From the NCBI RefSeq assembly GCF_910593725.1, contig NZ_OU343031.1:186001-250000 (forward strand): 64,000 nt of DNA, given 5' to 3'. The translations under genes and the position numbers were made by a program. The notes beneath the pieces are model-generated. The model had not been told where the DNA came from and ran no database searches. It was given only the letters and a program-made list of their open reading frames with translations. Numbering within the stretch: the stretch's first letter is position 1; every line of letters begins with the position of its first letter. Positions 1-64,000 of this stretch are shown in pieces. This DNA is from Candidatus Vallotiella hemipterorum (GTDB lineage: Bacteria > Pseudomonadota > Gammaproteobacteria > Burkholderiales > Burkholderiaceae).

Positions 1-62
1 CGTTTCGTGATGAGAGAGTGGCGTTTAGCACAGTCTTTCATGATCTCCATGACGTTAAGTAT

Positions 63-180
63 TTATAATGACGGGTGGGCCCTAATAGAAATCAGTATGC
101 GCTCTGCTTCCTTGGTGATTGGATATGGATTAATAAACAGCTCTGTCTCGTCTAAAGATTGTGCTAATGCAGTGCTTTTC
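63..180 (-). pseudogene. Possible C-terminal remnant of an unrecognised protein
   Basis: On the minus strand about 38 codons stay open and end at a TAA at 63-65. The residue mix looks protein-like (it includes LFINPYPITKEAERIL), in contrast to the stop-rich surroundings. The frame is closed by a stop just upstream. A second frame further upstream (about 190-345) is also open for some 45 codons, which would fit a frameshifted gene. I do not recognise the family. It could be chance, so treat it as a possible gene relic only. Confidence 0.25.
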
Positions 181-663
181 TCTTAAAATATATATTGGAA
201 TGTAGTATACGATACATTTTAAAAGCTGATAGACAATATGCCTCTCCATAAGAGTGGGGAAATTCACTGCAGTAAGCTAGATCACCACCTAATACCGAAT
301 CGGCGATAGAGTGCATGAAAACTCGTTGAAAGGTATAACACCTTCCTGCTAACTATAGTTGAGTAACTTTTTCTAGTGTGATTGAGTATGATATACAGGT
401 CTACCGAGACATATTTTGATTAGGCATAGTCGCGAAGCGGCTCGGGTCTGCATATATTGCAAAAATGTGAATTTGATATGCATCAAATATTTTGTTCGGG
501 ATATTAGAACTACCCAAACAAATATCTAGACTGACTAGTCAGTGTCGGACATAGCACGTTAAACTGCAACCGATACTACGTAGTTTTTATGCGGAAGCCC
601 TAGTACTTTGATTAAGCACTGCGTGCATGCCGCAGGTGTGCCAGGGCATGCTTCGGAGAAAAA
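181..663. other. Non-coding stretch before the ferritin-like gene
   Basis: No intact gene is seen. The only notable points are the possible minus-strand open frame at about 190-345 and a ribosome binding site (GGAG at about 655-658) that belongs to the next gene. Confidence 0.5.
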
Positions 664-1491
664 ATGGAAACCGACATCCAAACTATGTTGCCATGGCGTA
701 TCGAGGATATCGATTTATCGCAGATTGTTCGTTTGCGTTCTGCTATGAATGAGGATTTGCTGCTGCTGTTATGTGCGGCGTCATTTATTGAAAGTGGTTC
801 AGATTTGTACACTAGTAATCTAAGCACATTCTTCAAAGGCGATTTAGAAGTATCGGGCTGGCTAAACCAGCATTGGGGAAATGAGGAATTGCAGCATGGC
901 CGTGCGCTAAAGGCTTATATAAATTACGTCTGGCCAGAGTTTAATTGGGATCTAGGGTTTGAACATTTTTTTGATGAGTATTCCAACACATGTTCTTTAG
1001 AAGCTTTTGAAAAAACCTGGGCGCTGGAAATGGTCGCACGCTGTGTAGTAGAGACTGGTACAGCCACATTATATCGAGCGATCAACGAGTATTCAGACGA
1101 GCCAGTTCTCAAGGTGATCACTGATCATATTCGCAATGATGAAGTGCGCCACTATAAATATTTTTTTAGATTTTTTAAAAAGTTTAATCAGATTGAGGGC
1201 AATAATCGTTTTTCTGTGCTAGGCACATTAGTGCGACGCGTAATGGAAATTAAGAATGAAGATTTAGAGATTGCGTTACGACATGTATTCTTAGTTAGAT
1301 ACCCTGCGCTATTTTATAGTAGCACCTATATGCGCGAGAAGGTAGCGCACGTGAATGCACTAGTTCGTACGCATATGTCTGCTGACATGTGCGTGAAGAT
1401 GCTACTTAAGCCGCTCGGCCTGCCTGCACAGATACAACCCATCCTACAGTATCCGATGACTCAGATTGCGCGGCATGTATTCTTTCGCTAG
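664..1491 (+). CDS. Ferritin-like (di-iron) domain protein
   Basis: This 275-residue cytoplasmic protein has the pattern of a ferritin/rubrerythrin-like four-helix di-iron fold. A glutamate sits in the first helix (E43), then an E-x-x-H pair (E75, H78 in NEELQHGRA), a further helix with glutamates (LEMVARCVVETG) and a second D-E-x-x-H pair (NDEVRHYKYF). Such proteins bind two irons and act in iron storage or as oxidases; the substrate is unknown. The start is supported by GGAG a few bases upstream. Burkholderia species carry a similar gene beside rhlE, and the rhlE pseudogene follows here on the other strand. The gene is intact in a region where most neighbours have decayed, which suggests it is under selection. 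Family assignment is fairly sure, exact function is not. Confidence 0.7.
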   Translation: METDIQTMLPWRIEDIDLSQIVRLRSAMNEDLLLLLCAASFIESGSDLYTSNLSTFFKGDLEVSGWLNQHWGNEELQHGRALKAYINYVWPEFNWDLGFEHFFDEYSNTCSLEAFEKTWALEMVARCVVETGTATLYRAINEYSDEPVLKVITDHIRNDEVRHYKYFFRFFKKFNQIEGNNRFSVLGTLVRRVMEIKNEDLEIALRHVFLVRYPALFYSSTYMREKVAHVNALVRTHMSADMCVKMLLKPLGLPAQIQPILQYPMTQIARHVFFR

Positions 1492-2136
1492 CGATATAAT
1501 CACTATTTCATCAAAAAAATTAAAAACGAATTCATAGAATATAATGATATATGTCGTATATGGCAAATAATCTACAATAATTTAAAAGCAACAATATAAT
1601 AAGACCTTGTTTTGGCCTTATGATCGCCTATTGTTGCCTTAAGCAGCTTGTTGTATGTTGTTGGTTAATAAAATTACACTCGCCTTTGTTTTGGGGCAGA
1701 CGTAGTATCCGGCATCCTTGACGTAAATAAGATACATAGCCGTGTTAACATCGTCCTAAACGCAGAGCAATAGCTAACGTTTCTATATGTTTCTATGTGT
1801 TCCACATATAGTTAGTAGGGCGTTTAAACCACGATAGCAACTATCTTATTAATACTTGTTCTAAGACTTTCTCTAGAAATAAGTATCTTAACGTAGTGCT
1901 CTAAGCATCGCGCTTTAGCTGAATGTTGTTTAGCTCCGCTCTCATGGAAAAGGACTGCGGTATGCGCGCTGTAGTCATGCTTATCGGATAATTCGGCCTA
2001 GCTTTGCGATGTATATCGACATGGGATTACGTATTTGTTTATGTCTTATCTTATACACTATTCCAACTAGAGGTTGCATGACTTTACTTGTTTAGGTGAT
2101 TAAGAACTTGCGATAGAGTGTTCTTCTGATAGCGCG
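1492..2136. other. AT-rich non-coding stretch
   Basis: About 640 bases between the ferritin-like gene and the end of the helicase pseudogene. I see no intact ORF, RNA gene or repeat in it. Confidence 0.5.
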
Positions 2137-3289
2137 CTACGCGCCAGTGAATGACTGGGATGCTCGCTTAGCATCAAGATTTAGTTCGAAACCAGCAATA
2201 ATATTACGTGGTAGTGCGCGCTTAATCAGGTTTTCTATGTCTGTTAGCATTGATGTTCATCAATGCAGACTAGTGATATGGCCTGTCCTGTCGTGCCTGC
2301 ACGGCTAGTACAGGCGATGCGATACGCATAGTCTTCCGGAATATTTAGCAAGTCGAAATTTACTACATTTGGTAATTGGTCAGTATCAATTCCACGTGCC
2401 AAGATATTAGTAGCGACTAACACCTGCAATGTACTGTTTTTGAATTTTTTATTTCCATAGATAGCTAGCGCGCTAATACTATCCTTTAGCAATTGTGCTA
2501 TAAGGCAATTCGCCCCATGCTTGGTACGCGCGAACACAAGCACCCGGAACTAGTTACGCTCTTTGATTAAGATAGTAAGCAGCTGGCGTTTGCGGTCCCG
2601 ATTAACAAGATAGATCGTTTGGGTAACTGTCTCGGCTGTAGTATTACGACGAGTTATCTCGATCAGCACCGCAGAATCGAGTAGGTCGTCAGCAAGTACC
2701 TTGATCTCGTCGGAGAATGTCGCAAAAACAATAAACCTTGGCGTTGAGGAGGAAGATACTTGAGAGCATGCTTGATATCGTGAATGAAACCTATATCTAG
2801 CATGCGGTCGACTTCATCCAGTACTAAGATTTGCAATCTACGTAGGTCGAGCGTACATATTCTAAATATGATCTAGCAATCGTCCAGATGTGGCTACGAC
2901 TGTGTTAACACCACGCCGCAGAGCGTTGATTTATGGGGTAATGCTGGTACTACCAAATATGACCATCGAGCGCAGATTTAGGTACTTTCCGTATTCGCGT
3001 ACGCTTTTTCCGAGATTTGCATGGCTAATTCTCGTGTTGGTGTCAAAATTAACGCGCTCACTATCGATTTACCCGATACCGAGCGTGCTCTAGAGGGCTT
3101 TTTAGGATGGGCAATGAAAGACCGCAATCTTACCATACCAGTGCTAGTTTATGAGCTAGCTAGCAGGTCTCTACCACTGAGTACTACTATAGTGACTTGA
3201 CGCTAGCTAGACCGTGTCGGCGTTGCATAACCAAGTTCATTGACGGCGCGCACAAACAGTTCATATAAACCAAGATAATAAAATGACAT
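2137..3289 (-). pseudogene. rhlE: DEAD-box RNA helicase pseudogene (RhlE type)
   Basis: Read on the minus strand, pieces of an RhlE-like helicase follow in the right order but in different frames. They are a start at 3289 (MSFYYLGLYELFVRAVNELGY, shown here only to identify the N-terminus), a frameshifted Walker A remnant (GKIAVF near 3130), motif Ia PTRELAMQ (about 3010-3050), motif [13 protein letters not shown] (about 2790-2830), a motif III region, and the C-terminal helicase domain, whose longest open frame is 2244-2543. There is an in-frame stop near 2546 where the family usually has Trp. Motif VI reads RIACTSRAG instead of the expected HRIGRTGRAG. A frameshift after DEHQ is followed by a recognisable tail (LIKRALPRNIIAGFE). 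RhlE acts in ribosome and RNA maintenance. This copy cannot make an active helicase. Confidence 0.85.
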
Positions 3290-6239
3290 ATTAGATAACG
3301 TTATCACCGGTCTGGCGCGAAACGCACATCAGACCTAAATCGGTGCGGTAGAGGACTAAAGGCATAAGGGCATTGAAATTGTTATAATTCCTATATTTAA
3401 AATTATTTAGTTCGATACTGATTTCTCGAACGACAGAATCCCCAACATCTAACACGCTTATTTGTCAAATAGCCAACCATGTCCCTACATAAGATATCGA
3501 GCAGATTAATATAAATATCTTTATCTTGCTAAAATGGTTTTTTATTATTTTTACCCTACTTCTAGTGCAAAACGTTTTTATGTGTGTCGAAATTGCTTAG
3601 ATTTTTTTCTTATTTAATGTAGGAAATAGTGCATACTTATTCTGTAAAAAAATAAGCTACTATAAAATATTGCTAAACTAATTTGAGCCACTTAGCATCT
3701 AAGTCAAGATATAAAATATCCTGCATATAGCAGGTTTTTAATTAAATAAAAGCGATAGTTCCTGCTACGTAGATTAGTGACATTAAACTATTCTTTTTTC
3801 TCCTAGAGGGGGGGGATAGTTTACTCTAACTAAAGAGTATATGGCGATTATTACTTAGGTAAGCACAGCTTGTATGCACGTCTTAGTTATATAATCGGTT
3901 ATAGTAATTTCGGTTTTTAGTACGAACTAATGTAATGATCGATATAAGTTTTCTTACACTTTACTTGTTAATTCTATACCGATTGTTAAGAGTAATACTC
4001 AATGTATTTTTCATTTCGAAAAATATGGTTATTATAATGCCTCTATCGTTAAATTAGTTAGAATAAGTTTCTAGAATAGTTAGTTAAAAACTATATCGTG
4101 ATTATATATACAGTGTAATTCTTATACATATACGCTAAATTTTTTATATAACAAGGTATATGTTGATAGAATCATTGCTAAAGCCCACTACGCCAGAATT
4201 GCTAATTCTATACCCGTTAGGGCTCAGTCCTCATATAAACGCAAGATAATAAGCTTTTACTATGATTACTATCTATACAATCCATTGACCACCAGTTGGT
4301 ATTGAGTCTAATACAGTTAGTTGCGACAGAGATATATAAGATGGTTATTGCTTCTAACAAAATATAGCAATCTTTCGTGAAAATAAACAAAAGGTCTGTA
4401 ACTAAAGATAGTGTATTGGCAGAGGTTTATACGTTTAGGGACTAAAGAGCTTGCCTAAAGATTTCAAAAAGTAGGTATTAATTAATATTCTACACTCTGG
4501 TAGTTATTGTGTCATACTATGACCATAGAGTGCGGAGGGGAATACTTCCCATTATTCCAACTAAAAACAAAGTCTGCACTAGCATCTAAAAGAGTACCTA
4601 GAGGCGAGCATAAAAGATAACTATAAGACGCATATTACTCTATTAATAAATAAATAAGAGTGTAGATGATGAAGAGTTAAGAATGTTTTTACAAGGTCGG
4701 TATTAATAGAAATAGAAATCCGCTTTATGGATCTAGATATTGTGCCTAAATATTACAACTATAGACTTAATAATCTATAAATAGCTTATTTTTGTGCTTG
4801 CAATATCGGAGAATAGCATATTCTTACTGCTTGAATCTTAGTGGAAATTTTTTGCATCAAGTAACGGCTGAGTTTAGGTTTCGTTTTATCAACCCAAAAA
4901 GTGTGTCTGAGATCGTTTATTATCAAAAAACATAAAGCTTTCTATAAAAACCAGGGTGCCGCTATACTCACTCAACTTATACGTATAATATTCTTAGCTG
5001 TTTTTAGAAAAGACAGACCGTTTATGCCCACGATACCCTATAGTACGCTCACGCTCTGTAAGCGCAGACTTGACCGTATATTAAACATATGAGATACGCC
5101 TTGCACTTATGCGCATATATTGCTGAAAATATAATTTAAATATCATAAAGATCGCTGAAGATAGTATAGGCTAAAACAGCCTATACGGCATTAGTGATTA
5201 AGACAATTTGGTACTCATCTACTTAGATTAATAAGTTATAATGATAGCGTGGTGCAATTCACGATGCTAGCTTGCTGTAGTTTTATATATCGCTAGATAT
5301 TGCACTAGACCGGTTAACTTCTATAAAGGGCTCGAAAACTCATAACCAAAACTATTGTGTTTATCAATTTAAGTTATCAGGATAACGATTAATAGTAACC
5401 TACTATTATTAGGTACTTTTAAGTCAGAAAATTTTTAATAATTTATGAAATATTATTGCAAACTATGCTAGTTATGCTAGCGCTTCTAATTAATCTCATA
5501 ATATTAATATTATATCTATGCAGAACCCACTTACCCTAAATTAATATCAGCGTCTAACGGATAAAGCTCCAGTTATACTATATTAGTTAAGGTAAGATTT
5601 ATCTGGATTATATCTATACAAGCTCCTATAACTTTTCATACAGATTCGAGTCTCACTCAGGATGCTCTTCTAACTCTGTATAGCAGGTGAACGCATCAAC
5701 GTTCGAATATAGATTTAGATAATAACTGAATATCCCCATAACCTAGACTAGTGACGACTATATAAAGATACAGCATAGTTGAATTTATAGTGATTTTAGT
5801 AAAACAGCCCTCTAAAGTACGGTGTACGTGCCTTATTTATTATAGCTAATAAGATGTCACCACGACGGCTGATGAGCTATAATTTTAACTAGTTTAAAAA
5901 AACTAAATACTAAAATGATTGGTAAGTCATTATTTATATCTACAAAAATTAGATTGACCATTATATATTAATATATATAAGCTATTTTAGCTTTAAAGGC
6001 TAACACTTACTTATAGTATTAATAGTCTAAGTATAGAGTATATAGCTTTCTATAAGCATAAAATGAGCGGGTCTATAAATCTTATTAGGGCATAGCGCTG
6101 AAAAAAATTTAGTTAGGATAGAGAAATTAATATGCTGGCATGCGCAATAAAAAGAATATGGTGTACTTATCTAAGCTCAGAAATAGCATAAGTTAGTGAA
6201 ACTTATAGTAAACTACTTTAGTTATAGTAGCTATTTTAG
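3290..6239. other. Long AT-rich non-coding desert (about 2.9 kb)
   Basis: No ORF here looks real: the longest frame (4901-5092, 63 codons) has no recognisable family or ribosome binding site. The base composition is clearly richer in A and T than the flanking genes. I see no tandem repeats, insertion sequence ends or rRNA. The likely reading is eroded genes between rhlE and recA. Confidence 0.6.
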
Positions 6240-6316
6240 TGGTGGCGAATCAGGGATTTGAACCCCGGACCTTCGGATTATGATTCCGCTGCTCTAACCG
6301 ACTGAGCTAATTCGCC
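6240..6316 (-). tRNA. tRNA-Met (anticodon CAT), CCA encoded
   Basis: The minus strand folds into a complete 77-base cloverleaf. The acceptor stem GGCGAAT pairs with ATTCGCC, the discriminator is A, and the 3' CCA is encoded (6240-6242). The D arm is GCTC/GAGC, the anticodon loop ATCATAA reads CAT, and the T arm carries TTCAAAT. The outermost anticodon-stem pair is a G-A mismatch, the other four pairs are normal. It lacks the unpaired first base typical of the initiator, so an elongator tRNA-Met is most likely. A lysidine-modified tRNA-Ile2 also carries CAT and cannot be fully excluded by eye. It stands alone, with no gene within about 1.7 kb on either side. Confidence 0.88.
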
Positions 6317-8043
6317 CAAATCAGGCGGGATTATGAGCATATAAAAATGTATTGTCAACTGCTGCTTCTTTCTGGTCAAAATAGGCATCCTAATAGGATT
6401 CTTTGAACTCAGATAGAATCGCTATGAAGTATATTTAATACCAATACATAGTAGCAAGTACAGAACCACAAAATTAGTGTTTACGATACTAAAATATACT
6501 AAAATCGAAGGATTGATATAATATCAAATATCGCTGTTAAGATAAAGTTAAGCTATAAATTCTCGTCACGCAGATAAGCAAGAGGGTCAAAAGTATAAAA
6601 TGCCGATCAGAAATCTTATCTTTTCTGAATCTAGCTACAACAAAAAACTATGTTTTGAGCGTATGTTATCGGCGATGTACTCCATTACACTCTTTACAAT
6701 TCTTTGCTGGATTAAAAATACAGAGAAAAATAATTTTTAGGTTCCTTCATGTCCTTATTTTACTATAAATCGAGATGTAAAATCTCGCCAGGTACTGGGG
6801 GCGTATATTTTAATCAATAGTTTCTTAATTGCCTAAAGATGATTGCGTAGAATATCTGGACTTAACATTTTGGTAGCACAGCTAAGATCTATAAAGATAG
6901 CGCTAAATTTTTTGCTTTTTAGGCAAACAAGAGATTTATTTTCTTGCCTTAACTATAGCGGTCTATTATCAAATATAATATTTATAGTAAAATTTATAAA
7001 TATTATATTAGTATTCCGGGGCGTGCTTTAAAAGCTCATTCCATGATTAAAACAAGGATTTACTGTTGTTCTAATAGATTTGTTTGGGCATGGTCGTGTG
7101 CCGGCATGTTGCTCGGATTATATGTATAGATACACTAAATATAGTTAATATGTTCGTCATGCACAGTTTTATATTAACCTATACAAACAAGCGTTAGAGT
7201 CGATCAAAAATTTTTTGACGAGCAATAATTAGGTAAGATCCATAGGTATTACAAGCACAAAAGTGCTAATCACACTTAATGTGTATTACGCTAAGAAAAT
7301 ATATACCTAAGATGCTTAGCACTATGGCTAGCTAGCTTGATGTGCGTTTAGGTTAGTTCAGAAGTAATATCTTTAAGTCAAGAATTACTATAATTCGCCT
7401 AGTAGCTAACTTACTTTTCCCGTAACTAGTATGTGTTGTATGCAACATCGCCCGACTATGTTGTTACTTACTTTGACCGAACTTAAATAAATCGTAGATA
7501 GGTCGTTTTGTTTACAACCTCTATCTCCTAGATGAAACGGGGGATATTTTAAACAATCCGTCAATATTGTATATAAATATTAGTAGGTAATTAATGATCG
7601 GTGGGTTGAACAATTCTATTAATAATGCGATATTGTCATAGGCCCCTATTTTTAACATAGTCGACTACAGAAGAGCCAGAATAGTGGAATAGTCGGGCTA
7701 TGCTATCTAAAAGCATGCATATAGGCGTGCTTTAATAGGGGTAAAACCTACCTCACTTTTTCTGTAGGCCCTAATATTCTGAATAGTGAAACAATTCCTG
7801 ATATATAGGGCACAATATACGTCAACCTTTACCACGAGTATCAGGGGCGTAGCTACTAGATCAGGCATGCTAGTCATAAAGGGGATATGTATTACGTTCT
7901 TGCAAACAACATTGTCCCTTTATACGGTAGAAAGAGTCAGGCGAGAGAGTAGTAGTATTATGAATAAATAGCCAAAATAGCTATGATAAAACCTTATAAC
8001 GCATAAACAATGGACTGTCGCTCATCATAGCAAAGGACGATCC
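6317..8043. other. AT-rich non-coding stretch upstream of recA (about 1.7 kb)
   Basis: The short open frames (6843-7031 and 7786-7971) have no recognisable content and no ribosome binding site. I see no intact gene. The promoter of recA must lie in the last part; the only SOS-like sequence is a poor match at 8015-8030. Confidence 0.5.
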
Positions 8044-9102
8044 ATGGAAGAAAGAAAAAAAGCCTCAACCGGATTAACTGCGGAAAAAAGTAAGGCACTA
8101 GCTGCTGCGCTATCGCAGATTGAGAAGCAGTTCGGTAAGGGGTCCATCATGCGGCTTGGTGATGGCGAAGCGGTCGAGGATATTCAGGTAGTATCAACAG
8201 GTTCACTTGGACTAGATGTTGCGCTAGGTGTCGGTGGACTACCTCGTGGCCGTGTTATCGAGATATACGGGCCAGAATCTTCTGGCAAAACTACATTAAC
8301 TCTGCAAGTAATCGCCGAGATGCAGAAAATCAGTGGCACTTGCGCATTTATCGATGCGGAACATGCGCTCGATGTCCAGTATGCGTCTAAGCTTGGTATC
8401 AACGTGCCAGAATTACTAATTTCTCAGCCTGATACTGGTGAACAAGCACTAGAGATCACTGATGCTCTCGTTCGTTCGGGGTCGATAGATATGATTGTTA
8501 TTGACTCAGTAGCCGCGCTTGTGCCGAAGGCTGAAATTGAAGGTGAGATGGGCGATGCATTACCAGGCCTACAGGCAAGACTAATGTCTCAGGCGCTACG
8601 TAAGCTAACCGGAACGATTAAGCGGACTAATTGTCTAGTTATCTTTATCAATCAAATCCGAATGAGGATCGGTGTAATATTCGGTAGCCCAGAAACCACT
8701 ACTGGTGGCAATGCGTTGAAGTTCTACGCTTCAGTTCGGCTTGATATCCGTCGGATCGGTTCGATCAAGAAGAGCGACGCAGTTATCGGTAATGAAACTC
8801 GTGTCAAGGTTGTTAAAAATAAAGTGTCTCCACCATTCCGCGAGGCAATTTTTGATATTTTATATGGCGAGGGAATTTCACGACAAGGTGAGATTATTGA
8901 TCTTGGAGTACAGGAAAAAATTATTGATAAGGCGGGTGCCTGGTATAGCTACAATGGCGAAAAGATTGGTCAAGGTAAAGACAATGCACGAGAGTTCTTA
9001 CGTGAAAATCTAAATCTTGCACGGGAGATTGAAAATCGAGTCCGTAAGTCGCTCGGCGTCATAGCAATGCCGGCTTACGAGGAGTTAACTACTAATAAAT
9101 AA
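8044..9102 (+). CDS. recA: Recombinase RecA
   Basis: RecA binds single-stranded DNA, forms an ATP-dependent filament for homologous recombination and triggers LexA cleavage. The 352-residue protein has the full family length. Walker A is at residues 76-84 (GPESSGKTT), the Walker B strand reads [10 protein letters not shown], and the L2 DNA-binding loop region contains [17 protein letters not shown]. The start follows AAAGGA with good spacing. In Burkholderia recX normally follows recA, but here the next kilobase holds no recognisable recX, so the regulator of RecA filaments appears lost while RecA is kept. I see no convincing SOS box (CTGT-N8-ACAG); the closest sequence deviates and lies next to the ribosome binding site. 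Identity is certain. Confidence 0.98.
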
Positions 9103-10140
9103 TTTTGATATGCTAGGGCATAGCATCTAGTAGCTCGGTATTCGGTTATTATGCATCGATCATATCTCTATCGCTTTAGAAATCAGTTTTAGGAGGCCAA
9201 ATAGGACAAATAAAGTAGTAAAAAAATTTCAGACTTATTAGTATACATGCCGACTTACTGCCCTAAATAAACGCTTGCTAGCGCTCTTTCTATATACTTA
9301 TCTACCAACACGTTAGCAGGATAGATGATATAGCCCGAGTGAATTAAGGGTATATTTGCATAGTCCCCCTTTGGGTTATGTTATGCGCTGTCACTTATAC
9401 ACCTCGAAAGATAGATGTGTTTAAGGATGGGCAGGGTCTCTTGCGGGTCTAATAAACCAGTATGCTACACTCGGTCGGTGCTCTATTTTTAACGTCACCT
9501 TTCTATATCATATCTTTCCCGTGCTTATCACAGGGGCTTATTAGTTATGAGATTAATGACATATAAGCACTTTGAGTGTAAAACGTTCTGTAGGATACAG
9601 AAGCACATCTGATTCATTAGATTAGTTATGCATATACATAACTTACAATAAGTGTTAAGCCACTAGCGTGGCTACCTATCTACAAACTTTAGCTATGTAT
9701 TGCAATGCAGTGTCGGATAAAGACCGTCAATATGTGGTTGTTGTCAGAATAGATTTCCTATCTGAAGTATTGTGGAGGTGCGAATCCAAGCTATCGCATA
9801 TCAATTAGATTGTTGTTAACCTGCGCCGCGCGCGCCACGGCATAAAATTGCCAAAGATCTTGGTGGTAGAAAAGTGCATAAATCCTACTTAATCTCCGCG
9901 AAATACTACCGAGCTCGCCTGGTGCGCTTTAACCAAAACTGTACAGATAAGCGTTTCGAATATCAATGTGGCGCGCAGTGTAATACCGACTTATCTTAAC
10001 TGCAGTCCCACGGAGCAATACCCTCTTACCCTAGTGAGGGCCACATCCTGGGGCATATGAAGCCCGCGCCACCAAGCGCGATCTATTATCGCTAGATGCA
10101 AAGACACTCATTTTCACTCTCAGACTGAAGAAGATCACGT
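9103..10140. other. Degraded region between recA and sucC (recX expected, not found)
   Basis: Relatives carry recX and a DUF2889 gene here. I could not match any frame to either. The stretch 9780-10080 is visibly richer in G and C than its surroundings, like the coding genes, and has partly open frames on the plus strand, so it may be a recently broken gene. A weak AAGAAG before 10141 serves sucC. Confidence 0.4.
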
Positions 10141-11307
10141 ATGAAGATTCATGAGTACCAGAGTAAAGAGATTCTAAAAAAATTTGGGGTCGCGGTGCCG
10201 CGTGGTAAGCCTGCTTTTTCAGTAGATGAAGCCGTTAAAGTAGCTCAAGAACTGGGTGGCCCGGTCTGGGTCGTCAAAGCCCAGATCCACGCAGGTGGCC
10301 GGGGGAAAGGCGGCGGCATTAAAGTTGCAACATCGCTAGATCAGGTGCGTGCATATTCGAACCAGATCCTCGGCATGCAACTTAAGACCAACCAGACTAT
10401 CCCTGAAGGACAAAAGGTTAATCGGTTGCTTATAGAGGAGGGCGTGGATATTCAAAAAGAGTTGTATGTTGGTTTCGTTGTAGATCGCACCTTACAAAGA
10501 GTTGTACTAATGGCATCCAGCAAGGGGGGGGTAGATATTGAGGAAGTAGCGTCAAAGACGCCTGAACTCATTCATAAAATCTCTATCGATCCCTTGATAG
10601 GATTACAAGATACTAAATCAGATGAAATCGCCCAGAAGATCGGACTGCTAAATACATCTCTTAGGCAAGCCCGTTTAAATTTACAGGCCTTGTATAAGAC
10701 TTTTTGGGAGACAGATGCATCTCTAGTTGAAATCAATCCATTAATCTTGAGCAGTAAGGGTAGAGTTATGGCTCTAGATGCAAAGCTTAGCTTTGATCCG
10801 AGTGCGCTGTTCCGTCACCCGGAAATCACTGTATATCGTGACTTTGACGAAGAAGACCCCTCTGAAATCGAGGCGTCGAAGTTCGGTTTCGCATATATCT
10901 CCCTTAATGGCAATATCGGCTGTTTAGTTAACGGCGCTGGGCTAGCGATGGCTACTATGGATGCGATCCAGTTATTCGGCGGTGAACCAGCTAATTTCCT
11001 CGATGTTGGCGGCGGAGCAACGACCGAAAAAGTGACTGCAGCATTCAAGCTAATGCTAAAAAACCAAAATCTAAAAGCTGTTCTTATAAATATCTTCGGT
11101 GGCATTATGCGTTGCGATGTCATTGCCGAAGGCGTTATTGCCGCAGCGCAGGCGGTACACTTACGAGTCCCACTGGTTGTGCGGATGAAGGGCACAAACG
11201 AGGATCTCGGTAAGAAGATGCTCGCTGATTCTAGATTATCAATTATTTCTGTGGATAGCATGGAAGAGGCTGCACAGAAAGTAGTTATTGCAGCGGAAGG
11301 TAGGTGA
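10141..11307 (+). CDS. sucC: Succinate-CoA ligase [ADP-forming] beta subunit
   Basis: With SucD this enzyme converts succinyl-CoA, ADP and phosphate to succinate, CoA and ATP in the TCA cycle. The 388 residues equal the E. coli length. The N-terminus [17 protein letters not shown] is typical, and residues 1 to about 240 form the ATP-grasp domain, with [16 protein letters not shown] in the nucleotide-binding region. The C-terminal domain shows the conserved GGGATTEKV and [15 protein letters not shown] segments that contact the phosphohistidine of the alpha subunit. sucD follows 85 bases downstream on the same strand, so the two are probably one operon. Intact, with no unusual features. Confidence 0.97.
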
Positions 11308-11392
11308 GCTATTATTCTCACATTGAATATATGCATGGTACCGTTTCTACGGTGACTTTTAGACCCACTATATCGAATAAAAAGGCTACTAT

Positions 11393-12274
11393 ATGTCGAT
11401 TTTAATTAATAAAAATACGAGGGTTATCACGCAGGGAATCACTGGTAAGAGCGGTCAGTTCCATACTCACGCTTGCCGTAAGTATGCAAATGGTCAATCA
11501 GCATATGTTGCTGGTGTGAATCCAAAGAAAGCTTTTGAATATTTTGAGGGTATTCCAATTTTTGGAACTGTAAAGGAAGCCAAAAAGCAGACTGGTGCGA
11601 CTATATCAGTGATTTACGTACCGCCAGCTGCTGCTGCGGGGGCAATTTGGGAGGCAATTGAAGCCGATCTAGATCTAGTAATCTGCATCACTGAAGGCAT
11701 TCCGGTCCGAGATATGATTGAAGTTCGGAACCGGATGTGTCTCGAGAACCGGAAGACATTGTTGCTTGGGCCGAATTGCCCTGGCGTGATTACGCCGGAT
11801 GAGTTGAAGATCGGTATTATGCCCGGACATATCCATAAAAAAGGTCGCATTGGTGTTGTCTCTCGCTCAGGTACGCTGACGTATGAAGCTGTTGCCCAAC
11901 TAACAGCCCTTGGACTCGGCCAATCGTCAGCCGTCGGAATCGGAGGTGATCCGATCAACGGGCTGAAACATATTGATATAATAAAGATATTTAATGACGA
12001 TCCCGATACGGATGCGGTCATTATGATTGGTGAAATTGGTGGTCCAGATGAGGCAAATGCTTCGTATTGGATCAAGGATAATATGAAGAAACCGGTTGTA
12101 GGCTTTATTGCTGGAGTAACAGCACTCCCCGGTAAGCAGATGGGTCATGCCGGCGCATTGATCTCTGGTGATGCTGACACCGCTGAAGCGAAGCTCGAAA
12201 TTATGAGATCGTGTGGAATTACAGTAACAAAAAATCCATCTGATATGGGTCGTCTATTAAAATCAGTACTTTAA
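11393..12274 (+). CDS. sucD: Succinate-CoA ligase alpha subunit
   Basis: This is the CoA-binding and phosphohistidine-carrying partner of SucC. The 293-residue length is normal for the family. Residues near the N-terminus (TGKSGQFHTHAC) belong to the Rossmann CoA-binding domain. The active-site histidine is H252 in QMGHAGALISG. The C-terminus MGRLLKSVL is typical, so the stop codon is at the native place. A perfect 12-base-pair inverted repeat spans the last codons and the stop (described separately). A TerC-like or other gene that follows in relatives is not seen here. Confidence 0.97.
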   Translation: MSILINKNTRVITQGITGKSGQFHTHACRKYANGQSAYVAGVNPKKAFEYFEGIPIFGTVKEAKKQTGATISVIYVPPAAAAGAIWEAIEADLDLVICITEGIPVRDMIEVRNRMCLENRKTLLLGPNCPGVITPDELKIGIMPGHIHKKGRIGVVSRSGTLTYEAVAQLTALGLGQSSAVGIGGDPINGLKHIDIIKIFNDDPDTDAVIMIGEIGGPDEANASYWIKDNMKKPVVGFIAGVTALPGKQMGHAGALISGDADTAEAKLEIMRSCGITVTKNPSDMGRLLKSVL

Positions 12275-12291
12275 TAGACGATAAAATCGTC
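12250..12291 (+). terminator. Stem-loop across the sucD stop codon, with an overlapping second hairpin
   Basis: TCGTCTATTAAA (12250-12261) pairs perfectly with TTTAATAGACGA (12270-12281) around an 8-base loop, and the sucD TAA lies in the right arm. A second hairpin, GACGAT (12277-12282) with ATCGTC (12286-12291), shares bases with the first, so only one can form at a time. There is no strong T-run. It may act in 3' end formation or mRNA stability of sucCD; that role is inferred. Confidence 0.45.
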
Positions 12292-12933
12292 CAAAATTTA
12301 GAATTTTCCTGTACCTCTCCGCCTACTATGCACACCTGACAGGTTTTATTAATCTAATTACTGTTACTCGGCGAGATAGTCTTAAAATAATAAAATACGC
12401 AATTTATATTTAATATTTACCGCGCCTTGATAAAGTTTATGTAACTACGGTATTCATTCGCTTAGCGCGTTAAGCTTCAGGATTTTCTAAAATATAGAAT
12501 TTATATTAACATCATTTTTAAGTTAAATGGCTTAGCTATTTGAGCTTAGATAGCTAACATAATCCCAATACTATTACCTAAAACTTATGCACTAGCATTA
12601 TGCCTATTTTTCTGGTGTCGTTTATTTTGAGAAGCTTGATAGTAATGAAAAATAGCACTTTTTCACGGTATTAATATACTTTATTTAGTATTTTATTTAA
12701 AAAAACGTGTATCGCATTTATAATGATCCGCATCGCATAGATATAGATAAATAATATAAATTATTGATAATACAGTCCTAATCGACTATATAAAAGCGTA
12801 TATTTTATCTGATTTAGTGCCGAAAAGTATAGATGCGTCATTATCAATTTATACGGCATAGCTCGAGATTAATTAATTTAGTTTTAACATAGCGCTTATT
12901 TTACATAAAAAGTATGCTGAGCCCGAGAACTAT
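12292..12933. other. AT-rich non-coding stretch between convergent sucD and waaF
   Basis: About 640 bases with no recognisable ORF or RNA gene on either strand. Confidence 0.5.
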
Positions 12934-13974
12934 TTAGCGGTTAGCAATTAGAATGCTGTATAGGTCATTAAATACTTGCTCAACAGATAGCTCACGTAGG
13001 CAATTAAAGTGATGGAGCGGGCACTCTCTGGCAAAGCATGGACTGCACTTGAGATGCAGCCATTGCACCTTTGCAAGCTTAGATAAGGGAGGGGTATATC
13101 GAGGGTCAGTCGACCCATAAAGTGCGACGATTGGTCGTTGTAATGCTGCAGCCACATGCATCAAACCAGAATCGTTTGTTACCACTACACTTGCTCGTGT
13201 GATAAGTGCGCAAGCTTCGTCAAGGGACGTTTTGCCGCATAAGTTACGTATGCTTGGAACGTCCTCCGCGATAGCCTGAGCGACTGTTCGGTCCCTAAGT
13301 GAGCCAAGTGCAATAACTTGAATATAGGGAAATGAGTGGTTAATCATTCGCGCTAGTGCCGCAAAGTGTTGTGTCGGCCAGCGCTTTGCTGGCCCATATT
13401 CTGCGCCAGGACAAAACACGATCAGGGATATATCCGTATTAAGATTAAATCGGTGAGACACGCGAATGGACTCGCTCCAATCAGTTGTCAGCCTCGGTAG
13501 TGGCAAGTCGCGTGGTATTTTAGCGCCTGGTGCATAGGCAAGCGCTGCGTAATAAAGCACCATCGACGTTCGCTTACTTTTTAGCGGATTCGGATGCCTA
13601 ACATTTAGTAAAATATAGCGGCTCTCGCCAGTATAGCCAATGCGTAGTGGTATACCTGAAAACTTCAGAATAAGTCCTGACTTTAGCGAGTTTGGTAGTA
13701 CATAAGCCATGCTATAGGCGGCTTTTCGAAGGTCACATGCTAACTGCCATCGCTTCCATAGTTGCAGCTTACCGTGTGCCAGGCTAGTTAAATAAATTTT
13801 GCGGATCTCTGGCATTCGAGCAAGCACCGGAGCTACCCACGTAGATGCTACAGCATCGAGAACAATCTTTGGGTGAAGTTGCTTGATTACAGCAAATAAT
13901 GGCTGAGCCATCAACGCATCGCCAATCCAATTGGGTGCAATTATAAGCGCGCAGCGCATCGTATTAGATTGCAT
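12934..13974 (-). CDS. waaF: ADP-heptose:LPS heptosyltransferase II
   Basis: WaaF (RfaF) adds the second L-glycero-D-manno-heptose to the LPS inner core on the cytoplasmic face of the inner membrane. The 346 residues are normal for glycosyltransferase family 9. The N-terminus (ALIIAPNWIGDALMAQPLF) and the C-terminal nucleotide-sugar site (VVTNDSGLMHVAAALQRPIVALYG region) are both present. The first ATG is preferred because GAGGAG stands nine bases upstream; family members often start five codons later. It is the last gene of a leftward group ilvE, zinc-finger protein, waaF. Its partner WaaC lies at 59.7 kb. Identity is secure. Confidence 0.93.
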   Translation of the reverse strand: MQSNTMRCALIIAPNWIGDALMAQPLFAVIKQLHPKIVLDAVASTWVAPVLARMPEIRKIYLTSLAHGKLQLWKRWQLACDLRKAAYSMAYVLPNSLKSGLILKFSGIPLRIGYTGESRYILLNVRHPNPLKSKRTSMVLYYAALAYAPGAKIPRDLPLPRLTTDWSESIRVSHRFNLNTDISLIVFCPGAEYGPAKRWPTQHFAALARMINHSFPYIQVIALGSLRDRTVAQAIAEDVPSIRNLCGKTSLDEACALITRASVVVTNDSGLMHVAAALQRPIVALYGSTDPRYTPPLSKLAKVQWLHLKCSPCFARECPLHHFNCLRELSVEQVFNDLYSILIANR

Positions 13975-14023
13975 TAATAACTTCTCCTCACTAACCCTAA
14001 ACTACGACATCGCGTAGAGCGGC

Positions 14024-14218
14024 TTAATAAGTCTTAAGAACTTTTTCGTCTCGAAGTTTATAGCGCGTACCGCAGTAAGGACAACGAGACTCGCCGTGCG
14101 TAACGTCGATAAAAATACGAGGGTGGGCACTCCAGCGAGGCATTGTTGGATCCGGACAATAGGCGGGTAGCTCTTGTGGACTTAGCTCATGCAATGGCAT
14201 TTCTCTTAGTTTATTCAT
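14024..14218 (-). CDS. Small zinc-finger domain protein (CHCC type)
   Basis: A 64-residue protein with the CHCC zinc-finger pattern: one Cys (PAYCPDP), His residues (SAHPRIF, VTHGES) and a final CPYCG. Related small proteins are known as NADH dehydrogenase-associated zinc-finger proteins (NDUFS6-like) in bacteria and occur beside ilvE and waaF in Burkholderia. The gene lies 36 bases after ilvE and 49 bases before waaF on the same strand, so the three are probably cotranscribed. The function in bacteria is poorly defined; zinc binding is inferred from the motif. Confidence 0.82.
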   Translation of the reverse strand: MNKLREMPLHELSPQELPAYCPDPTMPRWSAHPRIFIDVTHGESRCPYCGTRYKLRDEKVLKTY

Positions 14219-14254
14219 AAGAAGGTAGAGATCTTAGATTCGACGGGAGATAGT

Positions 14255-15175
14255 CTAGATTTGGGTTAGCCAGTGCATATACCGTTTGTTTTTTCCCGAA
14301 ACGATATCAAAGAACGAGGACTGTAGCTTTTCGGTAACTGGTCCTCGGCGGCCATAGCTGATTGTACGATTATCTAGTTCACGGATCGGCGTAATCTCTG
14401 CTGCGGTCCCGGTGAAAAATGCTTCATCTGCCGTATATACCTCGTCCCGCGTGATTCGCTTTTCGATGACTTCAATGCCGAAGTCTCTTGCTAGAGTAAT
14501 GATCGTGTCACGTGTGATTCCATCTAAGCATGATGATAGATCTGGAGTATATAGCTTGCCGTTATTAACGAGGAAAAAGTTTTCACCTGAACCTTCAGAT
14601 ACATAGCCGTCTACATCTAAAAGCAGTGCTTCATCATAGTTATCAGCAATCGCCTCTTGGTTGGCAAGGATCGAGTTTACGTACCAGCCAGATGCCTTAG
14701 CTCGCACCATAGACACGTTAACGTGGTGGCGTGTAAATGATGAGGTCTTCACGCGAATGCCATGGGATAGTCCTTCATCGCTGAGGTAGGCACCCCATGG
14801 CCATGCCGCAATTGCGACATGGATTGTGTTGCCTATCGCCGACACACCAAGCCTTTCAGAGCCAATCCAGATAATTGGACGTAGGTAACATGACTGAAGT
14901 TTATTTTCTCGTACAACGTCGCATTGAGCATCAATAATTGTTTCTTGGTCAAACGGCACGTGCATCCTGAAAATCTTTGCGGAGTTGAACAGGCGCTTTG
15001 TATGCTCTTTTAGACGGAATATTGCAGTACCTTGAGCAGTCTGGTATGCACGAACCCCCTCAAATACACCCATTCCGTAATGTAGCGTATGCGTTAATAC
15101 GTGAATCTTAGCATTGCGCCACTTGATGAGCTTGCCGTCCATCCAGATTTTGCCCTCGCGGTCAGCCATGGACAT
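14255..15175 (-). CDS. ilvE: Branched-chain amino-acid aminotransferase
   Basis: IlvE is a PLP enzyme of fold type IV that makes the last step of valine, leucine and isoleucine synthesis (and the first step of their breakdown). With the start used here the protein has 306 residues, the usual length. The start at MSMADREGKIWMDG is chosen because GTAAGGAG lies just upstream (15181-15190) and homologues begin there; an upstream in-frame start would add 12 residues. The PLP lysine is in VRAKASGWYVN, and the substrate/cofactor segments YVSEGSGENFF and ITRDTI are present. Divergent from the azlCD exporter 270 bases away, which suggests a joint role in branched-chain amino-acid handling. Confidence 0.95.
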   Translation of the reverse strand: MSMADREGKIWMDGKLIKWRNAKIHVLTHTLHYGMGVFEGVRAYQTAQGTAIFRLKEHTKRLFNSAKIFRMHVPFDQETIIDAQCDVVRENKLQSCYLRPIIWIGSERLGVSAIGNTIHVAIAAWPWGAYLSDEGLSHGIRVKTSSFTRHHVNVSMVRAKASGWYVNSILANQEAIADNYDEALLLDVDGYVSEGSGENFFLVNNGKLYTPDLSSCLDGITRDTIITLARDFGIEVIEKRITRDEVYTADEAFFTGTAAEITPIRELDNRTISYGRRGPVTEKLQSSFFDIVSGKNKRYMHWLTQI

Positions 15176-15444
15176 AAAGATTCTCCTTACGGTATCTATT
15201 ATCAGCTGCATACACAGAACGCGCGATAGCTTAGCCGAAGAATGTTATTCTAGCTCTAATTCAATGCCTAACGTATATATAGCGCATATCTTGTAGTAGC
15301 TTGTGAGATGCTAACGGATTAGTTAGTAGATAAATTCGTGGATGCATAAGCAGGCCAGTCATATAATCTGTGTTTTAATGTAATCGAAAGTCGCGTTGCA
15401 GTTGCTAAGCGCCAGCTTTTTTCACTTAATTCACTGTTGCTGCT

Positions 15445-16200
15445 ATGTTCCACCGTTTGTCCGATATCGATCGCCCCGCCTTTTTCGATGGCATGCGCAT
15501 TTATGCACCGACCTTTGCTGCAATATTTTCTTGGGGGCTAGTGACTGGTATCGCTATGGGTAAGTCAGTTCTGACTATGCCGCAGGCACTTGGAATGTCT
15601 TTGCTCGTGTATGCTGGGTCCGCTCAACTTGCCGTATTGCCCTTGCTTGCCGTAAAGCTGCCGATGTGGACTGTATTGTTAACTGCGGCGATGGTTAATA
15701 CACGATTTATCGTGTTTAGCGCCAGTTTAGCACTACATTTTTCATACCTGTCGATGCCACGCCGTCTACTTTTGGGCTACTTTAATAGCGACGTGCTCTA
15801 TTTATTGTTCCAGGCGCGTGGCTTTAAGCCAGGGTATGAGCCTGGTAAAGAAGCATTTTTCTGGGGTATGGCATTATCAAGCTGGATTATATGGCAGTTG
15901 TCCTCTATTCTTGGTATTGTGCTTTCTAGCCTTTTTCTAGATGACTGGGGCTTAAGCTTGGCGGGTACCCTTGCGCTGATACCAATCATGGTATCAGCGA
16001 TTGCTGGTCGCTCGATGCTGGTGGCTGTAGTTATTGCAGCTATTGTTTCACTTATTAGTAGTGACTTACCATATCGTCTATCATTGCCGATCTCTATTCT
16101 CGCCGCCCTACTCGCTGGAGTTATCGGAGATGCTTGTGCTCATAGTAAGTGGGCAAAGATCTTACAATGCGTTAGACGAGGCGTTGGAGCATCGAAATGA
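15445..16200 (+). CDS. azlC: AzlC family branched-chain amino-acid exporter, large subunit
   Basis: AzlC and AzlD form an inner-membrane exporter of branched-chain amino acids (the BrnFE/AzlCD family). The 251-residue protein begins with a short polar segment and then has about seven or eight hydrophobic helices. The family segments GLVTGIAMGKS and LVYAGSAQLAVLPLL are clear. azlD overlaps its stop by four bases (ATGA), a translational coupling typical of this pair. The gene is divergent from ilvE. Family certain; the exported substrate is inferred from homologues. Confidence 0.9.
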   Translation: MFHRLSDIDRPAFFDGMRIYAPTFAAIFSWGLVTGIAMGKSVLTMPQALGMSLLVYAGSAQLAVLPLLAVKLPMWTVLLTAAMVNTRFIVFSASLALHFSYLSMPRRLLLGYFNSDVLYLLFQARGFKPGYEPGKEAFFWGMALSSWIIWQLSSILGIVLSSLFLDDWGLSLAGTLALIPIMVSAIAGRSMLVAVVIAAIVSLISSDLPYRLSLPISILAALLAGVIGDACAHSKWAKILQCVRRGVGASK

Positions 16201-16523
16201 GTTCGACCAAAATTTGGCTTGCGATCGTCGGCATGATGATCGTCACTGCTGTGACCCGTTCTGCTTTTCTGTTAGGCGGAGATCGACTTGTGTTGCCAGA
16301 GCGCGTGTTGCGTGCATTGCGTTATGCTCCAGCAGCAGCTCTGATCGCCGTAGTTATTCCGGATGTTGCAATAACGCCGCAAGGATTATCTTTTGGGCTT
16401 GAAAACCATGCATGGTATGGTGCAGTTGCAGGCACGCTTTGGTTCTTGTGGCGTCGGAGTATGGTTCAGACGATCATCGTTGGGATGCTAGCATTTACGG
16501 CACTTCGGTTGTGGTGTCCTTGA
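16197..16523 (+). CDS. azlD: AzlD family branched-chain amino-acid exporter, small subunit
   Basis: A 108-residue membrane protein with about four hydrophobic helices, the small partner of AzlC. The start ATG overlaps the azlC stop (ATGA). The N-terminal segment MMIVTAVTRSAFLLGGDRL and the RALRYAPAAALIAVVIPD motif match the AzlD family. The pair probably exports valine, leucine, isoleucine or close analogues; exact substrate not visible from sequence. Confidence 0.88.
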   Translation: MSSTKIWLAIVGMMIVTAVTRSAFLLGGDRLVLPERVLRALRYAPAAALIAVVIPDVAITPQGLSFGLENHAWYGAVAGTLWFLWRRSMVQTIIVGMLAFTALRLWCP

Positions 16524-16724
16524 TTAGTTGTCACACTCTGTCTAACTCTACAGAGCTTTCAATATTTTTAAGGTATATTATTCGATACGCTAGAATTACA
16601 TGTTCTTCGCTAACCGCATTAGTACGCATTATTCATTTGCCCTTCAGTTCGCTAAGCGCCCATCACGCACTGCCTAGTCGAGGCAGAGAATTTACCCCTT
16701 CTTAAGCTCTGTCAAGCTAATCTT

Positions 16725-17918
16725 ATGACTCAAGTTCTGTGTCTAACCGATGTTATCATAGACAGAAAGCTGCGCGGTCAGCGTGTATTTATCCGTTCTG
16801 ACCTGAACGTTCCTCAAGATAGTGCCGGTAATATCACCGAGGATACCCGTATTCAAGCAGCGGTTCCGGCAATCCGCCAGTCGCTTAATGCTGGAGCGGC
16901 AGTAATGGTGACATCTCATCTAGGTCGACCCATCGAGGGACAGTTTAAGACAAAAGACTCTCTTGCGCCTGTGGCTAGGCGACTTAGTCAGTTAATCGGT
17001 CGTGATATACCATTGGTAACCAACTGGGTTGAGTATGGTGTAAGCGTGTCGCCTGGCAATATCGTGCTCCTCGAGAATTGCCGGGTTAATCTGGGCGAGA
17101 AAAAAAATTCGGATGTACTTGCGCAGAAAATGGCTTTGCTATGTGACATATACGTTAATGATGCATTCGGAACCGCACACCGAGCAGAGGCGACTACGCA
17201 CGGGATCGCGAAGTACGCAAAAATTGCCTGTGCTGGTCCATTGCTTATGTCAGAACTCAATGCGTTAAGTAAAGCACTAGCTAATCCGAAGCGTCCGCTT
17301 GTAGCAATCATTGCAGGCTCAAAAGTTTCGACAAAACTCAAAATCCTGAGATCGCTTGCTGAGAAAGTGGATCAACTAATCGTGGGCGGGGGGATCGCTA
17401 ATACTTTTATGTTAGCCGTTGGGCTGCCGATCGGAAAATCGCTGGCCGACTTAGCTTTAGTCGGTGAGAGTAGATCAATTATCAATGCTGCACAAACGCG
17501 TGGGGCATCCGTGCCCATTCCAACTGATGTAGTAACTGCCAAGACACTCGTACCCGGTGCCCAGGCACAAACTAAGCTGGTACGCGAAGTGGCTGACGAC
17601 GACATAATTCTAGATATTGGCCCGAAAACTTCGGCTGAGCTAGCTCTACATCTAGAAAAAGCCGGAACTATCCTATGGAACGGGCCCGTTGGTATGTTCG
17701 AGTTTGATCAGTTTAGCAACGGCACGAAAACTCTTTCGAAGGCTATCGCGAAGTCAAAAGCTTTCTCCATTGCTGGTGGTGGTGATACTCTAGCAGCAAT
17801 TACGAAGTATGGTATTTATAACAATATTAATTATGTTTCAACCGGTGGAGGGGCTTTCCTTGCATTTCTTGGGGGTGAGACGCTACCTGCAATCGAGATT
17901 CTACAAAGCCGTTTGTAA
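16725..17918 (+). CDS. pgk: Phosphoglycerate kinase
   Basis: Pgk transfers the phosphate of 1,3-bisphosphoglycerate to ADP in glycolysis. The 397 residues are full length. The N-domain substrate motif RSDLNVPQD is near residue 25-33, the conserved TSHLGRP follows at about residue 65, and the C-domain has the nucleotide segments [17 protein letters not shown] and STGGGA. The start has no strong ribosome binding site but agrees with homologues. First gene of a glycolytic set pgk-pyk-fbaA in Burkholderia order, each separated by 100-190 bases, so separate or shared promoters are both possible. Confidence 0.97.
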
Positions 17919-18098
17919 GTTTGTAAGCTAGAAATTTTGGCTCAAAAATAGTCACGAATATAACCTGGCTAAAAATCGTCGTTAATACTGTATGGTGTTT
18001 TAGCCTGCACAGCAGGCTCTAGAATAGTGCCAGCGCTATTCTATTCGTTCCTAGCAATCGACCTCACCATCGCTAATTTTATTAAGTTAAGAGGACTT

Positions 18099-19535
18099 AT
18101 GCATCGTGCTACTAAGATTGTTGCTACCATTGGACCCGCATCTAGCTCGCTAGACGTTTTGTTACGAATGATAGCGGCAGGGTTAGATGTTGTACGACTA
18201 AATTTTTCGCACGGCACCGCAAATGATCATCTCCAGCGTGCTGAGCTTGTACGGGAAGCTGCGCGGCAGGTGGGTCGTGAAGTGGCAATCATGGCAGATC
18301 TACAAGGTCCTAAGATCCGAATCGGCAAATTCGAGGCCGGCCGAATAATACTTTCCATGGGCGCTACGTTCGTTCTAGATGCTGCATGCAAATTAGGCAA
18401 TGAGAATCGAGTCGGTTTAGACTACAAGGACCTACCGAGAGATTTAAACACCGGTGATATTTTACTGCTTAATGATGGCCTCATCGTGTTGAGTGTGCAG
18501 CGCGTGATTGGTAATGAAATCCATACAAGCGTAAAGGTAGGTGGTGAATTATCAAATAATAAAGGGATTAATCGTCAGGGAGGAGGGCTGTCGGCGCCCG
18601 CCCTGACAGCAAAAGATATGGAAGATATACCCATTGCTATGGCGCTTGGCGCGGACTTAGTTGCCGTGTCGTTTCCTAAAAATGCGATGGATATGGAGAT
18701 AGCCCGGCAGCTCGTGAATATTGCCGGAGCGCCATACGGTCATAAACCGAAGATGATAGCTAAAATTGAGCGTGCCGAAGCAATTCCATCATTACAAGAA
18801 ATCCTTGATTCATCAGATGGTATCATGGTAGCGCGTGGCGATTTAGCGGTGGAGGTTGGTAATGCAGCGGTACCTGCGTTGCAAAAGCGCATGATTCGAA
18901 TGGCGCGGGAAGCGAATAAGACCGTTATTACAGCCACGCAAATGATGGAGTCAATGATTCAAAATCCAGTTCCGACTCGCGCTGAAGTCTCAGACGTGGC
19001 TAATGCAGTTCTAGATGGTACCGATGCAGTCATGCTATCTGCGGAGACCGCATCTGGTCAATATCCAGTCTCAACGATCGAGACGATGGCGGCTATCTGC
19101 GTAGAAGCGGAAAAGTCTGAGAAGGTCGAGTTAGATAAGGATTTCTTGGATCGAACATTTACTCAAATCGATCAGTCTATTGCGATGGGTGCTCTATTTA
19201 CCGCGTTTCACCTTGGTGCTAAAGCGATTGTTGCCTTAACTGAATCAGGTGCCACTGCGCTGTGGATGAGCCGTCACTGGCTACATGTGCCGATTTATGC
19301 GTTGACTTCATGTCTGGCTAGCGAGCGGACAATGGTATTGTACCGAAATGTAGTGCCGCTACACCTAGAATCGAGCCTTGATCACGATACAGCACTACAG
19401 CAAGCACTCGAGGTGCTAGTGAAGAACGGCTATGCTATGAGCGGCGATATTATTGTCTTAACTATAGGTGAACCTATGAGACAGGCTGGAGGTACCAATA
19501 TGCTAAAGATTGTCAAAATCAGTAACTCCGCTTAA
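18099..19535 (+). CDS. pyk: Pyruvate kinase
   Basis: Pyruvate kinase makes ATP and pyruvate from phosphoenolpyruvate. With the start at MHRATKIVATIGPASS the protein has 478 residues, the normal length; an open frame continues 24 codons upstream but AGAGGAC sits just before 18099 and homologues start here. Motifs seen include the N-terminal TIGPAS, the catalytic NFSHG and MADLQGPKIR segments, the signature MIAKIERAEAI with the proton-handling lysine, MVARGDLAVEV and the potassium/phosphate site TATQMMESM. Intact. Confidence 0.97.
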   Translation: MHRATKIVATIGPASSSLDVLLRMIAAGLDVVRLNFSHGTANDHLQRAELVREAARQVGREVAIMADLQGPKIRIGKFEAGRIILSMGATFVLDAACKLGNENRVGLDYKDLPRDLNTGDILLLNDGLIVLSVQRVIGNEIHTSVKVGGELSNNKGINRQGGGLSAPALTAKDMEDIPIAMALGADLVAVSFPKNAMDMEIARQLVNIAGAPYGHKPKMIAKIERAEAIPSLQEILDSSDGIMVARGDLAVEVGNAAVPALQKRMIRMAREANKTVITATQMMESMIQNPVPTRAEVSDVANAVLDGTDAVMLSAETASGQYPVSTIETMAAICVEAEKSEKVELDKDFLDRTFTQIDQSIAMGALFTAFHLGAKAIVALTESGATALWMSRHWLHVPIYALTSCLASERTMVLYRNVVPLHLESSLDHDTALQQALEVLVKNGYAMSGDIIVLTIGEPMRQAGGTNMLKIVKISNSA

Positions 19536-19719
19536 AGTTTCGGGATTTTATCGCAATTGCGTTCTGATCAAAGTCTAATAATCGTGAATAACCCAAATAT
19601 AAGACGGTCGCAATTCAAGATAGCTCGCAGCGTACGGCACAATAGAATAAATGCATGCGATCTATAATAAGGAGGGGATGCGTCTAGTTCAGGAAAAATT
19701 ATTATTGAAGGAGTAAAAT

Positions 19720-20778
19720 ATGCCTCTCGTATCTATGCGTCAGTTATTAGATCACGCCGCCGAAAACAATTATGGATTACCAGCGTTTAACGTTAACAAT
19801 CTCGAGCAAGTGCAGGCGATTATGGCGGCTGCAGACGAAGCGGGTGCACCGGTAATTATGCAGGCATCGGCAGGCGCACGTAGATATGCCGGTAGCGCTT
19901 TCCTGCGTCACCTAGTTAAGGCGGCGGTTGAGTCTTATCCACACCTGCCGATTGTAGTGCATCAGGACCACGGGCAATCTCCGTTAGTTTGCATGGAGGC
20001 AATCTGCAACGGTTTTACTAGTGTAATGATGGACGGCTCTTTACAAGCTGACGGCAAGTCAATTGCGAGTTATGAATATAATGTCAAGGTGTCACAACAA
20101 GTGACTGAGTTTGCGCATTCGGTTGGAGTGACGACTGAATGTGAACTCGGCGTACTTGGTTCACTTGAGACAATGACTGGTGCCAAAGAAGACGGGCATG
20201 GTGCAGAAGGAATAATAACACGGGAGCAACTGCTAACCGATATTGAGCAGGCAGCGGACTTTGTAAATAAGACTCAGTGCGATGCGCTAGCTATAGCAAT
20301 TGGTACATCTCACGGGGCTTATAAATTTACGAAAAAGCCAACCGGTGATATTTTAGCTATCAATCAAATTAAAAAAATCCATGCGAGGATTCCGAATACG
20401 CATCTAGTAATGCACGGCTCTTCATCAGTGCCGCAAGAGCTACTAGCGGAGATCCGTAAATTTGGTGGTGATATAAAGGAAACATATGGTGTACCAGTTG
20501 AGGAAATCCAGGAAGGCATCAAACACGGTGTGCGCAAGATTAATATCGATACAGATCTACGACTAGCAATCACTGGTGCGATCCGACGCTATTTTTTCGA
20601 GAACCCAAGTAAGTTCGATCCGCGCGATTACCTTAAACCGGCACGAGAAGCAGTCAAAAAAATATGCCTAGAGCGCTATCTGCAGTTCGGTTGCGAAGGG
20701 CAAGCTAGTAAGATTAAGCCGTTGTCGCTAAATAAAGTTGCCAAGAAATATAAGTCGGGTGCGCTACAGCAAATATAG
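19720..20778 (+). CDS. fbaA: Fructose-bisphosphate aldolase, class II
   Basis: A zinc-dependent aldolase that splits fructose 1,6-bisphosphate. The 352 residues match the Burkholderia-type class IIB enzyme. Zinc ligands are seen in VVHQDHGQS (His), in the central ECELGVLG region and in VMHGSSS (His). The catalytic Asp lies in the HQDHG segment. The start follows GAAGGAGTAAA, a strong ribosome binding site. It follows pyk and precedes purC on the same strand. Confidence 0.96.
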
Positions 20779-20923
20779 GCTAATTTTCGTCAGGTCAGCC
20801 CTAATACGTGTTGTATAAGAGCTCCCTCAAAGCAACGTTACCGGGGGGGAGATCTCTCAGTGCTGAGTACGTGCCGTTCCTGCATAGCAGCAGAATGGCC
20901 TTTCTGCTTTATAGAACTCCACA

Positions 20924-21820
20924 ATGCCTACCGTGCTTTATAAATCTACGCTAAATTCGCTATTACTAATAAGTCGCGGTAAGGTTCGTGATAATTATGC
21001 GATCGACAACGACAAGTTTTTAATTGTGACGACCGACCGCTTGTCAGCATTCGATGTGATTCTGGGTGAGCCGATCCCAGACAAGGGGCGAGTTCTCAAC
21101 CAAATGACTAATTTTTGGCTTGACAAGCTTGCGCATGTAGTGCCAAACCACTTGACTGGAATAGCGCCAGAAAGTGTTGTCGCTCCTGATGAGGTGCAGC
21201 AGGTTGTCGGCCGTGCAGTCGTAGTGCGTCGACTCCGGCCTATTTTGCTAGAGGCTGTAGTGCGTGGCTATCTTGCTGGCCGAGGCTGGAAAGATTATCA
21301 AGCTAGCGGTTCTTTGTATGGAGTCTCACTGCCGGCAGGCCTACAAAACGCGCAACAGCTACCAGAGCCAATCTTTACACCGACATTGAAAGCGAATATC
21401 GGTTATCACGATGAAAATATTACATTTTCTGAGGTTGAGCGGCGTATTGGAACTAATTTAGCAGTGTGCATTCGCGATATTAGCATTTCACTGTACAAGA
21501 TGGCTTCGGAGTACGCAGCCACACGAGGAATCATTATTGCAGATACAAAGTTTGAGTTTGGGCTCGATGACGATGGAACTCTATGCCTAATGGATGAGGT
21601 CTTAACCGCCGATTCCTCTCGATTTTGGTCTATGGAGCAATACCAAGTCGGCAGTAATCCATTATCGTTCGACAAGCAATTCGTGCGTGACTGGCTAGAA
21701 GGTCAGTCCTGGAACAAGGCGCCACCAGTACCTAAGCTACCGCATGAGGTAATCGATAAGACTACGGCAAAATACCGTGAAGCCCTTAGGAGGCTTACTG
21801 GCCAGCTTTTATATCAATAG
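20924..21820 (+). CDS. purC: SAICAR synthetase (phosphoribosylaminoimidazole-succinocarboxamide synthase)
   Basis: PurC joins aspartate to CAIR with ATP in purine synthesis. The 298-residue length fits the longer type of Burkholderia and yeast. The ATP-binding segment SRGKVRDNY, the TDRLSAFDV motif, the [12 protein letters not shown] signature and the [19 protein letters not shown] stretch are conserved. purE starts 12 bases after the stop and purK follows, so purC-purE-purK form one operon covering consecutive or neighbouring steps (CAIR formation then SAICAR). A small hairpin (20889-20908) lies in front of the gene. Confidence 0.96.
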
Positions 21821-21832
21821 CGTAAGTGCGCA

Positions 21833-22405
21833 ATGAATAAAGTCCAACAGCAAGCAGAGCAGTTAGCACAACCTGGTGATGTACATAGTCACTTAAGACC
21901 GCTAGTTGGTGTGGTTATGGGGTCATTATCGGACTGGGAAACGATGCGGAATGCGGTGGCAATCCTTCGTGATTTTAGCGTGCCCTATGAAGCGCGCGTC
22001 TTATCTGCGCATCGCATGCCAGATGAAATGTTTGATTACGCGCAGATCGCCCGGGCTCGTGGACTACGCTCGATCATTGCAGGAGCGGGTGCTGCCGCTC
22101 ATCTTCCAGGCATGCTCGCGTCTAAGACGACGATACCAGTGCTTGGTGTGCCAGTGGCTAGTAAGTACATGCGGGGTATAGACTCCTTATACTCAATTGT
22201 ACAAATGCCTAGAGGTGTACCTGTCGCTACGTTTGCGATCGGTGCGGCTGGTGCGGCTAATGCCGCATTATTTGCCATTGCGTTGCTTTCAAGCACATAT
22301 AATATTAACGCGCAAGTTAATGCAGAGGACTTCGCTTCTAAACTTGAAATGTTCCGCGTGCATCAGAATAATGATGCACGCGATATTGTATTGCCCCCGG
22401 ATTGA
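21833..22405 (+). CDS. purE: N5-CAIR mutase (PurE)
   Basis: PurE moves the carboxyl group of N5-CAIR to give CAIR, the substrate of PurC. The 190-residue protein has the usual core preceded by about 25 less conserved residues. The phosphate-binding motif GVVMGSLSDWETM, the AHRMPD segment with its catalytic histidine, and GAGAAAHLPGMLAS are present. Twelve bases separate it from purC. Intact. Confidence 0.96.
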   Translation: MNKVQQQAEQLAQPGDVHSHLRPLVGVVMGSLSDWETMRNAVAILRDFSVPYEARVLSAHRMPDEMFDYAQIARARGLRSIIAGAGAAAHLPGMLASKTTIPVLGVPVASKYMRGIDSLYSIVQMPRGVPVATFAIGAAGAANAALFAIALLSSTYNINAQVNAEDFASKLEMFRVHQNNDARDIVLPPD

Positions 22406-22506
22406 GGCATTAGCATAAGCTAAAATGCTTATTAATAGTCTTTAGCATTAAATTATATTCCCTGTCTTAAAGGGGCCATTCCTGTCGACTTTATTGTTTT
22501 AACAAG

Positions 22507-23763
22507 ATGATAAATGTCTATCTACCTATAAACGGCATGCATTCGTTCTCGCCGGCGTATACTAATATAGCGACATTCGCTCCCCCAGCGTATGCAAGCG
22601 CGCCTATCATGCCTGGAAAATGGTTAGGTATAGTTGGCGGCGGGCAACTGGGCCGGATGTTTTGTTTTGCCGCACAAGCAATGGGCTACCGTGTCGCCGT
22701 ATTAGATCCGGAGATCACCTGTCCAGCAAGTGGTGTTGTGGATCGACATTTTTGTGCTGAGTATAATAATTACGAGGCACTTACTGAGATGGCAAGGCTA
22801 TGCTCGGCAGTATCGACAGAGTTCGAGAATGTGCCTGCCGCTAGCCTAGACTGGCTAGCACAAACAACCTGCGTTAGTCCGTCTGCGCGGTGTGTCGCAA
22901 TCGCACAGGATCGTATAGCCGAAAAGCTCTGGATAAAAAAAGCTGGTGTATCAGTCGCGCCATATATAGTAATCGAGTCGTCAGCTACGCTGCGAACTCT
23001 CTGTGATAAGTCTTTATCGGTAGTATTGCCAAGTATCCTAAAGACTGCGAGACTGGGTTATGATGGCAGAGGACAAAAAAGCGTATGCAACCCAGATGAG
23101 GTGCGAGCCGCGCACGCAGCACTAGGTGGTGTTACATGTGTCCTTGAACAACGACTGCCGATTGCGTATGAGATTTCAGCTATCATCGCACGTTCTACAG
23201 ATGGCACAACCGCAATGTTTCCAATCGTACAAAATATTCATCGTAACGGCATCTTATCGCAGACGATCTCACCGTCCCCAGTTGGGGATACTGCACTCAT
23301 TAGGCGTGTACAGGCTGCAGCACTTTCGATTGCAGAAAAATTAAACCATGTTGGCGTGCTATGCGTAGAGTTCTTCGTATTAAAAGACGGCTCACTGGTA
23401 GCTAATGAAATTTCACCTCGCCCTCACAATTCTGGCCACTATACGATCAACGCATGTGTATCAAACCAGTTTGAGCAGCAGGTTCGTGCGATGACTGGCA
23501 TGCCATTAGGTTGCACGCGCCAGCATTCGCCTGCAGTGATGCTTAATTTGCTTGGAGATATATGGTTTACAGATAAAATGCTACGCGTGCCACCATGGCA
23601 CAAGGTTGTTAAGATACCGGGGGCACACCTGCATCTGTATGCGAAAGAAGAAGTTCGTATTGGACGAAAAATGGGCCATGTGACTCTAACTGCTCCAGAC
23701 TTGCACATAGCCCAGGCGGCAGCGCGTAATTGTATGAATCTTTTACATATCCCACTTGAATGA
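22507..23763 (+). CDS. purK: N5-CAIR synthetase (PurK)
   Basis: PurK uses ATP and bicarbonate to carboxylate AIR, supplying PurE. The 418-residue protein has an N-terminal tail of about 35 poorly conserved residues, so a later start is possible although no better one is evident. The Rossmann-like [11 protein letters not shown], the ATP-grasp loop [12 protein letters not shown] and the metal/ATP segment [13 protein letters not shown] are intact. The stop overlaps the start of the Sua5 gene by four bases. Third purine gene of the purC-purE-purK run. Confidence 0.95.
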
Positions 23764-24875
23764 GCGACATCCGAAGATATAGCGATGGATGCCATACTCT
23801 ACCGCTAACGTCTACTAATAGTAATGCGCCGAAGTACTATACACTAGCCACGATAGATGCTGCCGTATGCCGCTTAGATGCAGGAGAACTAGTTGCGTTT
23901 CCGACTGAGACAGTATACGGGTTAGGTGCAGATGCTTGCAATCTACAGGCCGTAGCGCGCATCTACGAGGTTAAGAATCGTCCTGCAACTCATCCGGTTA
24001 TCGTACATCTAGCATCAGGTGATGATCCTGGTCGCTGGGTTCTCTCGATAAGCCTGGAAGCGCAACGCCTAATAGATGCTTTTTGGCCTGGGCCGTTAAC
24101 CTTAATCTTAAAGCGAGCTGCCACAATTACGAATGCGGTAAGTGGCGGTCAGGATTCAATTGGACTTCGATGTCCGTCGCATCCAGTCGCTCAAGCGTTA
24201 CTGCGCGCATTCTCTGACTTGCGGCATGGCCACAGCAGCATAGCCGCTCCTTCCGCGAATAAGTTCGGCTATGTAAGCCCAACAATCGCTCAGCATGTCC
24301 GAGATGCGTTTGGCGATAGTATCTACCTATTAGACGGTGGGGCATGCGACATTGGTATTGAGTCGACGATTGTCGACCTATCTCGTGGATTTCCATCTCT
24401 GCTACGCCCGGGGCGAATTACGCAGCAACAAATCACAGATGTACTGGGCATAGCACCGCAGCTGCCTAGTAATAGTTCTATTGCCACAGCGCCACGCTCA
24501 TCAGGCACTCTGAAAGCACACTATGCGCCACATACGCCGATCTCACTGCTGCCTATCGAGGACATTCTAAATACAGTCGAATCGTATTCGTCGCATAAAC
24601 GACTAGCGGTTATCGCTAGCAACAGCCTGCCCCAGGCCGATGTATTACGTGGGCGGCCTAACTTGGAGTTCCTTATCGCGCCCAATAATCCGTACACGTA
24701 TGAGTACAAACTCTATCGGATGCTTCGGCAACTAGATAGTTTGAACGTGCTGCGTATTTTTATTGAACTACTACCATCTACCTCTGAGTGGACTGTAGTT
24801 AACGACCGCCTGCAGCGTGCGGAGGCAGCATTTAAATCCGACGGCCCTATACTTATAAGTAGCCCAAATACCTGA
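23760..24875 (+). CDS. tsaC: L-threonylcarbamoyladenylate synthase, Sua5/YwlC type
   Basis: This enzyme makes threonylcarbamoyl-AMP from threonine, bicarbonate and ATP for t6A37 modification of tRNAs that read ANN codons. Of its 371 residues, about 30-215 form the YrdC-like catalytic domain ([10 protein letters not shown], the SANKFG segment and GIESTIVDL) and the rest is the C-terminal Sua5 domain ([13 protein letters not shown] linker onward). This makes it Sua5 type, not the short TsaC type, even though the symbol tsaC is often used. The start overlaps the purK stop (ATGA), so it is read from the purine operon. Confidence 0.92.
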
Positions 24876-25381
24876 TAACTATCTGCTCTACACTAAAGCT
24901 TTCTGAAGAGAATTTATTATAAAGTTACTCAGTGCTAATAATAGGCCGATAGCGTACGCGCTGGTTACCGCATAGGTAGCGATATCAGAATAAAGTGTTT
25001 AAATCCTCCAAAATATCTCCTCTACTAAAGCTAATTCCCAAGCTAGTGCTTAGGCACTATTTATGATCACCTAGAATTCGGTACATAATATTTATAGCAC
25101 TGTAATGCATTTTGTGATTTTTTATCAAGTCATTGTTAATAAAGTCTTTTATATAGTTAATTTTATTGTTAGACCGGATAAGGCATACTTAATACTGTTT
25201 AGGCGATAGATTAATAATCGAGTTGAGTCTAAATGACAGCGACCTAAACGAGCATAGTAGTGAATCTAGACAGACATTATATGATGCGTTGGTTTTATTA
25301 TTGCAGTAGGTAAATAACTTGTAGATGCATTAAACCACTGCTTATTTAAAATCAGACCACCTCTAAAGCAGTAATTCTTTG
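24876..25381. other. AT-rich non-coding stretch after sua5
   Basis: Roughly 500 bases with no recognisable gene. It leads into a possible minus-strand gene relic at 25382-25610. Confidence 0.45.
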
Positions 25382-25549
25382 TTAGTGAGCCTTATATATT
25401 AGATCTATTTCCTCTGGAACAAGCTTAGGGTCGTTTATGTCTTGGATATACAAATGGCCACGAAATACGATGGAATTATCTATTACTCCATTATTATATA
25501 CACCTCGTGCGTCACCGGTAATCTTTTCTAAGAATTGATAGACATGCAT
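25382..25549 (-). CDS. Short ORF of unknown family, possibly the tail of a broken gene
   Basis: A minus-strand frame of 55 codons (starting MHVYQFLEKITGDARG, ending at TAA 25382-25384) has protein-like composition in an otherwise stop-rich region. Directly upstream in the same frame, after two stop codons, another coherent stretch reads YDQAYQVLLRLEHKL (about 25559-25610). This fits either a gene interrupted by stops or the end of one gene followed by a small one. I do not recognise the family. No clear ribosome binding site is seen. It lies downstream of znuB on the same strand, separated by a GC-rich hairpin. Confidence 0.35.
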   Translation of the reverse strand: MHVYQFLEKITGDARGVYNNGVIDNSIVFRGHLYIQDINDPKLVPEEIDLIYKAH

Positions 25550-25706
25550 GGGCAATTACTAGTTTGATAACTTATGCTCTAGTCGTAGTAATACCTGGTA
25601 GGCTTGGTCATAGGGCGGCTCCCTATGACTCAAAAGTAGGAAACATTCTAATATTTAAGGTATAAATTCAAGGAAAGATATCTGCATGCATAGGGCATGA
25701 AACTAG

Positions 25707-25738
25707 TTCTCGGCCGCTGCGCGCTAAGCGGCCGAGAA
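25707..25738. repeat. GC-rich perfect inverted repeat downstream of znuB
   Basis: TTCTCGGCCGCT (25707-25718) and AGCGGCCGAGAA (25727-25738) form a perfect 12-base-pair stem around an 8-base loop, 42 bases beyond the znuB stop codon. Its G and C content stands out in the AT-rich surroundings. Neither side carries a clear T-run, so it is either a weak terminator of the znu operon or a stabilising 3' structure. Confidence 0.5.
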
Positions 25739-25780
25739 ATTGGCCGCCGGTAAGTAAAATAAGATATTGATTATAAACAG

Positions 25781-26578
25781 TTATGTTCTGCGCCACCATT
25801 TTATTAACACACTAACACCATACACGATAGTGGATAGCGTGCTGATCCAAAAGCTTGTTGGCCAGTCAGTGTAGAACGCTAACGTAATACCGATCCATGC
25901 CTGCATAAGCGAGAACAGAGCTGCGCATACTATGCCAGAACTAATTCGATTTGTAAGGTTCTGAGCAGCAGCAGCTGGCCCTACCATGAGTGTAAATACA
26001 AGCAGCATACCGACAATTTGTGTGCATTGTGCAACCGCGATAGCGACAATTGCTAGAAATAGCATCGATATGGAGCGCAAAGACACGCCTTTGGCTTCGG
26101 CTAACTCTGGCTGTAGGCTCGAGAAAATTAGAGGCCGTGCAATTACCGTTAAGGCAGTAAAGACTAATAGTGCTAGCCACGCGAGCGATATAAGCATACT
26201 AGTATTTACACCTAGTATGCTACCAAATAGCAGCACAGTAACCTGTGTTGCATAGGCGGTAAAAAAATGGAGAAAGAGCAGGCCAGAGCCGAGGGATAGC
26301 GATAGCGTAATACTGATAGCGATGTCATATCCAGATAGACGTCCGCCGAGAGCACCCATCGCAAGACCAGCTACAACCGTAAAGGCGATCATACCCCAAA
26401 GCGGTGAAATGCCGAGTAGTGCTGCGCCTGTAGCGCCAGTAAATCCGAGATGCGCTAGCGCATGTCCGGCAAAGACCTGCTGGCGCAGAACCAGAAAAAA
26501 GCCGACGACTCCGGAAACGATCGCAGCAATACCAGACGCCACAAAGGCGTTCATCATAAACTCATATTCAAACATCAT
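25781..26578 (-). CDS. znuB: Metal (Zn/Mn) ABC transporter permease
   Basis: A 265-residue inner-membrane permease of the ABC-3 (ZnuB/MntB) family with about eight hydrophobic helices. The N-terminus EYEFMMNAFVASGIAAIVSGVVG and the loop region with GHALAHLGFTGATGAALLG, which contacts the ATPase, are typical. It is the last gene of a leftward znuA-znuC-znuB set, 78 bases after znuC. Two adjacent ATG codons (26578 and 26575) can serve as start. Substrate is zinc or manganese; see the znuA entry. Confidence 0.9.
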   Translation of the reverse strand: MMFEYEFMMNAFVASGIAAIVSGVVGFFLVLRQQVFAGHALAHLGFTGATGAALLGISPLWGMIAFTVVAGLAMGALGGRLSGYDIAISITLSLSLGSGLLFLHFFTAYATQVTVLLFGSILGVNTSMLISLAWLALLVFTALTVIARPLIFSSLQPELAEAKGVSLRSISMLFLAIVAIAVAQCTQIVGMLLVFTLMVGPAAAAQNLTNRISSGIVCAALFSLMQAWIGITLAFYTDWPTSFWISTLSTIVYGVSVLIKWWRRT

Positions 26579-26656
26579 ACATTCCGCGTAGCACGATATT
26601 GCAGTTAAACTAGTACGCTATTAACAGAAATCAGGGCCAAAGGCTGAAGCAGCGCG

Positions 26657-27475
26657 TTATACATATACACTGTTATAATTGTGTGAGTGGTGGCATTGCT
26701 CTATTTCTATGCCTCCGAACATGACAAAGATCCGTCCAGAAATTCGTATCACGTCGATTGGCACGCCGCCATACAACCGTGATAGTACTGATGGCGTAAT
26801 AACCTGATCGACAGTGCCGAGCACAGCAAGGCTATTACCTAGGTAGAGGACGCGGTCAATAACATTAAGCAGCGGATTAAGTTCATGAGCGCTAAACAAG
26901 ATAGTAATGCCTAATTGACGTTGTACTCGTCGCACTAATTCGACAACGCTAGCTTGGTGATTTGGATCCAAGCTAATTAATGGCTCATCTAGCAATAGTA
27001 GTTTAGGCTGTCCGAGAAGGCATTGTGCTAATAGGAGACGCTGACGTTCACCGCCAGATAATTCTACGAAAGGTCGCTCAGCTAGCGTAGACGCGCCAAC
27101 GATCGCTAGAACGTCGTCCACAGTTCGACGTTTTCGGCTCCGGGATAATGTTACCCCTAAGCGGTTCCCATTGAACGCGCATGCTATAAAGTCTCGGCCG
27201 GAAAGACGCTGAGCTATCGCTGTGTTACGTACTTGTGGCATATAGCCGATTGCGGTATTGCCAAATGTGACTCGATTTTTAAGTACTCGTAGTCTACCAT
27301 GAGCAATAGGAGAAAGTCCGAGTAGTGTTCGCATTAGCGTAGTTTTCCCGGAACCGTTAGGGCCTAGTAGGCCAATAAATTCACCTTTATTTACTGTAAA
27401 GCTAATATTATCAAGCACGCACCGCGTACCTAATTTAATCGTGACGCAATTTAGCTCGATTGCTGGTTCAATCAT
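26657..27475 (-). CDS. znuC: Metal (Zn/Mn) ABC transporter ATP-binding protein
   Basis: A 272-residue ATPase that powers the importer. Walker A is GPNGSGKTT (about residues 39-47), the ABC signature is LSGGERQR, Walker B is LLLLDEP, and the switch histidine is in FSAHELN. The start follows AAAAGGA with good spacing and lies five bases after the znuA stop. The C-terminal tail is a little longer than the catalytic core and not conserved. Operon with znuA and znuB. Confidence 0.92.
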   Translation of the reverse strand: MIEPAIELNCVTIKLGTRCVLDNISFTVNKGEFIGLLGPNGSGKTTLMRTLLGLSPIAHGRLRVLKNRVTFGNTAIGYMPQVRNTAIAQRLSGRDFIACAFNGNRLGVTLSRSRKRRTVDDVLAIVGASTLAERPFVELSGGERQRLLLAQCLLGQPKLLLLDEPLISLDPNHQASVVELVRRVQRQLGITILFSAHELNPLLNVIDRVLYLGNSLAVLGTVDQVITPSVLSRLYGGVPIDVIRISGRIFVMFGGIEIEQCHHSHNYNSVYV

Positions 27476-27480
27476 TAAAA

Positions 27481-28371
27481 TTATCCTTTTAACGCTTTTT
27501 GCAGGGCGTCAAGTTGTTCCAGCATCCATTGGCAGTATGTTCTGCCATATGGCTTTGTTTCAGTAACGCGCACCGTCGGCACATGTGACTGCTGCGCAAT
27601 CTTTAACATCTGCTGAGTTAACATATCGCTAGCTTGGCTGTTGTAAATCAGTACTTTTACCTGCCGCCTACTTAAGTCACGCTCGAAGGCCGCAATATCA
27701 GCGGCGCTAGGCTCTGTTTTGTTCATTGTAGCAAGCTGAAAACGTTTGTTGTGCATCGTTAAGCCAATAGCTTCGGCCATATAGCTAAATACAGGTTCGG
27801 TAGCTGTCACAGGCACGCCCTGATAGCATTGTTTTAATTCCGCAATTTTTTGATTGATTGGCTTGAGCGAGTTAATAAATTTAGTCAACCGGATAGCATA
27901 GTCTGCTTTATGCTCTGGATCTGTTTGTATAAGGAACGCATTAACTGCACGTGCTACTGTTGGCATAGTCTTAGGTAGGTACCATAGGTGTGGATTGTCG
28001 CCTGGCTTTTTACCGATAAGATCAGCAACAACAATTTTTGTATGCGGCTGCTGGTTTTCTCGTGAGCCAGAAAGCAACTTAGGCAGCCATGGATTATAGT
28101 TTGCACCATTGTAGATAAGCAGTTGCGCGGAGGCATATTCCCGAGCGATACTTGGGCTAGCTTCAAATAGATGCGGATCCTGGTTAGGGTTGCTTAGGAT
28201 ACTTTTAACCGATACATAAGGACCACCTAGCGTTTGCACCAGCTCTCCATAAAAGTTCTCGACTGCAATAACTTGAATCGTCTGGGGGCTAACATTGCAT
28301 GCCGCTATCCCAGTGAGTGGCGGCATGTAGAGGGCAACTAATGACGCAGCGGTTGTAATAAGGCGTTTCAT
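27481..28371 (-). CDS. znuA: Metal ABC transporter substrate-binding protein
   Basis: A periplasmic cluster A-I binding protein of 296 residues with an N-terminal signal sequence (residues 1-25); the end IAAC resembles a lipobox, so it may be a lipoprotein. The ATG at 28371 is chosen over an upstream TTG. Likely metal ligands are H67 (QDPHLF), H128 (NPHLWY) and E192 (TEPVF), with an acidic residue in VTETKP. There is no His-rich loop. In ZnuA the third ligand is normally His, whereas in manganese binders such as PsaA it is Glu, so manganese or a mixed specificity is possible. No zur or mntR gene is next to it. Confidence 0.88.
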   Translation of the reverse strand: MKRLITTAASLVALYMPPLTGIAACNVSPQTIQVIAVENFYGELVQTLGGPYVSVKSILSNPNQDPHLFEASPSIAREYASAQLLIYNGANYNPWLPKLLSGSRENQQPHTKIVVADLIGKKPGDNPHLWYLPKTMPTVARAVNAFLIQTDPEHKADYAIRLTKFINSLKPINQKIAELKQCYQGVPVTATEPVFSYMAEAIGLTMHNKRFQLATMNKTEPSAADIAAFERDLSRRQVKVLIYNSQASDMLTQQMLKIAQQSHVPTVRVTETKPYGRTYCQWMLEQLDALQKALKG

Positions 28372-28510
28372 TAAACGGTTCCGAAGAGATTTGTACCGCA
28401 AGCGCGGGTAGACTCGTATGAGCGCTCAATATAAAATATTATAACATAACATTTATCTACTTTCTCGTATCAAAATCACGAACAACGTATTTTAGAAGAG
28501 AGTCAAGGCT

Positions 28511-28537
28511 GAAAAAAACAATAGCTTCTGCTATTGT
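28511..28537 (-). terminator. Terminator-like hairpin on the minus strand, in the znuA leader
   Basis: Read leftward, ACAATAGC-AGAA-GCTATTGT is followed at once by six further T residues. This is a textbook intrinsic terminator shape with a perfect 8-pair stem (28518-28537). No leftward gene ends here: the ABC exporter gene starts at 28545 on the other strand and znuA starts 140 bases downstream. It is thus either an attenuator in the znuA leader, a stop for antisense transcripts from the exporter genes, or a relic. Confidence 0.5.
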
Positions 28538-28544
28538 CCAGGTC

Positions 28545-29495
28545 ATGCACACGATTCTTTCTATATCTAATCTCTCAAAAACGTATGCGTCTGGATTCCG
28601 GGCGCTACACAACATTAATCTTGATATCCAGCGTAGCGAGATCTTTGCGCTGCTCGGATCAAATGGTGCTGGCAAGACGACGCTAATTAGTATTATCTGC
28701 GGCATCGTCAATCCAAGTAAGGGGCGCGTCATAGTTGACGGCTATGACATAGTGACCAATTACCGAGCCGCACGCTCAACTATTGGGTTATTGCCACAAG
28801 AGCTAACCACCGATACATTTGAATCGGTATGGCGAACAGTCTCATTTAGTCGCGGCTTATTTGGTAAACCAGCTAATCCTGTGTATATTGAAAAAGTTTT
28901 GAAAGAGCTGTCACTCTGGGATAAAAAAGACAATAAAATCCGAACGTTGTCCGGCGGTATGAAGCGCCGCGTAATGATTGCTAAAGCATTATCGCATGAA
29001 CCACGTATATTATTCCTAGATGAGCCAACGGCCGGCGTAGATGTCGAGTTGCGACGCGACATGTGGAGACTCGTACGGTCTTTGCGCGACAGCGGCGTGA
29101 CAATAATCTTGACTACGCACTATATCGATGAAGCCGAGGAAATGGCTGACCGCATCGGTGTAATCCGTAACGGCGAGATTATTCTTGTCGATCATAAGAC
29201 AGAGTTAATGCGTAAGCTTGGTAAAAAGCAGCTGACGCTTCAGTTACATATGGCCCTACAGAGCGTTCCGAAGAAGCTTGCCGTATATGGACTCGAGCTG
29301 GCGCGTGGAGGTAACGAGCTGATCTATACTTATGATGAGCACGCAGAACACGCTAACATCATTGAATTACTACGAGCGCTGGATGATGAAAATATCGTCT
29401 TTAAAGACCTGCAGACGACACAAAGCTCGCTAGAGGATATCTTCGTGAACCTTATAGAAAGGTGTCACGAACTACCCCGAAAGGAAGCGACGTGA
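28545..29495 (+). CDS. ABC-2 type exporter, ATP-binding protein (YadG-like)
   Basis: A 316-residue ATPase. Walker A is GSNGAGKTT (about residues 45-53), the signature is LSGGMKRR, Walker B is RILFLDEP and the switch histidine is in TTHYIDE. The last 90 residues form the extra C-terminal region usual in drug or polysaccharide exporters of this class. The stop overlaps the permease start by one base (TGATG). Burkholderia keeps a like pair close to the bolA/murA region; the transported substrate is not known. Confidence 0.9.
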
Positions 29496-30256
29496 TGAAT
29501 ATATATGCAATTCGTGCAATTTACTGCTTTGAGATGGCTCGTACTTGGCGGACTCTGATGCAAAGCGTAGTATCGCCTGTAATTTCGACGTCTCTGTATT
29601 TTATCGTCTTCGGTACGACCATCGGCTCTCGTATCCAGTATGTTAATGGTATGAGCTATGGGGCATTTATTGTGCCCGGACTCATCATGCTATCTTTGCT
29701 TACGCAAAGTATCTCGAACGCCTCGTTTGGTATCTACTTTCCACGTTTTACTGGCACTATATACGAGCTTTTATCCGCACCAGTATCGTATGTCGAGATT
29801 ATAATTGGCTACGTCGGTGCTGCTGCGACCAAGTCGGTTATGCTGGGATTAATTATCCTAGCTACCGCCCATTTGTTCGTTCCGATCCAGATTAACCATC
29901 CGGGTTTTATGCTGTTATTTTTGCTGCTGACCGCATTCACATTCGCACTGTTCGGCTTTATTATCGGCGTGTGGGCCGACAACTTCGAGAAGTTACAGTT
30001 TGTGCCGCTGCTCATTATCACACCGTTGACATTTCTTGGCGGCAGCTTTTATTCGGTTAATATGCTACCGCCGTTTTGGCGCACGGTAGCGCTATTTAAC
30101 CCAGTAGTATATCTAGTTAGTGGGTTGCGTTGGAGTTTTCGAGCTGAAGCTCAGGTAAATATTATCACTTGCCTAGGCGTAACAATCTCATGTCTAGTTA
30201 TATTTATAGGAATAGTCGCGTGGATCTTCAAAACTGGATATCGCCTGAAGAGCTAA
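29495..30256 (+). CDS. ABC-2 type exporter permease (YadH-like)
   Basis: A 253-residue inner-membrane protein with about six hydrophobic helices and the ABC-2 signature region ([20 protein letters not shown]). The start is placed at ATG 29495, which overlaps the ATPase stop and has AAGGAAG upstream; an in-frame start 11 codons earlier lies inside the ATPase gene and is less likely. It pairs with the preceding ATPase. Function as an exporter is inferred from the family; substrate unknown. Confidence 0.9.
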
Positions 30257-30538
30257 AAAATGTTAGTCACTGATTAGTGGTTAGTATTGATACATATATA
30301 CAATATTAATATTACAAACAACGCCCTCATTCGACAATCTACTCAGCGGGGATGCATAGCTGAACCTGAGGAAGGTGGCGCTAGTTTTAGCCTAAAATTA
30401 TTACCCCCGCTTCGTAGAAGTCTTCTTCAGCTCCAGCGCGCTTAGAGCTTTTTTACCAAAAAATACGCATATTAACTGGGAGATTACGAAAATTCGTTTC
30501 CCCGAATGGGGGCGCTGTTTGTGTGTTAAAATCCACGC

Positions 30539-32371
30539 TCAAATAACAGAATCCCACGGTACGGAAAGTCGCATTGCGCAGTTGATAATACCCACCATTG
30601 AGTAGGTTTGCGGAAAGTTTCCCCACATTTCACCAGTAACTGGATGCGTGTCTTCGGATAGTAAACCAAGATGGTTCCGCGATGCCAGCATTGCTTCGAA
30701 GATTACGCGGGCTTCCTCACGACGACCAATTCTAGCTAGTGCATCAATACGCCAAAATGTGCAGATATTAAATGCGGTTTCAGGCTTTCCAAAATCGTCT
30801 GGTGCTTCATAGCGTCGCATGTAGGGGCCATCGCATAGTGATCGCTCTAGTGCTTCAACAGTGGATATAAAGCGCGGATCTTTTGAGTTAATCATGTTGA
30901 CTTCAGCCATCAGGAGCACGCTTGCATCTAAATCTCGTCCACCAACGCTTTCAGCAAATGCGCCACGAGCCTCGTTCCACGCGTTATCTAGCAAATATTC
31001 ACGGATCTTGTCAGCGCGATCACGCCACAGCATTTCGCGCTTAAGTAGCCCAAGCGTATGTGCGATTTTTGCAAGCCGATCGCAAGCGGCCCAGTTCATT
31101 AATACCGATGAAGTATGAATGCGAGCACGCGACCGAAGCTCCCACATGCCGGCATCTGGTTGCTTATATATTTTATAGGCATGCTCCCCCACAGACTCTA
31201 AATGCTCAAACTCGGATAGCCCGGCTGGGCGCATTAAGCGCCGATCATAGAAAGCCTGTGCCGCACCTAAGATGATATTACCGTATACATCGTGCTGGAA
31301 GTGCTCGTATGCCTGATTGCCAACACGTACTGGTGCTTGACCGCGGTACCCATCCAAATGCTCAACAATCGACTCTGGAAGCGACTCTTCGAGACCAATA
31401 CCGTAGAGTGGTTTGATGTGCCCTCCCTTGGATCGCAATACAATATTTTGTAACCAGCGTAAGTAATTTTCCATAGTGCTAACTTCAGATAAACTGTTTA
31501 GCGCACGTACCACAAAGAATGCATCGCGTAGCCAGCAATATCGGTAGTCCCAGTTACGACTACTATTTGGCGCTTCCGGAATGCTAGTAGTCATTGCCGC
31601 AATAATCGCACCAGTATCCTCAAAAAGAGACAGCTTTAGCGTGATAGCTGCTCGAATTACCGCATCTTGCCATTCTAGAGATATCGCAAGCCGGCTGCTC
31701 CACTCACGCCAGTACTGGATAGTATTTTGCTCAAAATCATGCACGATATTCTTAATATCTGCAGTCAGTATTTCATCCGGTCCAAAGATAAAATTAGCCT
31801 CTCGATCAAGCAGAAATTGCTGCTCTGAGGCAATGTACGATAATGGCGCGTCAGTCGTGAGCCTCAGCATTTGCGTAGGGCCAACGTAGCGGATATAGTG
31901 GCTGTCTTGTGTGATTATAGGTGGCAACTGGCCCCAGTTAAAACGGGGGCGTAGCTGTACTGTAATACGTACTGCGCCTTCTAAGGGCTTCACGCGGCGC
32001 ACGATCGTTGTTGGGCGGAAATAACGCCCACGTGAATAGAATCGTGGCGCGAAGTCAGTAATCTCAATACCCTGCCCATTTATGTCATATAAGCACGTAC
32101 GAAGCACAGCGGTGTTTGGCTCGTAGAACTGCTCACTACGCTCATATTTCTCAATTTTTATACCCCATAAACTAGCATGATCTGAGGTATCAATGAGTGC
32201 GTTAAAGACCGGATCACTATCAAATCGCGGCAAGCAGCTCCAGACAATGCAACCCATCTTATCAATCAGTGCACTGAATGCACAATTGCCAATAACGCCG
32301 AGATCGAGCGAGCGATGGGAGGCAGTACGGAGGGAGGGGGTCGGGGATGACTCGGTAGAAGACAGGATCAT
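30539..32371 (-). CDS. Glycoside hydrolase family 15 protein (glucoamylase/trehalase-like)
   Basis: A 610-residue protein of the GH15 type with an N-terminal beta-sandwich region (about residues 20-230) and a C-terminal (alpha/alpha)6 barrel. Recognisable segments are LGVIGNCAFSALIDKMGCIVW, SSRNWDYRYCWLRDA, GLEESLPESIVEHLDGY, VRVGNQAYEHFQHDVYG and the late ETAFNICTFWRIDAL. GH15 proteins of this kind hydrolyse alpha-glucosidic bonds, and several act on trehalose. No signal peptide is seen, so it works in the cytoplasm. A trehalose synthesis partner (otsA), often near by in relatives, is absent. The start lies 72 bases downstream (on this strand) of a large hairpin. Confidence 0.88.
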   Translation of the reverse strand: MILSSTESSPTPSLRTASHRSLDLGVIGNCAFSALIDKMGCIVWSCLPRFDSDPVFNALIDTSDHASLWGIKIEKYERSEQFYEPNTAVLRTCLYDINGQGIEITDFAPRFYSRGRYFRPTTIVRRVKPLEGAVRITVQLRPRFNWGQLPPIITQDSHYIRYVGPTQMLRLTTDAPLSYIASEQQFLLDREANFIFGPDEILTADIKNIVHDFEQNTIQYWREWSSRLAISLEWQDAVIRAAITLKLSLFEDTGAIIAAMTTSIPEAPNSSRNWDYRYCWLRDAFFVVRALNSLSEVSTMENYLRWLQNIVLRSKGGHIKPLYGIGLEESLPESIVEHLDGYRGQAPVRVGNQAYEHFQHDVYGNIILGAAQAFYDRRLMRPAGLSEFEHLESVGEHAYKIYKQPDAGMWELRSRARIHTSSVLMNWAACDRLAKIAHTLGLLKREMLWRDRADKIREYLLDNAWNEARGAFAESVGGRDLDASVLLMAEVNMINSKDPRFISTVEALERSLCDGPYMRRYEAPDDFGKPETAFNICTFWRIDALARIGRREEARVIFEAMLASRNHLGLLSEDTHPVTGEMWGNFPQTYSMVGIINCAMRLSVPWDSVI

Positions 32372-33057
32372 CGTAAAATACCTTAGCGTTCTAAGTTTGG
32401 ATAGGGAAGATGCGTCTACGGCATGTGAAGCTTTACCACGTACAGTGTGCAGTCTGCGCTAGCTTTTCGGTGTCGCGCAAGACTGCACACTGCATCAGTT
32501 ACTAAACTTGACACGCACTTAAGTGATGTAAACTTTGACATATACAGTACGAAGGCAGTTACTAGAGATAGGTGACGGTTAGATAATCTGGTGGCACGCC
32601 TGCCCATACTATATCGATGCTTTCACCCTATTCGTAGAGAGTCGTCAATCATTGAGACTTGCGCAGTCAGATTAATAACCACCCATATAACAGGCTGTTT
32701 AGTTGTTACTATTAAGAGAGGAGTCGAGGTCTATTGTACCGTCCTCGCGCCTTTGCGCAATTAAATAGCAACATCTACTGAATTAAAATGCTGATAACAT
32801 GCAGCAGCGAAGAGTCCAGAAGGAATTTGAAGAAATATTAGAGAAATAAAAGCAGTTTCTATTATTATCTAATCGATAAAGTAATACGATCTAACTTAGC
32901 CAAATAATTAGCTATTTTTATAGCTAATCAATGCTGCTAGACTCCCTAAAAGGTAAATGGGGCTCAGAATTAGATTAAGCAACGGTGATACTATTCCGCA
33001 GCATTAATATGCTCTTACTCGAAAGATGATAATATGGGTGGTAGCTTTCCACTTAAT
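32372..33057. other. Non-coding stretch between MFS gene and GH15 gene
   Basis: Apart from the hairpin at 32443-32492 I see no gene. Short frames here show no recognisable family. Confidence 0.5.
32443..32492. repeat. Large hairpin upstream of the GH15 gene
   Basis: CAGTGTGCAGTCT (32443-32455) pairs with AGACTGCACACTG (32480-32492), and GCGC (32456-32459) with GCGC (32475-32478), giving 17 pairs broken by one bulged A, around a 15-base loop. It is GC-richer than its surroundings and is not followed by a T-run on either strand. It lies in the likely promoter or 5' leader of the leftward GH15 gene. Confidence 0.6.
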
Positions 33058-34248
33058 CTAATGACTTGTGGGTAGTTTAAAAGTTTTTAGCCTTACGTCG
33101 GAAACCCGAGCTGTATACTGTTCTCGAAGATGTGCGCAGATAAAGAGGATAATACTCAAAAACAGTACGACGATCAGTGCATCAGGGCTGATCATACGCA
33201 TTAGCGCGCCAGTAACTATCGGTCCTAAACAACTGGCTACGCCCCATGACGCACTGATCAAAGAGCTAGCGGTAACTAGCAACGGACCAGAGAAACGTTC
33301 CCCGACTGCCGCCAAGGATAACGTGTATACCCCCCCCGCAGCCCCGCCAAGCAGGATCAGTACAGGCCAACATAGCCATGGCTGCGAAGCAACCGCGGGC
33401 AATATTAGCAACAACAGAGTTACAACTAGTGCTGCGCTCAGGTGTACACGTTCCCGGCCGACCTGATCAGCTAGCCACCCAAAGAAAAATGAGCATATAG
33501 TTTCACCGAGTGCGATCGCGGACCCACATACAACAGCCATTTCTGTTAAGACATTATGATGGAGCGCGAACAACGGCAGCAATGACAATGCTAGTGTATC
33601 AAACAAAGCAAAAAAGCTCGCACCAGCAATCGGTGCAAGCATGCGTGGTAATACTGTTTTCCAGGTATCACGAGGTTTATCGTCGGCTAGGTTAATATCA
33701 GGTGCGATTCGCATTATCCATAGTCCGGGCAGAGCTAGAAGGAAGATTAGGGCGCATAATGCAAAACGCCATTTAGGATAATAGGCAATTATACTAACAA
33801 GTAGGGGTCCGGCCATCTGGAATAAGGTAAAGTTAGCCGTATACAGCGCAATGATGCGACCGCGCGATTGATCGAGAACAAGTTGGTGCACCCAGACTTC
33901 AGTGATCGTAAAAAGTAGCATTAAAGCAGCACCTGAGATTGCTCTCAGGATAGTCCATGCAATAATATTAGCTGTCGCTTGCATTACAAGAGTCGCGAGC
34001 GACGTTATCAACACCGTGCTAATAATGGTTCTGCGTGCGCCGATACGCGATGTAATACGCTCCACAAATGTAACGATCACGAGCCCGCCTCCCGCCTGCG
34101 CAGCAGTAAGAATGCCAATCACGTCTGAACCATAGCCAGCTTGTATCAACGCCATAGCAGTGAGAGGAAACGTGGCACCGATTCCTAGTCCGACGATAGC
34201 AACGCTAGTCATTAACGCGAAAAAGTCGCGTGTAAAGATAACTTTCAT
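33058..34248 (-). CDS. Major facilitator superfamily transporter
   Basis: A 396-residue inner-membrane protein with about twelve hydrophobic helices and the MFS loop motif between helices 2 and 3 (ERITSRIGARRTI) and a related motif in the second half (GWLADQVGRERVH). It resembles the YcaD-type sugar or drug transporters. No substrate can be named from sequence. It faces the same way as the GH15 gene, but 690 bases separate them, so an operon is unlikely. Intact. Confidence 0.85.
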   Translation of the reverse strand: MKVIFTRDFFALMTSVAIVGLGIGATFPLTAMALIQAGYGSDVIGILTAAQAGGGLVIVTFVERITSRIGARRTIISTVLITSLATLVMQATANIIAWTILRAISGAALMLLFTITEVWVHQLVLDQSRGRIIALYTANFTLFQMAGPLLVSIIAYYPKWRFALCALIFLLALPGLWIMRIAPDINLADDKPRDTWKTVLPRMLAPIAGASFFALFDTLALSLLPLFALHHNVLTEMAVVCGSAIALGETICSFFFGWLADQVGRERVHLSAALVVTLLLLILPAVASQPWLCWPVLILLGGAAGGVYTLSLAAVGERFSGPLLVTASSLISASWGVASCLGPIVTGALMRMISPDALIVVLFLSIILFICAHLREQYTARVSDVRLKTFKLPTSH

Positions 34249-35081
34249 TCGAGTATCATGGGCGTCTGTGTGCCAATGATGAAACCTTCTCTCTTATTCT
34301 GTTGTATATACATTGAATGACATCAAGCTCCGCGGATTATGCTTAGGGTGTCTTAGGGGAATTCTACATCGGCCGGTAGTCCGCTATTTGGCTATGTGAA
34401 AAATATCAAACCAGCTAATCTAAAATCTCAGTAGTGCCCGTATTCCTAATTATCTGAGACCAAATTACATAGTCCTTCTTGCCGGTTTTAGACAGCGTGG
34501 TGCTGACTGCGCAGAGTATTACTCACTATAAAATTAGTTGTCAGTCTAAACTGAATAGCAAAGCGACGGATATAGTTTTTCGAATTCAATATACCGCACA
34601 CAAAATTGCACACTAGTGTCCAGGTAATTTAGGTCGTGCTCCACTGATAGGTGCTTAGTTCGTTTGAAAAAACTACGCGCTTAAATTTTACAGAATATAG
34701 CACTGGAGATGCTCATATCTATATATGATTATACGTCTTTGAAAGACGATTAATAGACTGCCGCGTCCGCTGCTATCAGACTTCTTAGTGGACTAGTTTT
34801 TATTTAAACTCTACATATCTAAGCGTGATAAGGAAAATTAGATGAAATGATCTTATTCATACTACTGCAGTCAATGCATAGTCAATTTTAGCAGTAGCTA
34901 TCACCATAAAAAATGAACGCCATCCTAATACTAAACGACTTGTTTGAGTGTTATCAATTTATAATGATATATCTAGGTTGACACATTCTATGTGTCTGAC
35001 CAGCCGCATACATATAGTTGCGATTAAGTGTGGCATCTATAAATACCGTAAATACCTCCTACACTATAGAAAATTTGGGTT
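34249..35081. other. AT-rich non-coding stretch upstream of groESL
   Basis: About 830 bases without a recognisable gene; ends at the heat-shock promoter of groESL. Confidence 0.5.
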
Positions 35082-35108
35082 CTTGAAATAGTCCTCACCT
35101 GTCCATAT
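35082..35108 (+). promoter_or_regulatory. RpoH (sigma-32) type heat-shock promoter of groESL
   Basis: CTTGAAA (35082-35088) is an exact match to the sigma-32 -35 element. About 13 bases later TCCATAT (35102-35108) matches the -10 consensus CCCCATNT with one mismatch in the core. Transcription would start near 35115, some 100 bases before groES. Confidence 0.7.
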
Positions 35109-35110
35109 AA

Positions 35111-35137
35111 TTGGCTCTATCCGCACATGAGTGCTAA
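35111..35137 (+). promoter_or_regulatory. CIRCE-like operator (HrcA site), left half eroded
   Basis: The right half GAGTGCTAA (35129-35137) is a perfect match to the CIRCE element. Exactly nine bases upstream the left half reads TTGGCTCTA (35111-35119), matching six of nine positions of TTAGCACTC. The site overlaps the predicted transcription start of the sigma-32 promoter, where the repressor HrcA would block it. Confidence 0.65.
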
Positions 35138-35153
35138 CAACACGTGCCACCAA

Positions 35154-35175
35154 GACGCCTAGTTTGTCAGGCGTC
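35154..35175 (+). promoter_or_regulatory. Hairpin in the groES leader
   Basis: GACGCCT (35154-35160) pairs with AGGCGTC (35169-35175) around an 8-base loop, about 45 bases before groES. It lies in the 5' untranslated leader; a role in mRNA stability or translation is only inferred. Confidence 0.4.
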
Positions 35176-35219
35176 AACGTTAAAAGCGTTCTTTAGCCTA
35201 CAACATAAAAGGAGTGTGT

Positions 35220-35510
35220 ATGAACCTTCGTCCTTTGCACGATCGCGTTATCGTTAAGCGTTTAGATCAGGAAACCAAGACTGCATCAGGAATCGTAATT
35301 CCTGATGCAGCAGCTGAGAAGCCTGATCAAGGCGAGGTCCTGGCTATTGGTCCAGGAAAGCGTGACGATAAAGGCGCAAAAATTGCGCTTGATATTAAAG
35401 TAGGCGACCGTGTGTTATTCGGTAAGTATGCCGGTCAGACGGTCAAAGTTGATGGGCAAGAGTTGCTCGTCATGCGCGAAGAAGACATTATGGCGGCTGT
35501 CCAAAAGTAA
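35220..35510 (+). CDS. groES: Co-chaperonin GroES
   Basis: GroES is the seven-subunit lid of the GroEL folding chamber. The 96-residue protein begins [15 protein letters not shown]; a GTG two codons earlier is rejected because AAAAGGAG ends six bases before the ATG at 35220. The mobile loop ([14 protein letters not shown]), which docks on GroEL, is intact. groEL follows after 48 bases in one operon controlled by the promoter and operator described above. Confidence 0.98.
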
Positions 35511-37202
<1,692 letters not shown>

Positions 37203-37283
37203 AGTTCAGTTTGCCTAATAAGTCTTAAGCATCGGCCTCTTAAAAGCTGTTAGCTAAGTTTTTAAAACCCCGATGCAATTCAT

Positions 37284-37320
37284 AAGACCCTATGTTTTTA
37301 GGAACATAGGGTCTTTTTTT
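37284..37320 (+). terminator. Rho-independent terminator of groESL
   Basis: AAGACCCTATGTT (37284-37296) pairs perfectly with AACATAGGGTCTT (37303-37315) around a 6-base loop and is followed by a T-run. It lies 82 bases after the groEL stop codon. Confidence 0.92.
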
Positions 37321-37369
37321 AATCCGTCGTTTTAAGCGAAGATTTAAATAATTTTAGGTTATTCTTAAC

Positions 37370-37392
37370 CGGCCGAATAAGAATTCGGGCCG
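37370..37392. terminator. Second hairpin downstream of groEL
   Basis: CGGCCGAAT (37370-37378) pairs with ATTC-G-GGCCG (37383-37392), nine pairs with one bulged G, followed by TTTATCTT. It may be a backup terminator. Confidence 0.35.
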
Positions 37393-37902
37393 TTTATCTT
37401 GCCTGAGCCGCATATAAAAAGAATTGAAAATAAAATATCTACTGATGAAGAGGCATATTGCCTAGTATGCGTATTTAACGCCTGTTTGCGTAGCGATTTA
37501 TTATAGTGCCAATCTATTATTGGTCTATTATTACCCATGTTGTAATCCGATTACTTAGCGCACTAATACGTCTGATTAGATACTCTCTGATGCGGTAGGA
37601 TACATTTTTACACATTTAACTCCTCAGAGAAATTATGTATTAGATAATTACGCAGGCTATGTGTCTTAGTACGTAATAATACGCAGTATAACCCCAGCAC
37701 CGGGGCTAGATTATTAATACACTAGCAAGCTGTAAACATTATAAAGTACGGTAGTGATATTTATTACATTAGGTGTATTAACTAACATGCTTTTGAATAG
37801 ATCGACTGTACTATATAACCCATGCTAGATAGTAATATAACAACACAGGTACTATACCTTAAATTTTATTTAAATAAATTACTAGTTTGATACGGCAATA
37901 AG
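37393..37902. other. AT-rich non-coding stretch between groEL and rubredoxin
   Basis: About 500 bases without a recognisable gene. Relatives carry cofactor genes such as hemL and thiD near here, but I could not match them. Confidence 0.45.
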
Positions 37903-38073
37903 ATGGACTACAAAAGTTGGATGTGCCTGATTTGTGGTTGGATTTATGACGAAGCAGAAGGTCTTCCGGAAGAGGGGCTTTTGCCTGGCACGCGCTGGAC
38001 GGATATTCCTATTAATTGGACGTGCTCCGAGTGCGGGGCACGAAAGGAAGATTTCGAGATGGTTCAAATTTAA
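37903..38073 (+). CDS. Rubredoxin
   Basis: A 56-residue one-iron electron carrier of the cytoplasm. The four iron-binding cysteines are C8 and C11 (MCLICGWIYDEAEG) and C41 and C44 (WTCSECGARKEDF), with the usual aromatic residues and PGTRWTDIP loop in between. The length is complete for the family. A 61-codon frame on the opposite strand is only its shadow. It stands alone between long non-coding stretches; in Burkholderia it lies in the same order before yqgE. Its redox partner is not in this window. Confidence 0.93.
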   Translation: MDYKSWMCLICGWIYDEAEGLPEEGLLPGTRWTDIPINWTCSECGARKEDFEMVQI

Positions 38074-38947
38074 ACTATAGACAAGAGGGCTTAATACACA
38101 GCAGTAAGCTATACGAACATATATTAACTGGGTAAGAAGCTGTAGAGAGACTAGCTATAGCTAGATAAGCTTCGCTTTACTTTGCAAGCAGTGTCAGTAG
38201 CCTTTCTAAATTTAACCCCTACCTCAAATATGGGGTTTCGCCCGGGTGCGCATTGAGCGCACGCGATTAACTGATATGCGTTAGGTAACGCTGGCTTATA
38301 CCCTAGACGGGTTGCAAGGTGTGTATTACAGAATCGATAAGTGAGGAAGCTTAGTAATCTCTATAGCAGTTAGTTGCCGATGTGCTTGGTGCCTGCTTCT
38401 ACTATGACAGGGAGCAATATGACGAGGATATTATTAAGCAGACCAACACTAAGAATGTGAGGAAAATGCTTAGTGGAAAAAAGTTAGCACCTAATAACAT
38501 GGACGACTACGCATAACTTTAACTGTTGTATGATTATAGGGTATCCTTGATTTAGTAGAGGGCGCCGTTGCCTACTTATCTATATGCTGAGCACATAGAT
38601 AGACCCCGCCTCAAGCAGTGTTGACTTACTGCGGGTCAATATGTGCAATTTTAACTATATTCCCTGCGCGTGATAGATAATATTGTCACATATTTAGACT
38701 TATATAGAAATATGTCGATAATCCCGAAGCAGGCACACTACTTACGTTAATAGAACTACGCTCTATTTTAGAAAGCGTGCCCGCTATGCATGGGGAAAAT
38801 GTTTACCAGCTATTATTCCAAATCTTTGCTTGATACCTCTCCTTCTAAATTAGAAGCCGGCTGTTAGTAATTCAACTATAGTGAGGCTAGAAAAGTGCTA
38901 CTCATATAATCACTAAAAACCCCCAAGTTTTTTCTAAAATTTAAAAC
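38074..38947. other. Non-coding stretch between rubredoxin and yqgE
   Basis: About 870 bases where relatives carry twitching-motility/chemotaxis genes (pilG/H/I/J type). I found no readable remnant of them. Confidence 0.4.
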
Positions 38948-39526
38948 ATGTTAAAGACTACTCATCCTATCAACTTGACTAACCAGTTCCTAATTGCTAT
39001 GCCACACATAGCCGATTCCACTTTTTTCGGGACGGTAGTGTACCTCTGCGAGCACACTGAGCGCGGTGCATTCGGTTTAGTAATTAACAGGCCAACTAAT
39101 ATTGACCTTCAAGCGCTATTTTCTCGTATAGATCTGAAGTTAGAAATTGAGCCGCTATTGCGTGTACCTGTTTATTTCGGCGGGCCAGTTCAGACTGAAC
39201 GAGGATTTGTTCTGCACGACCCCATCCACAATGGCAACTATACCTCATCTATGTCAGTACTAAGCGGGCTTAAAATAACCACATCAAAAGACGTGCTTGA
39301 AGCGGTGGTAAATGGTAACGGCCCTAAGCGCTTCCTAATGACGCTTGGGCATGCTGGCTGGAGTGCGGGGCAGCTAGAGGAAGAGATTGCGAAGAATGGA
39401 TGGCTAACTGTTGAGGGAGATCCAAATATTATGTTCGATATGCCAGCAGAGCAACGTTTTGATGCGGCACTTGGATTGCTGGGTATCTCATCAATAATGC
39501 TTTCCGGAGAAGTGGGGCACGCATGA
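38948..39526 (+). CDS. yqgE: YqgE/AlgH family protein (UPF0301)
   Basis: A 192-residue cytoplasmic protein of the conserved YqgE/AlgH family, whose biochemical role is unsettled. Family hallmarks are [21 protein letters not shown] near the N-terminus, [28 protein letters not shown] and [15 protein letters not shown]. The stop overlaps the start of ruvX by four bases (ATGA), the usual linked pair. Intact. Confidence 0.94.
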
Positions 39527-39933
39527 ATACGGCAGAGGCAACGTTGCTCGCGTTCGACTACGGACACAAGCGCATCGGCGTAGCGATTGGAAACACGCTG
39601 ACTTATTGCGCGCGAGCGCTTATAACTGTCGAAAACCGAAATCGCGAATACCGTTTTGCAGCAGTGGGTAGATTAATTAATCTATGGCAACCGCTATGGC
39701 TCGTTGTGGGGCTGCCCATGTATGCTGATGGGACTCCACACACGCTAACACAGCAAGCTAAGCGTTTTGGAAACCAACTCCATGGGCGCTTTGACTTACC
39801 AGTAACATGGGTTGACGAACGATACTCATCTACCGAGGCTGAAGCGACAGGCGCTCGTGGACCTGTTCTAGACGCACTAGCAGCATGCATTATTCTTCAG
39901 CAGTATTTTGATGAAAATGCATTTAAGCACTAA
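39523..39933 (+). CDS. ruvX: Holliday junction resolvase-like YqgF/RuvX
   Basis: A 136-residue RNase H-fold protein implicated in pre-16S rRNA 5' end processing and formerly listed as a Holliday junction resolvase. The motif [13 protein letters not shown] carries the first catalytic Asp; the Glu of [12 protein letters not shown] and an Asp in GPVLDALAA complete the set. It overlaps yqgE. In Burkholderia pyrR follows, but here no pyrR is seen. Confidence 0.94.
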
Positions 39934-40530
39934 TAACGAGTATTGCTATGATAGTTATATCACACTATGAGTAATGCAAGCCCTGGTCAGCAGTACGATA
40001 CGCTTGAGCACAGGACTTTTCTAGTTAGGATCTATAGTAATAACGCCTAGATTATTAGGTGACTTGCCTGAAATCTAGGTCTGGCTTCGCTGGGTGTAGG
40101 CAATATTGCCTAGTATCTTGACGACTACATAAAGAAAGGGAGGGGCCCCATAGCTACGTGTAGTAAACGTCGTTGATTCATATATGTGGATAACAAGCCA
40201 TTCACTGGGCGAACTGGATCCATACTGCAATTAAAAGCTCTACGATACAGACGTTTAGTATGCATTAATTTCACTATACCGGTCTTGAGTCTGTCGCGAG
40301 CAATTCATCATCGATTTCATCGTTGGTGCGATGTTTAATATATTCTAGAGACAGAGGTGTTCGTTCTGCATCATGATTGTCACAGCATGCTAACGTTTAT
40401 CACTAAAGCGCTGAGTGATTATTACTTTGTCTTATAGGTATATAGGCGCCTGATGGTACTACATTGCTTATTACATCCCTTGTGACAGCTAAGCAACTAT
40501 TACCACTCTCATGATCAAACCAAGTTATCC
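39934..40530. other. Non-coding stretch where pyrR is expected
   Basis: About 600 bases between ruvX and pyrB. Relatives carry pyrR here. I found no frame that resembles it on either strand. Confidence 0.4.
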
Positions 40531-41607
40531 ATGAATACCGTCCCCTTAGAGCTCGCTGAAACGACATGCGAAGATGTATTACTTAATGCTAATAAGCATG
40601 ACCCGACCTTGCCTATATCCGCTGAATTTCAGACAAGTTTTCTACGCGGCCACCCACAATTAAATCAGCATGGTGAGCTTAAGCATTTACTGACTCTTGA
40701 AGGTCTACCTTCCGCAGTAGTCACATATATCTTAGATACTGCGACCCAGTTTCTCAGTGCGGCGGACCGGGGTATCAGAAAAGTGCCATTATTATGTGGG
40801 AAATCTGTATTTAATTTATTCTTCGAGAATTCAACACGCACCCGAACGACGTTCGAGATTGCCGCAAAACGGTTGTCTGCGGACGTACTAAATTTAAATA
40901 TTAATGCATTATCTACAAGTAAAGGAGAATCTTTACTAGACACGATTAATAATCTGTCTGCAATGCATGCAGATATGTTTATTGTACGACATGTACAAAG
41001 CGGCGCACCATATCTAATCGCTCAGCATTGCGCACCTCATGTACATATTATTAATGCTGGGGATGGTCGCCATGCGCACCCGACACAGGGACTACTAGAC
41101 ATGTACACGATTCGTCACTATAAATGTAACTTTACTGAGTTACGGGTAGCTATTGTCGGTGACATTTTGCATTCGCGCGTTGCTCGATCTGATATCCATG
41201 CACTGATTGCACTTGGTGTGCCTGAGATTCGTGCGATTGGGCCCCGAACGCTTTTGCCTGGAGGGCTAGAACATTTTGGCGTACGCGTTTTTCACGATAT
41301 GAAACAGGGCTTACGAAACGTCGATGTAATTATTATGCTGCGCCTGCAAAACGAACGTATGAACGGTGCATTAATGCCATCAGCGCAGGAGTACTTCAAG
41401 ACATGGGGTCTAACCTCGGAGAGGCTTGCATACGCCAAGCCTGATGCAATCGTCATGCATCCAGGACCTATGAACCGTGGCGTTGAGATCGAATCAAGTG
41501 TTGCGGATGGTCCGCAGTCTGTAATCCTAAATCAGGTTACATTCGGTATAGCAGTACGCATGGCTGTAATGAGTATTATCGCGGGCAATAACGACGAAAT
41601 GCATTAG
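40531..41607 (+). CDS. pyrB: Aspartate carbamoyltransferase catalytic subunit
   Basis: PyrB joins carbamoyl phosphate and aspartate in pyrimidine synthesis. At 358 residues it has an N-terminal extension of about 35 residues before the conserved core, as in other members that assemble with PyrX. The carbamoyl phosphate site [12 protein letters not shown], the [12 protein letters not shown] loop and the C-terminal [12 protein letters not shown] are intact. pyrX follows after 24 bases, so the two are one operon. No pyrI regulatory subunit gene is present. Confidence 0.96.
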
Positions 41608-41631
41608 TAGGCATTTAAAAAATCTATAAGC

Positions 41632-42921
41632 ATGAAGATTTATATCAAGGGCGGACGTGTCATTGACCCAGTAGCCGGTACAGAGCAGCAGGCAGATATC
41701 TGGATTGCAGACGGGCGCATCGTGTCAATCGGCAATACTACTACACCAACGCATGATACAAAAACCTTCGACGCTACAGGACTAGCGATTGCCCCGGGAC
41801 TCGTTGATTTATGCGCGCGGTTACGCGAGCCTGGGTATGAGTATCGTGCGACTATGGAGTCAGAGATGTCTGCGGCGCTAGCTGGAGGCGTGACCAGCCT
41901 TGTGTGCCCACCTGATACCGACCCGCCATTAGACGAGCCCAGTCTGGTTAAGATGCTGAAATTTCGTGCGCGCAATATAGACCAAGTCCACGTATATCCT
42001 CTCGGGGCATTAACAGTGGCTTTAAGGGGTAAGGTTATTACCGAAATGGCTGAGTTAACTGAGGCGGGGTGCGTCGGCTTCACACAAGCTAACCAGCCGA
42101 TTGTCGATACTACAGTACTGCTTCGAGCGCTACAATACGCTAATACATTTGGCTACATGGTCTGGTTACGGCCGCAAGACCCACACCTACGCCGAGGCGG
42201 TGTCGCTGCTAGCGGACCTGTCGCGTCGAGGCTCGGATTGCCGGGAGTGCCTATAGCTACTGAAACGATCGCACTGCATACGATTTTCGAGCTGATGCGC
42301 GCGACAGGTGCGCGGGTTCATCTCCAGCACCTGTCGTCGTCAGCGGGCATCGAACTCGTGCGCGCGGCTAGGCGTGAAGAGTTACCAGTCACATGCGATG
42401 TGACAATTAATCATGTTCACTTAATCGATGTAGATATTGGCTACTTCGACGCTCAGTTCCGCGTCGATCCGCCATTAAGAGCGCAGTATGACCGCGATGC
42501 AATTCGCGCTGCACTTGCTGACGGCACCATCGATGCGATTTGCTCAGATCATACGCCCCTAGATGACGATGAAAAACTGAGGCCCTTTGGAGAAGCGTTA
42601 CCTGGCGCTACTGGGCTTGAGTTGCTTCTATCATTGACACTTAAGTGGGCAGTTGAGGAAGGGCAGTCGCTCGCACACGCACTAGCCAAGATCACCTGCG
42701 CGCCAGCTGCATTACTTGGATTGCCAGCAGGCCGACTCGAGCCCGGCGCTATTGCAGACCTCTGCGTGTTCGACCCTACTGCATATTGGTATGTCGATCC
42801 AAGAGCGTTCAAGAGCCAGGGACACAATACGCCGTTTCTAGGCTGTAAATTGCCAGCTCGGGTGCGCGCTACGATTATAGCTGGTCGCGTTGCATACGAT
42901 AGCCAAAACCAGTGGGCGTAA
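41632..42921 (+). CDS. pyrC: Dihydroorotase-like protein PyrC' (PyrX), probably non-catalytic
   Basis: A 429-residue amidohydrolase of the type I dihydroorotase family. The metal-binding HxH of active enzymes is replaced: the segment reads DLCARLREPGYEY, with C61 and R63 where histidines are needed. This is the known state of PyrC' (also called pyrX) in Pseudomonas, where the protein is inactive but holds the PyrB dodecamer together. Later family segments (CDVTINHVHL, CSDHTPLDDDEK, LGLPAGRLEPGAIADL) remain. It follows pyrB by 24 bases. An active dihydroorotase should be encoded elsewhere in the genome. Confidence 0.9.
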   Translation: MKIYIKGGRVIDPVAGTEQQADIWIADGRIVSIGNTTTPTHDTKTFDATGLAIAPGLVDLCARLREPGYEYRATMESEMSAALAGGVTSLVCPPDTDPPLDEPSLVKMLKFRARNIDQVHVYPLGALTVALRGKVITEMAELTEAGCVGFTQANQPIVDTTVLLRALQYANTFGYMVWLRPQDPHLRRGGVAASGPVASRLGLPGVPIATETIALHTIFELMRATGARVHLQHLSSSAGIELVRAARREELPVTCDVTINHVHLIDVDIGYFDAQFRVDPPLRAQYDRDAIRAALADGTIDAICSDHTPLDDDEKLRPFGEALPGATGLELLLSLTLKWAVEEGQSLAHALAKITCAPAALLGLPAGRLEPGAIADLCVFDPTAYWYVDPRAFKSQGHNTPFLGCKLPARVRATIIAGRVAYDSQNQWA

Positions 42922-43291
42922 AATAGATGATAGTAAAGTCTGATGTTTATCGCCTATCCCATCAGGACTACTGGACCACTCATGATATAACTGATATGAT
43001 GCGCAATAATCGCTCCTCACGTCCTGCGGACTGAGTAATACCGGTAGGTAGTTGCTAAGACTAGAAAACATTAGATGTATATCTAAGAATACACACTTCT
43101 ATTACATTCTCTAAAATACAAAGATTAACCCTTGTATTTCCGAAGAATACAGCGTGCAAAGTTATAAGATTGCCGCTTTCGATAAGAACCTATGCTAGGC
43201 TACAACACTGACAAAGTTGTTAAGAGTGTGTAACCACTATCTTTAGGTGCACATACTGGATTATGTAATGCGGAGATAGATAAAGAATTAA
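42922..43291. other. Non-coding gap between convergent pyrX and apaH
   Basis: About 370 bases. Relatives carry an acyltransferase (plsC-like) gene near here; none is readable. Confidence 0.45.
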
Positions 43292-44170
43292 TTAGCGTTT
43301 CTTGCTACAGTCGACCTGGACCAGGATATCCCGCTCCCGTGGATCTGTAGCTAATCGTATAGCGGATAGTTTTCCTCCCCAGACGCAGCCCGAGTCTAGA
43401 CCGATTATATCATCACGAATCAGTAGCCCGAGTGCTGACCAGTGGCCGAATACTACTAATGTAGTGGCACTACGTCGCTTAGGTACATCAAACCATGGCA
43501 TTAACCCAGCCGGTGCTGTATTTGGAGATCCTTTTTCTTTAAACTCTATTTGTCCGTGTGCATCGCAGAAGCGAATACGTGTTATAGCATTAACAATTAT
43601 TCGAGCACGCGCTGAACCTTGTAGTGCATCATGCCACATATCCGGATCGTTACCGAATAGAGATTGAAGGAATATTTTCCAATCCTTACCTCGTAGTGCC
43701 ACCTCGATCTCATGAGCTAGCCCGAGTATAGTATGAACATCCCATTGAGGAAGCACGCCGGCATGCACAAGTAGTCGCCGTCCATCATAGTGCGCGAGTG
43801 GCCGATACCGCAACCAATCGATTAAATCGATAGCATCTGGCGCAGCGAGGATATCATTAAGAGTATCGCTATGTTTAGGATGATGCTTGCCAGCCGCTAT
43901 CGCTAATAAATGAAGATCATGATTGCCGAGTACTGTCACAGCACGCTCACCAAGTCCGATAATACGGCGCAGTACAGTAAGCGACGCGGGACCGCGATTG
44001 ACTAGATCTCCAGCAAACCAGAGCTGTCCCTTATCTATCGGCCTAAGCTTATTTAGTAGCCGATCTAGCGCATTACAGCAACCTTGGATATCACCAATTC
44101 CTATTGGTGAAGGGCTAGTAGTATTAGAACAAAGTCTAGTAACGGCACTTGTCTTAACCAGGAAATTCAT
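43292..44170 (-). CDS. apaH: Bis(5'-nucleosyl)-tetraphosphatase, symmetrical
   Basis: ApaH splits diadenosine tetraphosphate into two ADP and can remove Np4-type RNA caps. The 292-residue protein shows the metallophosphatase motifs [18 protein letters not shown] and VLGNHDLHL, and later histidines in [10 protein letters not shown] and FGHWSALG. The ATG at 44170 is used because the open frame upstream starts only with TTG; the first 22 residues are poorly conserved. In Burkholderia apaH borders the O-antigen cluster, and the same is true here. Confidence 0.93.
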
Positions 44171-44871
44171 TAGAAGCAAGATTGATATTTATATATCAAC
44201 CCTATTAAGGGGTTAATAGATTGGCATTCTTATTTATCAACGTCGCTTCAAGCATACAGCACTAGCATTCGTATTTTTTATGAGAAATACTTGGTATTAG
44301 GTAGTAACTTATAAGTTTGCTTTAAATCTTTCCTGGGGCAAGGTATTATAATACGACATAATAAAGAATATAATACAAGCTAGTAACATTCGTGCCAATA
44401 GCGAGGGGTTCCATAAACAGACCATCTTTACCACTAATGTACCGCTAGGCTTATTAGCATCGGCAGCGAGATGAGTGTAACACACACTACCTTAATCTAT
44501 AGAATGTGTTTTACTTGAACTTAAGGCTGCTATTAGCAGCATAATAGGTTTTATTAAATCTTATCCAGGATACTCATAAATCGAAAATCGCGACTCTTTA
44601 GAGCAAGAGGTGGAATTTTACGTTAACGAAGTTTCTCGATGTAAAGAATGTCATGGGTTTAATTGACTCACATACCCGCACGAGTTTGGTAATGTCTACT
44701 GTGTTACTTACTGCGTAAAATAGGCTTGCAATCTTGCTCAAGGTCAGGGGTTACCGCCTCTCTACTCTATAATCTACGCTTAAATATTTATTTATACACT
44801 AATTCGCACCCTAATTTTAGAAAGGTAGCGGGCTTATGTGCGTACATTATAGCTTAGATGAAGGTGGTTTA
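44171..44871. other. Non-coding stretch between divergent apaH and rmlB
   Basis: About 700 AT-rich bases that must hold the promoter of the rml genes. No gene seen. A GGTAGCG sequence near 44824 resembles the core of the ops element but is not convincing. Confidence 0.45.
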
Positions 44872-45948
44872 ATGATTCTTGTAACTGGGGGGGCTGGTTT
44901 TATTGGCGCTAATTTCGTTCTTGATTGGTTACAACGCAGAAACGAGACTGTAATTAATGTAGATAAATTAACATATGCCGGTAATCTTTGCACACTCAAG
45001 TCTCTTACTGGCAATCCCTTGCATTGCTTTGTGCAAGTCGATATTAGTGATCGCTCTGCATTAGATTTATTGTTTTCGCGCTACGCACCGCGCGCAGTAA
45101 TCCACTTTGCCGCAGAAAGCCATGTAGATCGATCTATCCATAGCCCGGAAGAGTTTGTACAAACTAACGTGGTGGGTACATTTACGCTGCTCGAGGCCGC
45201 TCGAGAATATTTGGATCGTCTCGACGACGACGCAAGAGCTGCATTCCGTTTTCTGCATATATCAACTGATGAGGTATTCGGATCATTATTGCCAGGTGAT
45301 CCACATTTCTGTGAAATGACGCCATATGCGCCGAATAGTCCATATTCGGCAACTAAAGCTGCGTCAGATCATCTCGTACGTGCATATCATTACACGTATG
45401 GTTTACCCGTTATTACAATGCACTGCTCAAACAATTACGGTCCCTATCATTTTCCAGAAAAGCTGATTCCATTGACAATTCTTAAAGCACTGAATAGTGA
45501 GTCGATTCCGATTTATGGAGATGGGCAGAACGTTCGTGACTGGCTGTATGTGCGTGATCACTGCTCTGCAATACGTACAGTGCTTTCCCATGGAACACCT
45601 GGCCAAACATATAATGTGGGCGGCCAGAACGAAAAGAAGAATATTGAGGTCGTGCAGGCTGTATGCGACTTACTCGATTTGTTACACCCGAAGGCTCATA
45701 GCTCATATCGAGATCTAATCGTCTCCGTTTCGGATCGACTAGGCCACGATTACAGATATGCAATCGATATGCGTAAAATTAAGATTGAACTTGGCTGGAA
45801 ACCTGCAGAGACATTCGAAAGTGGTTTAAGAAAAACAGTGCAGTGGTACCTTGATAATCAACATTGGGTCAACGAAGTACAGTCCGGCGAGTACCGAAAG
45901 TGGATTGAGTTTAAATATACCAATGTGCGTAAGAGCCAAGGGCGTTAA
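44872..45948 (+). CDS. rmlB: dTDP-glucose 4,6-dehydratase
   Basis: RmlB converts dTDP-glucose to dTDP-4-keto-6-deoxyglucose, the second step of dTDP-L-rhamnose synthesis. The start at [15 protein letters not shown] gives 358 residues and follows GAAGGTGG; the frame is open 12 codons further upstream but lacks family similarity. The NAD motif TGGAGFIG, the catalytic ISTDEVFG with Asp-Glu, and [20 protein letters not shown] with the Tyr-x-x-x-Lys pair are all present. First gene of rmlB-rmlA-rmlC-rmlD, which are packed tightly and overlap. Confidence 0.96.
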
Positions 45949-45950
45949 GC

Positions 45951-46853
45951 ATGAGGAAAGTTAAACGTAAGGGAATTATTCTTGCCGGCGGATTTGGTAC
46001 GCGTTTGTACCCTATTACACTGGCACTTTCTAAACAATTACTGCCAGTGTATGACAAGCCAATGATCTACTATCCGCTATCGACACTGATGATGGCTGGA
46101 ATCCGAGATGTACTTTTAATTTCATCTCCTAATGATATGCCGCGTTTCAAGGTTTTGCTGGGAAATGGTGAACAGTGGGGGATGAATATACAGTATGCCG
46201 TACAGCTATTCCCCGGTGGTATCGCCCAAGCTTTCATCATCGGTCGGAGTTTTCTTGGTAATGATGCTTCGACCCTTATATTAGGTGATAATATTTTTTA
46301 TGGTCACGACTTGGTAAAGAAATTAGTGTGTGCTAGTGCGCAAAAGGAGGGTGCTACAGTGTTTGCATATCATGTACATACGCCTGAGCGCTATGGTATA
46401 GTAAATTTTGATAGCAATTTCCGTGCGCTGTCTATCGAAGAAAAACCCGATACACCTCGCTCTCACTATGCGCTCACAGGATTATATTTTTATGATAACA
46501 ATGTCTGTGATATCGCAGCCTTAATCAAACCTTCATCACGCGGTGAGCTTGAAATCACCGATGTGAATCGTGCATACCTTAACTCTGGTAAGCTAAATAT
46601 TGAAGTAATGGGGCGTGGTTTTGCGTGGCTTGATGTTGGAACACACGAGTCGCTTATCGACGCCGCGACATTCATCGCAATGCTCCAAAAACGTCAGGGG
46701 CTTGTCGTCGCATGTCCCGAAGAGATTGCCTATCGTCTAGGATGGATTGAAATAGACCAATTGCGCAAGCTTGCCGCACCCCTTTTGAATAATCAGTACG
46801 GGCAATATTTACAAAAAGTTCTAACTGAGCAGATCGCATGGCAATCCAAGTAA
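45951..46853 (+). CDS. rmlA: Glucose-1-phosphate thymidylyltransferase
   Basis: RmlA makes dTDP-glucose from dTTP and glucose 1-phosphate, the first step of the rhamnose pathway. The 300-residue protein has the nucleotide-binding segment [39 protein letters not shown] and [12 protein letters not shown]. Two positions differ from what I recall for close homologues: Phe for Ser in the GGSGTRL loop, and [10 protein letters not shown] in place of SPDGLAQAF near the active site. Neither is an obvious loss. It lies two bases after rmlB and overlaps rmlC by 16 bases. Confidence 0.94.
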
Positions 46854-47389
46854 GCGCGACTTCTCTGCCTGATGTCAAACTCATTGAGATCCAGGTGTTT
46901 AATGACGAACGTGGTTTTTTATTTGAAAGCTTTAATGCGAGTGATTTCGCAAAACTAGTTGATTCCAAAGCAGTTTTTGTCCAGGACACTCACTCGCATT
47001 CTGTGCATGGTGTTTTGCGGGGACTGCATTACCAGATTAGTCATGCTCAGGGTAAGCTTGTTCGCGTTATATATGGAGAAGTCTTTGATGTCGCAGTAGA
47101 TATTCGGCAAAGCTCTCCTACATTTGGACAGTGGGAGGGAGTATATCTATCCGCTGTGAATCGGCGACAGCTATGGGTTCCACCTGGGTTTGCTCACGGT
47201 TTTTTAACGCTATCAAACTACGCCGAGTTTTTGTATAAAACTACTGATTACCGGTATCCTAATTTTGAGCGTAGAATTCTGTGGAATGATCCAAAGCTTT
47301 GTATTCAATGGCCCCTACAGGGTAGGCCTATTGTTACTGAAAAGGATGCGAATGGTAAGCAATTAAGCACAGCAGAGTTATATGTATGA
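46838..47389 (+). CDS. rmlC: dTDP-4-dehydrorhamnose 3,5-epimerase
   Basis: RmlC epimerises the keto sugar at C3 and C5. The 183-residue cupin protein has the catalytic region [12 protein letters not shown] with the active-site histidine, and the strand [14 protein letters not shown] followed by [10 protein letters not shown]. Its start lies inside the end of rmlA (16-base overlap) and its stop overlaps rmlD by four bases, so it is translationally coupled on both sides. Intact. Confidence 0.95.
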
Positions 47390-48309
47390 TAGCCGGTAAA
47401 AAGCTGCCTAGCAGAGCGGCAATCCTAGTAACAGGTGCGACAGGGCAAGTTGGATTTGAATTAGTCTGCGCTATGCAGGGAATAGGCAAAATAATTGCCC
47501 TTGATAGGACTGCTTTTAATTTGTTCGAACCATCTCAGATGCGTAGAGTTATACGAGCTATAAAACCAGTAGTTATTGTAAACGCGGCCGCCTACACTGC
47601 TGTTGATGCAGCAGAAAAAAATTCTGGCTTAGCAATGCAGGTCAATGCAAAAGCTCTCAGTGTATTAGCTGATGAAGCAAGGCGGGTGGGAGCTGCAATC
47701 ATTCACTATTCCACGGACTATGTCTTTAATGGCGACAAAAACTTTCCGTATATTGAGGAAGATAAAGCCGATCCCAGGAATTTTTACGGCGTAAGCAAGC
47801 TGGCTGGGGAACAAATAATTGCAAGCTCAGGCGTACACCATCTAATCCTGAGAACGAGTTGGGTTTACGGCATGCGTGGCAAAAATTTTTTATCGACAAT
47901 ACTCCGTCTCGGAAAAGAGAAAGCTACAATTAAAATTGTAGATGACCAATTTGGCTCTCCGACATGGAGCAATACTATTGCAACGATGACCGCACATATT
48001 ATAGCAAAATCACTAGCCGCACATGATACACGACAATGGTGGCAAAAGCATTCAGGTCTTTATCATTTGACTGCGACTGGATCAACTTCATGGCATGGTT
48101 TTGCAAAATCTATTTTTGATGCCATTACTATAGAACGTGTGCCCAATATTATACCAATTCTTACATCTGAATTTCCTGTGCAGGCAGAGAGACCTATTAA
48201 TTCTTGTTTGTCTAATGATAAGTTAAAGCGCGTATTTGATTTACAGACACCGCGATGGGATCTTGCTTTGCAAGCATGTCTACGATTTCATGGTAAGTAC
48301 TACAGGTAA
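47386..48309 (+). CDS. rmlD: dTDP-4-dehydrorhamnose reductase
   Basis: RmlD reduces the 4-keto group with NAD(P)H to give dTDP-L-rhamnose. The 307-residue protein has the nucleotide motif VTGATGQVGFEL, the NAAAYTAVDAAE segment, STDYVFNG and the catalytic YGVSKLAGEQ pair. It completes the four-gene pathway. After it comes nearly one kilobase without a gene, where polysaccharide export and transferase genes stand in Burkholderia relatives. Confidence 0.95.
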   Translation: MIAGKKLPSRAAILVTGATGQVGFELVCAMQGIGKIIALDRTAFNLFEPSQMRRVIRAIKPVVIVNAAAYTAVDAAEKNSGLAMQVNAKALSVLADEARRVGAAIIHYSTDYVFNGDKNFPYIEEDKADPRNFYGVSKLAGEQIIASSGVHHLILRTSWVYGMRGKNFLSTILRLGKEKATIKIVDDQFGSPTWSNTIATMTAHIIAKSLAAHDTRQWWQKHSGLYHLTATGSTSWHGFAKSIFDAITIERVPNIIPILTSEFPVQAERPINSCLSNDKLKRVFDLQTPRWDLALQACLRFHGKYYR

Positions 48310-49285
48310 CCCCCTTTGGCTTATAAACCTACTCTGTAGGTATCTAACCCCTAATAAATTTATTAAAAAGTATAGTGATAACGTTTTTCATAGAGCGAAT
48401 TAATAGCTTGGTATGCACCATTCTGGTATCGGGAGCGTTTAAAGTTTTATTATGATTCTGGCGTAAGTATCTAAAATTAGAGCAAGCTAATTACAATTGA
48501 TTTATAGTTGTTTTCTAAACTAGAAACTATTCCCTTGAGTCTAGGTGATAGTGGGGTGTGATGGGGAATAAAGCTAAGCATATTTATTAAGGCTATAACC
48601 CCAACGGGTTATAGCGATGAGATGTAGTAATTAGAAATTTTATTCATCTAAATCTCAGATTTAGCCACCTAAGATACCTATTTATAGGCCTAGTTATAGG
48701 TCTATTTATCTTTAGCGCTTTGCGTCACTAGCTAGATAGAGCGACAATATATCTCGGATAGATATTGCTAACCAATATTAGATGATAAGGCTACTCAGCT
48801 TTTCATGTCTAAGCGATATATTAGCCCTTAAATTATATAATTCTATGCATATCTTTAATAATCTTGATATCTCTTGCTTCTAGTTCCTTATTCTTGTAAT
48901 CATGGAACATATTTACACTGCCTTATTTCGCATATTTCTTCTAGAATTCTATTAATTAATATTTAATACTTAATACAAATATAGGCTTATCAGCTACGGC
49001 TCTTCATATTTCATACATCCGTATCTTAACTTCTGCACCCTAGACGAGAAAATTATTTGTCTATTACTACCTGAGTTTAAGGGATAACTTAAACCTAAAG
49101 ATGTAAAAACTATTTTATTAACGCAATTGCCCGTCTAGTTTAGCGCTAAATAGTAGACTTTATCATATAATTTATCAGGTATACCCTAATAATGTATTCA
49201 ACTGTGAAATGGGGGTACCTATAACAGCGTTGGGCCTATTAAAAAGATCCGCGATGCGTGACTAACGTGTATATTATGAATATTA
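48310..49285. other. Non-coding gap inside the O-antigen cluster
   Basis: No readable gene on either strand. A small perfect hairpin, GCTATAACCC (48592-48601) with GGGTTATAGC (48606-48615), has no T-run. In Burkholderia clusters with rmlBACD, ABC exporter genes (wzm, wzt) and several wbi genes follow rmlD; these appear lost here. Confidence 0.5.
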
Positions 49286-50110
49286 ATGCTTATCTCCATT
49301 TCAATCGTCGTCTACTGGCCACAAAAGCAGAGGCTGTATGAAACTTTGAGGACTTTGGGTATTGCTCTTAAGTTTTTAAAGAGTTCGCTTACGAAAGCAG
49401 GAAATCAGCTTTTTTCAACTCTAATACTTATTGATAATGGCTCGGATTTGAGCGAATTTGCTTATCGAGCAGCGCTTGCGAATTCAGATGTTGAGATTTT
49501 AGTCTTGTCTGGCCATGGCAATATAGGTTATGGACAGGGCCACAACCTTGCTATTTCTAAGGTACGATCACAGTATCACTTAATTTTAAATCCTGATGTC
49601 AGGATTGATAAGGATGCATTGCGCAAGGCAATCTATTTTTTCGATAATCACATAGATGTTGGTCTTGTCGCACCACGTATTCTTGATGATAAAGGTAAGC
49701 TACAGTATCTTTGTCGACGGTATCCTACCGTCGTAGATCTGCTACTGCGCGGTTTTATGCCAAAACCAATTATGAAATACTTTTATTCTCGGCTTGCTCG
49801 CTATGAAATGCATGACGCCCTCATCAGGCATAACGTTGTCTGGGACCCGCTAATAATTAGTGGTTGTTTTATGCTATTTCATATGGATGTTTTAAAAAAA
49901 CTTGGCGGTTTTGACTCGCGCTATTTCCTATATTTTGAAGATTATGACCTAAGTTTGCGTACCCATACCGTTGCGCGTGTAGCTTACGTTCCATCAGTTT
50001 GCATAGTGCACTACGGTGGAAAAGCTGCACGAAAAAACCTCAAACATATTGGAATGTTCACCGTCTCGGCTTGTAATTTTTTTAACCGCTTCGGCTGGAA
50101 GTGGCTATGA
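49286..50110 (+). CDS. Glycosyltransferase family 2 protein (rhamnosyltransferase-like)
   Basis: A 274-residue GT-A fold transferase. The N-terminal strand ISIVVYWPQ, the LIDNGSD segment, NIGYGQGHNLAI and the DxD-like region LILNPDVRID fit the WbbL-type rhamnosyltransferases, which attach rhamnose from dTDP-rhamnose to lipid-linked sugars. A WDPLIISGCFMLFHMDVLKKLGGFDSRYF-like acceptor region is present in the second half. It stands after the rml genes, so rhamnose is a plausible donor sugar (inferred). It overlaps the next gene by four bases. Confidence 0.85.
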   Translation: MLISISIVVYWPQKQRLYETLRTLGIALKFLKSSLTKAGNQLFSTLILIDNGSDLSEFAYRAALANSDVEILVLSGHGNIGYGQGHNLAISKVRSQYHLILNPDVRIDKDALRKAIYFFDNHIDVGLVAPRILDDKGKLQYLCRRYPTVVDLLLRGFMPKPIMKYFYSRLARYEMHDALIRHNVVWDPLIISGCFMLFHMDVLKKLGGFDSRYFLYFEDYDLSLRTHTVARVAYVPSVCIVHYGGKAARKNLKHIGMFTVSACNFFNRFGWKWL

Positions 50111-51090
50111 CCCGCTTTATTGTCACCGGCGCGAAAGGTTTTATTGGGCAAAGACTATGCAGAATTTTAGCCGAACACGGCGGGTTCGTTATTGGTCTAT
50201 CCCGTCAAAAATACCCCCTATGCGGGAGCGTTCACCAATGGGTGAACATTGGCGCAGATTTTGTCGGACTTGAACGCACATGGCCACGTAATACATATGG
50301 CGACTGCATTATCCATTTAGCGGCCCGTGTACATGCAATACGAGATAAAGTAACTGATCCATTAGTGGCCTATCGCAGAACCAATGTCGACGGTACACTA
50401 CGCATGGCTAGGATTGCTCACAATATCGGAGGGTATCGATTTGTTTTCGTTAGTAGCATAAAGGCAGTAGCAGAAACTGATGGCGGTAACCCATTAAAAG
50501 AAACAGACCCTCCGTTACCATGCGATCCCTATGGTTTATCTAAGCTTGAGGCTGAACGTGCTCTTCTCCAATTTGGCCGAGATACTGGCATGGAAATTGT
50601 GATTGTAAGATCGCCGTTAGTTTATGGACCCGAAGTACGTGCTAATTTCTTAAAACTAATGCATGCTGTTGCCCGAAGCATTCCTTTACCGCTAGGTGCG
50701 ATTACCGCCCATCGTAGCATGGTATTTGTAGACAATCTTGTGCATGCGCTGATGTGCTGTGCTATCCATCCGCTTGCGGCTAACCAGACGTTTCATGTTA
50801 GCGATGGACGGGATCTAACGCTAGCAGAATTAATTGGAATCCTATCGCGGAAATTTAATGTGACTATGCGACTCTTTTCTGTCCCGGTGCCGGTATTAAA
50901 AGCTGCCAGCTGGTTAGCAGGACACGCTACATTAGCAGATCGTCTAGTCAATAGCCTGCAACTCGATATATCACACCTTATTGACCAGCTGGGTTGGCAT
51001 GCTCCGTACTCGGTTGAAGAAGGGCTTCTGCAAACCGTTCTATGGTATTGCACAACGTATCGAAAATATAATGATCTATGCAGATTCTAA
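50107..51090 (+). CDS. NAD-dependent sugar epimerase/dehydratase (WbiG-like)
   Basis: A 327-residue short-chain dehydrogenase of the extended type. The nucleotide motif VTGAKGFIG, FVSSIKAVAE and the CDPYGLSKLEAE Tyr-x-x-x-Lys pair are seen. The ATG at 50107 is favoured: it overlaps the upstream stop as ATGA and has GGAAGTGG before it; a GTG two codons earlier is also possible. It resembles the epimerases that act beside a WecA/WbpL-type transferase (wbiG-wbiH order), where they supply the first sugar nucleotide. Exact substrate unknown. Confidence 0.85.
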   Translation: MTRFIVTGAKGFIGQRLCRILAEHGGFVIGLSRQKYPLCGSVHQWVNIGADFVGLERTWPRNTYGDCIIHLAARVHAIRDKVTDPLVAYRRTNVDGTLRMARIAHNIGGYRFVFVSSIKAVAETDGGNPLKETDPPLPCDPYGLSKLEAERALLQFGRDTGMEIVIVRSPLVYGPEVRANFLKLMHAVARSIPLPLGAITAHRSMVFVDNLVHALMCCAIHPLAANQTFHVSDGRDLTLAELIGILSRKFNVTMRLFSVPVPVLKAASWLAGHATLADRLVNSLQLDISHLIDQLGWHAPYSVEEGLLQTVLWYCTTYRKYNDLCRF

Positions 51091-52091
51091 ATCTGTATGG
51101 TTCGGGTGCATGTTTATTTCTTGCGACGATAGCATTTTCTAGTGTATCTATGGTTCTAGCTTTTCTTCTTCAAACCGGATTAGCGCAGTATCTAGCTACC
51201 GATATACCAAACGAGCGAACATTACACTTTAAACCGACACCACGCATCGGTGGATTAGGAATTATTCCAGTGGTAGTAGTCCTTATTTGGTTCGCTATAC
51301 CCACATTTCGACTGATAGCACTAGCTGCTTTACTGCTTGCAGCTTTATCTCAAATCGATGATTGCCAAGGCTTGTCTGCTCGAATACGATTTGCGGGACA
51401 TCTGGTAACTGTTTCTGCATTAGTTGTGATTTATCGAGCGCCTATGCCGGGGTTGATACTGATAGCTATCGTGTTTTTACTAGCCTGGGCAGTCAATTTA
51501 TATAATTTTATGGATGGAGCTGATGGATTAGCAGGAGGTATGACATTATTAGGTTTTAGTGGCTATGCTGTTGGGGCGCTCATTAGCGAACAATCAGACG
51601 TACAGCTCGCAATGGCTTGTAGTGCTGTTGCAGGAGCAGCTGCGGGATTCCTACTGTTTAATTTTCATCCGGCCAAGATTTTTCTCGGAGATACTGGAGC
51701 TATCCCATTAGGGTTTCTTGCTGGGGCATTTGGCTATTTAGGCTGTAAAGGGGGGGTATGGCCCGTATGGTTTCCAGTGCTTATATTTTCTCCATTTATC
51801 GGTGATGCTTCTGTTACCTTAATACAGCGTGTTGTACGTAGAAAGTTATTTTGGCTTCCGCACAGAGAGCACTACTATCAGCGGATGGTACGTTACGGAC
51901 TCGGGCATGCTATTACCGCGTTAATTTGGTATTGTGTAACAGCGGCCGGCATAATATTTTCGGTAATCGCTTTACGATTTGACCCTATGTATCAGTGGAT
52001 AATAGTGATAAGTTGGATGCTAGTAATTATTATGATTGGGATCAAAATTGATAAGCGCTGGCAGTCTTATACATCTAAATCTAGCCACTGA
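51078..52091 (+). CDS. Undecaprenyl-phosphate sugar-1-phosphate transferase (WecA/WbpL family, WbiH-like)
   Basis: A 337-residue membrane enzyme of glycosyltransferase family 4 with about ten hydrophobic helices. Conserved pieces are the first cytoplasmic loop (NERTLHFKPTPRIGGLGI), DDCQGLSARIRF, the NLYNFMDGADGLAGG motif with its aspartates, and the HPAKIFLGDTGAIPLG segment; a late RREHYYQR-like HREHYYQR segment matches WbpL-type enzymes. It would load the first sugar phosphate on undecaprenyl phosphate to start the outer polysaccharide. It overlaps the epimerase by 13 bases. Confidence 0.9.
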   Translation: MQILNLYGSGACLFLATIAFSSVSMVLAFLLQTGLAQYLATDIPNERTLHFKPTPRIGGLGIIPVVVVLIWFAIPTFRLIALAALLLAALSQIDDCQGLSARIRFAGHLVTVSALVVIYRAPMPGLILIAIVFLLAWAVNLYNFMDGADGLAGGMTLLGFSGYAVGALISEQSDVQLAMACSAVAGAAAGFLLFNFHPAKIFLGDTGAIPLGFLAGAFGYLGCKGGVWPVWFPVLIFSPFIGDASVTLIQRVVRRKLFWLPHREHYYQRMVRYGLGHAITALIWYCVTAAGIIFSVIALRFDPMYQWIIVISWMLVIIMIGIKIDKRWQSYTSKSSH

Positions 52092-52101
52092 AATATAAAC
52101 G

Positions 52102-53970
52102 ATGATGCTTAATCTTAAGGCTCGATGTCTTTCGTTTGCTGTTTTTTCGTTTGATTTATGCACAGTTGCTCTTGCCTGGACTTGCGCATATATTATTCGG
52201 TTTAATGGATCGGTGCCCCCAGATGTTATGACAGGTGGGCTTCGCGCTTTAGTCTGGGTTCTACCGTTCTACGGCAGTACTTTTCGCCTGCTCGGTCTAT
52301 ATCGTGGTATGTGGATATTTGCTAGTTTACTAGATCTGCTACGTATTGCTAAGGCAATTTTAGCTGGCTCTCTGCTTGTTATAATCGGCTCTATAATTAT
52401 TCAACCGCTACCCATTATTCCATGTTTAGTACTAGCAATCTCGCCCATGCCACTTTTTCTTGGTATGGGCGGTGCCCGGGCTATTTATCGCTCAGCAAAG
52501 GAGCTTTATCTATACGGTGGGCTAGTAGGGCAAGGTAAGCCTATTTTCGTGTTAGGTGCGGGTAATGCTGGTGCTGGTATTGTACGTGAGTTAAGGCACT
52601 CCGGAGAGTGGCGTCTTATAGGTTTGCTAGATGACGATCCAATTAAAAATGGCCGAGAATTGTATGGCTATACGGTGCTTGGTTCAATCAGTGAGCTGCA
52701 GCGACTTGCTGGTAATCTAAAGGTTGAACACGTTATTATTGCGATTCCATCGGCCTCTGCAGCAGACCATCGGCGTATTGCAACAATTTGTGTGCGTGCC
52801 GGGGTTCGTACGCTAGTGTTACCTCGGCTTACTACATTGACTCATGGCCAAACATCATTATCTAGGGTCCGGCAAATCGATCTTGAAGACTTACTAAGAC
52901 GGGAACCGGTATTGATTGATACACTGCATGTAGAGTCCCTTCTGAAAGGGTGTGTCGTAATGATAAGCGGGGCTGGCGGCTCAATCGGCTCAGAACTATG
53001 CCGACAGATTCTTCGATTTTCACCTATGCAATTAGTAGCCGTAGATATATCAGAGTATGCAATCTATCGACTAAATGAGGAGTTGTGCGATCAGTATCCC
53101 GGGGTATCGTTCATCTCAATATTAGGTGATGCAAAAGATTCCATATTTATCGAGCAAGTGATGTCTTTTTATGCGCCACAGATTGTGTTCCATGCGGCTG
53201 CATATAAGCATGTTCCATTAATGGAGGGACTTAACGTATGGCAAGCTATAAGAAATAATGTGCTAGGAACATACCGAGTCGCACGTGCAGCTATTCAGCA
53301 TGGCGTACATCGTTTTGTACTAATCTCGACTGACAAGGCAGTAAATCCCATAAGTGTCATGGGAGCAAGTAAGAGAATGGCGGAGATGGTGTGTCAAGCA
53401 ATGCAACAAGAAACTAAGCTAACAAAGCTTGAAACGGTGCGATTTGGCAATGTGCTTGGTAGCACCGGTAGCGTTATTCCAAAGTTCCAAGAACAGATCA
53501 CAAGCGGTGGCCCGATAACAGTTACACATCCTAAAGTTACGCGCTTTTTTATGACCATTCCTGAGGCTTCTCAACTCGTACTCCAAGCTTCTTGCATAGG
53601 ACAGGGTGGGGAAATTTTCTTACTCGACATGGGTCAGCCAGTACGAATTGTCGATTTAGCGCGCGATCTAATTCGCCTATATGGCTTTAGTGAAGATCAG
53701 ATCAAGATTGTTTTTACAGGTTTAAGGCCCGGCGAAAAACTTTATGAAGAGCTTCTAGCTGATGAAGAAACAACGGCCCGAACACCTCACCCGAAGCTAC
53801 GAATTGCCAAGGCGAGAGAAGTACCCGAGAATTTTTTAGACACGCTACTTCCATGGCTAACGCAGTATCGCGTGCCGTCCGATGATGAGGTACGTTGGGA
53901 TTTGCGCCGATGGATACCTGAATATTGCCCGATGCCAAGCCCAGCAGTCAAGAAGTCGGTGCTTTACTAA
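52102..53970 (+). CDS. Nucleoside-diphosphate-sugar 4,6-dehydratase, WbpM/WbiI family
   Basis: A 622-residue inner-membrane protein with about four N-terminal transmembrane helices (residues 10-130), a first nucleotide-binding domain (VLGAGNAGAGIVREL, about residue 150) and a C-terminal catalytic domain (ISGAGGSIGSELCRQI, about residue 290). The segments AAYKHVPLMEG, STDKAVNPISVMGASKRMAE and RFGNVLGSTGSVIPKF are typical. Homologues such as WbpM turn UDP-GlcNAc into a 4-keto-6-deoxy sugar for QuiNAc or FucNAc in O-antigen. Last gene of the rightward polysaccharide run. Confidence 0.92.
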   Translation: MMLNLKARCLSFAVFSFDLCTVALAWTCAYIIRFNGSVPPDVMTGGLRALVWVLPFYGSTFRLLGLYRGMWIFASLLDLLRIAKAILAGSLLVIIGSIIIQPLPIIPCLVLAISPMPLFLGMGGARAIYRSAKELYLYGGLVGQGKPIFVLGAGNAGAGIVRELRHSGEWRLIGLLDDDPIKNGRELYGYTVLGSISELQRLAGNLKVEHVIIAIPSASAADHRRIATICVRAGVRTLVLPRLTTLTHGQTSLSRVRQIDLEDLLRREPVLIDTLHVESLLKGCVVMISGAGGSIGSELCRQILRFSPMQLVAVDISEYAIYRLNEELCDQYPGVSFISILGDAKDSIFIEQVMSFYAPQIVFHAAAYKHVPLMEGLNVWQAIRNNVLGTYRVARAAIQHGVHRFVLISTDKAVNPISVMGASKRMAEMVCQAMQQETKLTKLETVRFGNVLGSTGSVIPKFQEQITSGGPITVTHPKVTRFFMTIPEASQLVLQASCIGQGGEIFLLDMGQPVRIVDLARDLIRLYGFSEDQIKIVFTGLRPGEKLYEELLADEETTARTPHPKLRIAKAREVPENFLDTLLPWLTQYRVPSDDEVRWDLRRWIPEYCPMPSPAVKKSVLY

Positions 53971-54037
53971 CAAAACCTCTAGTATGATGTTACATTGGTA
54001 TTATGTGTATAAGTAGAGGTATATTTATCAATTTTTA

Positions 54038-54071
54038 TACGCTACTACTCTACCGATAGAGTAGTAGCGTA
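54038..54071. terminator. Perfect 15-pair hairpin between convergent genes
   Basis: TACGCTACTACTCTA (54038-54052) pairs with TAGAGTAGTAGCGTA (54057-54071) around CCGA. It lies 68 bases beyond the wbiI-like gene and about 300 bases beyond the ligase-like gene on the other strand, so it may serve as a two-way terminator. T-runs are weak on both sides. Confidence 0.6.
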
Positions 54072-54373
54072 CCTAATGGGGGTACTATTTTATATTAAAA
54101 TGACCTGTACTCGCGCCCGATAAGCATAGGATTTAAGTATTCCTTTGTTATGGTAATAATATCTAAATATCTGTTTATCCGTCGTATGCTGACGCAGCCA
54201 GCCAATAAAAATTAAAGTCTGCGTCTGGATATAGTACAGCTGGCTTAATAAACTACGCTATTGCGTTTTATGTGATCACTATCTTTGCCTATGTTGGTCA
54301 TCCATGATCCTAACAATCGAGCAGTTCTTATATACCATTAAATCTGTCTTGAATTTTTATTAAATAAAGATAA
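54072..54373. other. Non-coding stretch after the polysaccharide run
   Basis: About 300 bases without a gene, between convergent genes. Confidence 0.45.
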
Positions 54374-55672
54374 TTAGAGAGGTTTATTAGTAGTTATGCA
54401 GATACGCGTTTTATTACTATGTAAGCATAATGCCAATTCCCTCTTTTGACTAGCGATAGTCGCGAGTAAAGTAGCGGATATTAGAGCAAAAAACGTTGAA
54501 TTCATCACAAGTGGTAATACGTCAATTGTCAGCCCGAAAATAACCGTGCTACCGACTAAAGCTAGGCCGAGATAGGCGGCTGTAGAAATAGTTGTATTTT
54601 TATGCTCGCGCTCACACCAAAATAATCGGAATGTTCCGATATAGAGTAGTAATAGCGATATTGTGCCGAAAATCCCAGTTTCTGCCAGAATCGATAAAAA
54701 CTCATTGTGCGCATGTTCGTTAGCGATGATTCGTGGAGTTTTACCGCGATCAGCTAGCATGATTAGTGCAGGCTCCAGGCAGCCCTTACCGACTCCGAAT
54801 ATTGGATGTTCGACAAAGAGCTGCAGTGAAGCCTGCCATAGCTTAAGCCGTTGCCCCGTTGAGGTCATAACTTGACCATGTTCCAATTTATAAAGATCAG
54901 TGCCAATTTCCTTGAATCGTTCACGTACTAACGGCGCTATGCTAGCCAACATCAAACAGACAGATAGAGCGGCACTAATTATAATACGCGAGCATATAGA
55001 TTCTATCCAGCGCCGTCTACTTAGAGCTACCCAGATTAGCCATGGGAGCGCGATCCATCCGCCCCGTGAGCCAGAAAAATACGATGCCAAGCATCCTGCT
55101 ACAAGAGCTAGTATCTTGAGATTTAGTTCTATGCCGTTAACATAGGTATTCCGGTCAAGCGAGGTAACTGCTAGGAATCCTAGGAGTAGTGCTGTATCAC
55201 CAAATGGAATTGGATTTATAAATGAATTGCCAAGGCGACCAGGTTGTTGCCATGCGCTAGGATTAACTAGCACGTATAGGGCCCACACGCCGGTAAGCAA
55301 TGCACCAGTTACGAAACCCCATTCAATACGGCGCAGCAAGTAGGCTGGCAAGGATACAAGAAACAGGAATATTGGAATAACAAGAATAAGCCGCAGCATC
55401 GGATCTAGGGCAGCAAGCCGGCCCTCATGGAGTACCAGCACCTGAAAAGTAGTCACTACTGGTAAAGCTGACATGCTTATAACATAGAGTCGATGTGTGC
55501 ACAGTATTACCAGCGCATAACGGCGATTTTCCGCTGAAGCTAGATAAATTATTGCTAGAGCAAAAATCACAAAGAAGCAATAGCTAACCCCCCCCTTCAT
55601 TGAAAGCATTAATGTTGCGGAAAGAATAATCGCAGTTATAGCAACCCATCTCACCAATCGGTTTAGGTTCAT
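54374..55672 (-). CDS. O-antigen ligase/polymerase-like membrane protein (WaaL/Wzy family)
   Basis: A 432-residue inner-membrane protein with about eleven hydrophobic helices and one long periplasmic loop before the last helices, as in the Wzy/WaaL superfamily. The loop carries TGQRLKLWQASLQLFVEHPIFGVGKGC and later NEHAHNEFLSILAETGIFG; the histidine-rich end and arginines match the ligase active region. WaaL joins the finished polysaccharide to the lipid A core in the periplasm, whereas Wzy polymerises repeats. Sequence alone does not separate the two; ligase is the better guess because relatives have it beside this cluster. Confidence 0.82.
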   Translation of the reverse strand: MNLNRLVRWVAITAIILSATLMLSMKGGVSYCFFVIFALAIIYLASAENRRYALVILCTHRLYVISMSALPVVTTFQVLVLHEGRLAALDPMLRLILVIPIFLFLVSLPAYLLRRIEWGFVTGALLTGVWALYVLVNPSAWQQPGRLGNSFINPIPFGDTALLLGFLAVTSLDRNTYVNGIELNLKILALVAGCLASYFSGSRGGWIALPWLIWVALSRRRWIESICSRIIISAALSVCLMLASIAPLVRERFKEIGTDLYKLEHGQVMTSTGQRLKLWQASLQLFVEHPIFGVGKGCLEPALIMLADRGKTPRIIANEHAHNEFLSILAETGIFGTISLLLLYIGTFRLFWCEREHKNTTISTAAYLGLALVGSTVIFGLTIDVLPLVMNSTFFALISATLLATIASQKRELALCLHSNKTRICITTNKPL

Positions 55673-56059
55673 TAATATGGGAGTGTAGGTTATGTTTTTA
55701 GGCGTAGAATACGTATTTTAAATATACTCAGATCTAGTAGATGTCTAGAGAAAATGTCTGTATCAGCGCACTCCCATCTCTTTTATGCCACCCGTTATTA
55801 TTTAGCAGATAATATATACGCTGACACTACCAGGTCAGGTTCTTTATATATAGCGCTACTGGCTGGTCTAATCATAATGACAATGCCGTCTATACCTGTC
55901 ACAGGGTAGGTATAGAATTTTCGCACCCTGAAAATCATCTCTATCATCAAAAGATAACTATTCCTATCTTTGTAATAGATAATGACGAGCGTAACTAGTG
56001 GTTAAATTAAGTCAGCAGTAGTAAGGCGAGCTATATATTCTACCGTCTCTTTGAGAGGC
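55673..56059. other. Non-coding gap between galE and the ligase-like gene
   Basis: About 390 bases. It holds an inverted repeat, TCTATACCT (55889-55897) with AGGTATAGA (55908-55916), with a 10-base loop, downstream of galE; no clear T-run. Confidence 0.45.
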
Positions 56060-57094
56060 TTAGGAGTAGCCGTTTGGATTATTTACTTGCCAACGCCAAT
56101 AATCTATACACATCTTTTCGATGCTATACGCCGCGCGCCAACCCATAATTTTCTCTGCGGCTTCTGGATCTGCGTAACAGGCAGCAACGTCTCCTAATCG
56201 TCGGCCGACGATCTCGTATGGAATCCTGCGATTACTGACTCGCTCAAAAGCACGTATAATCTCTAGCACACTGTACCCCTGACCAGTACCTAAGTTTACT
56301 GTAAAGCTGGTACTTTGATCGAACAGCGTATTAAGTGCAGCAAGATGTCCACGCGCAAGATCGACTACATGAATATAATCCCGGATACCGGTGCCATCCC
56401 GAGTATTATAATCTCCACCAAAGACTAGAAGGCGAGGCTGCTTGCCGATTGCTACCTGCGCTATAAATGGCATCAGATTATTTGGTATACCGTTCGGGTC
56501 TTCGCCAATTAATCCGCTCTTATGCGCACCAACCGGATTAAAGTAGCGCAGCATAGCGACCCTCCAACTAGAATCCGAATATACCAAGTCACGAAGAATC
56601 TGTTCGGCCATTAGCTTAGTTTGCCCATACGGGTTAGTTGCGGATAACGGGAATAACTCGTTAATCGGCACACTTTGTGGCTTACCGTACACAGTAGCTG
56701 ATGAACTAAATACAAGGTGCCTTACACTATACTCATTCATTACGCGCAGCAGCGCCAGCAGGCTGTTTATGTTGTTCGAATAGTACTCCAGCGGTTTTTG
56801 TGCTGATTCGCCCACAGCTTTAAGCGCAGCAATGTGAATTACCGCGTGGATCGGACATTGTTTAAAGACCTGTCTAAGCGCCTGGTCATCGCAAGAATCA
56901 GTTTGATAAAATCGAATTTTCTTACCAGTGATCTGCTCAACACGCTGCACCGCGTCAAATTTGCTATTGACTAGGTTGTCGACTACTGAAATATTATAAT
57001 TCGCGTTTAGCAACTCGACGCAGGTATGCGAGCCGATGAAACCAGAGCCGCCTGTAACTAAAATCATGCGTTGATTTGCCGTTGTTGTTCTCAT
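56060..57094 (-). CDS. galE: UDP-glucose 4-epimerase
   Basis: GalE interconverts UDP-glucose and UDP-galactose (and in some bacteria the N-acetyl forms) for polysaccharide synthesis. With the ATG at 57094 it has 344 residues; the frame is open further upstream, but homologues start about ten residues before MILVTGGSGFIGSHTC. Motifs are VDNLVNSKF, the SSSATVYGKP segment, NPYGQTKLMAEQI with the Tyr and Lys pair, and YFNPVGAHKSGLIGEDP. Leftward, as is the ligase-like gene. Intact. Confidence 0.95.
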   Translation of the reverse strand: MRTTTANQRMILVTGGSGFIGSHTCVELLNANYNISVVDNLVNSKFDAVQRVEQITGKKIRFYQTDSCDDQALRQVFKQCPIHAVIHIAALKAVGESAQKPLEYYSNNINSLLALLRVMNEYSVRHLVFSSSATVYGKPQSVPINELFPLSATNPYGQTKLMAEQILRDLVYSDSSWRVAMLRYFNPVGAHKSGLIGEDPNGIPNNLMPFIAQVAIGKQPRLLVFGGDYNTRDGTGIRDYIHVVDLARGHLAALNTLFDQSTSFTVNLGTGQGYSVLEIIRAFERVSNRRIPYEIVGRRLGDVAACYADPEAAEKIMGWRAAYSIEKMCIDYWRWQVNNPNGYS

Positions 57095-58209
57095 GGTTTT
57101 AATGCATATTAAATAATATGCGTTTGATAGGTTGTAATATTTCAAGATGGTGCTGCACAATATAAAAAGCTCCCGCCTAGTTCGGGCTACTAGTCGGATT
57201 AGCTAGATTAAAGCAGAAAGTTTTAAAGTCGTAGTGTCTAAGACAATCTACATAGGCCATTTAACAGCACTAGTACTACATACGTAAATACATTAACTAC
57301 AGAAACAAGTCTATGCCTTCCGCCGTAATAGTACATAGCTTGAATAGTGGTAATCCGTTTTACACGATAATCTACGCTTATATTCATTGCCGACCGCTGC
57401 TACATGCGGATTCGCGTCTAGCCGCTCTATATTATGTAACAGCCTAGATAAGTTAGTGATGCAATAGATAAATATCGGTACGAGTGTATGCGTAAGCATA
57501 AGTGTACTAATCTAGTTCTTGTTCAACCGTTGTTCGGCTGCATTGCTTCTTGGTTCGACCGATAACGCGTAGTATTTGAGTATCATTTGGCTTAGATTCG
57601 GGAATAGGAACGTACAGCTGAGTCTAACTAAGCCAGAAAGTTACATCGGCACTACTAATATTTAGCGGTGCTAAATAAAAAGTACAAAAGATATAATTAT
57701 TATCTATGTTATATAAAACTATATGACGCCACTGCTATGCACACTAGTAGTTAGACACACCAGAATTTGTCTAGTGTTATTCTGCTAGTTAGCTCTGTTG
57801 GTTATTATAGTGACTTATGCTCCCATATTAGTTCATCAGATGCGCTAGGCCGAACTGTGCCCTATATAAAGGGCGCGTAGAGCGCTCGCGCTACGCGGAT
57901 TGCATTCAATCCATTCTACCGCTATAAACGCTTTTTGGGGCTAGGATCTTATCCTACCGCATACTTAAGTCAGTGTCACTAATATAGGTAGTAATACATG
58001 CCGCTTACTTGATGAATAACTCCTCGCCGAAATAGCGAGCGCGTAACCCAATGTTCAGGATCATCACTTCTAAATGGTGGATAGATCTAATTGATCATTA
58101 GATCTCTCTAAACCGGAAAATCTCTATAAGCAGTCCTATAAATAGATTGCGCATATTACGTTGCTCATGCTTAAGTGGTCTCTCAAATTTTTTTAATAGT
58201 TTCTTCTTT
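57095..58209. other. Non-coding stretch between divergent galE and phosphomannomutase genes
   Basis: About 1.1 kb without a readable gene. Near 57875-57900 a short GC-rich, partly self-complementary tract (CGCGTAG with CTACGCG) stands out. An inverted repeat is at 58082-58104. Confidence 0.5.
58082..58104. repeat. Inverted repeat upstream of the phosphomannomutase gene
   Basis: AGATCTAAT (58082-58090) and ATTAGATCT (58096-58104) are perfect inverted copies with a 5-base spacer, about 105 bases before the gene start. The form fits a dimer-binding operator, but no regulator is known for it. Confidence 0.35.
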
Positions 58210-59592
58210 ATGATTTCTAAATCGATTTTTAAAGCTTACGATATTCGTGGTGTCATCGGCAAAACACTCGATAGTAATATCGCACAGCAGATCGGTCGTG
58301 CGTTCGGCAGCGAACTGCGCGCGCAAGGTGCTAATACAGTAATAATTGGTCGAGATGGGCGCTTGTCGAGTCCACAGTTGTCCTCAGCACTAGCCGTGGG
58401 TCTGCTCGCCGCAGGCGTAGATATTATTAATATTGGTTTAGTACCGACGCCTCTAGGATATTTCGCAGCTAGTGTTCCGATAGCAGGGCAGTATGTAGAT
58501 TCATGCATCATCGTCACTGGCAGCCATAATCCGCCTGATTATAACGGTTTTAAAATGATGTTGCGTGGTGCTGCGATCTATGGTGAGCAGATTCAGGTGT
58601 TACATAAACGCATAGTGGACAGAAATTTTTCTACCGCTAGAGGAAGCTACAACGAGTATAATATATGCAATTCCTACGTTGAGCGAATTGTGTCCGACAT
58701 CCATCTAGCTCGGCCATTAAAAATCGTTATTGATGCGGGCAATGGAGTCGCAGGGTCTCTTGCGCCAAGACTGTTTAGAGCGCTTGGATGCAAGCTAGTT
58801 GAACTGTTTTGCGACGTGGATGGACATTTTCCAAATCACCACCCAGATCCGGCACACCCGGAAAATCTACAAGATGTTATCCGTGCCCTGAAGGAGTCTG
58901 ATTCAGACATTGGCTTAGCGTTTGATGGGGATGGAGATCGACTTGGCGTTGTAACTAAAGACGGCCAGATTATTTATCCAGATAGGCAACTAATGTTGTT
59001 CGCTAAGGATGTTCTATCGCGAAATCCAGGCGAGAAGATTATCTATGATGTAAAGTGCACACGTAATTTAGCTCACTGGGTGCGCGAGCAAGGTGGCGAA
59101 CCAGTAATGTGGAAAACAGGCCATTCTCTAATAAAAGCAAAGTTGCGAGAAATAGGTGCGCCCCTAGCTGGAGAAATGAGTGGGCACATGTTTTTTAGGG
59201 ATCGCTGGTATGGTTTCGACGATGGACTCTATGCTGGTGCGAGACTACTGGAAATCCTAGCACGCGTGGCTGATCCCAGTTTGTTACTAAACAGCTTACC
59301 GAACTCTATCTCGACGCCTGAGTTACAGCTCAAGCTTAATGAGGGCGAGAACTTTGAGCTAATTAAAAAGCTGCAGAAGCATGCGACATTTTTCGGTGCT
59401 AAGGAGGTAATATTGATCGATGGTCTACGTGTAGAGTATACAGACGGTTTTGGGCTCGCACGCGCATCTAATACTACACCTGTGGTTGTAATTCGATTTG
59501 AGGCTGATAATAATATAGCGCTTAAGCGAATCCAAAAAGATTTTAAGCGAGTTATTGTTGCGCAGAAACCAGATATAAAGTTTCCATTTTAA
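58210..59592 (+). CDS. Phosphomannomutase/phosphoglucomutase
   Basis: An alpha-D-phosphohexomutase (AlgC/ManB type) that interconverts 6- and 1-phosphates of mannose and glucose, supplying glucose 1-phosphate to RmlA and sugar nucleotides for LPS. With the start at MISKSIFKAYDIRGV it has 460 residues, the normal length; an open frame runs 21 codons further upstream without similarity. The phosphoserine is S105 in TGSHNPPDYNGFK, the metal loop is D239-G-D-G-D243-RLG, and the sugar loop GEMSGHMFF is intact. No strong ribosome binding site. It precedes waaC on the same strand. Confidence 0.94.
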   Translation: MISKSIFKAYDIRGVIGKTLDSNIAQQIGRAFGSELRAQGANTVIIGRDGRLSSPQLSSALAVGLLAAGVDIINIGLVPTPLGYFAASVPIAGQYVDSCIIVTGSHNPPDYNGFKMMLRGAAIYGEQIQVLHKRIVDRNFSTARGSYNEYNICNSYVERIVSDIHLARPLKIVIDAGNGVAGSLAPRLFRALGCKLVELFCDVDGHFPNHHPDPAHPENLQDVIRALKESDSDIGLAFDGDGDRLGVVTKDGQIIYPDRQLMLFAKDVLSRNPGEKIIYDVKCTRNLAHWVREQGGEPVMWKTGHSLIKAKLREIGAPLAGEMSGHMFFRDRWYGFDDGLYAGARLLEILARVADPSLLLNSLPNSISTPELQLKLNEGENFELIKKLQKHATFFGAKEVILIDGLRVEYTDGFGLARASNTTPVVVIRFEADNNIALKRIQKDFKRVIVAQKPDIKFPF

Positions 59593-59753
59593 ATAAATAG
59601 ATATACCCTAGCTTTTAACCCCACAAAAGCTATCTATATGCGATATCTAGATTAGATATTATAGGTTATAAATCTATCTGCTTCATCCTATAATGTAGCA
59701 CTCTTATCGTGATAGTAAAATTCCACGGTAGTTCCTTTAGCTTGTTTGTTTGC

Positions 59754-60752
59754 GTGCAAAAAATTCTGATCGTTCGACTGTCATCGCTGGGTGATGTAGT
59801 CCACAATATGCCTCTGGTCGCTGATATCCGGCGACGCCATCCAGATTTGATTATTGACTGGTTGGTTGAGGAGAGTTTCGTTGAGCTTGTTAAGCTTGTT
59901 CATGGTGTACGGCGCGTTATCCCATTCTCTTTGCGTCGCTGGAGACGGAATTTACTTTCGCTAGCGACGTGGCGTGAAATTCGTCAATTTAGGCGCGCAT
60001 TAGCGACTGAAGAATATGATCTTGTGATCGATTGTCATGGGTTAATTAAAAGCGCATGGGTCGCAAGCTGGGCACGAGGTAACCTTGCTGGATTAGGTAA
60101 TCGCACTGACGGAGCTAGTTATGAGTGGCCAGTACGCTGGTTTTACCGAACGCATGTTCAGATTCAACCGCATACGCACGTTGTTGAGCGCTCTCGACAA
60201 TTAGCCGCTTATCTACTTGGTGATCCTCTTTTACAAGTTGATACACAGAATATCGATTTCGGTATTGATCGGTATCGAGCTGTCCACGAACTGATGCATA
60301 TGGGTCTAAACTTACCGTCACCATACGTGGTATTCGTGCACGCGACCTCGCGCAAAGACAAGCAATGGCCACAGAACTGCTGGATTGAGTTAGGCCGGGC
60401 GCTTATTCGCCACGGCTCTGCGATCGTACTGCCCTGGGGTAGCACTGTTGAACACGCGAGCAGCGAACAACTAGCACAAGAACTCGGTACTGCTGCGTTT
60501 ATACCGCCGCGCTTATCGCTACCAGCAGTCACAGGATTAATTGACGGCGCAGCAGTAACTATTGGTGTTGATACAGGTCTAGTTCATATCTCTGCAGCGC
60601 TTAAGAAACCAACGATAGAGTTGTACAACTTCGCAACAGCATGGCGTACTGGCGGCTATTGGTCCTCAGATATTATTAACCTAGAGGCGGCAGGATCATG
60701 GCCGAACCTTTCTGAGGTTAAGGACGTGTTAGCTGGCTTCGGATTGCTGTAA
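59754..60752 (+). CDS. waaC: LPS heptosyltransferase I
   Basis: WaaC adds the first heptose to Kdo2-lipid A. The start is placed at GTG 59754, giving VQKILIVRLSSLGDVVHNMPL as in homologues and 332 residues; a GTG 15 codons upstream is also open but adds a non-conserved tail. Neither has a strong ribosome binding site. The C-terminal ADP-heptose site (TIGVDTGLVHISAALKKPTIELY region) and the DKQWPQNCW segment are intact. It begins a compact run waaC-kdoO-waaA with gaps of 9 and 19 bases. Works with WaaF at 13 kb. Confidence 0.94.
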   Translation: MQKILIVRLSSLGDVVHNMPLVADIRRRHPDLIIDWLVEESFVELVKLVHGVRRVIPFSLRRWRRNLLSLATWREIRQFRRALATEEYDLVIDCHGLIKSAWVASWARGNLAGLGNRTDGASYEWPVRWFYRTHVQIQPHTHVVERSRQLAAYLLGDPLLQVDTQNIDFGIDRYRAVHELMHMGLNLPSPYVVFVHATSRKDKQWPQNCWIELGRALIRHGSAIVLPWGSTVEHASSEQLAQELGTAAFIPPRLSLPAVTGLIDGAAVTIGVDTGLVHISAALKKPTIELYNFATAWRTGGYWSSDIINLEAAGSWPNLSEVKDVLAGFGLL

Positions 60753-60761
60753 CGATATTTT

Positions 60762-61646
60762 ATGAGACCATCGCAAATTATTAATATTAATCTTGTAGAT
60801 TGGTTCGGACAATACCGATCAGTATTGAGTACAAGATGTCTAGCTTTGCTGGAGTCCGGCAAGGTACTATACTTTCCACGCTTAAGATTTCTTCTTACAA
60901 GAAGCGAGCAAACTTTAATGGATTCCAAGATTGCCGATCCAAAGCGCAAAAATATTAGTCTTGAGGCTAATAGTAGTGTGTTGTGCGGCGTGTTAGGCGA
61001 TGAATCTATACGGTTGGCCATACACGCCCTACTGTCACGTTATCAACATAATACATGCGAATTAGTCGGCCAACTAATTCCAGAATATATGGGTAAGCTG
61101 CGTATCTCAGCCACTAGCTTGAGGTTGCATCGTGTAGAAACACGTAAAACATCATGGCATAAAGACGACAGCCGGTTACATATAGATGCATTTCCATCTC
61201 AGCCAAATTATGGCGAACGAATACTGCGTGTATTCGCAAATATTAACTCGCATGGTGAGCCACGCGTATGGCGGGTTGGCGAGCCATTCGAGGACGTAGT
61301 GCAGAGGTTTTGTTTTCGTATTCCTAAGCCGATGCCTGGAGCTGCATGGCTGCTGAAGCTGCTACATATAACTAAAACGCGGCGCAGCAGGTATGACCAT
61401 TTTATGGTGCATCTTCATAACGCGATGAAGTCTGACCTAGATTACCAGCGCAATGCACAGCAGCAGACGGTAAAGTTTTTACCAGGGAGTGTTTGGATGT
61501 GCTTTTCAGACCAGGTATCACATGCCGTGATGTCTGGTCAATTTATGCTTGAGCAGACCTTTTTTTTACCAGTACGCTCAATGGCACAGCCACATCGCTC
61601 CCCATTGAGTATTCTAGAACGCATTACAGGCCGAATGCTCATCTAA
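60762..61646 (+). CDS. kdoO: Kdo hydroxylase (KdoO family)
   Basis: A 294-residue Fe(II)/2-oxoglutarate/O2-dependent hydroxylase that adds an oxygen to C3 of Kdo to give Ko in the inner core, known from Burkholderia and Yersinia. The iron triad is visible: H140-x-D142 in RLHIDAFPS and H254 in VSHAVMSGQF. It lies between waaC and waaA, the usual place in Burkholderia, which supports the assignment. No signal sequence, so it acts in the cytoplasm or at the membrane face. Intact. Confidence 0.88.
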   Translation: MRPSQIININLVDWFGQYRSVLSTRCLALLESGKVLYFPRLRFLLTRSEQTLMDSKIADPKRKNISLEANSSVLCGVLGDESIRLAIHALLSRYQHNTCELVGQLIPEYMGKLRISATSLRLHRVETRKTSWHKDDSRLHIDAFPSQPNYGERILRVFANINSHGEPRVWRVGEPFEDVVQRFCFRIPKPMPGAAWLLKLLHITKTRRSRYDHFMVHLHNAMKSDLDYQRNAQQQTVKFLPGSVWMCFSDQVSHAVMSGQFMLEQTFFLPVRSMAQPHRSPLSILERITGRMLI

Positions 61647-61665
61647 CTTGTTGGTTAACAGATTA

Positions 61666-63003
61666 ATGTTAAAAGTTTTATATCGCATACTTTGGTATAT
61701 TGCTGCCCCACTAGTTGTACTGCGTTTATTAATTCGTGCGCGGCACGATCGAGGCTATATCGAGCATATTAGTGAGAGATTTGGTTATACAGCAAGCTAC
61801 ACAGCTTGCAACGATCTCCCCCTGATTTGGATTCATGCGGTGTCGCTCGGTGAAACGCAGGCAGCTCAACCTCTAGTTAAGGTACTGCTTGATGAGTATC
61901 CTAGCTCTCGGGTGCTACTTACGCATATGACTCCAAGTGGCCGCGCGTTAAGCCAGCAACTGTTTGGAACACGAGTATTGCGCTGCTATTTGCCATATGA
62001 TATGTCCGGTCCGGTACGGCGTTTCCTTAGGGCGTGGCGTCCCGCATTAGGCATCGTGATGGAAACCGAGGTATGGCCGACTCTGATTGACGAGTGTCGC
62101 AATGCGGGTGTGCCGCTGGTGCTGACTAATGCAAGAATGTCAGAACGTTCATACTACCGTGCTTTGCGTCTTGGTGCAGCGATGCGCCAAGTATTCAGCG
62201 GCTTTACACGTGTGCTTGCGCAGAGCCCGTCTGATGCACGGAGATTGAGTACACTTGGTGCGAGTAATGTCGTAGTAGTTGGCAATATGAAGTTTGATAC
62301 AGAGGCTACACCCGAGTTAGTCCAGCGCGGCCAGGCCTGGCATATAGCAATTGGCCACCGCCCAGTATGGATAGCAGGTAGCACTTGCGAGGGTGAAGAG
62401 GATCTTATATTAAATGCATACCACCAGCTTGGCATTACCGATGCACTGTTAATGATAGTGCCTCGGCATCCCTGGCGTTTTAATAAGGTTGCGGCACTAG
62501 TTAAACGCTCAGGATTCAAGTTAGCGCGTCGTTCGGAGTGGGCCTCTACATCACTATGCGAGGCGACTACTATTAAGCCGCTACCGGACGATATTCAGGT
62601 ATTACTCGGTGATTCGATGGGAGAGATGCGAGCCTACTATACATCTGCAGACGTAGCCTTTATCGGCGGAAGCTTGCTGCCATTCGGCGGACATAATCTG
62701 ATTGAGGCATGTGCTGTGGGTGTACCGATTGTGATCGGACCATATACATTTAACTTTGCACAGGCGAGTATCGACGCGGTTACCTCCGGTGCAGCACTGC
62801 GAGTACAGGATTCAGCCACGTTAGCGAAGGCTGTACGTATAGTACTTACAGATCGTACGCGCTGCGTAGAAATGGGTGCAGCTGGATCTGCATTTGCAGC
62901 TCGGCACCGAGGTGCAGTACTTCGTACGGTAAATGCGCTCAAGATGCTACTCCCAGCTAGAAAACTGAGACCAATAAGCGAGAGACTCGACTTAGTAAGT
63001 TAA
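61666..63003 (+). CDS. waaA: 3-deoxy-D-manno-octulosonic acid (Kdo) transferase
   Basis: WaaA attaches Kdo residues to lipid IVA from CMP-Kdo. The start at ATG 61666 (MLKVLYRILWYIAAP) gives 445 residues; a TTG six codons upstream is rejected. An N-terminal membrane helix is followed by the catalytic segment HAVSLGETQAA with the proposed base E63, METEVWPTL, and the C-terminal donor site GGSLLPFGGHNLIEACAVGVP. It lies 19 bases after kdoO. Essential for the lipid A core that the heptosyltransferases extend. Confidence 0.95.
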   Translation: MLKVLYRILWYIAAPLVVLRLLIRARHDRGYIEHISERFGYTASYTACNDLPLIWIHAVSLGETQAAQPLVKVLLDEYPSSRVLLTHMTPSGRALSQQLFGTRVLRCYLPYDMSGPVRRFLRAWRPALGIVMETEVWPTLIDECRNAGVPLVLTNARMSERSYYRALRLGAAMRQVFSGFTRVLAQSPSDARRLSTLGASNVVVVGNMKFDTEATPELVQRGQAWHIAIGHRPVWIAGSTCEGEEDLILNAYHQLGITDALLMIVPRHPWRFNKVAALVKRSGFKLARRSEWASTSLCEATTIKPLPDDIQVLLGDSMGEMRAYYTSADVAFIGGSLLPFGGHNLIEACAVGVPIVIGPYTFNFAQASIDAVTSGAALRVQDSATLAKAVRIVLTDRTRCVEMGAAGSAFAARHRGAVLRTVNALKMLLPARKLRPISERLDLVS

Positions 63004-63169
63004 CTACTCCATCCACCCATTCAAATATAAACTACCCTAGTTTGCTAGATGGTAATACTAACCCGTACAATATACCTCTATATAAGAGACGGCATACAGA
63101 TCGTTAAGAAGTAGTAGAGATGGCAAGTTACCGACCGCGCCTAGGTTGCTTCTTTGAGGGGTGCCTTAG
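63004..63169. other. Intergenic stretch between waaA and uppP
   Basis: 166 bases that contain the uppP ribosome binding site (GAGGGG at about 63155-63160). No other feature seen. Confidence 0.5.
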
Positions 63170-64000
63170 ATGGATCTGATTCTATTACTTAAAGCTTTAG
63201 TACTTGGCCTAGTAGAAGGCCTAACGGAATTTCTTCCTATATCTAGTACAGGGCATTTAATTTTAATGGGCTCATTAATTAATTTCGATGGTGAGGAAAG
63301 CAAAGTCTTCGATATTGTGATTCAGTTTGGCGCTATTCTCGCGATATGTTGGGAGTATCGAAAGCGTATTAAACAAGTAGTCTGGAGTTTAGCTACTGAG
63401 CAGATAACTCGGCGTTTTGTCCTGAACATGATTGTTGCTTCTATGCCTGCAATTATTATAGGACTATTGTTCGAGAAGTCTATTAAGGCGCTGCTGTTTT
63501 CTCCAGTACCAGTGGCAATTATGCTGATCGTAGGCGGCATCATCCTTCTGTGGGTAGAGTCGGCATATCGACGGCGCGCCTTCGATATGTATCGTATCCG
63601 CATACAGTCGATCGATGAGTTAACTATTATCGATTCATTAAAAGTCGGGCTTGCGCAATGCCTTGCATTAATCCCGGGTACGTCACGTTCAGGCGCAGCG
63701 ATTGTTGGAGGAATGCTCACCAATTTAGAGCGGTGTGTCGCGACCGAATTCTCTTTTTTCCTTGCTATCCCATTAATCTTTGGCGCTACTGTATACGAGC
63801 TTATTGGGGCATATGATATTCTAGGTGCATCAGATGCTAGGCTATTTACTGTTGGATTCATAGCTGCATTCGCTAGCGCATTCGCATGTGTACGCTGGTT
63901 GTTACACTATATTTCGACGCATGATTTTACTTTATTTGCATGGTATCGAATTTTTTTTGGACTATTTGTGCTGGTTATTAGCTATTGTGAAGGCTTCAAG
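63170..64000 (+). CDS. uppP: Undecaprenyl-diphosphatase (partial, runs off the window)
   Basis: UppP (BacA) removes a phosphate from undecaprenyl diphosphate at the inner membrane to recycle the lipid carrier for peptidoglycan and O-antigen. The frame is open for 277 codons from the ATG at 63170 to the window edge, about the full family length, so only a few residues or the stop are missing. The two signature segments EGLTEFLPISSTGHLIL and PGTSRSGAAI, with catalytic Glu, Ser and Arg, are present, and about eight hydrophobic helices can be seen. A 179-codon frame on the opposite strand is its shadow. Confidence 0.94.
   Translation, partial: MDLILLLKALVLGLVEGLTEFLPISSTGHLILMGSLINFDGEESKVFDIVIQFGAILAICWEYRKRIKQVVWSLATEQITRRFVLNMIVASMPAIIIGLLFEKSIKALLFSPVPVAIMLIVGGIILLWVESAYRRRAFDMYRIRIQSIDELTIIDSLKVGLAQCLALIPGTSRSGAAIVGGMLTNLERCVATEFSFFLAIPLIFGATVYELIGAYDILGASDARLFTVGFIAAFASAFACVRWLLHYISTHDFTLFAWYRIFFGLFVLVISYCEGFK

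Follow-up and report, generated by a model that had tools for sequence, protein, structure and literature searches.

A former CIRCE operator at the Candidatus Vallotia tarda groESL promoter, apparently retained after the loss of HrcA

In Candidatus Vallotia tarda, the groESL promoter very probably represents the state left behind by loss of the HrcA repressor, in which the operators at both groES and rpoH have decayed and the remnant at groES is held in place by selection on the promoter or the leader. The sequences compared here give good support to the view that groESL, and probably rpoH, is no longer under the control of HrcA; derepression, the use of two sigma factors and the kind of constraint that remains are what we infer from them. 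Loss of a regulator followed by decay of its operator in an endosymbiont is known in kind; what is added here is that the rpoH operator has decayed in parallel, that Candidatus Pandoraea novymonadis is an apparently independent case and that a dead operator is apparently under constraint. GroEL is overproduced in many symbionts, and the source of these high levels has seldom been traced to individual sites; here, genomes with intact repression and genomes that have lost it can be set side by side within a single GTDB genus, at groESL as well as at rpoH, against an unvarying groESL promoter.

The course of events would have been as follows. In an ancestor living as a fungal symbiont, HrcA would have acted on perfect CIRCEs at groESL and rpoH, and sigma-32 would have driven groESL upon heat shock. 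Along the line of the insect symbionts, hrcA would then have decayed and both operators would have lost their symmetry. Because HrcA is absent and the dyads are broken, groESL (and probably rpoH) should now be free from repression, with groESL transcription set by sigma-32 and probably by sigma-70 as well. The dead operator, lying over the start and the first transcribed bases, would be held by selection on the promoter or the 5' leader.

Promoter and operator sequences upstream of groESL

All of the features described here lie on the forward (+) strand of the window, i.e., the whole stretch of 64,000 bases that was analyzed. Positions 35082-35108 read CTTGAAA, 13 bases, TCCATAT, and positions 35111-35137 read TTGGCTCTA, a 9-base gap and GAGTGCTAA. 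The sigma-32 consensus consists of a CTTGAAA-type -35 box and a CCNNAT-type -10 box at a suitable spacing, and CIRCE, the binding site of HrcA, is the consensus inverted repeat TTAGCACTC-N9-GAGTGCTAA; the left half here (35111-35119) agrees with it at 6 of 9 positions and the right half (35129-35137) at all 9, on either side of the spacer at 35120-35128. An earlier, sequence-only reading had described a sigma-32-like promoter and a CIRCE with a perfect right half, a 6-of-9 left half and the 9-base spacing, and both descriptions are exact at these positions. The CIRCE-like site ends 82 bases upstream of the groES start codon at 35220; the groES open reading frame (96 aa, 35220-35510) is followed by groEL (547 aa, 35559-37202; some of the DNA matches carry a groL/groES annotation) and by a terminator-like hairpin of 14 pairs and a T run (37284-37315), which is weak by itself, the terminator-like scan having found 3 sites vs. 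3.0 expected in shuffles.

The sigma-32-type boxes are unchanged in all eight congeners, in keeping with the earlier suggestion that the activating promoter has been kept, and the genome encodes the corresponding factor: rpoH is intact (397.9 bits against a cut-off of 323.1, with an open frame of 319 aa and no stops), as it is above the family cut-off in all 14 genomes searched, the eight congeners included. Overlapping these boxes is a sigma-70-like reading that the earlier note did not contain, TTGAAA-17-TATAAT at 35083-35111, which is a consensus match only (11/12); a sigma-70 scan of 3 kb returned 6 sites scoring at least 9/12, vs. 5.4 in shuffles. Within this promoter (35082-35111 with both readings), the 16 sites counted in the -35 and -10 boxes show 0 parsimony changes in Vallotia. 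Judged by their letters, the groESL boxes could serve sigma-32 and probably sigma-70 as well, and steady transcription of groESL through the sigma-70-type boxes is possible. A scan of the whole genome with a sigma-32-type pattern gave three matches; the pattern was an unsuitable one, which even the groES promoter fails to match. Reckoned from the -10 box, the left CIRCE half likely covers the discriminator and the transcription start, and the right half would fall within the earliest part of the transcript.

How strongly the site can be called a former CIRCE depends on more than its score. With up to 3 mismatches allowed, the window contains 1 match, compared to a mean of 0.03 in 100 dinucleotide shuffles (at least one match in 3 of the 100). 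In the genome as a whole, the same search gives 1 site, and a reversed control pattern also gives 1; the corresponding counts (control in parentheses) are 0 (0) in G002, 3 (0) in G004 and 2 (3) in G005 among the small-genome congeners, and 2 (1) in both G003 and G007 among the large ones. Since the reversed pattern also yields one site in the source genome, 15/18 is unconvincing alone, and it is the location on the groESL promoter together with homology, as judged by alignment, that identifies the site as a former CIRCE: it aligns without gaps to the perfect groES CIRCEs of the four large-genome congeners, pointing to common descent. It is not an intact CIRCE (15/18, with GCTCTA in place of the left core GCACTC), and the genome has no PF01628 match that would represent a cognate HrcA.

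Among the best 80 named groES loci listed, counted without regard to their individual HrcA status, the core GCACTC-N9-GAGTGC is kept in 78 of the 78 that remain when Ca. Vallotia lariciata and Ca. P. novymonadis are set aside. The three changes in the left half are not equal in this respect: the two in the core, at positions 6 and 9, are not seen in any of these 78 relatives, and the one at position 3 also occurs in relatives with an intact core. Seventy-nine of the best 80 loci, V. lariciata included, score at least 15 and together carry 44 mismatches in the left half vs. 5 in the right; the left mismatches are confined to outer positions 1-3, except for positions 6 and 9 of V. lariciata. The idea that a better-kept right half is peculiar to genomes lacking HrcA was weakened by this general 44-to-5 imbalance.

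Loss of hrcA and decay of the groES and rpoH operators

In the source genome (1,196,295 bases, 2 contigs), a six-frame search with PF01628 (HrcA) produced no candidate; 7 of 14 control genomes were positive. Within the genus, HrcA is present in all four large genomes (G001, G003, G006 and G007; Mycetohabitans) and missing from all four small ones: Ca. Vallotia tarda (G000, the source), G002, Ca. Vallotia lariciata (G004, which shares its coordinates with record NZ_CP047399.1) and G005. Large and small genomes stand together in one genus because GTDB lists Vallotia as Mycetohabitans, as stated in PMC12696581; we infer that the large genomes belong to Mycetohabitans and that G002 and G005 belong to Vallotia. 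More widely, HrcA was found in 51 of 61 genomes in one survey and in 351 of 399 sampled genomes of the order. The sequence-only reading had proposed looking for hrcA and rpoH elsewhere in the genome, of which rpoH was found, intact, and hrcA was not.

The former location of hrcA can be followed through nadK. In the large congener G001, hrcA is divergent and adjoins nadK, and nadK is retained in the four Vallotia with its reading frame open in each. Scraps of hrcA adjoin it in G004 (nhmmer E 5.9e-11; alignment score reached by 0 of 200 shuffles) and in G005 (E 2.2e-10; 2 of 200), and G002 has a weak trace there (no nhmmer hit; 1 of 200). Beside nadK of the source genome no trace of hrcA is detectable, 147 of 200 shuffles reaching the real score.

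The operators parallel this distribution. Exact CIRCEs number two per genome in the four large congeners, where they sit at groES and rpoH, and zero in the four small ones. When the groES upstream regions of relatives were aligned, as had been proposed, the large congeners had the perfect CIRCE and the Vallotia had broken sites, scoring 15 (G000), 14 (G002), 15 (G004) and 15 (G005) out of 18. At rpoH, taken at the exact spacing, the left half matches at 4/9 in G002, 2/9 in G004 and 7/9 in G005, and the right half at 8/9, 9/9 and 9/9, respectively; in the source genome no rpoH site stands out, and the alignment has GGATGCTAA where the right half would lie. By eye, the right half at rpoH overlaps TGCTAAGAT in the large congeners and TGCTAAAAT-like letters in the small ones, and these letters could be an extended -10; a consensus scan upstream of rpoH in the source genome did not find a promoter.

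The perfect CIRCE upstream of rpoH was seen in each of the large congeners (at L060 3929-3955 in G007, and in G001, G003 and G006), and from this placement HrcA would also control the heat-shock sigma factor in these species.

Over Burkholderiales as a whole, when 260-320 bases were read per genome, a groES CIRCE scoring at least 16/18 occurs in 26 of 28 HrcA-bearing vs. 0 of 22 HrcA-less Burkholderiales genomes (27 of 29 if G026, which has HrcA and a 17/18 site and was not in the first count, is included); the Fisher value of 3e-12 overstates the independence of these genomes, given their kinship. The two HrcA-bearing exceptions are G041 (15/18, one of its two groES copies having been read) and G120 (14/18), and both differ in sequence from the degenerate half of the source. 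A relative combining HrcA with the same degenerate left half, which would have told against the sequence-only reading, was thus not found among these 28 genomes; its suggestion that HrcA repression may be weakened or lost gains from both the missing HrcA match and the changed left core.

G120 is a case in its own right: its groES site (L107) is an altered CIRCE, TTAGCAATC-N9-GATTGCTTG, with both halves partly changed in step, its HrcA match is weak (1.5e-10), and a joint change of repressor and operator is possible from these sequences. In nine listed genomes of 1.7-2.8 Mb from genera g44, g65 and g68, HrcA is missing and no groES CIRCE of at least 16/18 was found in the 320 bases read.

The weak match of G120 beside an altered CIRCE illustrates how an HrcA might score poorly, and it could be supposed that an HrcA too diverged to be detected is still active at the source site. 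We regard this as extremely unlikely, given that the six-frame search yields no candidate, that the place of hrcA in G004 and G005 holds only scraps and that the left core, intact in the 78 named relatives described above, is changed here.

Regulator loss is known from reduced insect-symbiont genomes. In Vallotia, according to PMC8692619, no more than a handful of genes for transcriptional regulators have been retained. The word hrcA is absent from the main text of PMC8692619, PMC8857208, PMC5632650 and PMC12696581, and the titles and abstract openings among the literature matches listed contain no description of this loss.

Age of the loss and constraint on the remnant

The four Vallotia form the tree (G005,(G004,(G000,G002))), with a support of 0.036 for the innermost split. 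Counting parsimony changes in Vallotia at sites that are invariant in the large congeners, we obtained 0 changes per site in the -35 and -10 boxes and 0.17 in the stretch that separates the two boxes. The left half stands at 0.56, the spacer at 0.29 and the right half at 0.22; the remainder of the leader has 0.46, the ribosome site 0.31 and the fourfold sites (n = 230) 1.28. These fourfold sites come from groES, groEL and rpoH, which are probably highly expressed, and so may not be neutral; by comparison with them, the right half has changed much more slowly (Poisson 0.0008) and the left half somewhat more slowly (0.03). The right half retains 34 of 36 positions across the four species.

The left half has the same nine letters in G000, G002 and G004, three related species on which the constancy of the remnant rests, and with the spacer and the right half at 8/9 each, 25 of 27 positions are identical among them (binomial 1e-7 against the fourfold rate, if sites are independent). 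The same three genomes agree at 148 of 340 fourfold sites (44%) and in 36 of 89 upstream columns. Read on the tree, the three left-half changes predate the split of G000, G002 and G004, and the site appears hardly to have changed since; the left half of G005 carries different changes.

The sequence-only reading had described the operator as "caught half-eroded," and this is the part of it that found no support: three Vallotia share the degenerate form with hardly any variation, despite strong divergence at their fourfold sites, which contradicts a snapshot of ongoing erosion. Neutral erosion following a recent departure of HrcA, the left half merely happening to decay first, would fit the absence of HrcA and the 5 parsimony changes in the left half vs. 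2 in the right (over 9 sites each, too few to decide), but it is unlikely in view of the identical left half, the 25 of 27 positions held against 44% three-way identity at fourfold sites, the slower change of both halves and the occurrence of the same frozen form in three of the four species. The identity of the changed left half in three species could also be expected if TTGGCTCTA-N9-GAGTGCTAA had become the operator of another regulator that replaced HrcA. This seems very unlikely to us: the new form has no symmetry of its own (by eye), the form in G005 differs, and Vallotia has so few regulators (PMC8692619, as above). An old loss of HrcA, with the remnant constrained as promoter or leader, is what the comparison apparently indicates. 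When a reduced genome shows an operator that only half matches, then, decay is not necessarily under way; what remains may be selected for other reasons.

The leader RNA and the case of Candidatus Pandoraea novymonadis

The groESL loci of Mycetohabitans-like and other Burkholderiaceae have the same boxes and the CIRCE in the same position, at the edge of the -10 box and over the start region, with groES next to it. The source locus differs from these in having a broken CIRCE dyad and no HrcA, which leaves only the promoter half of the control.

Another likeness is found in G016, whose identity fits Ca. P. novymonadis by its groES coordinates on the first contig and by the same 27-base site. 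It lacks HrcA (the 516 bases that separate nadK from hemH, L095, contain no hrcA trace) and, like the source, has kept the sigma-32-like groES promoter and a 9/9 right half, GAGTGCTAA, and lost the left half (2/9 at the exact spacing, or 5/9 in an alignment with a 3-base insertion). At its rpoH the site matches at 6/9 and 6/9, neither half being well kept. G036, of the same genus, has HrcA and a perfect CIRCE. Unlike the source, P. novymonadis belongs to another genus and has another host, a trypanosomatid according to PMC5632650, so its loss of HrcA is apparently independent of that in Vallotia.

The spacer of the former operator holds a GCAC able to pair with the GTGC of the right half, giving a candidate small hairpin, GCAC-AUGA-GUGC (35123-35134), predicted to lie close to the 5' end of the mRNA. 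Seven of eight congeners keep each of its four pairs, G002 breaking one, with no covariation; the counterpart in P. novymonadis is GCAC-AGA-GUGC, and GCAC is present in the spacer of 26 of the 79 named loci scoring at least 15. We suggest this hairpin as a possible reason for the retention of the right half. A bolder version, which we offer as tentative and on balance doubtful, is that the dead operator has been recruited into the groESL mRNA leader as a small 5' hairpin, in two symbiont lineages that each lost HrcA on their own; the right half would then pair with the GCAC of the spacer, and selection would keep the RNA, not the DNA operator.

Further downstream, a leader hairpin of 7 pairs (35154-35175) is paired in all eight sequences, with 2 of the 7 pairs changed on both sides among the congeners, and it leaves the ribosome site uncovered; a second, weaker one (AACGTT/AGCGTT, 35176-35190) has 3 of its 5 pairs broken in one of the eight, G005. 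For the three leader hairpins together, the covariation score is reached by 15 of 500 shuffles, the count of pairs changed on both sides by 49 of 500 and the further pair types by 391 of 500, and we consider the support that these comparisons lend to the leader hairpins moderate. The CIRCE halves, taken as an RNA stem, show no covariation. An RNA thermometer, which would be a conserved structure hiding the ribosome site and melting upon heating, was considered for this leader; the long pairing that would cover the start codon consists mostly of pairs that do not vary across the congeners. An Rfam search of 34900-35600 returned two matches, both far below the cut-offs. The leader folds mildly better than its shuffles (z -1.6 to -1.8). 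By eye, the leaders of several relatives in the family also contain hairpins, of other sequence.
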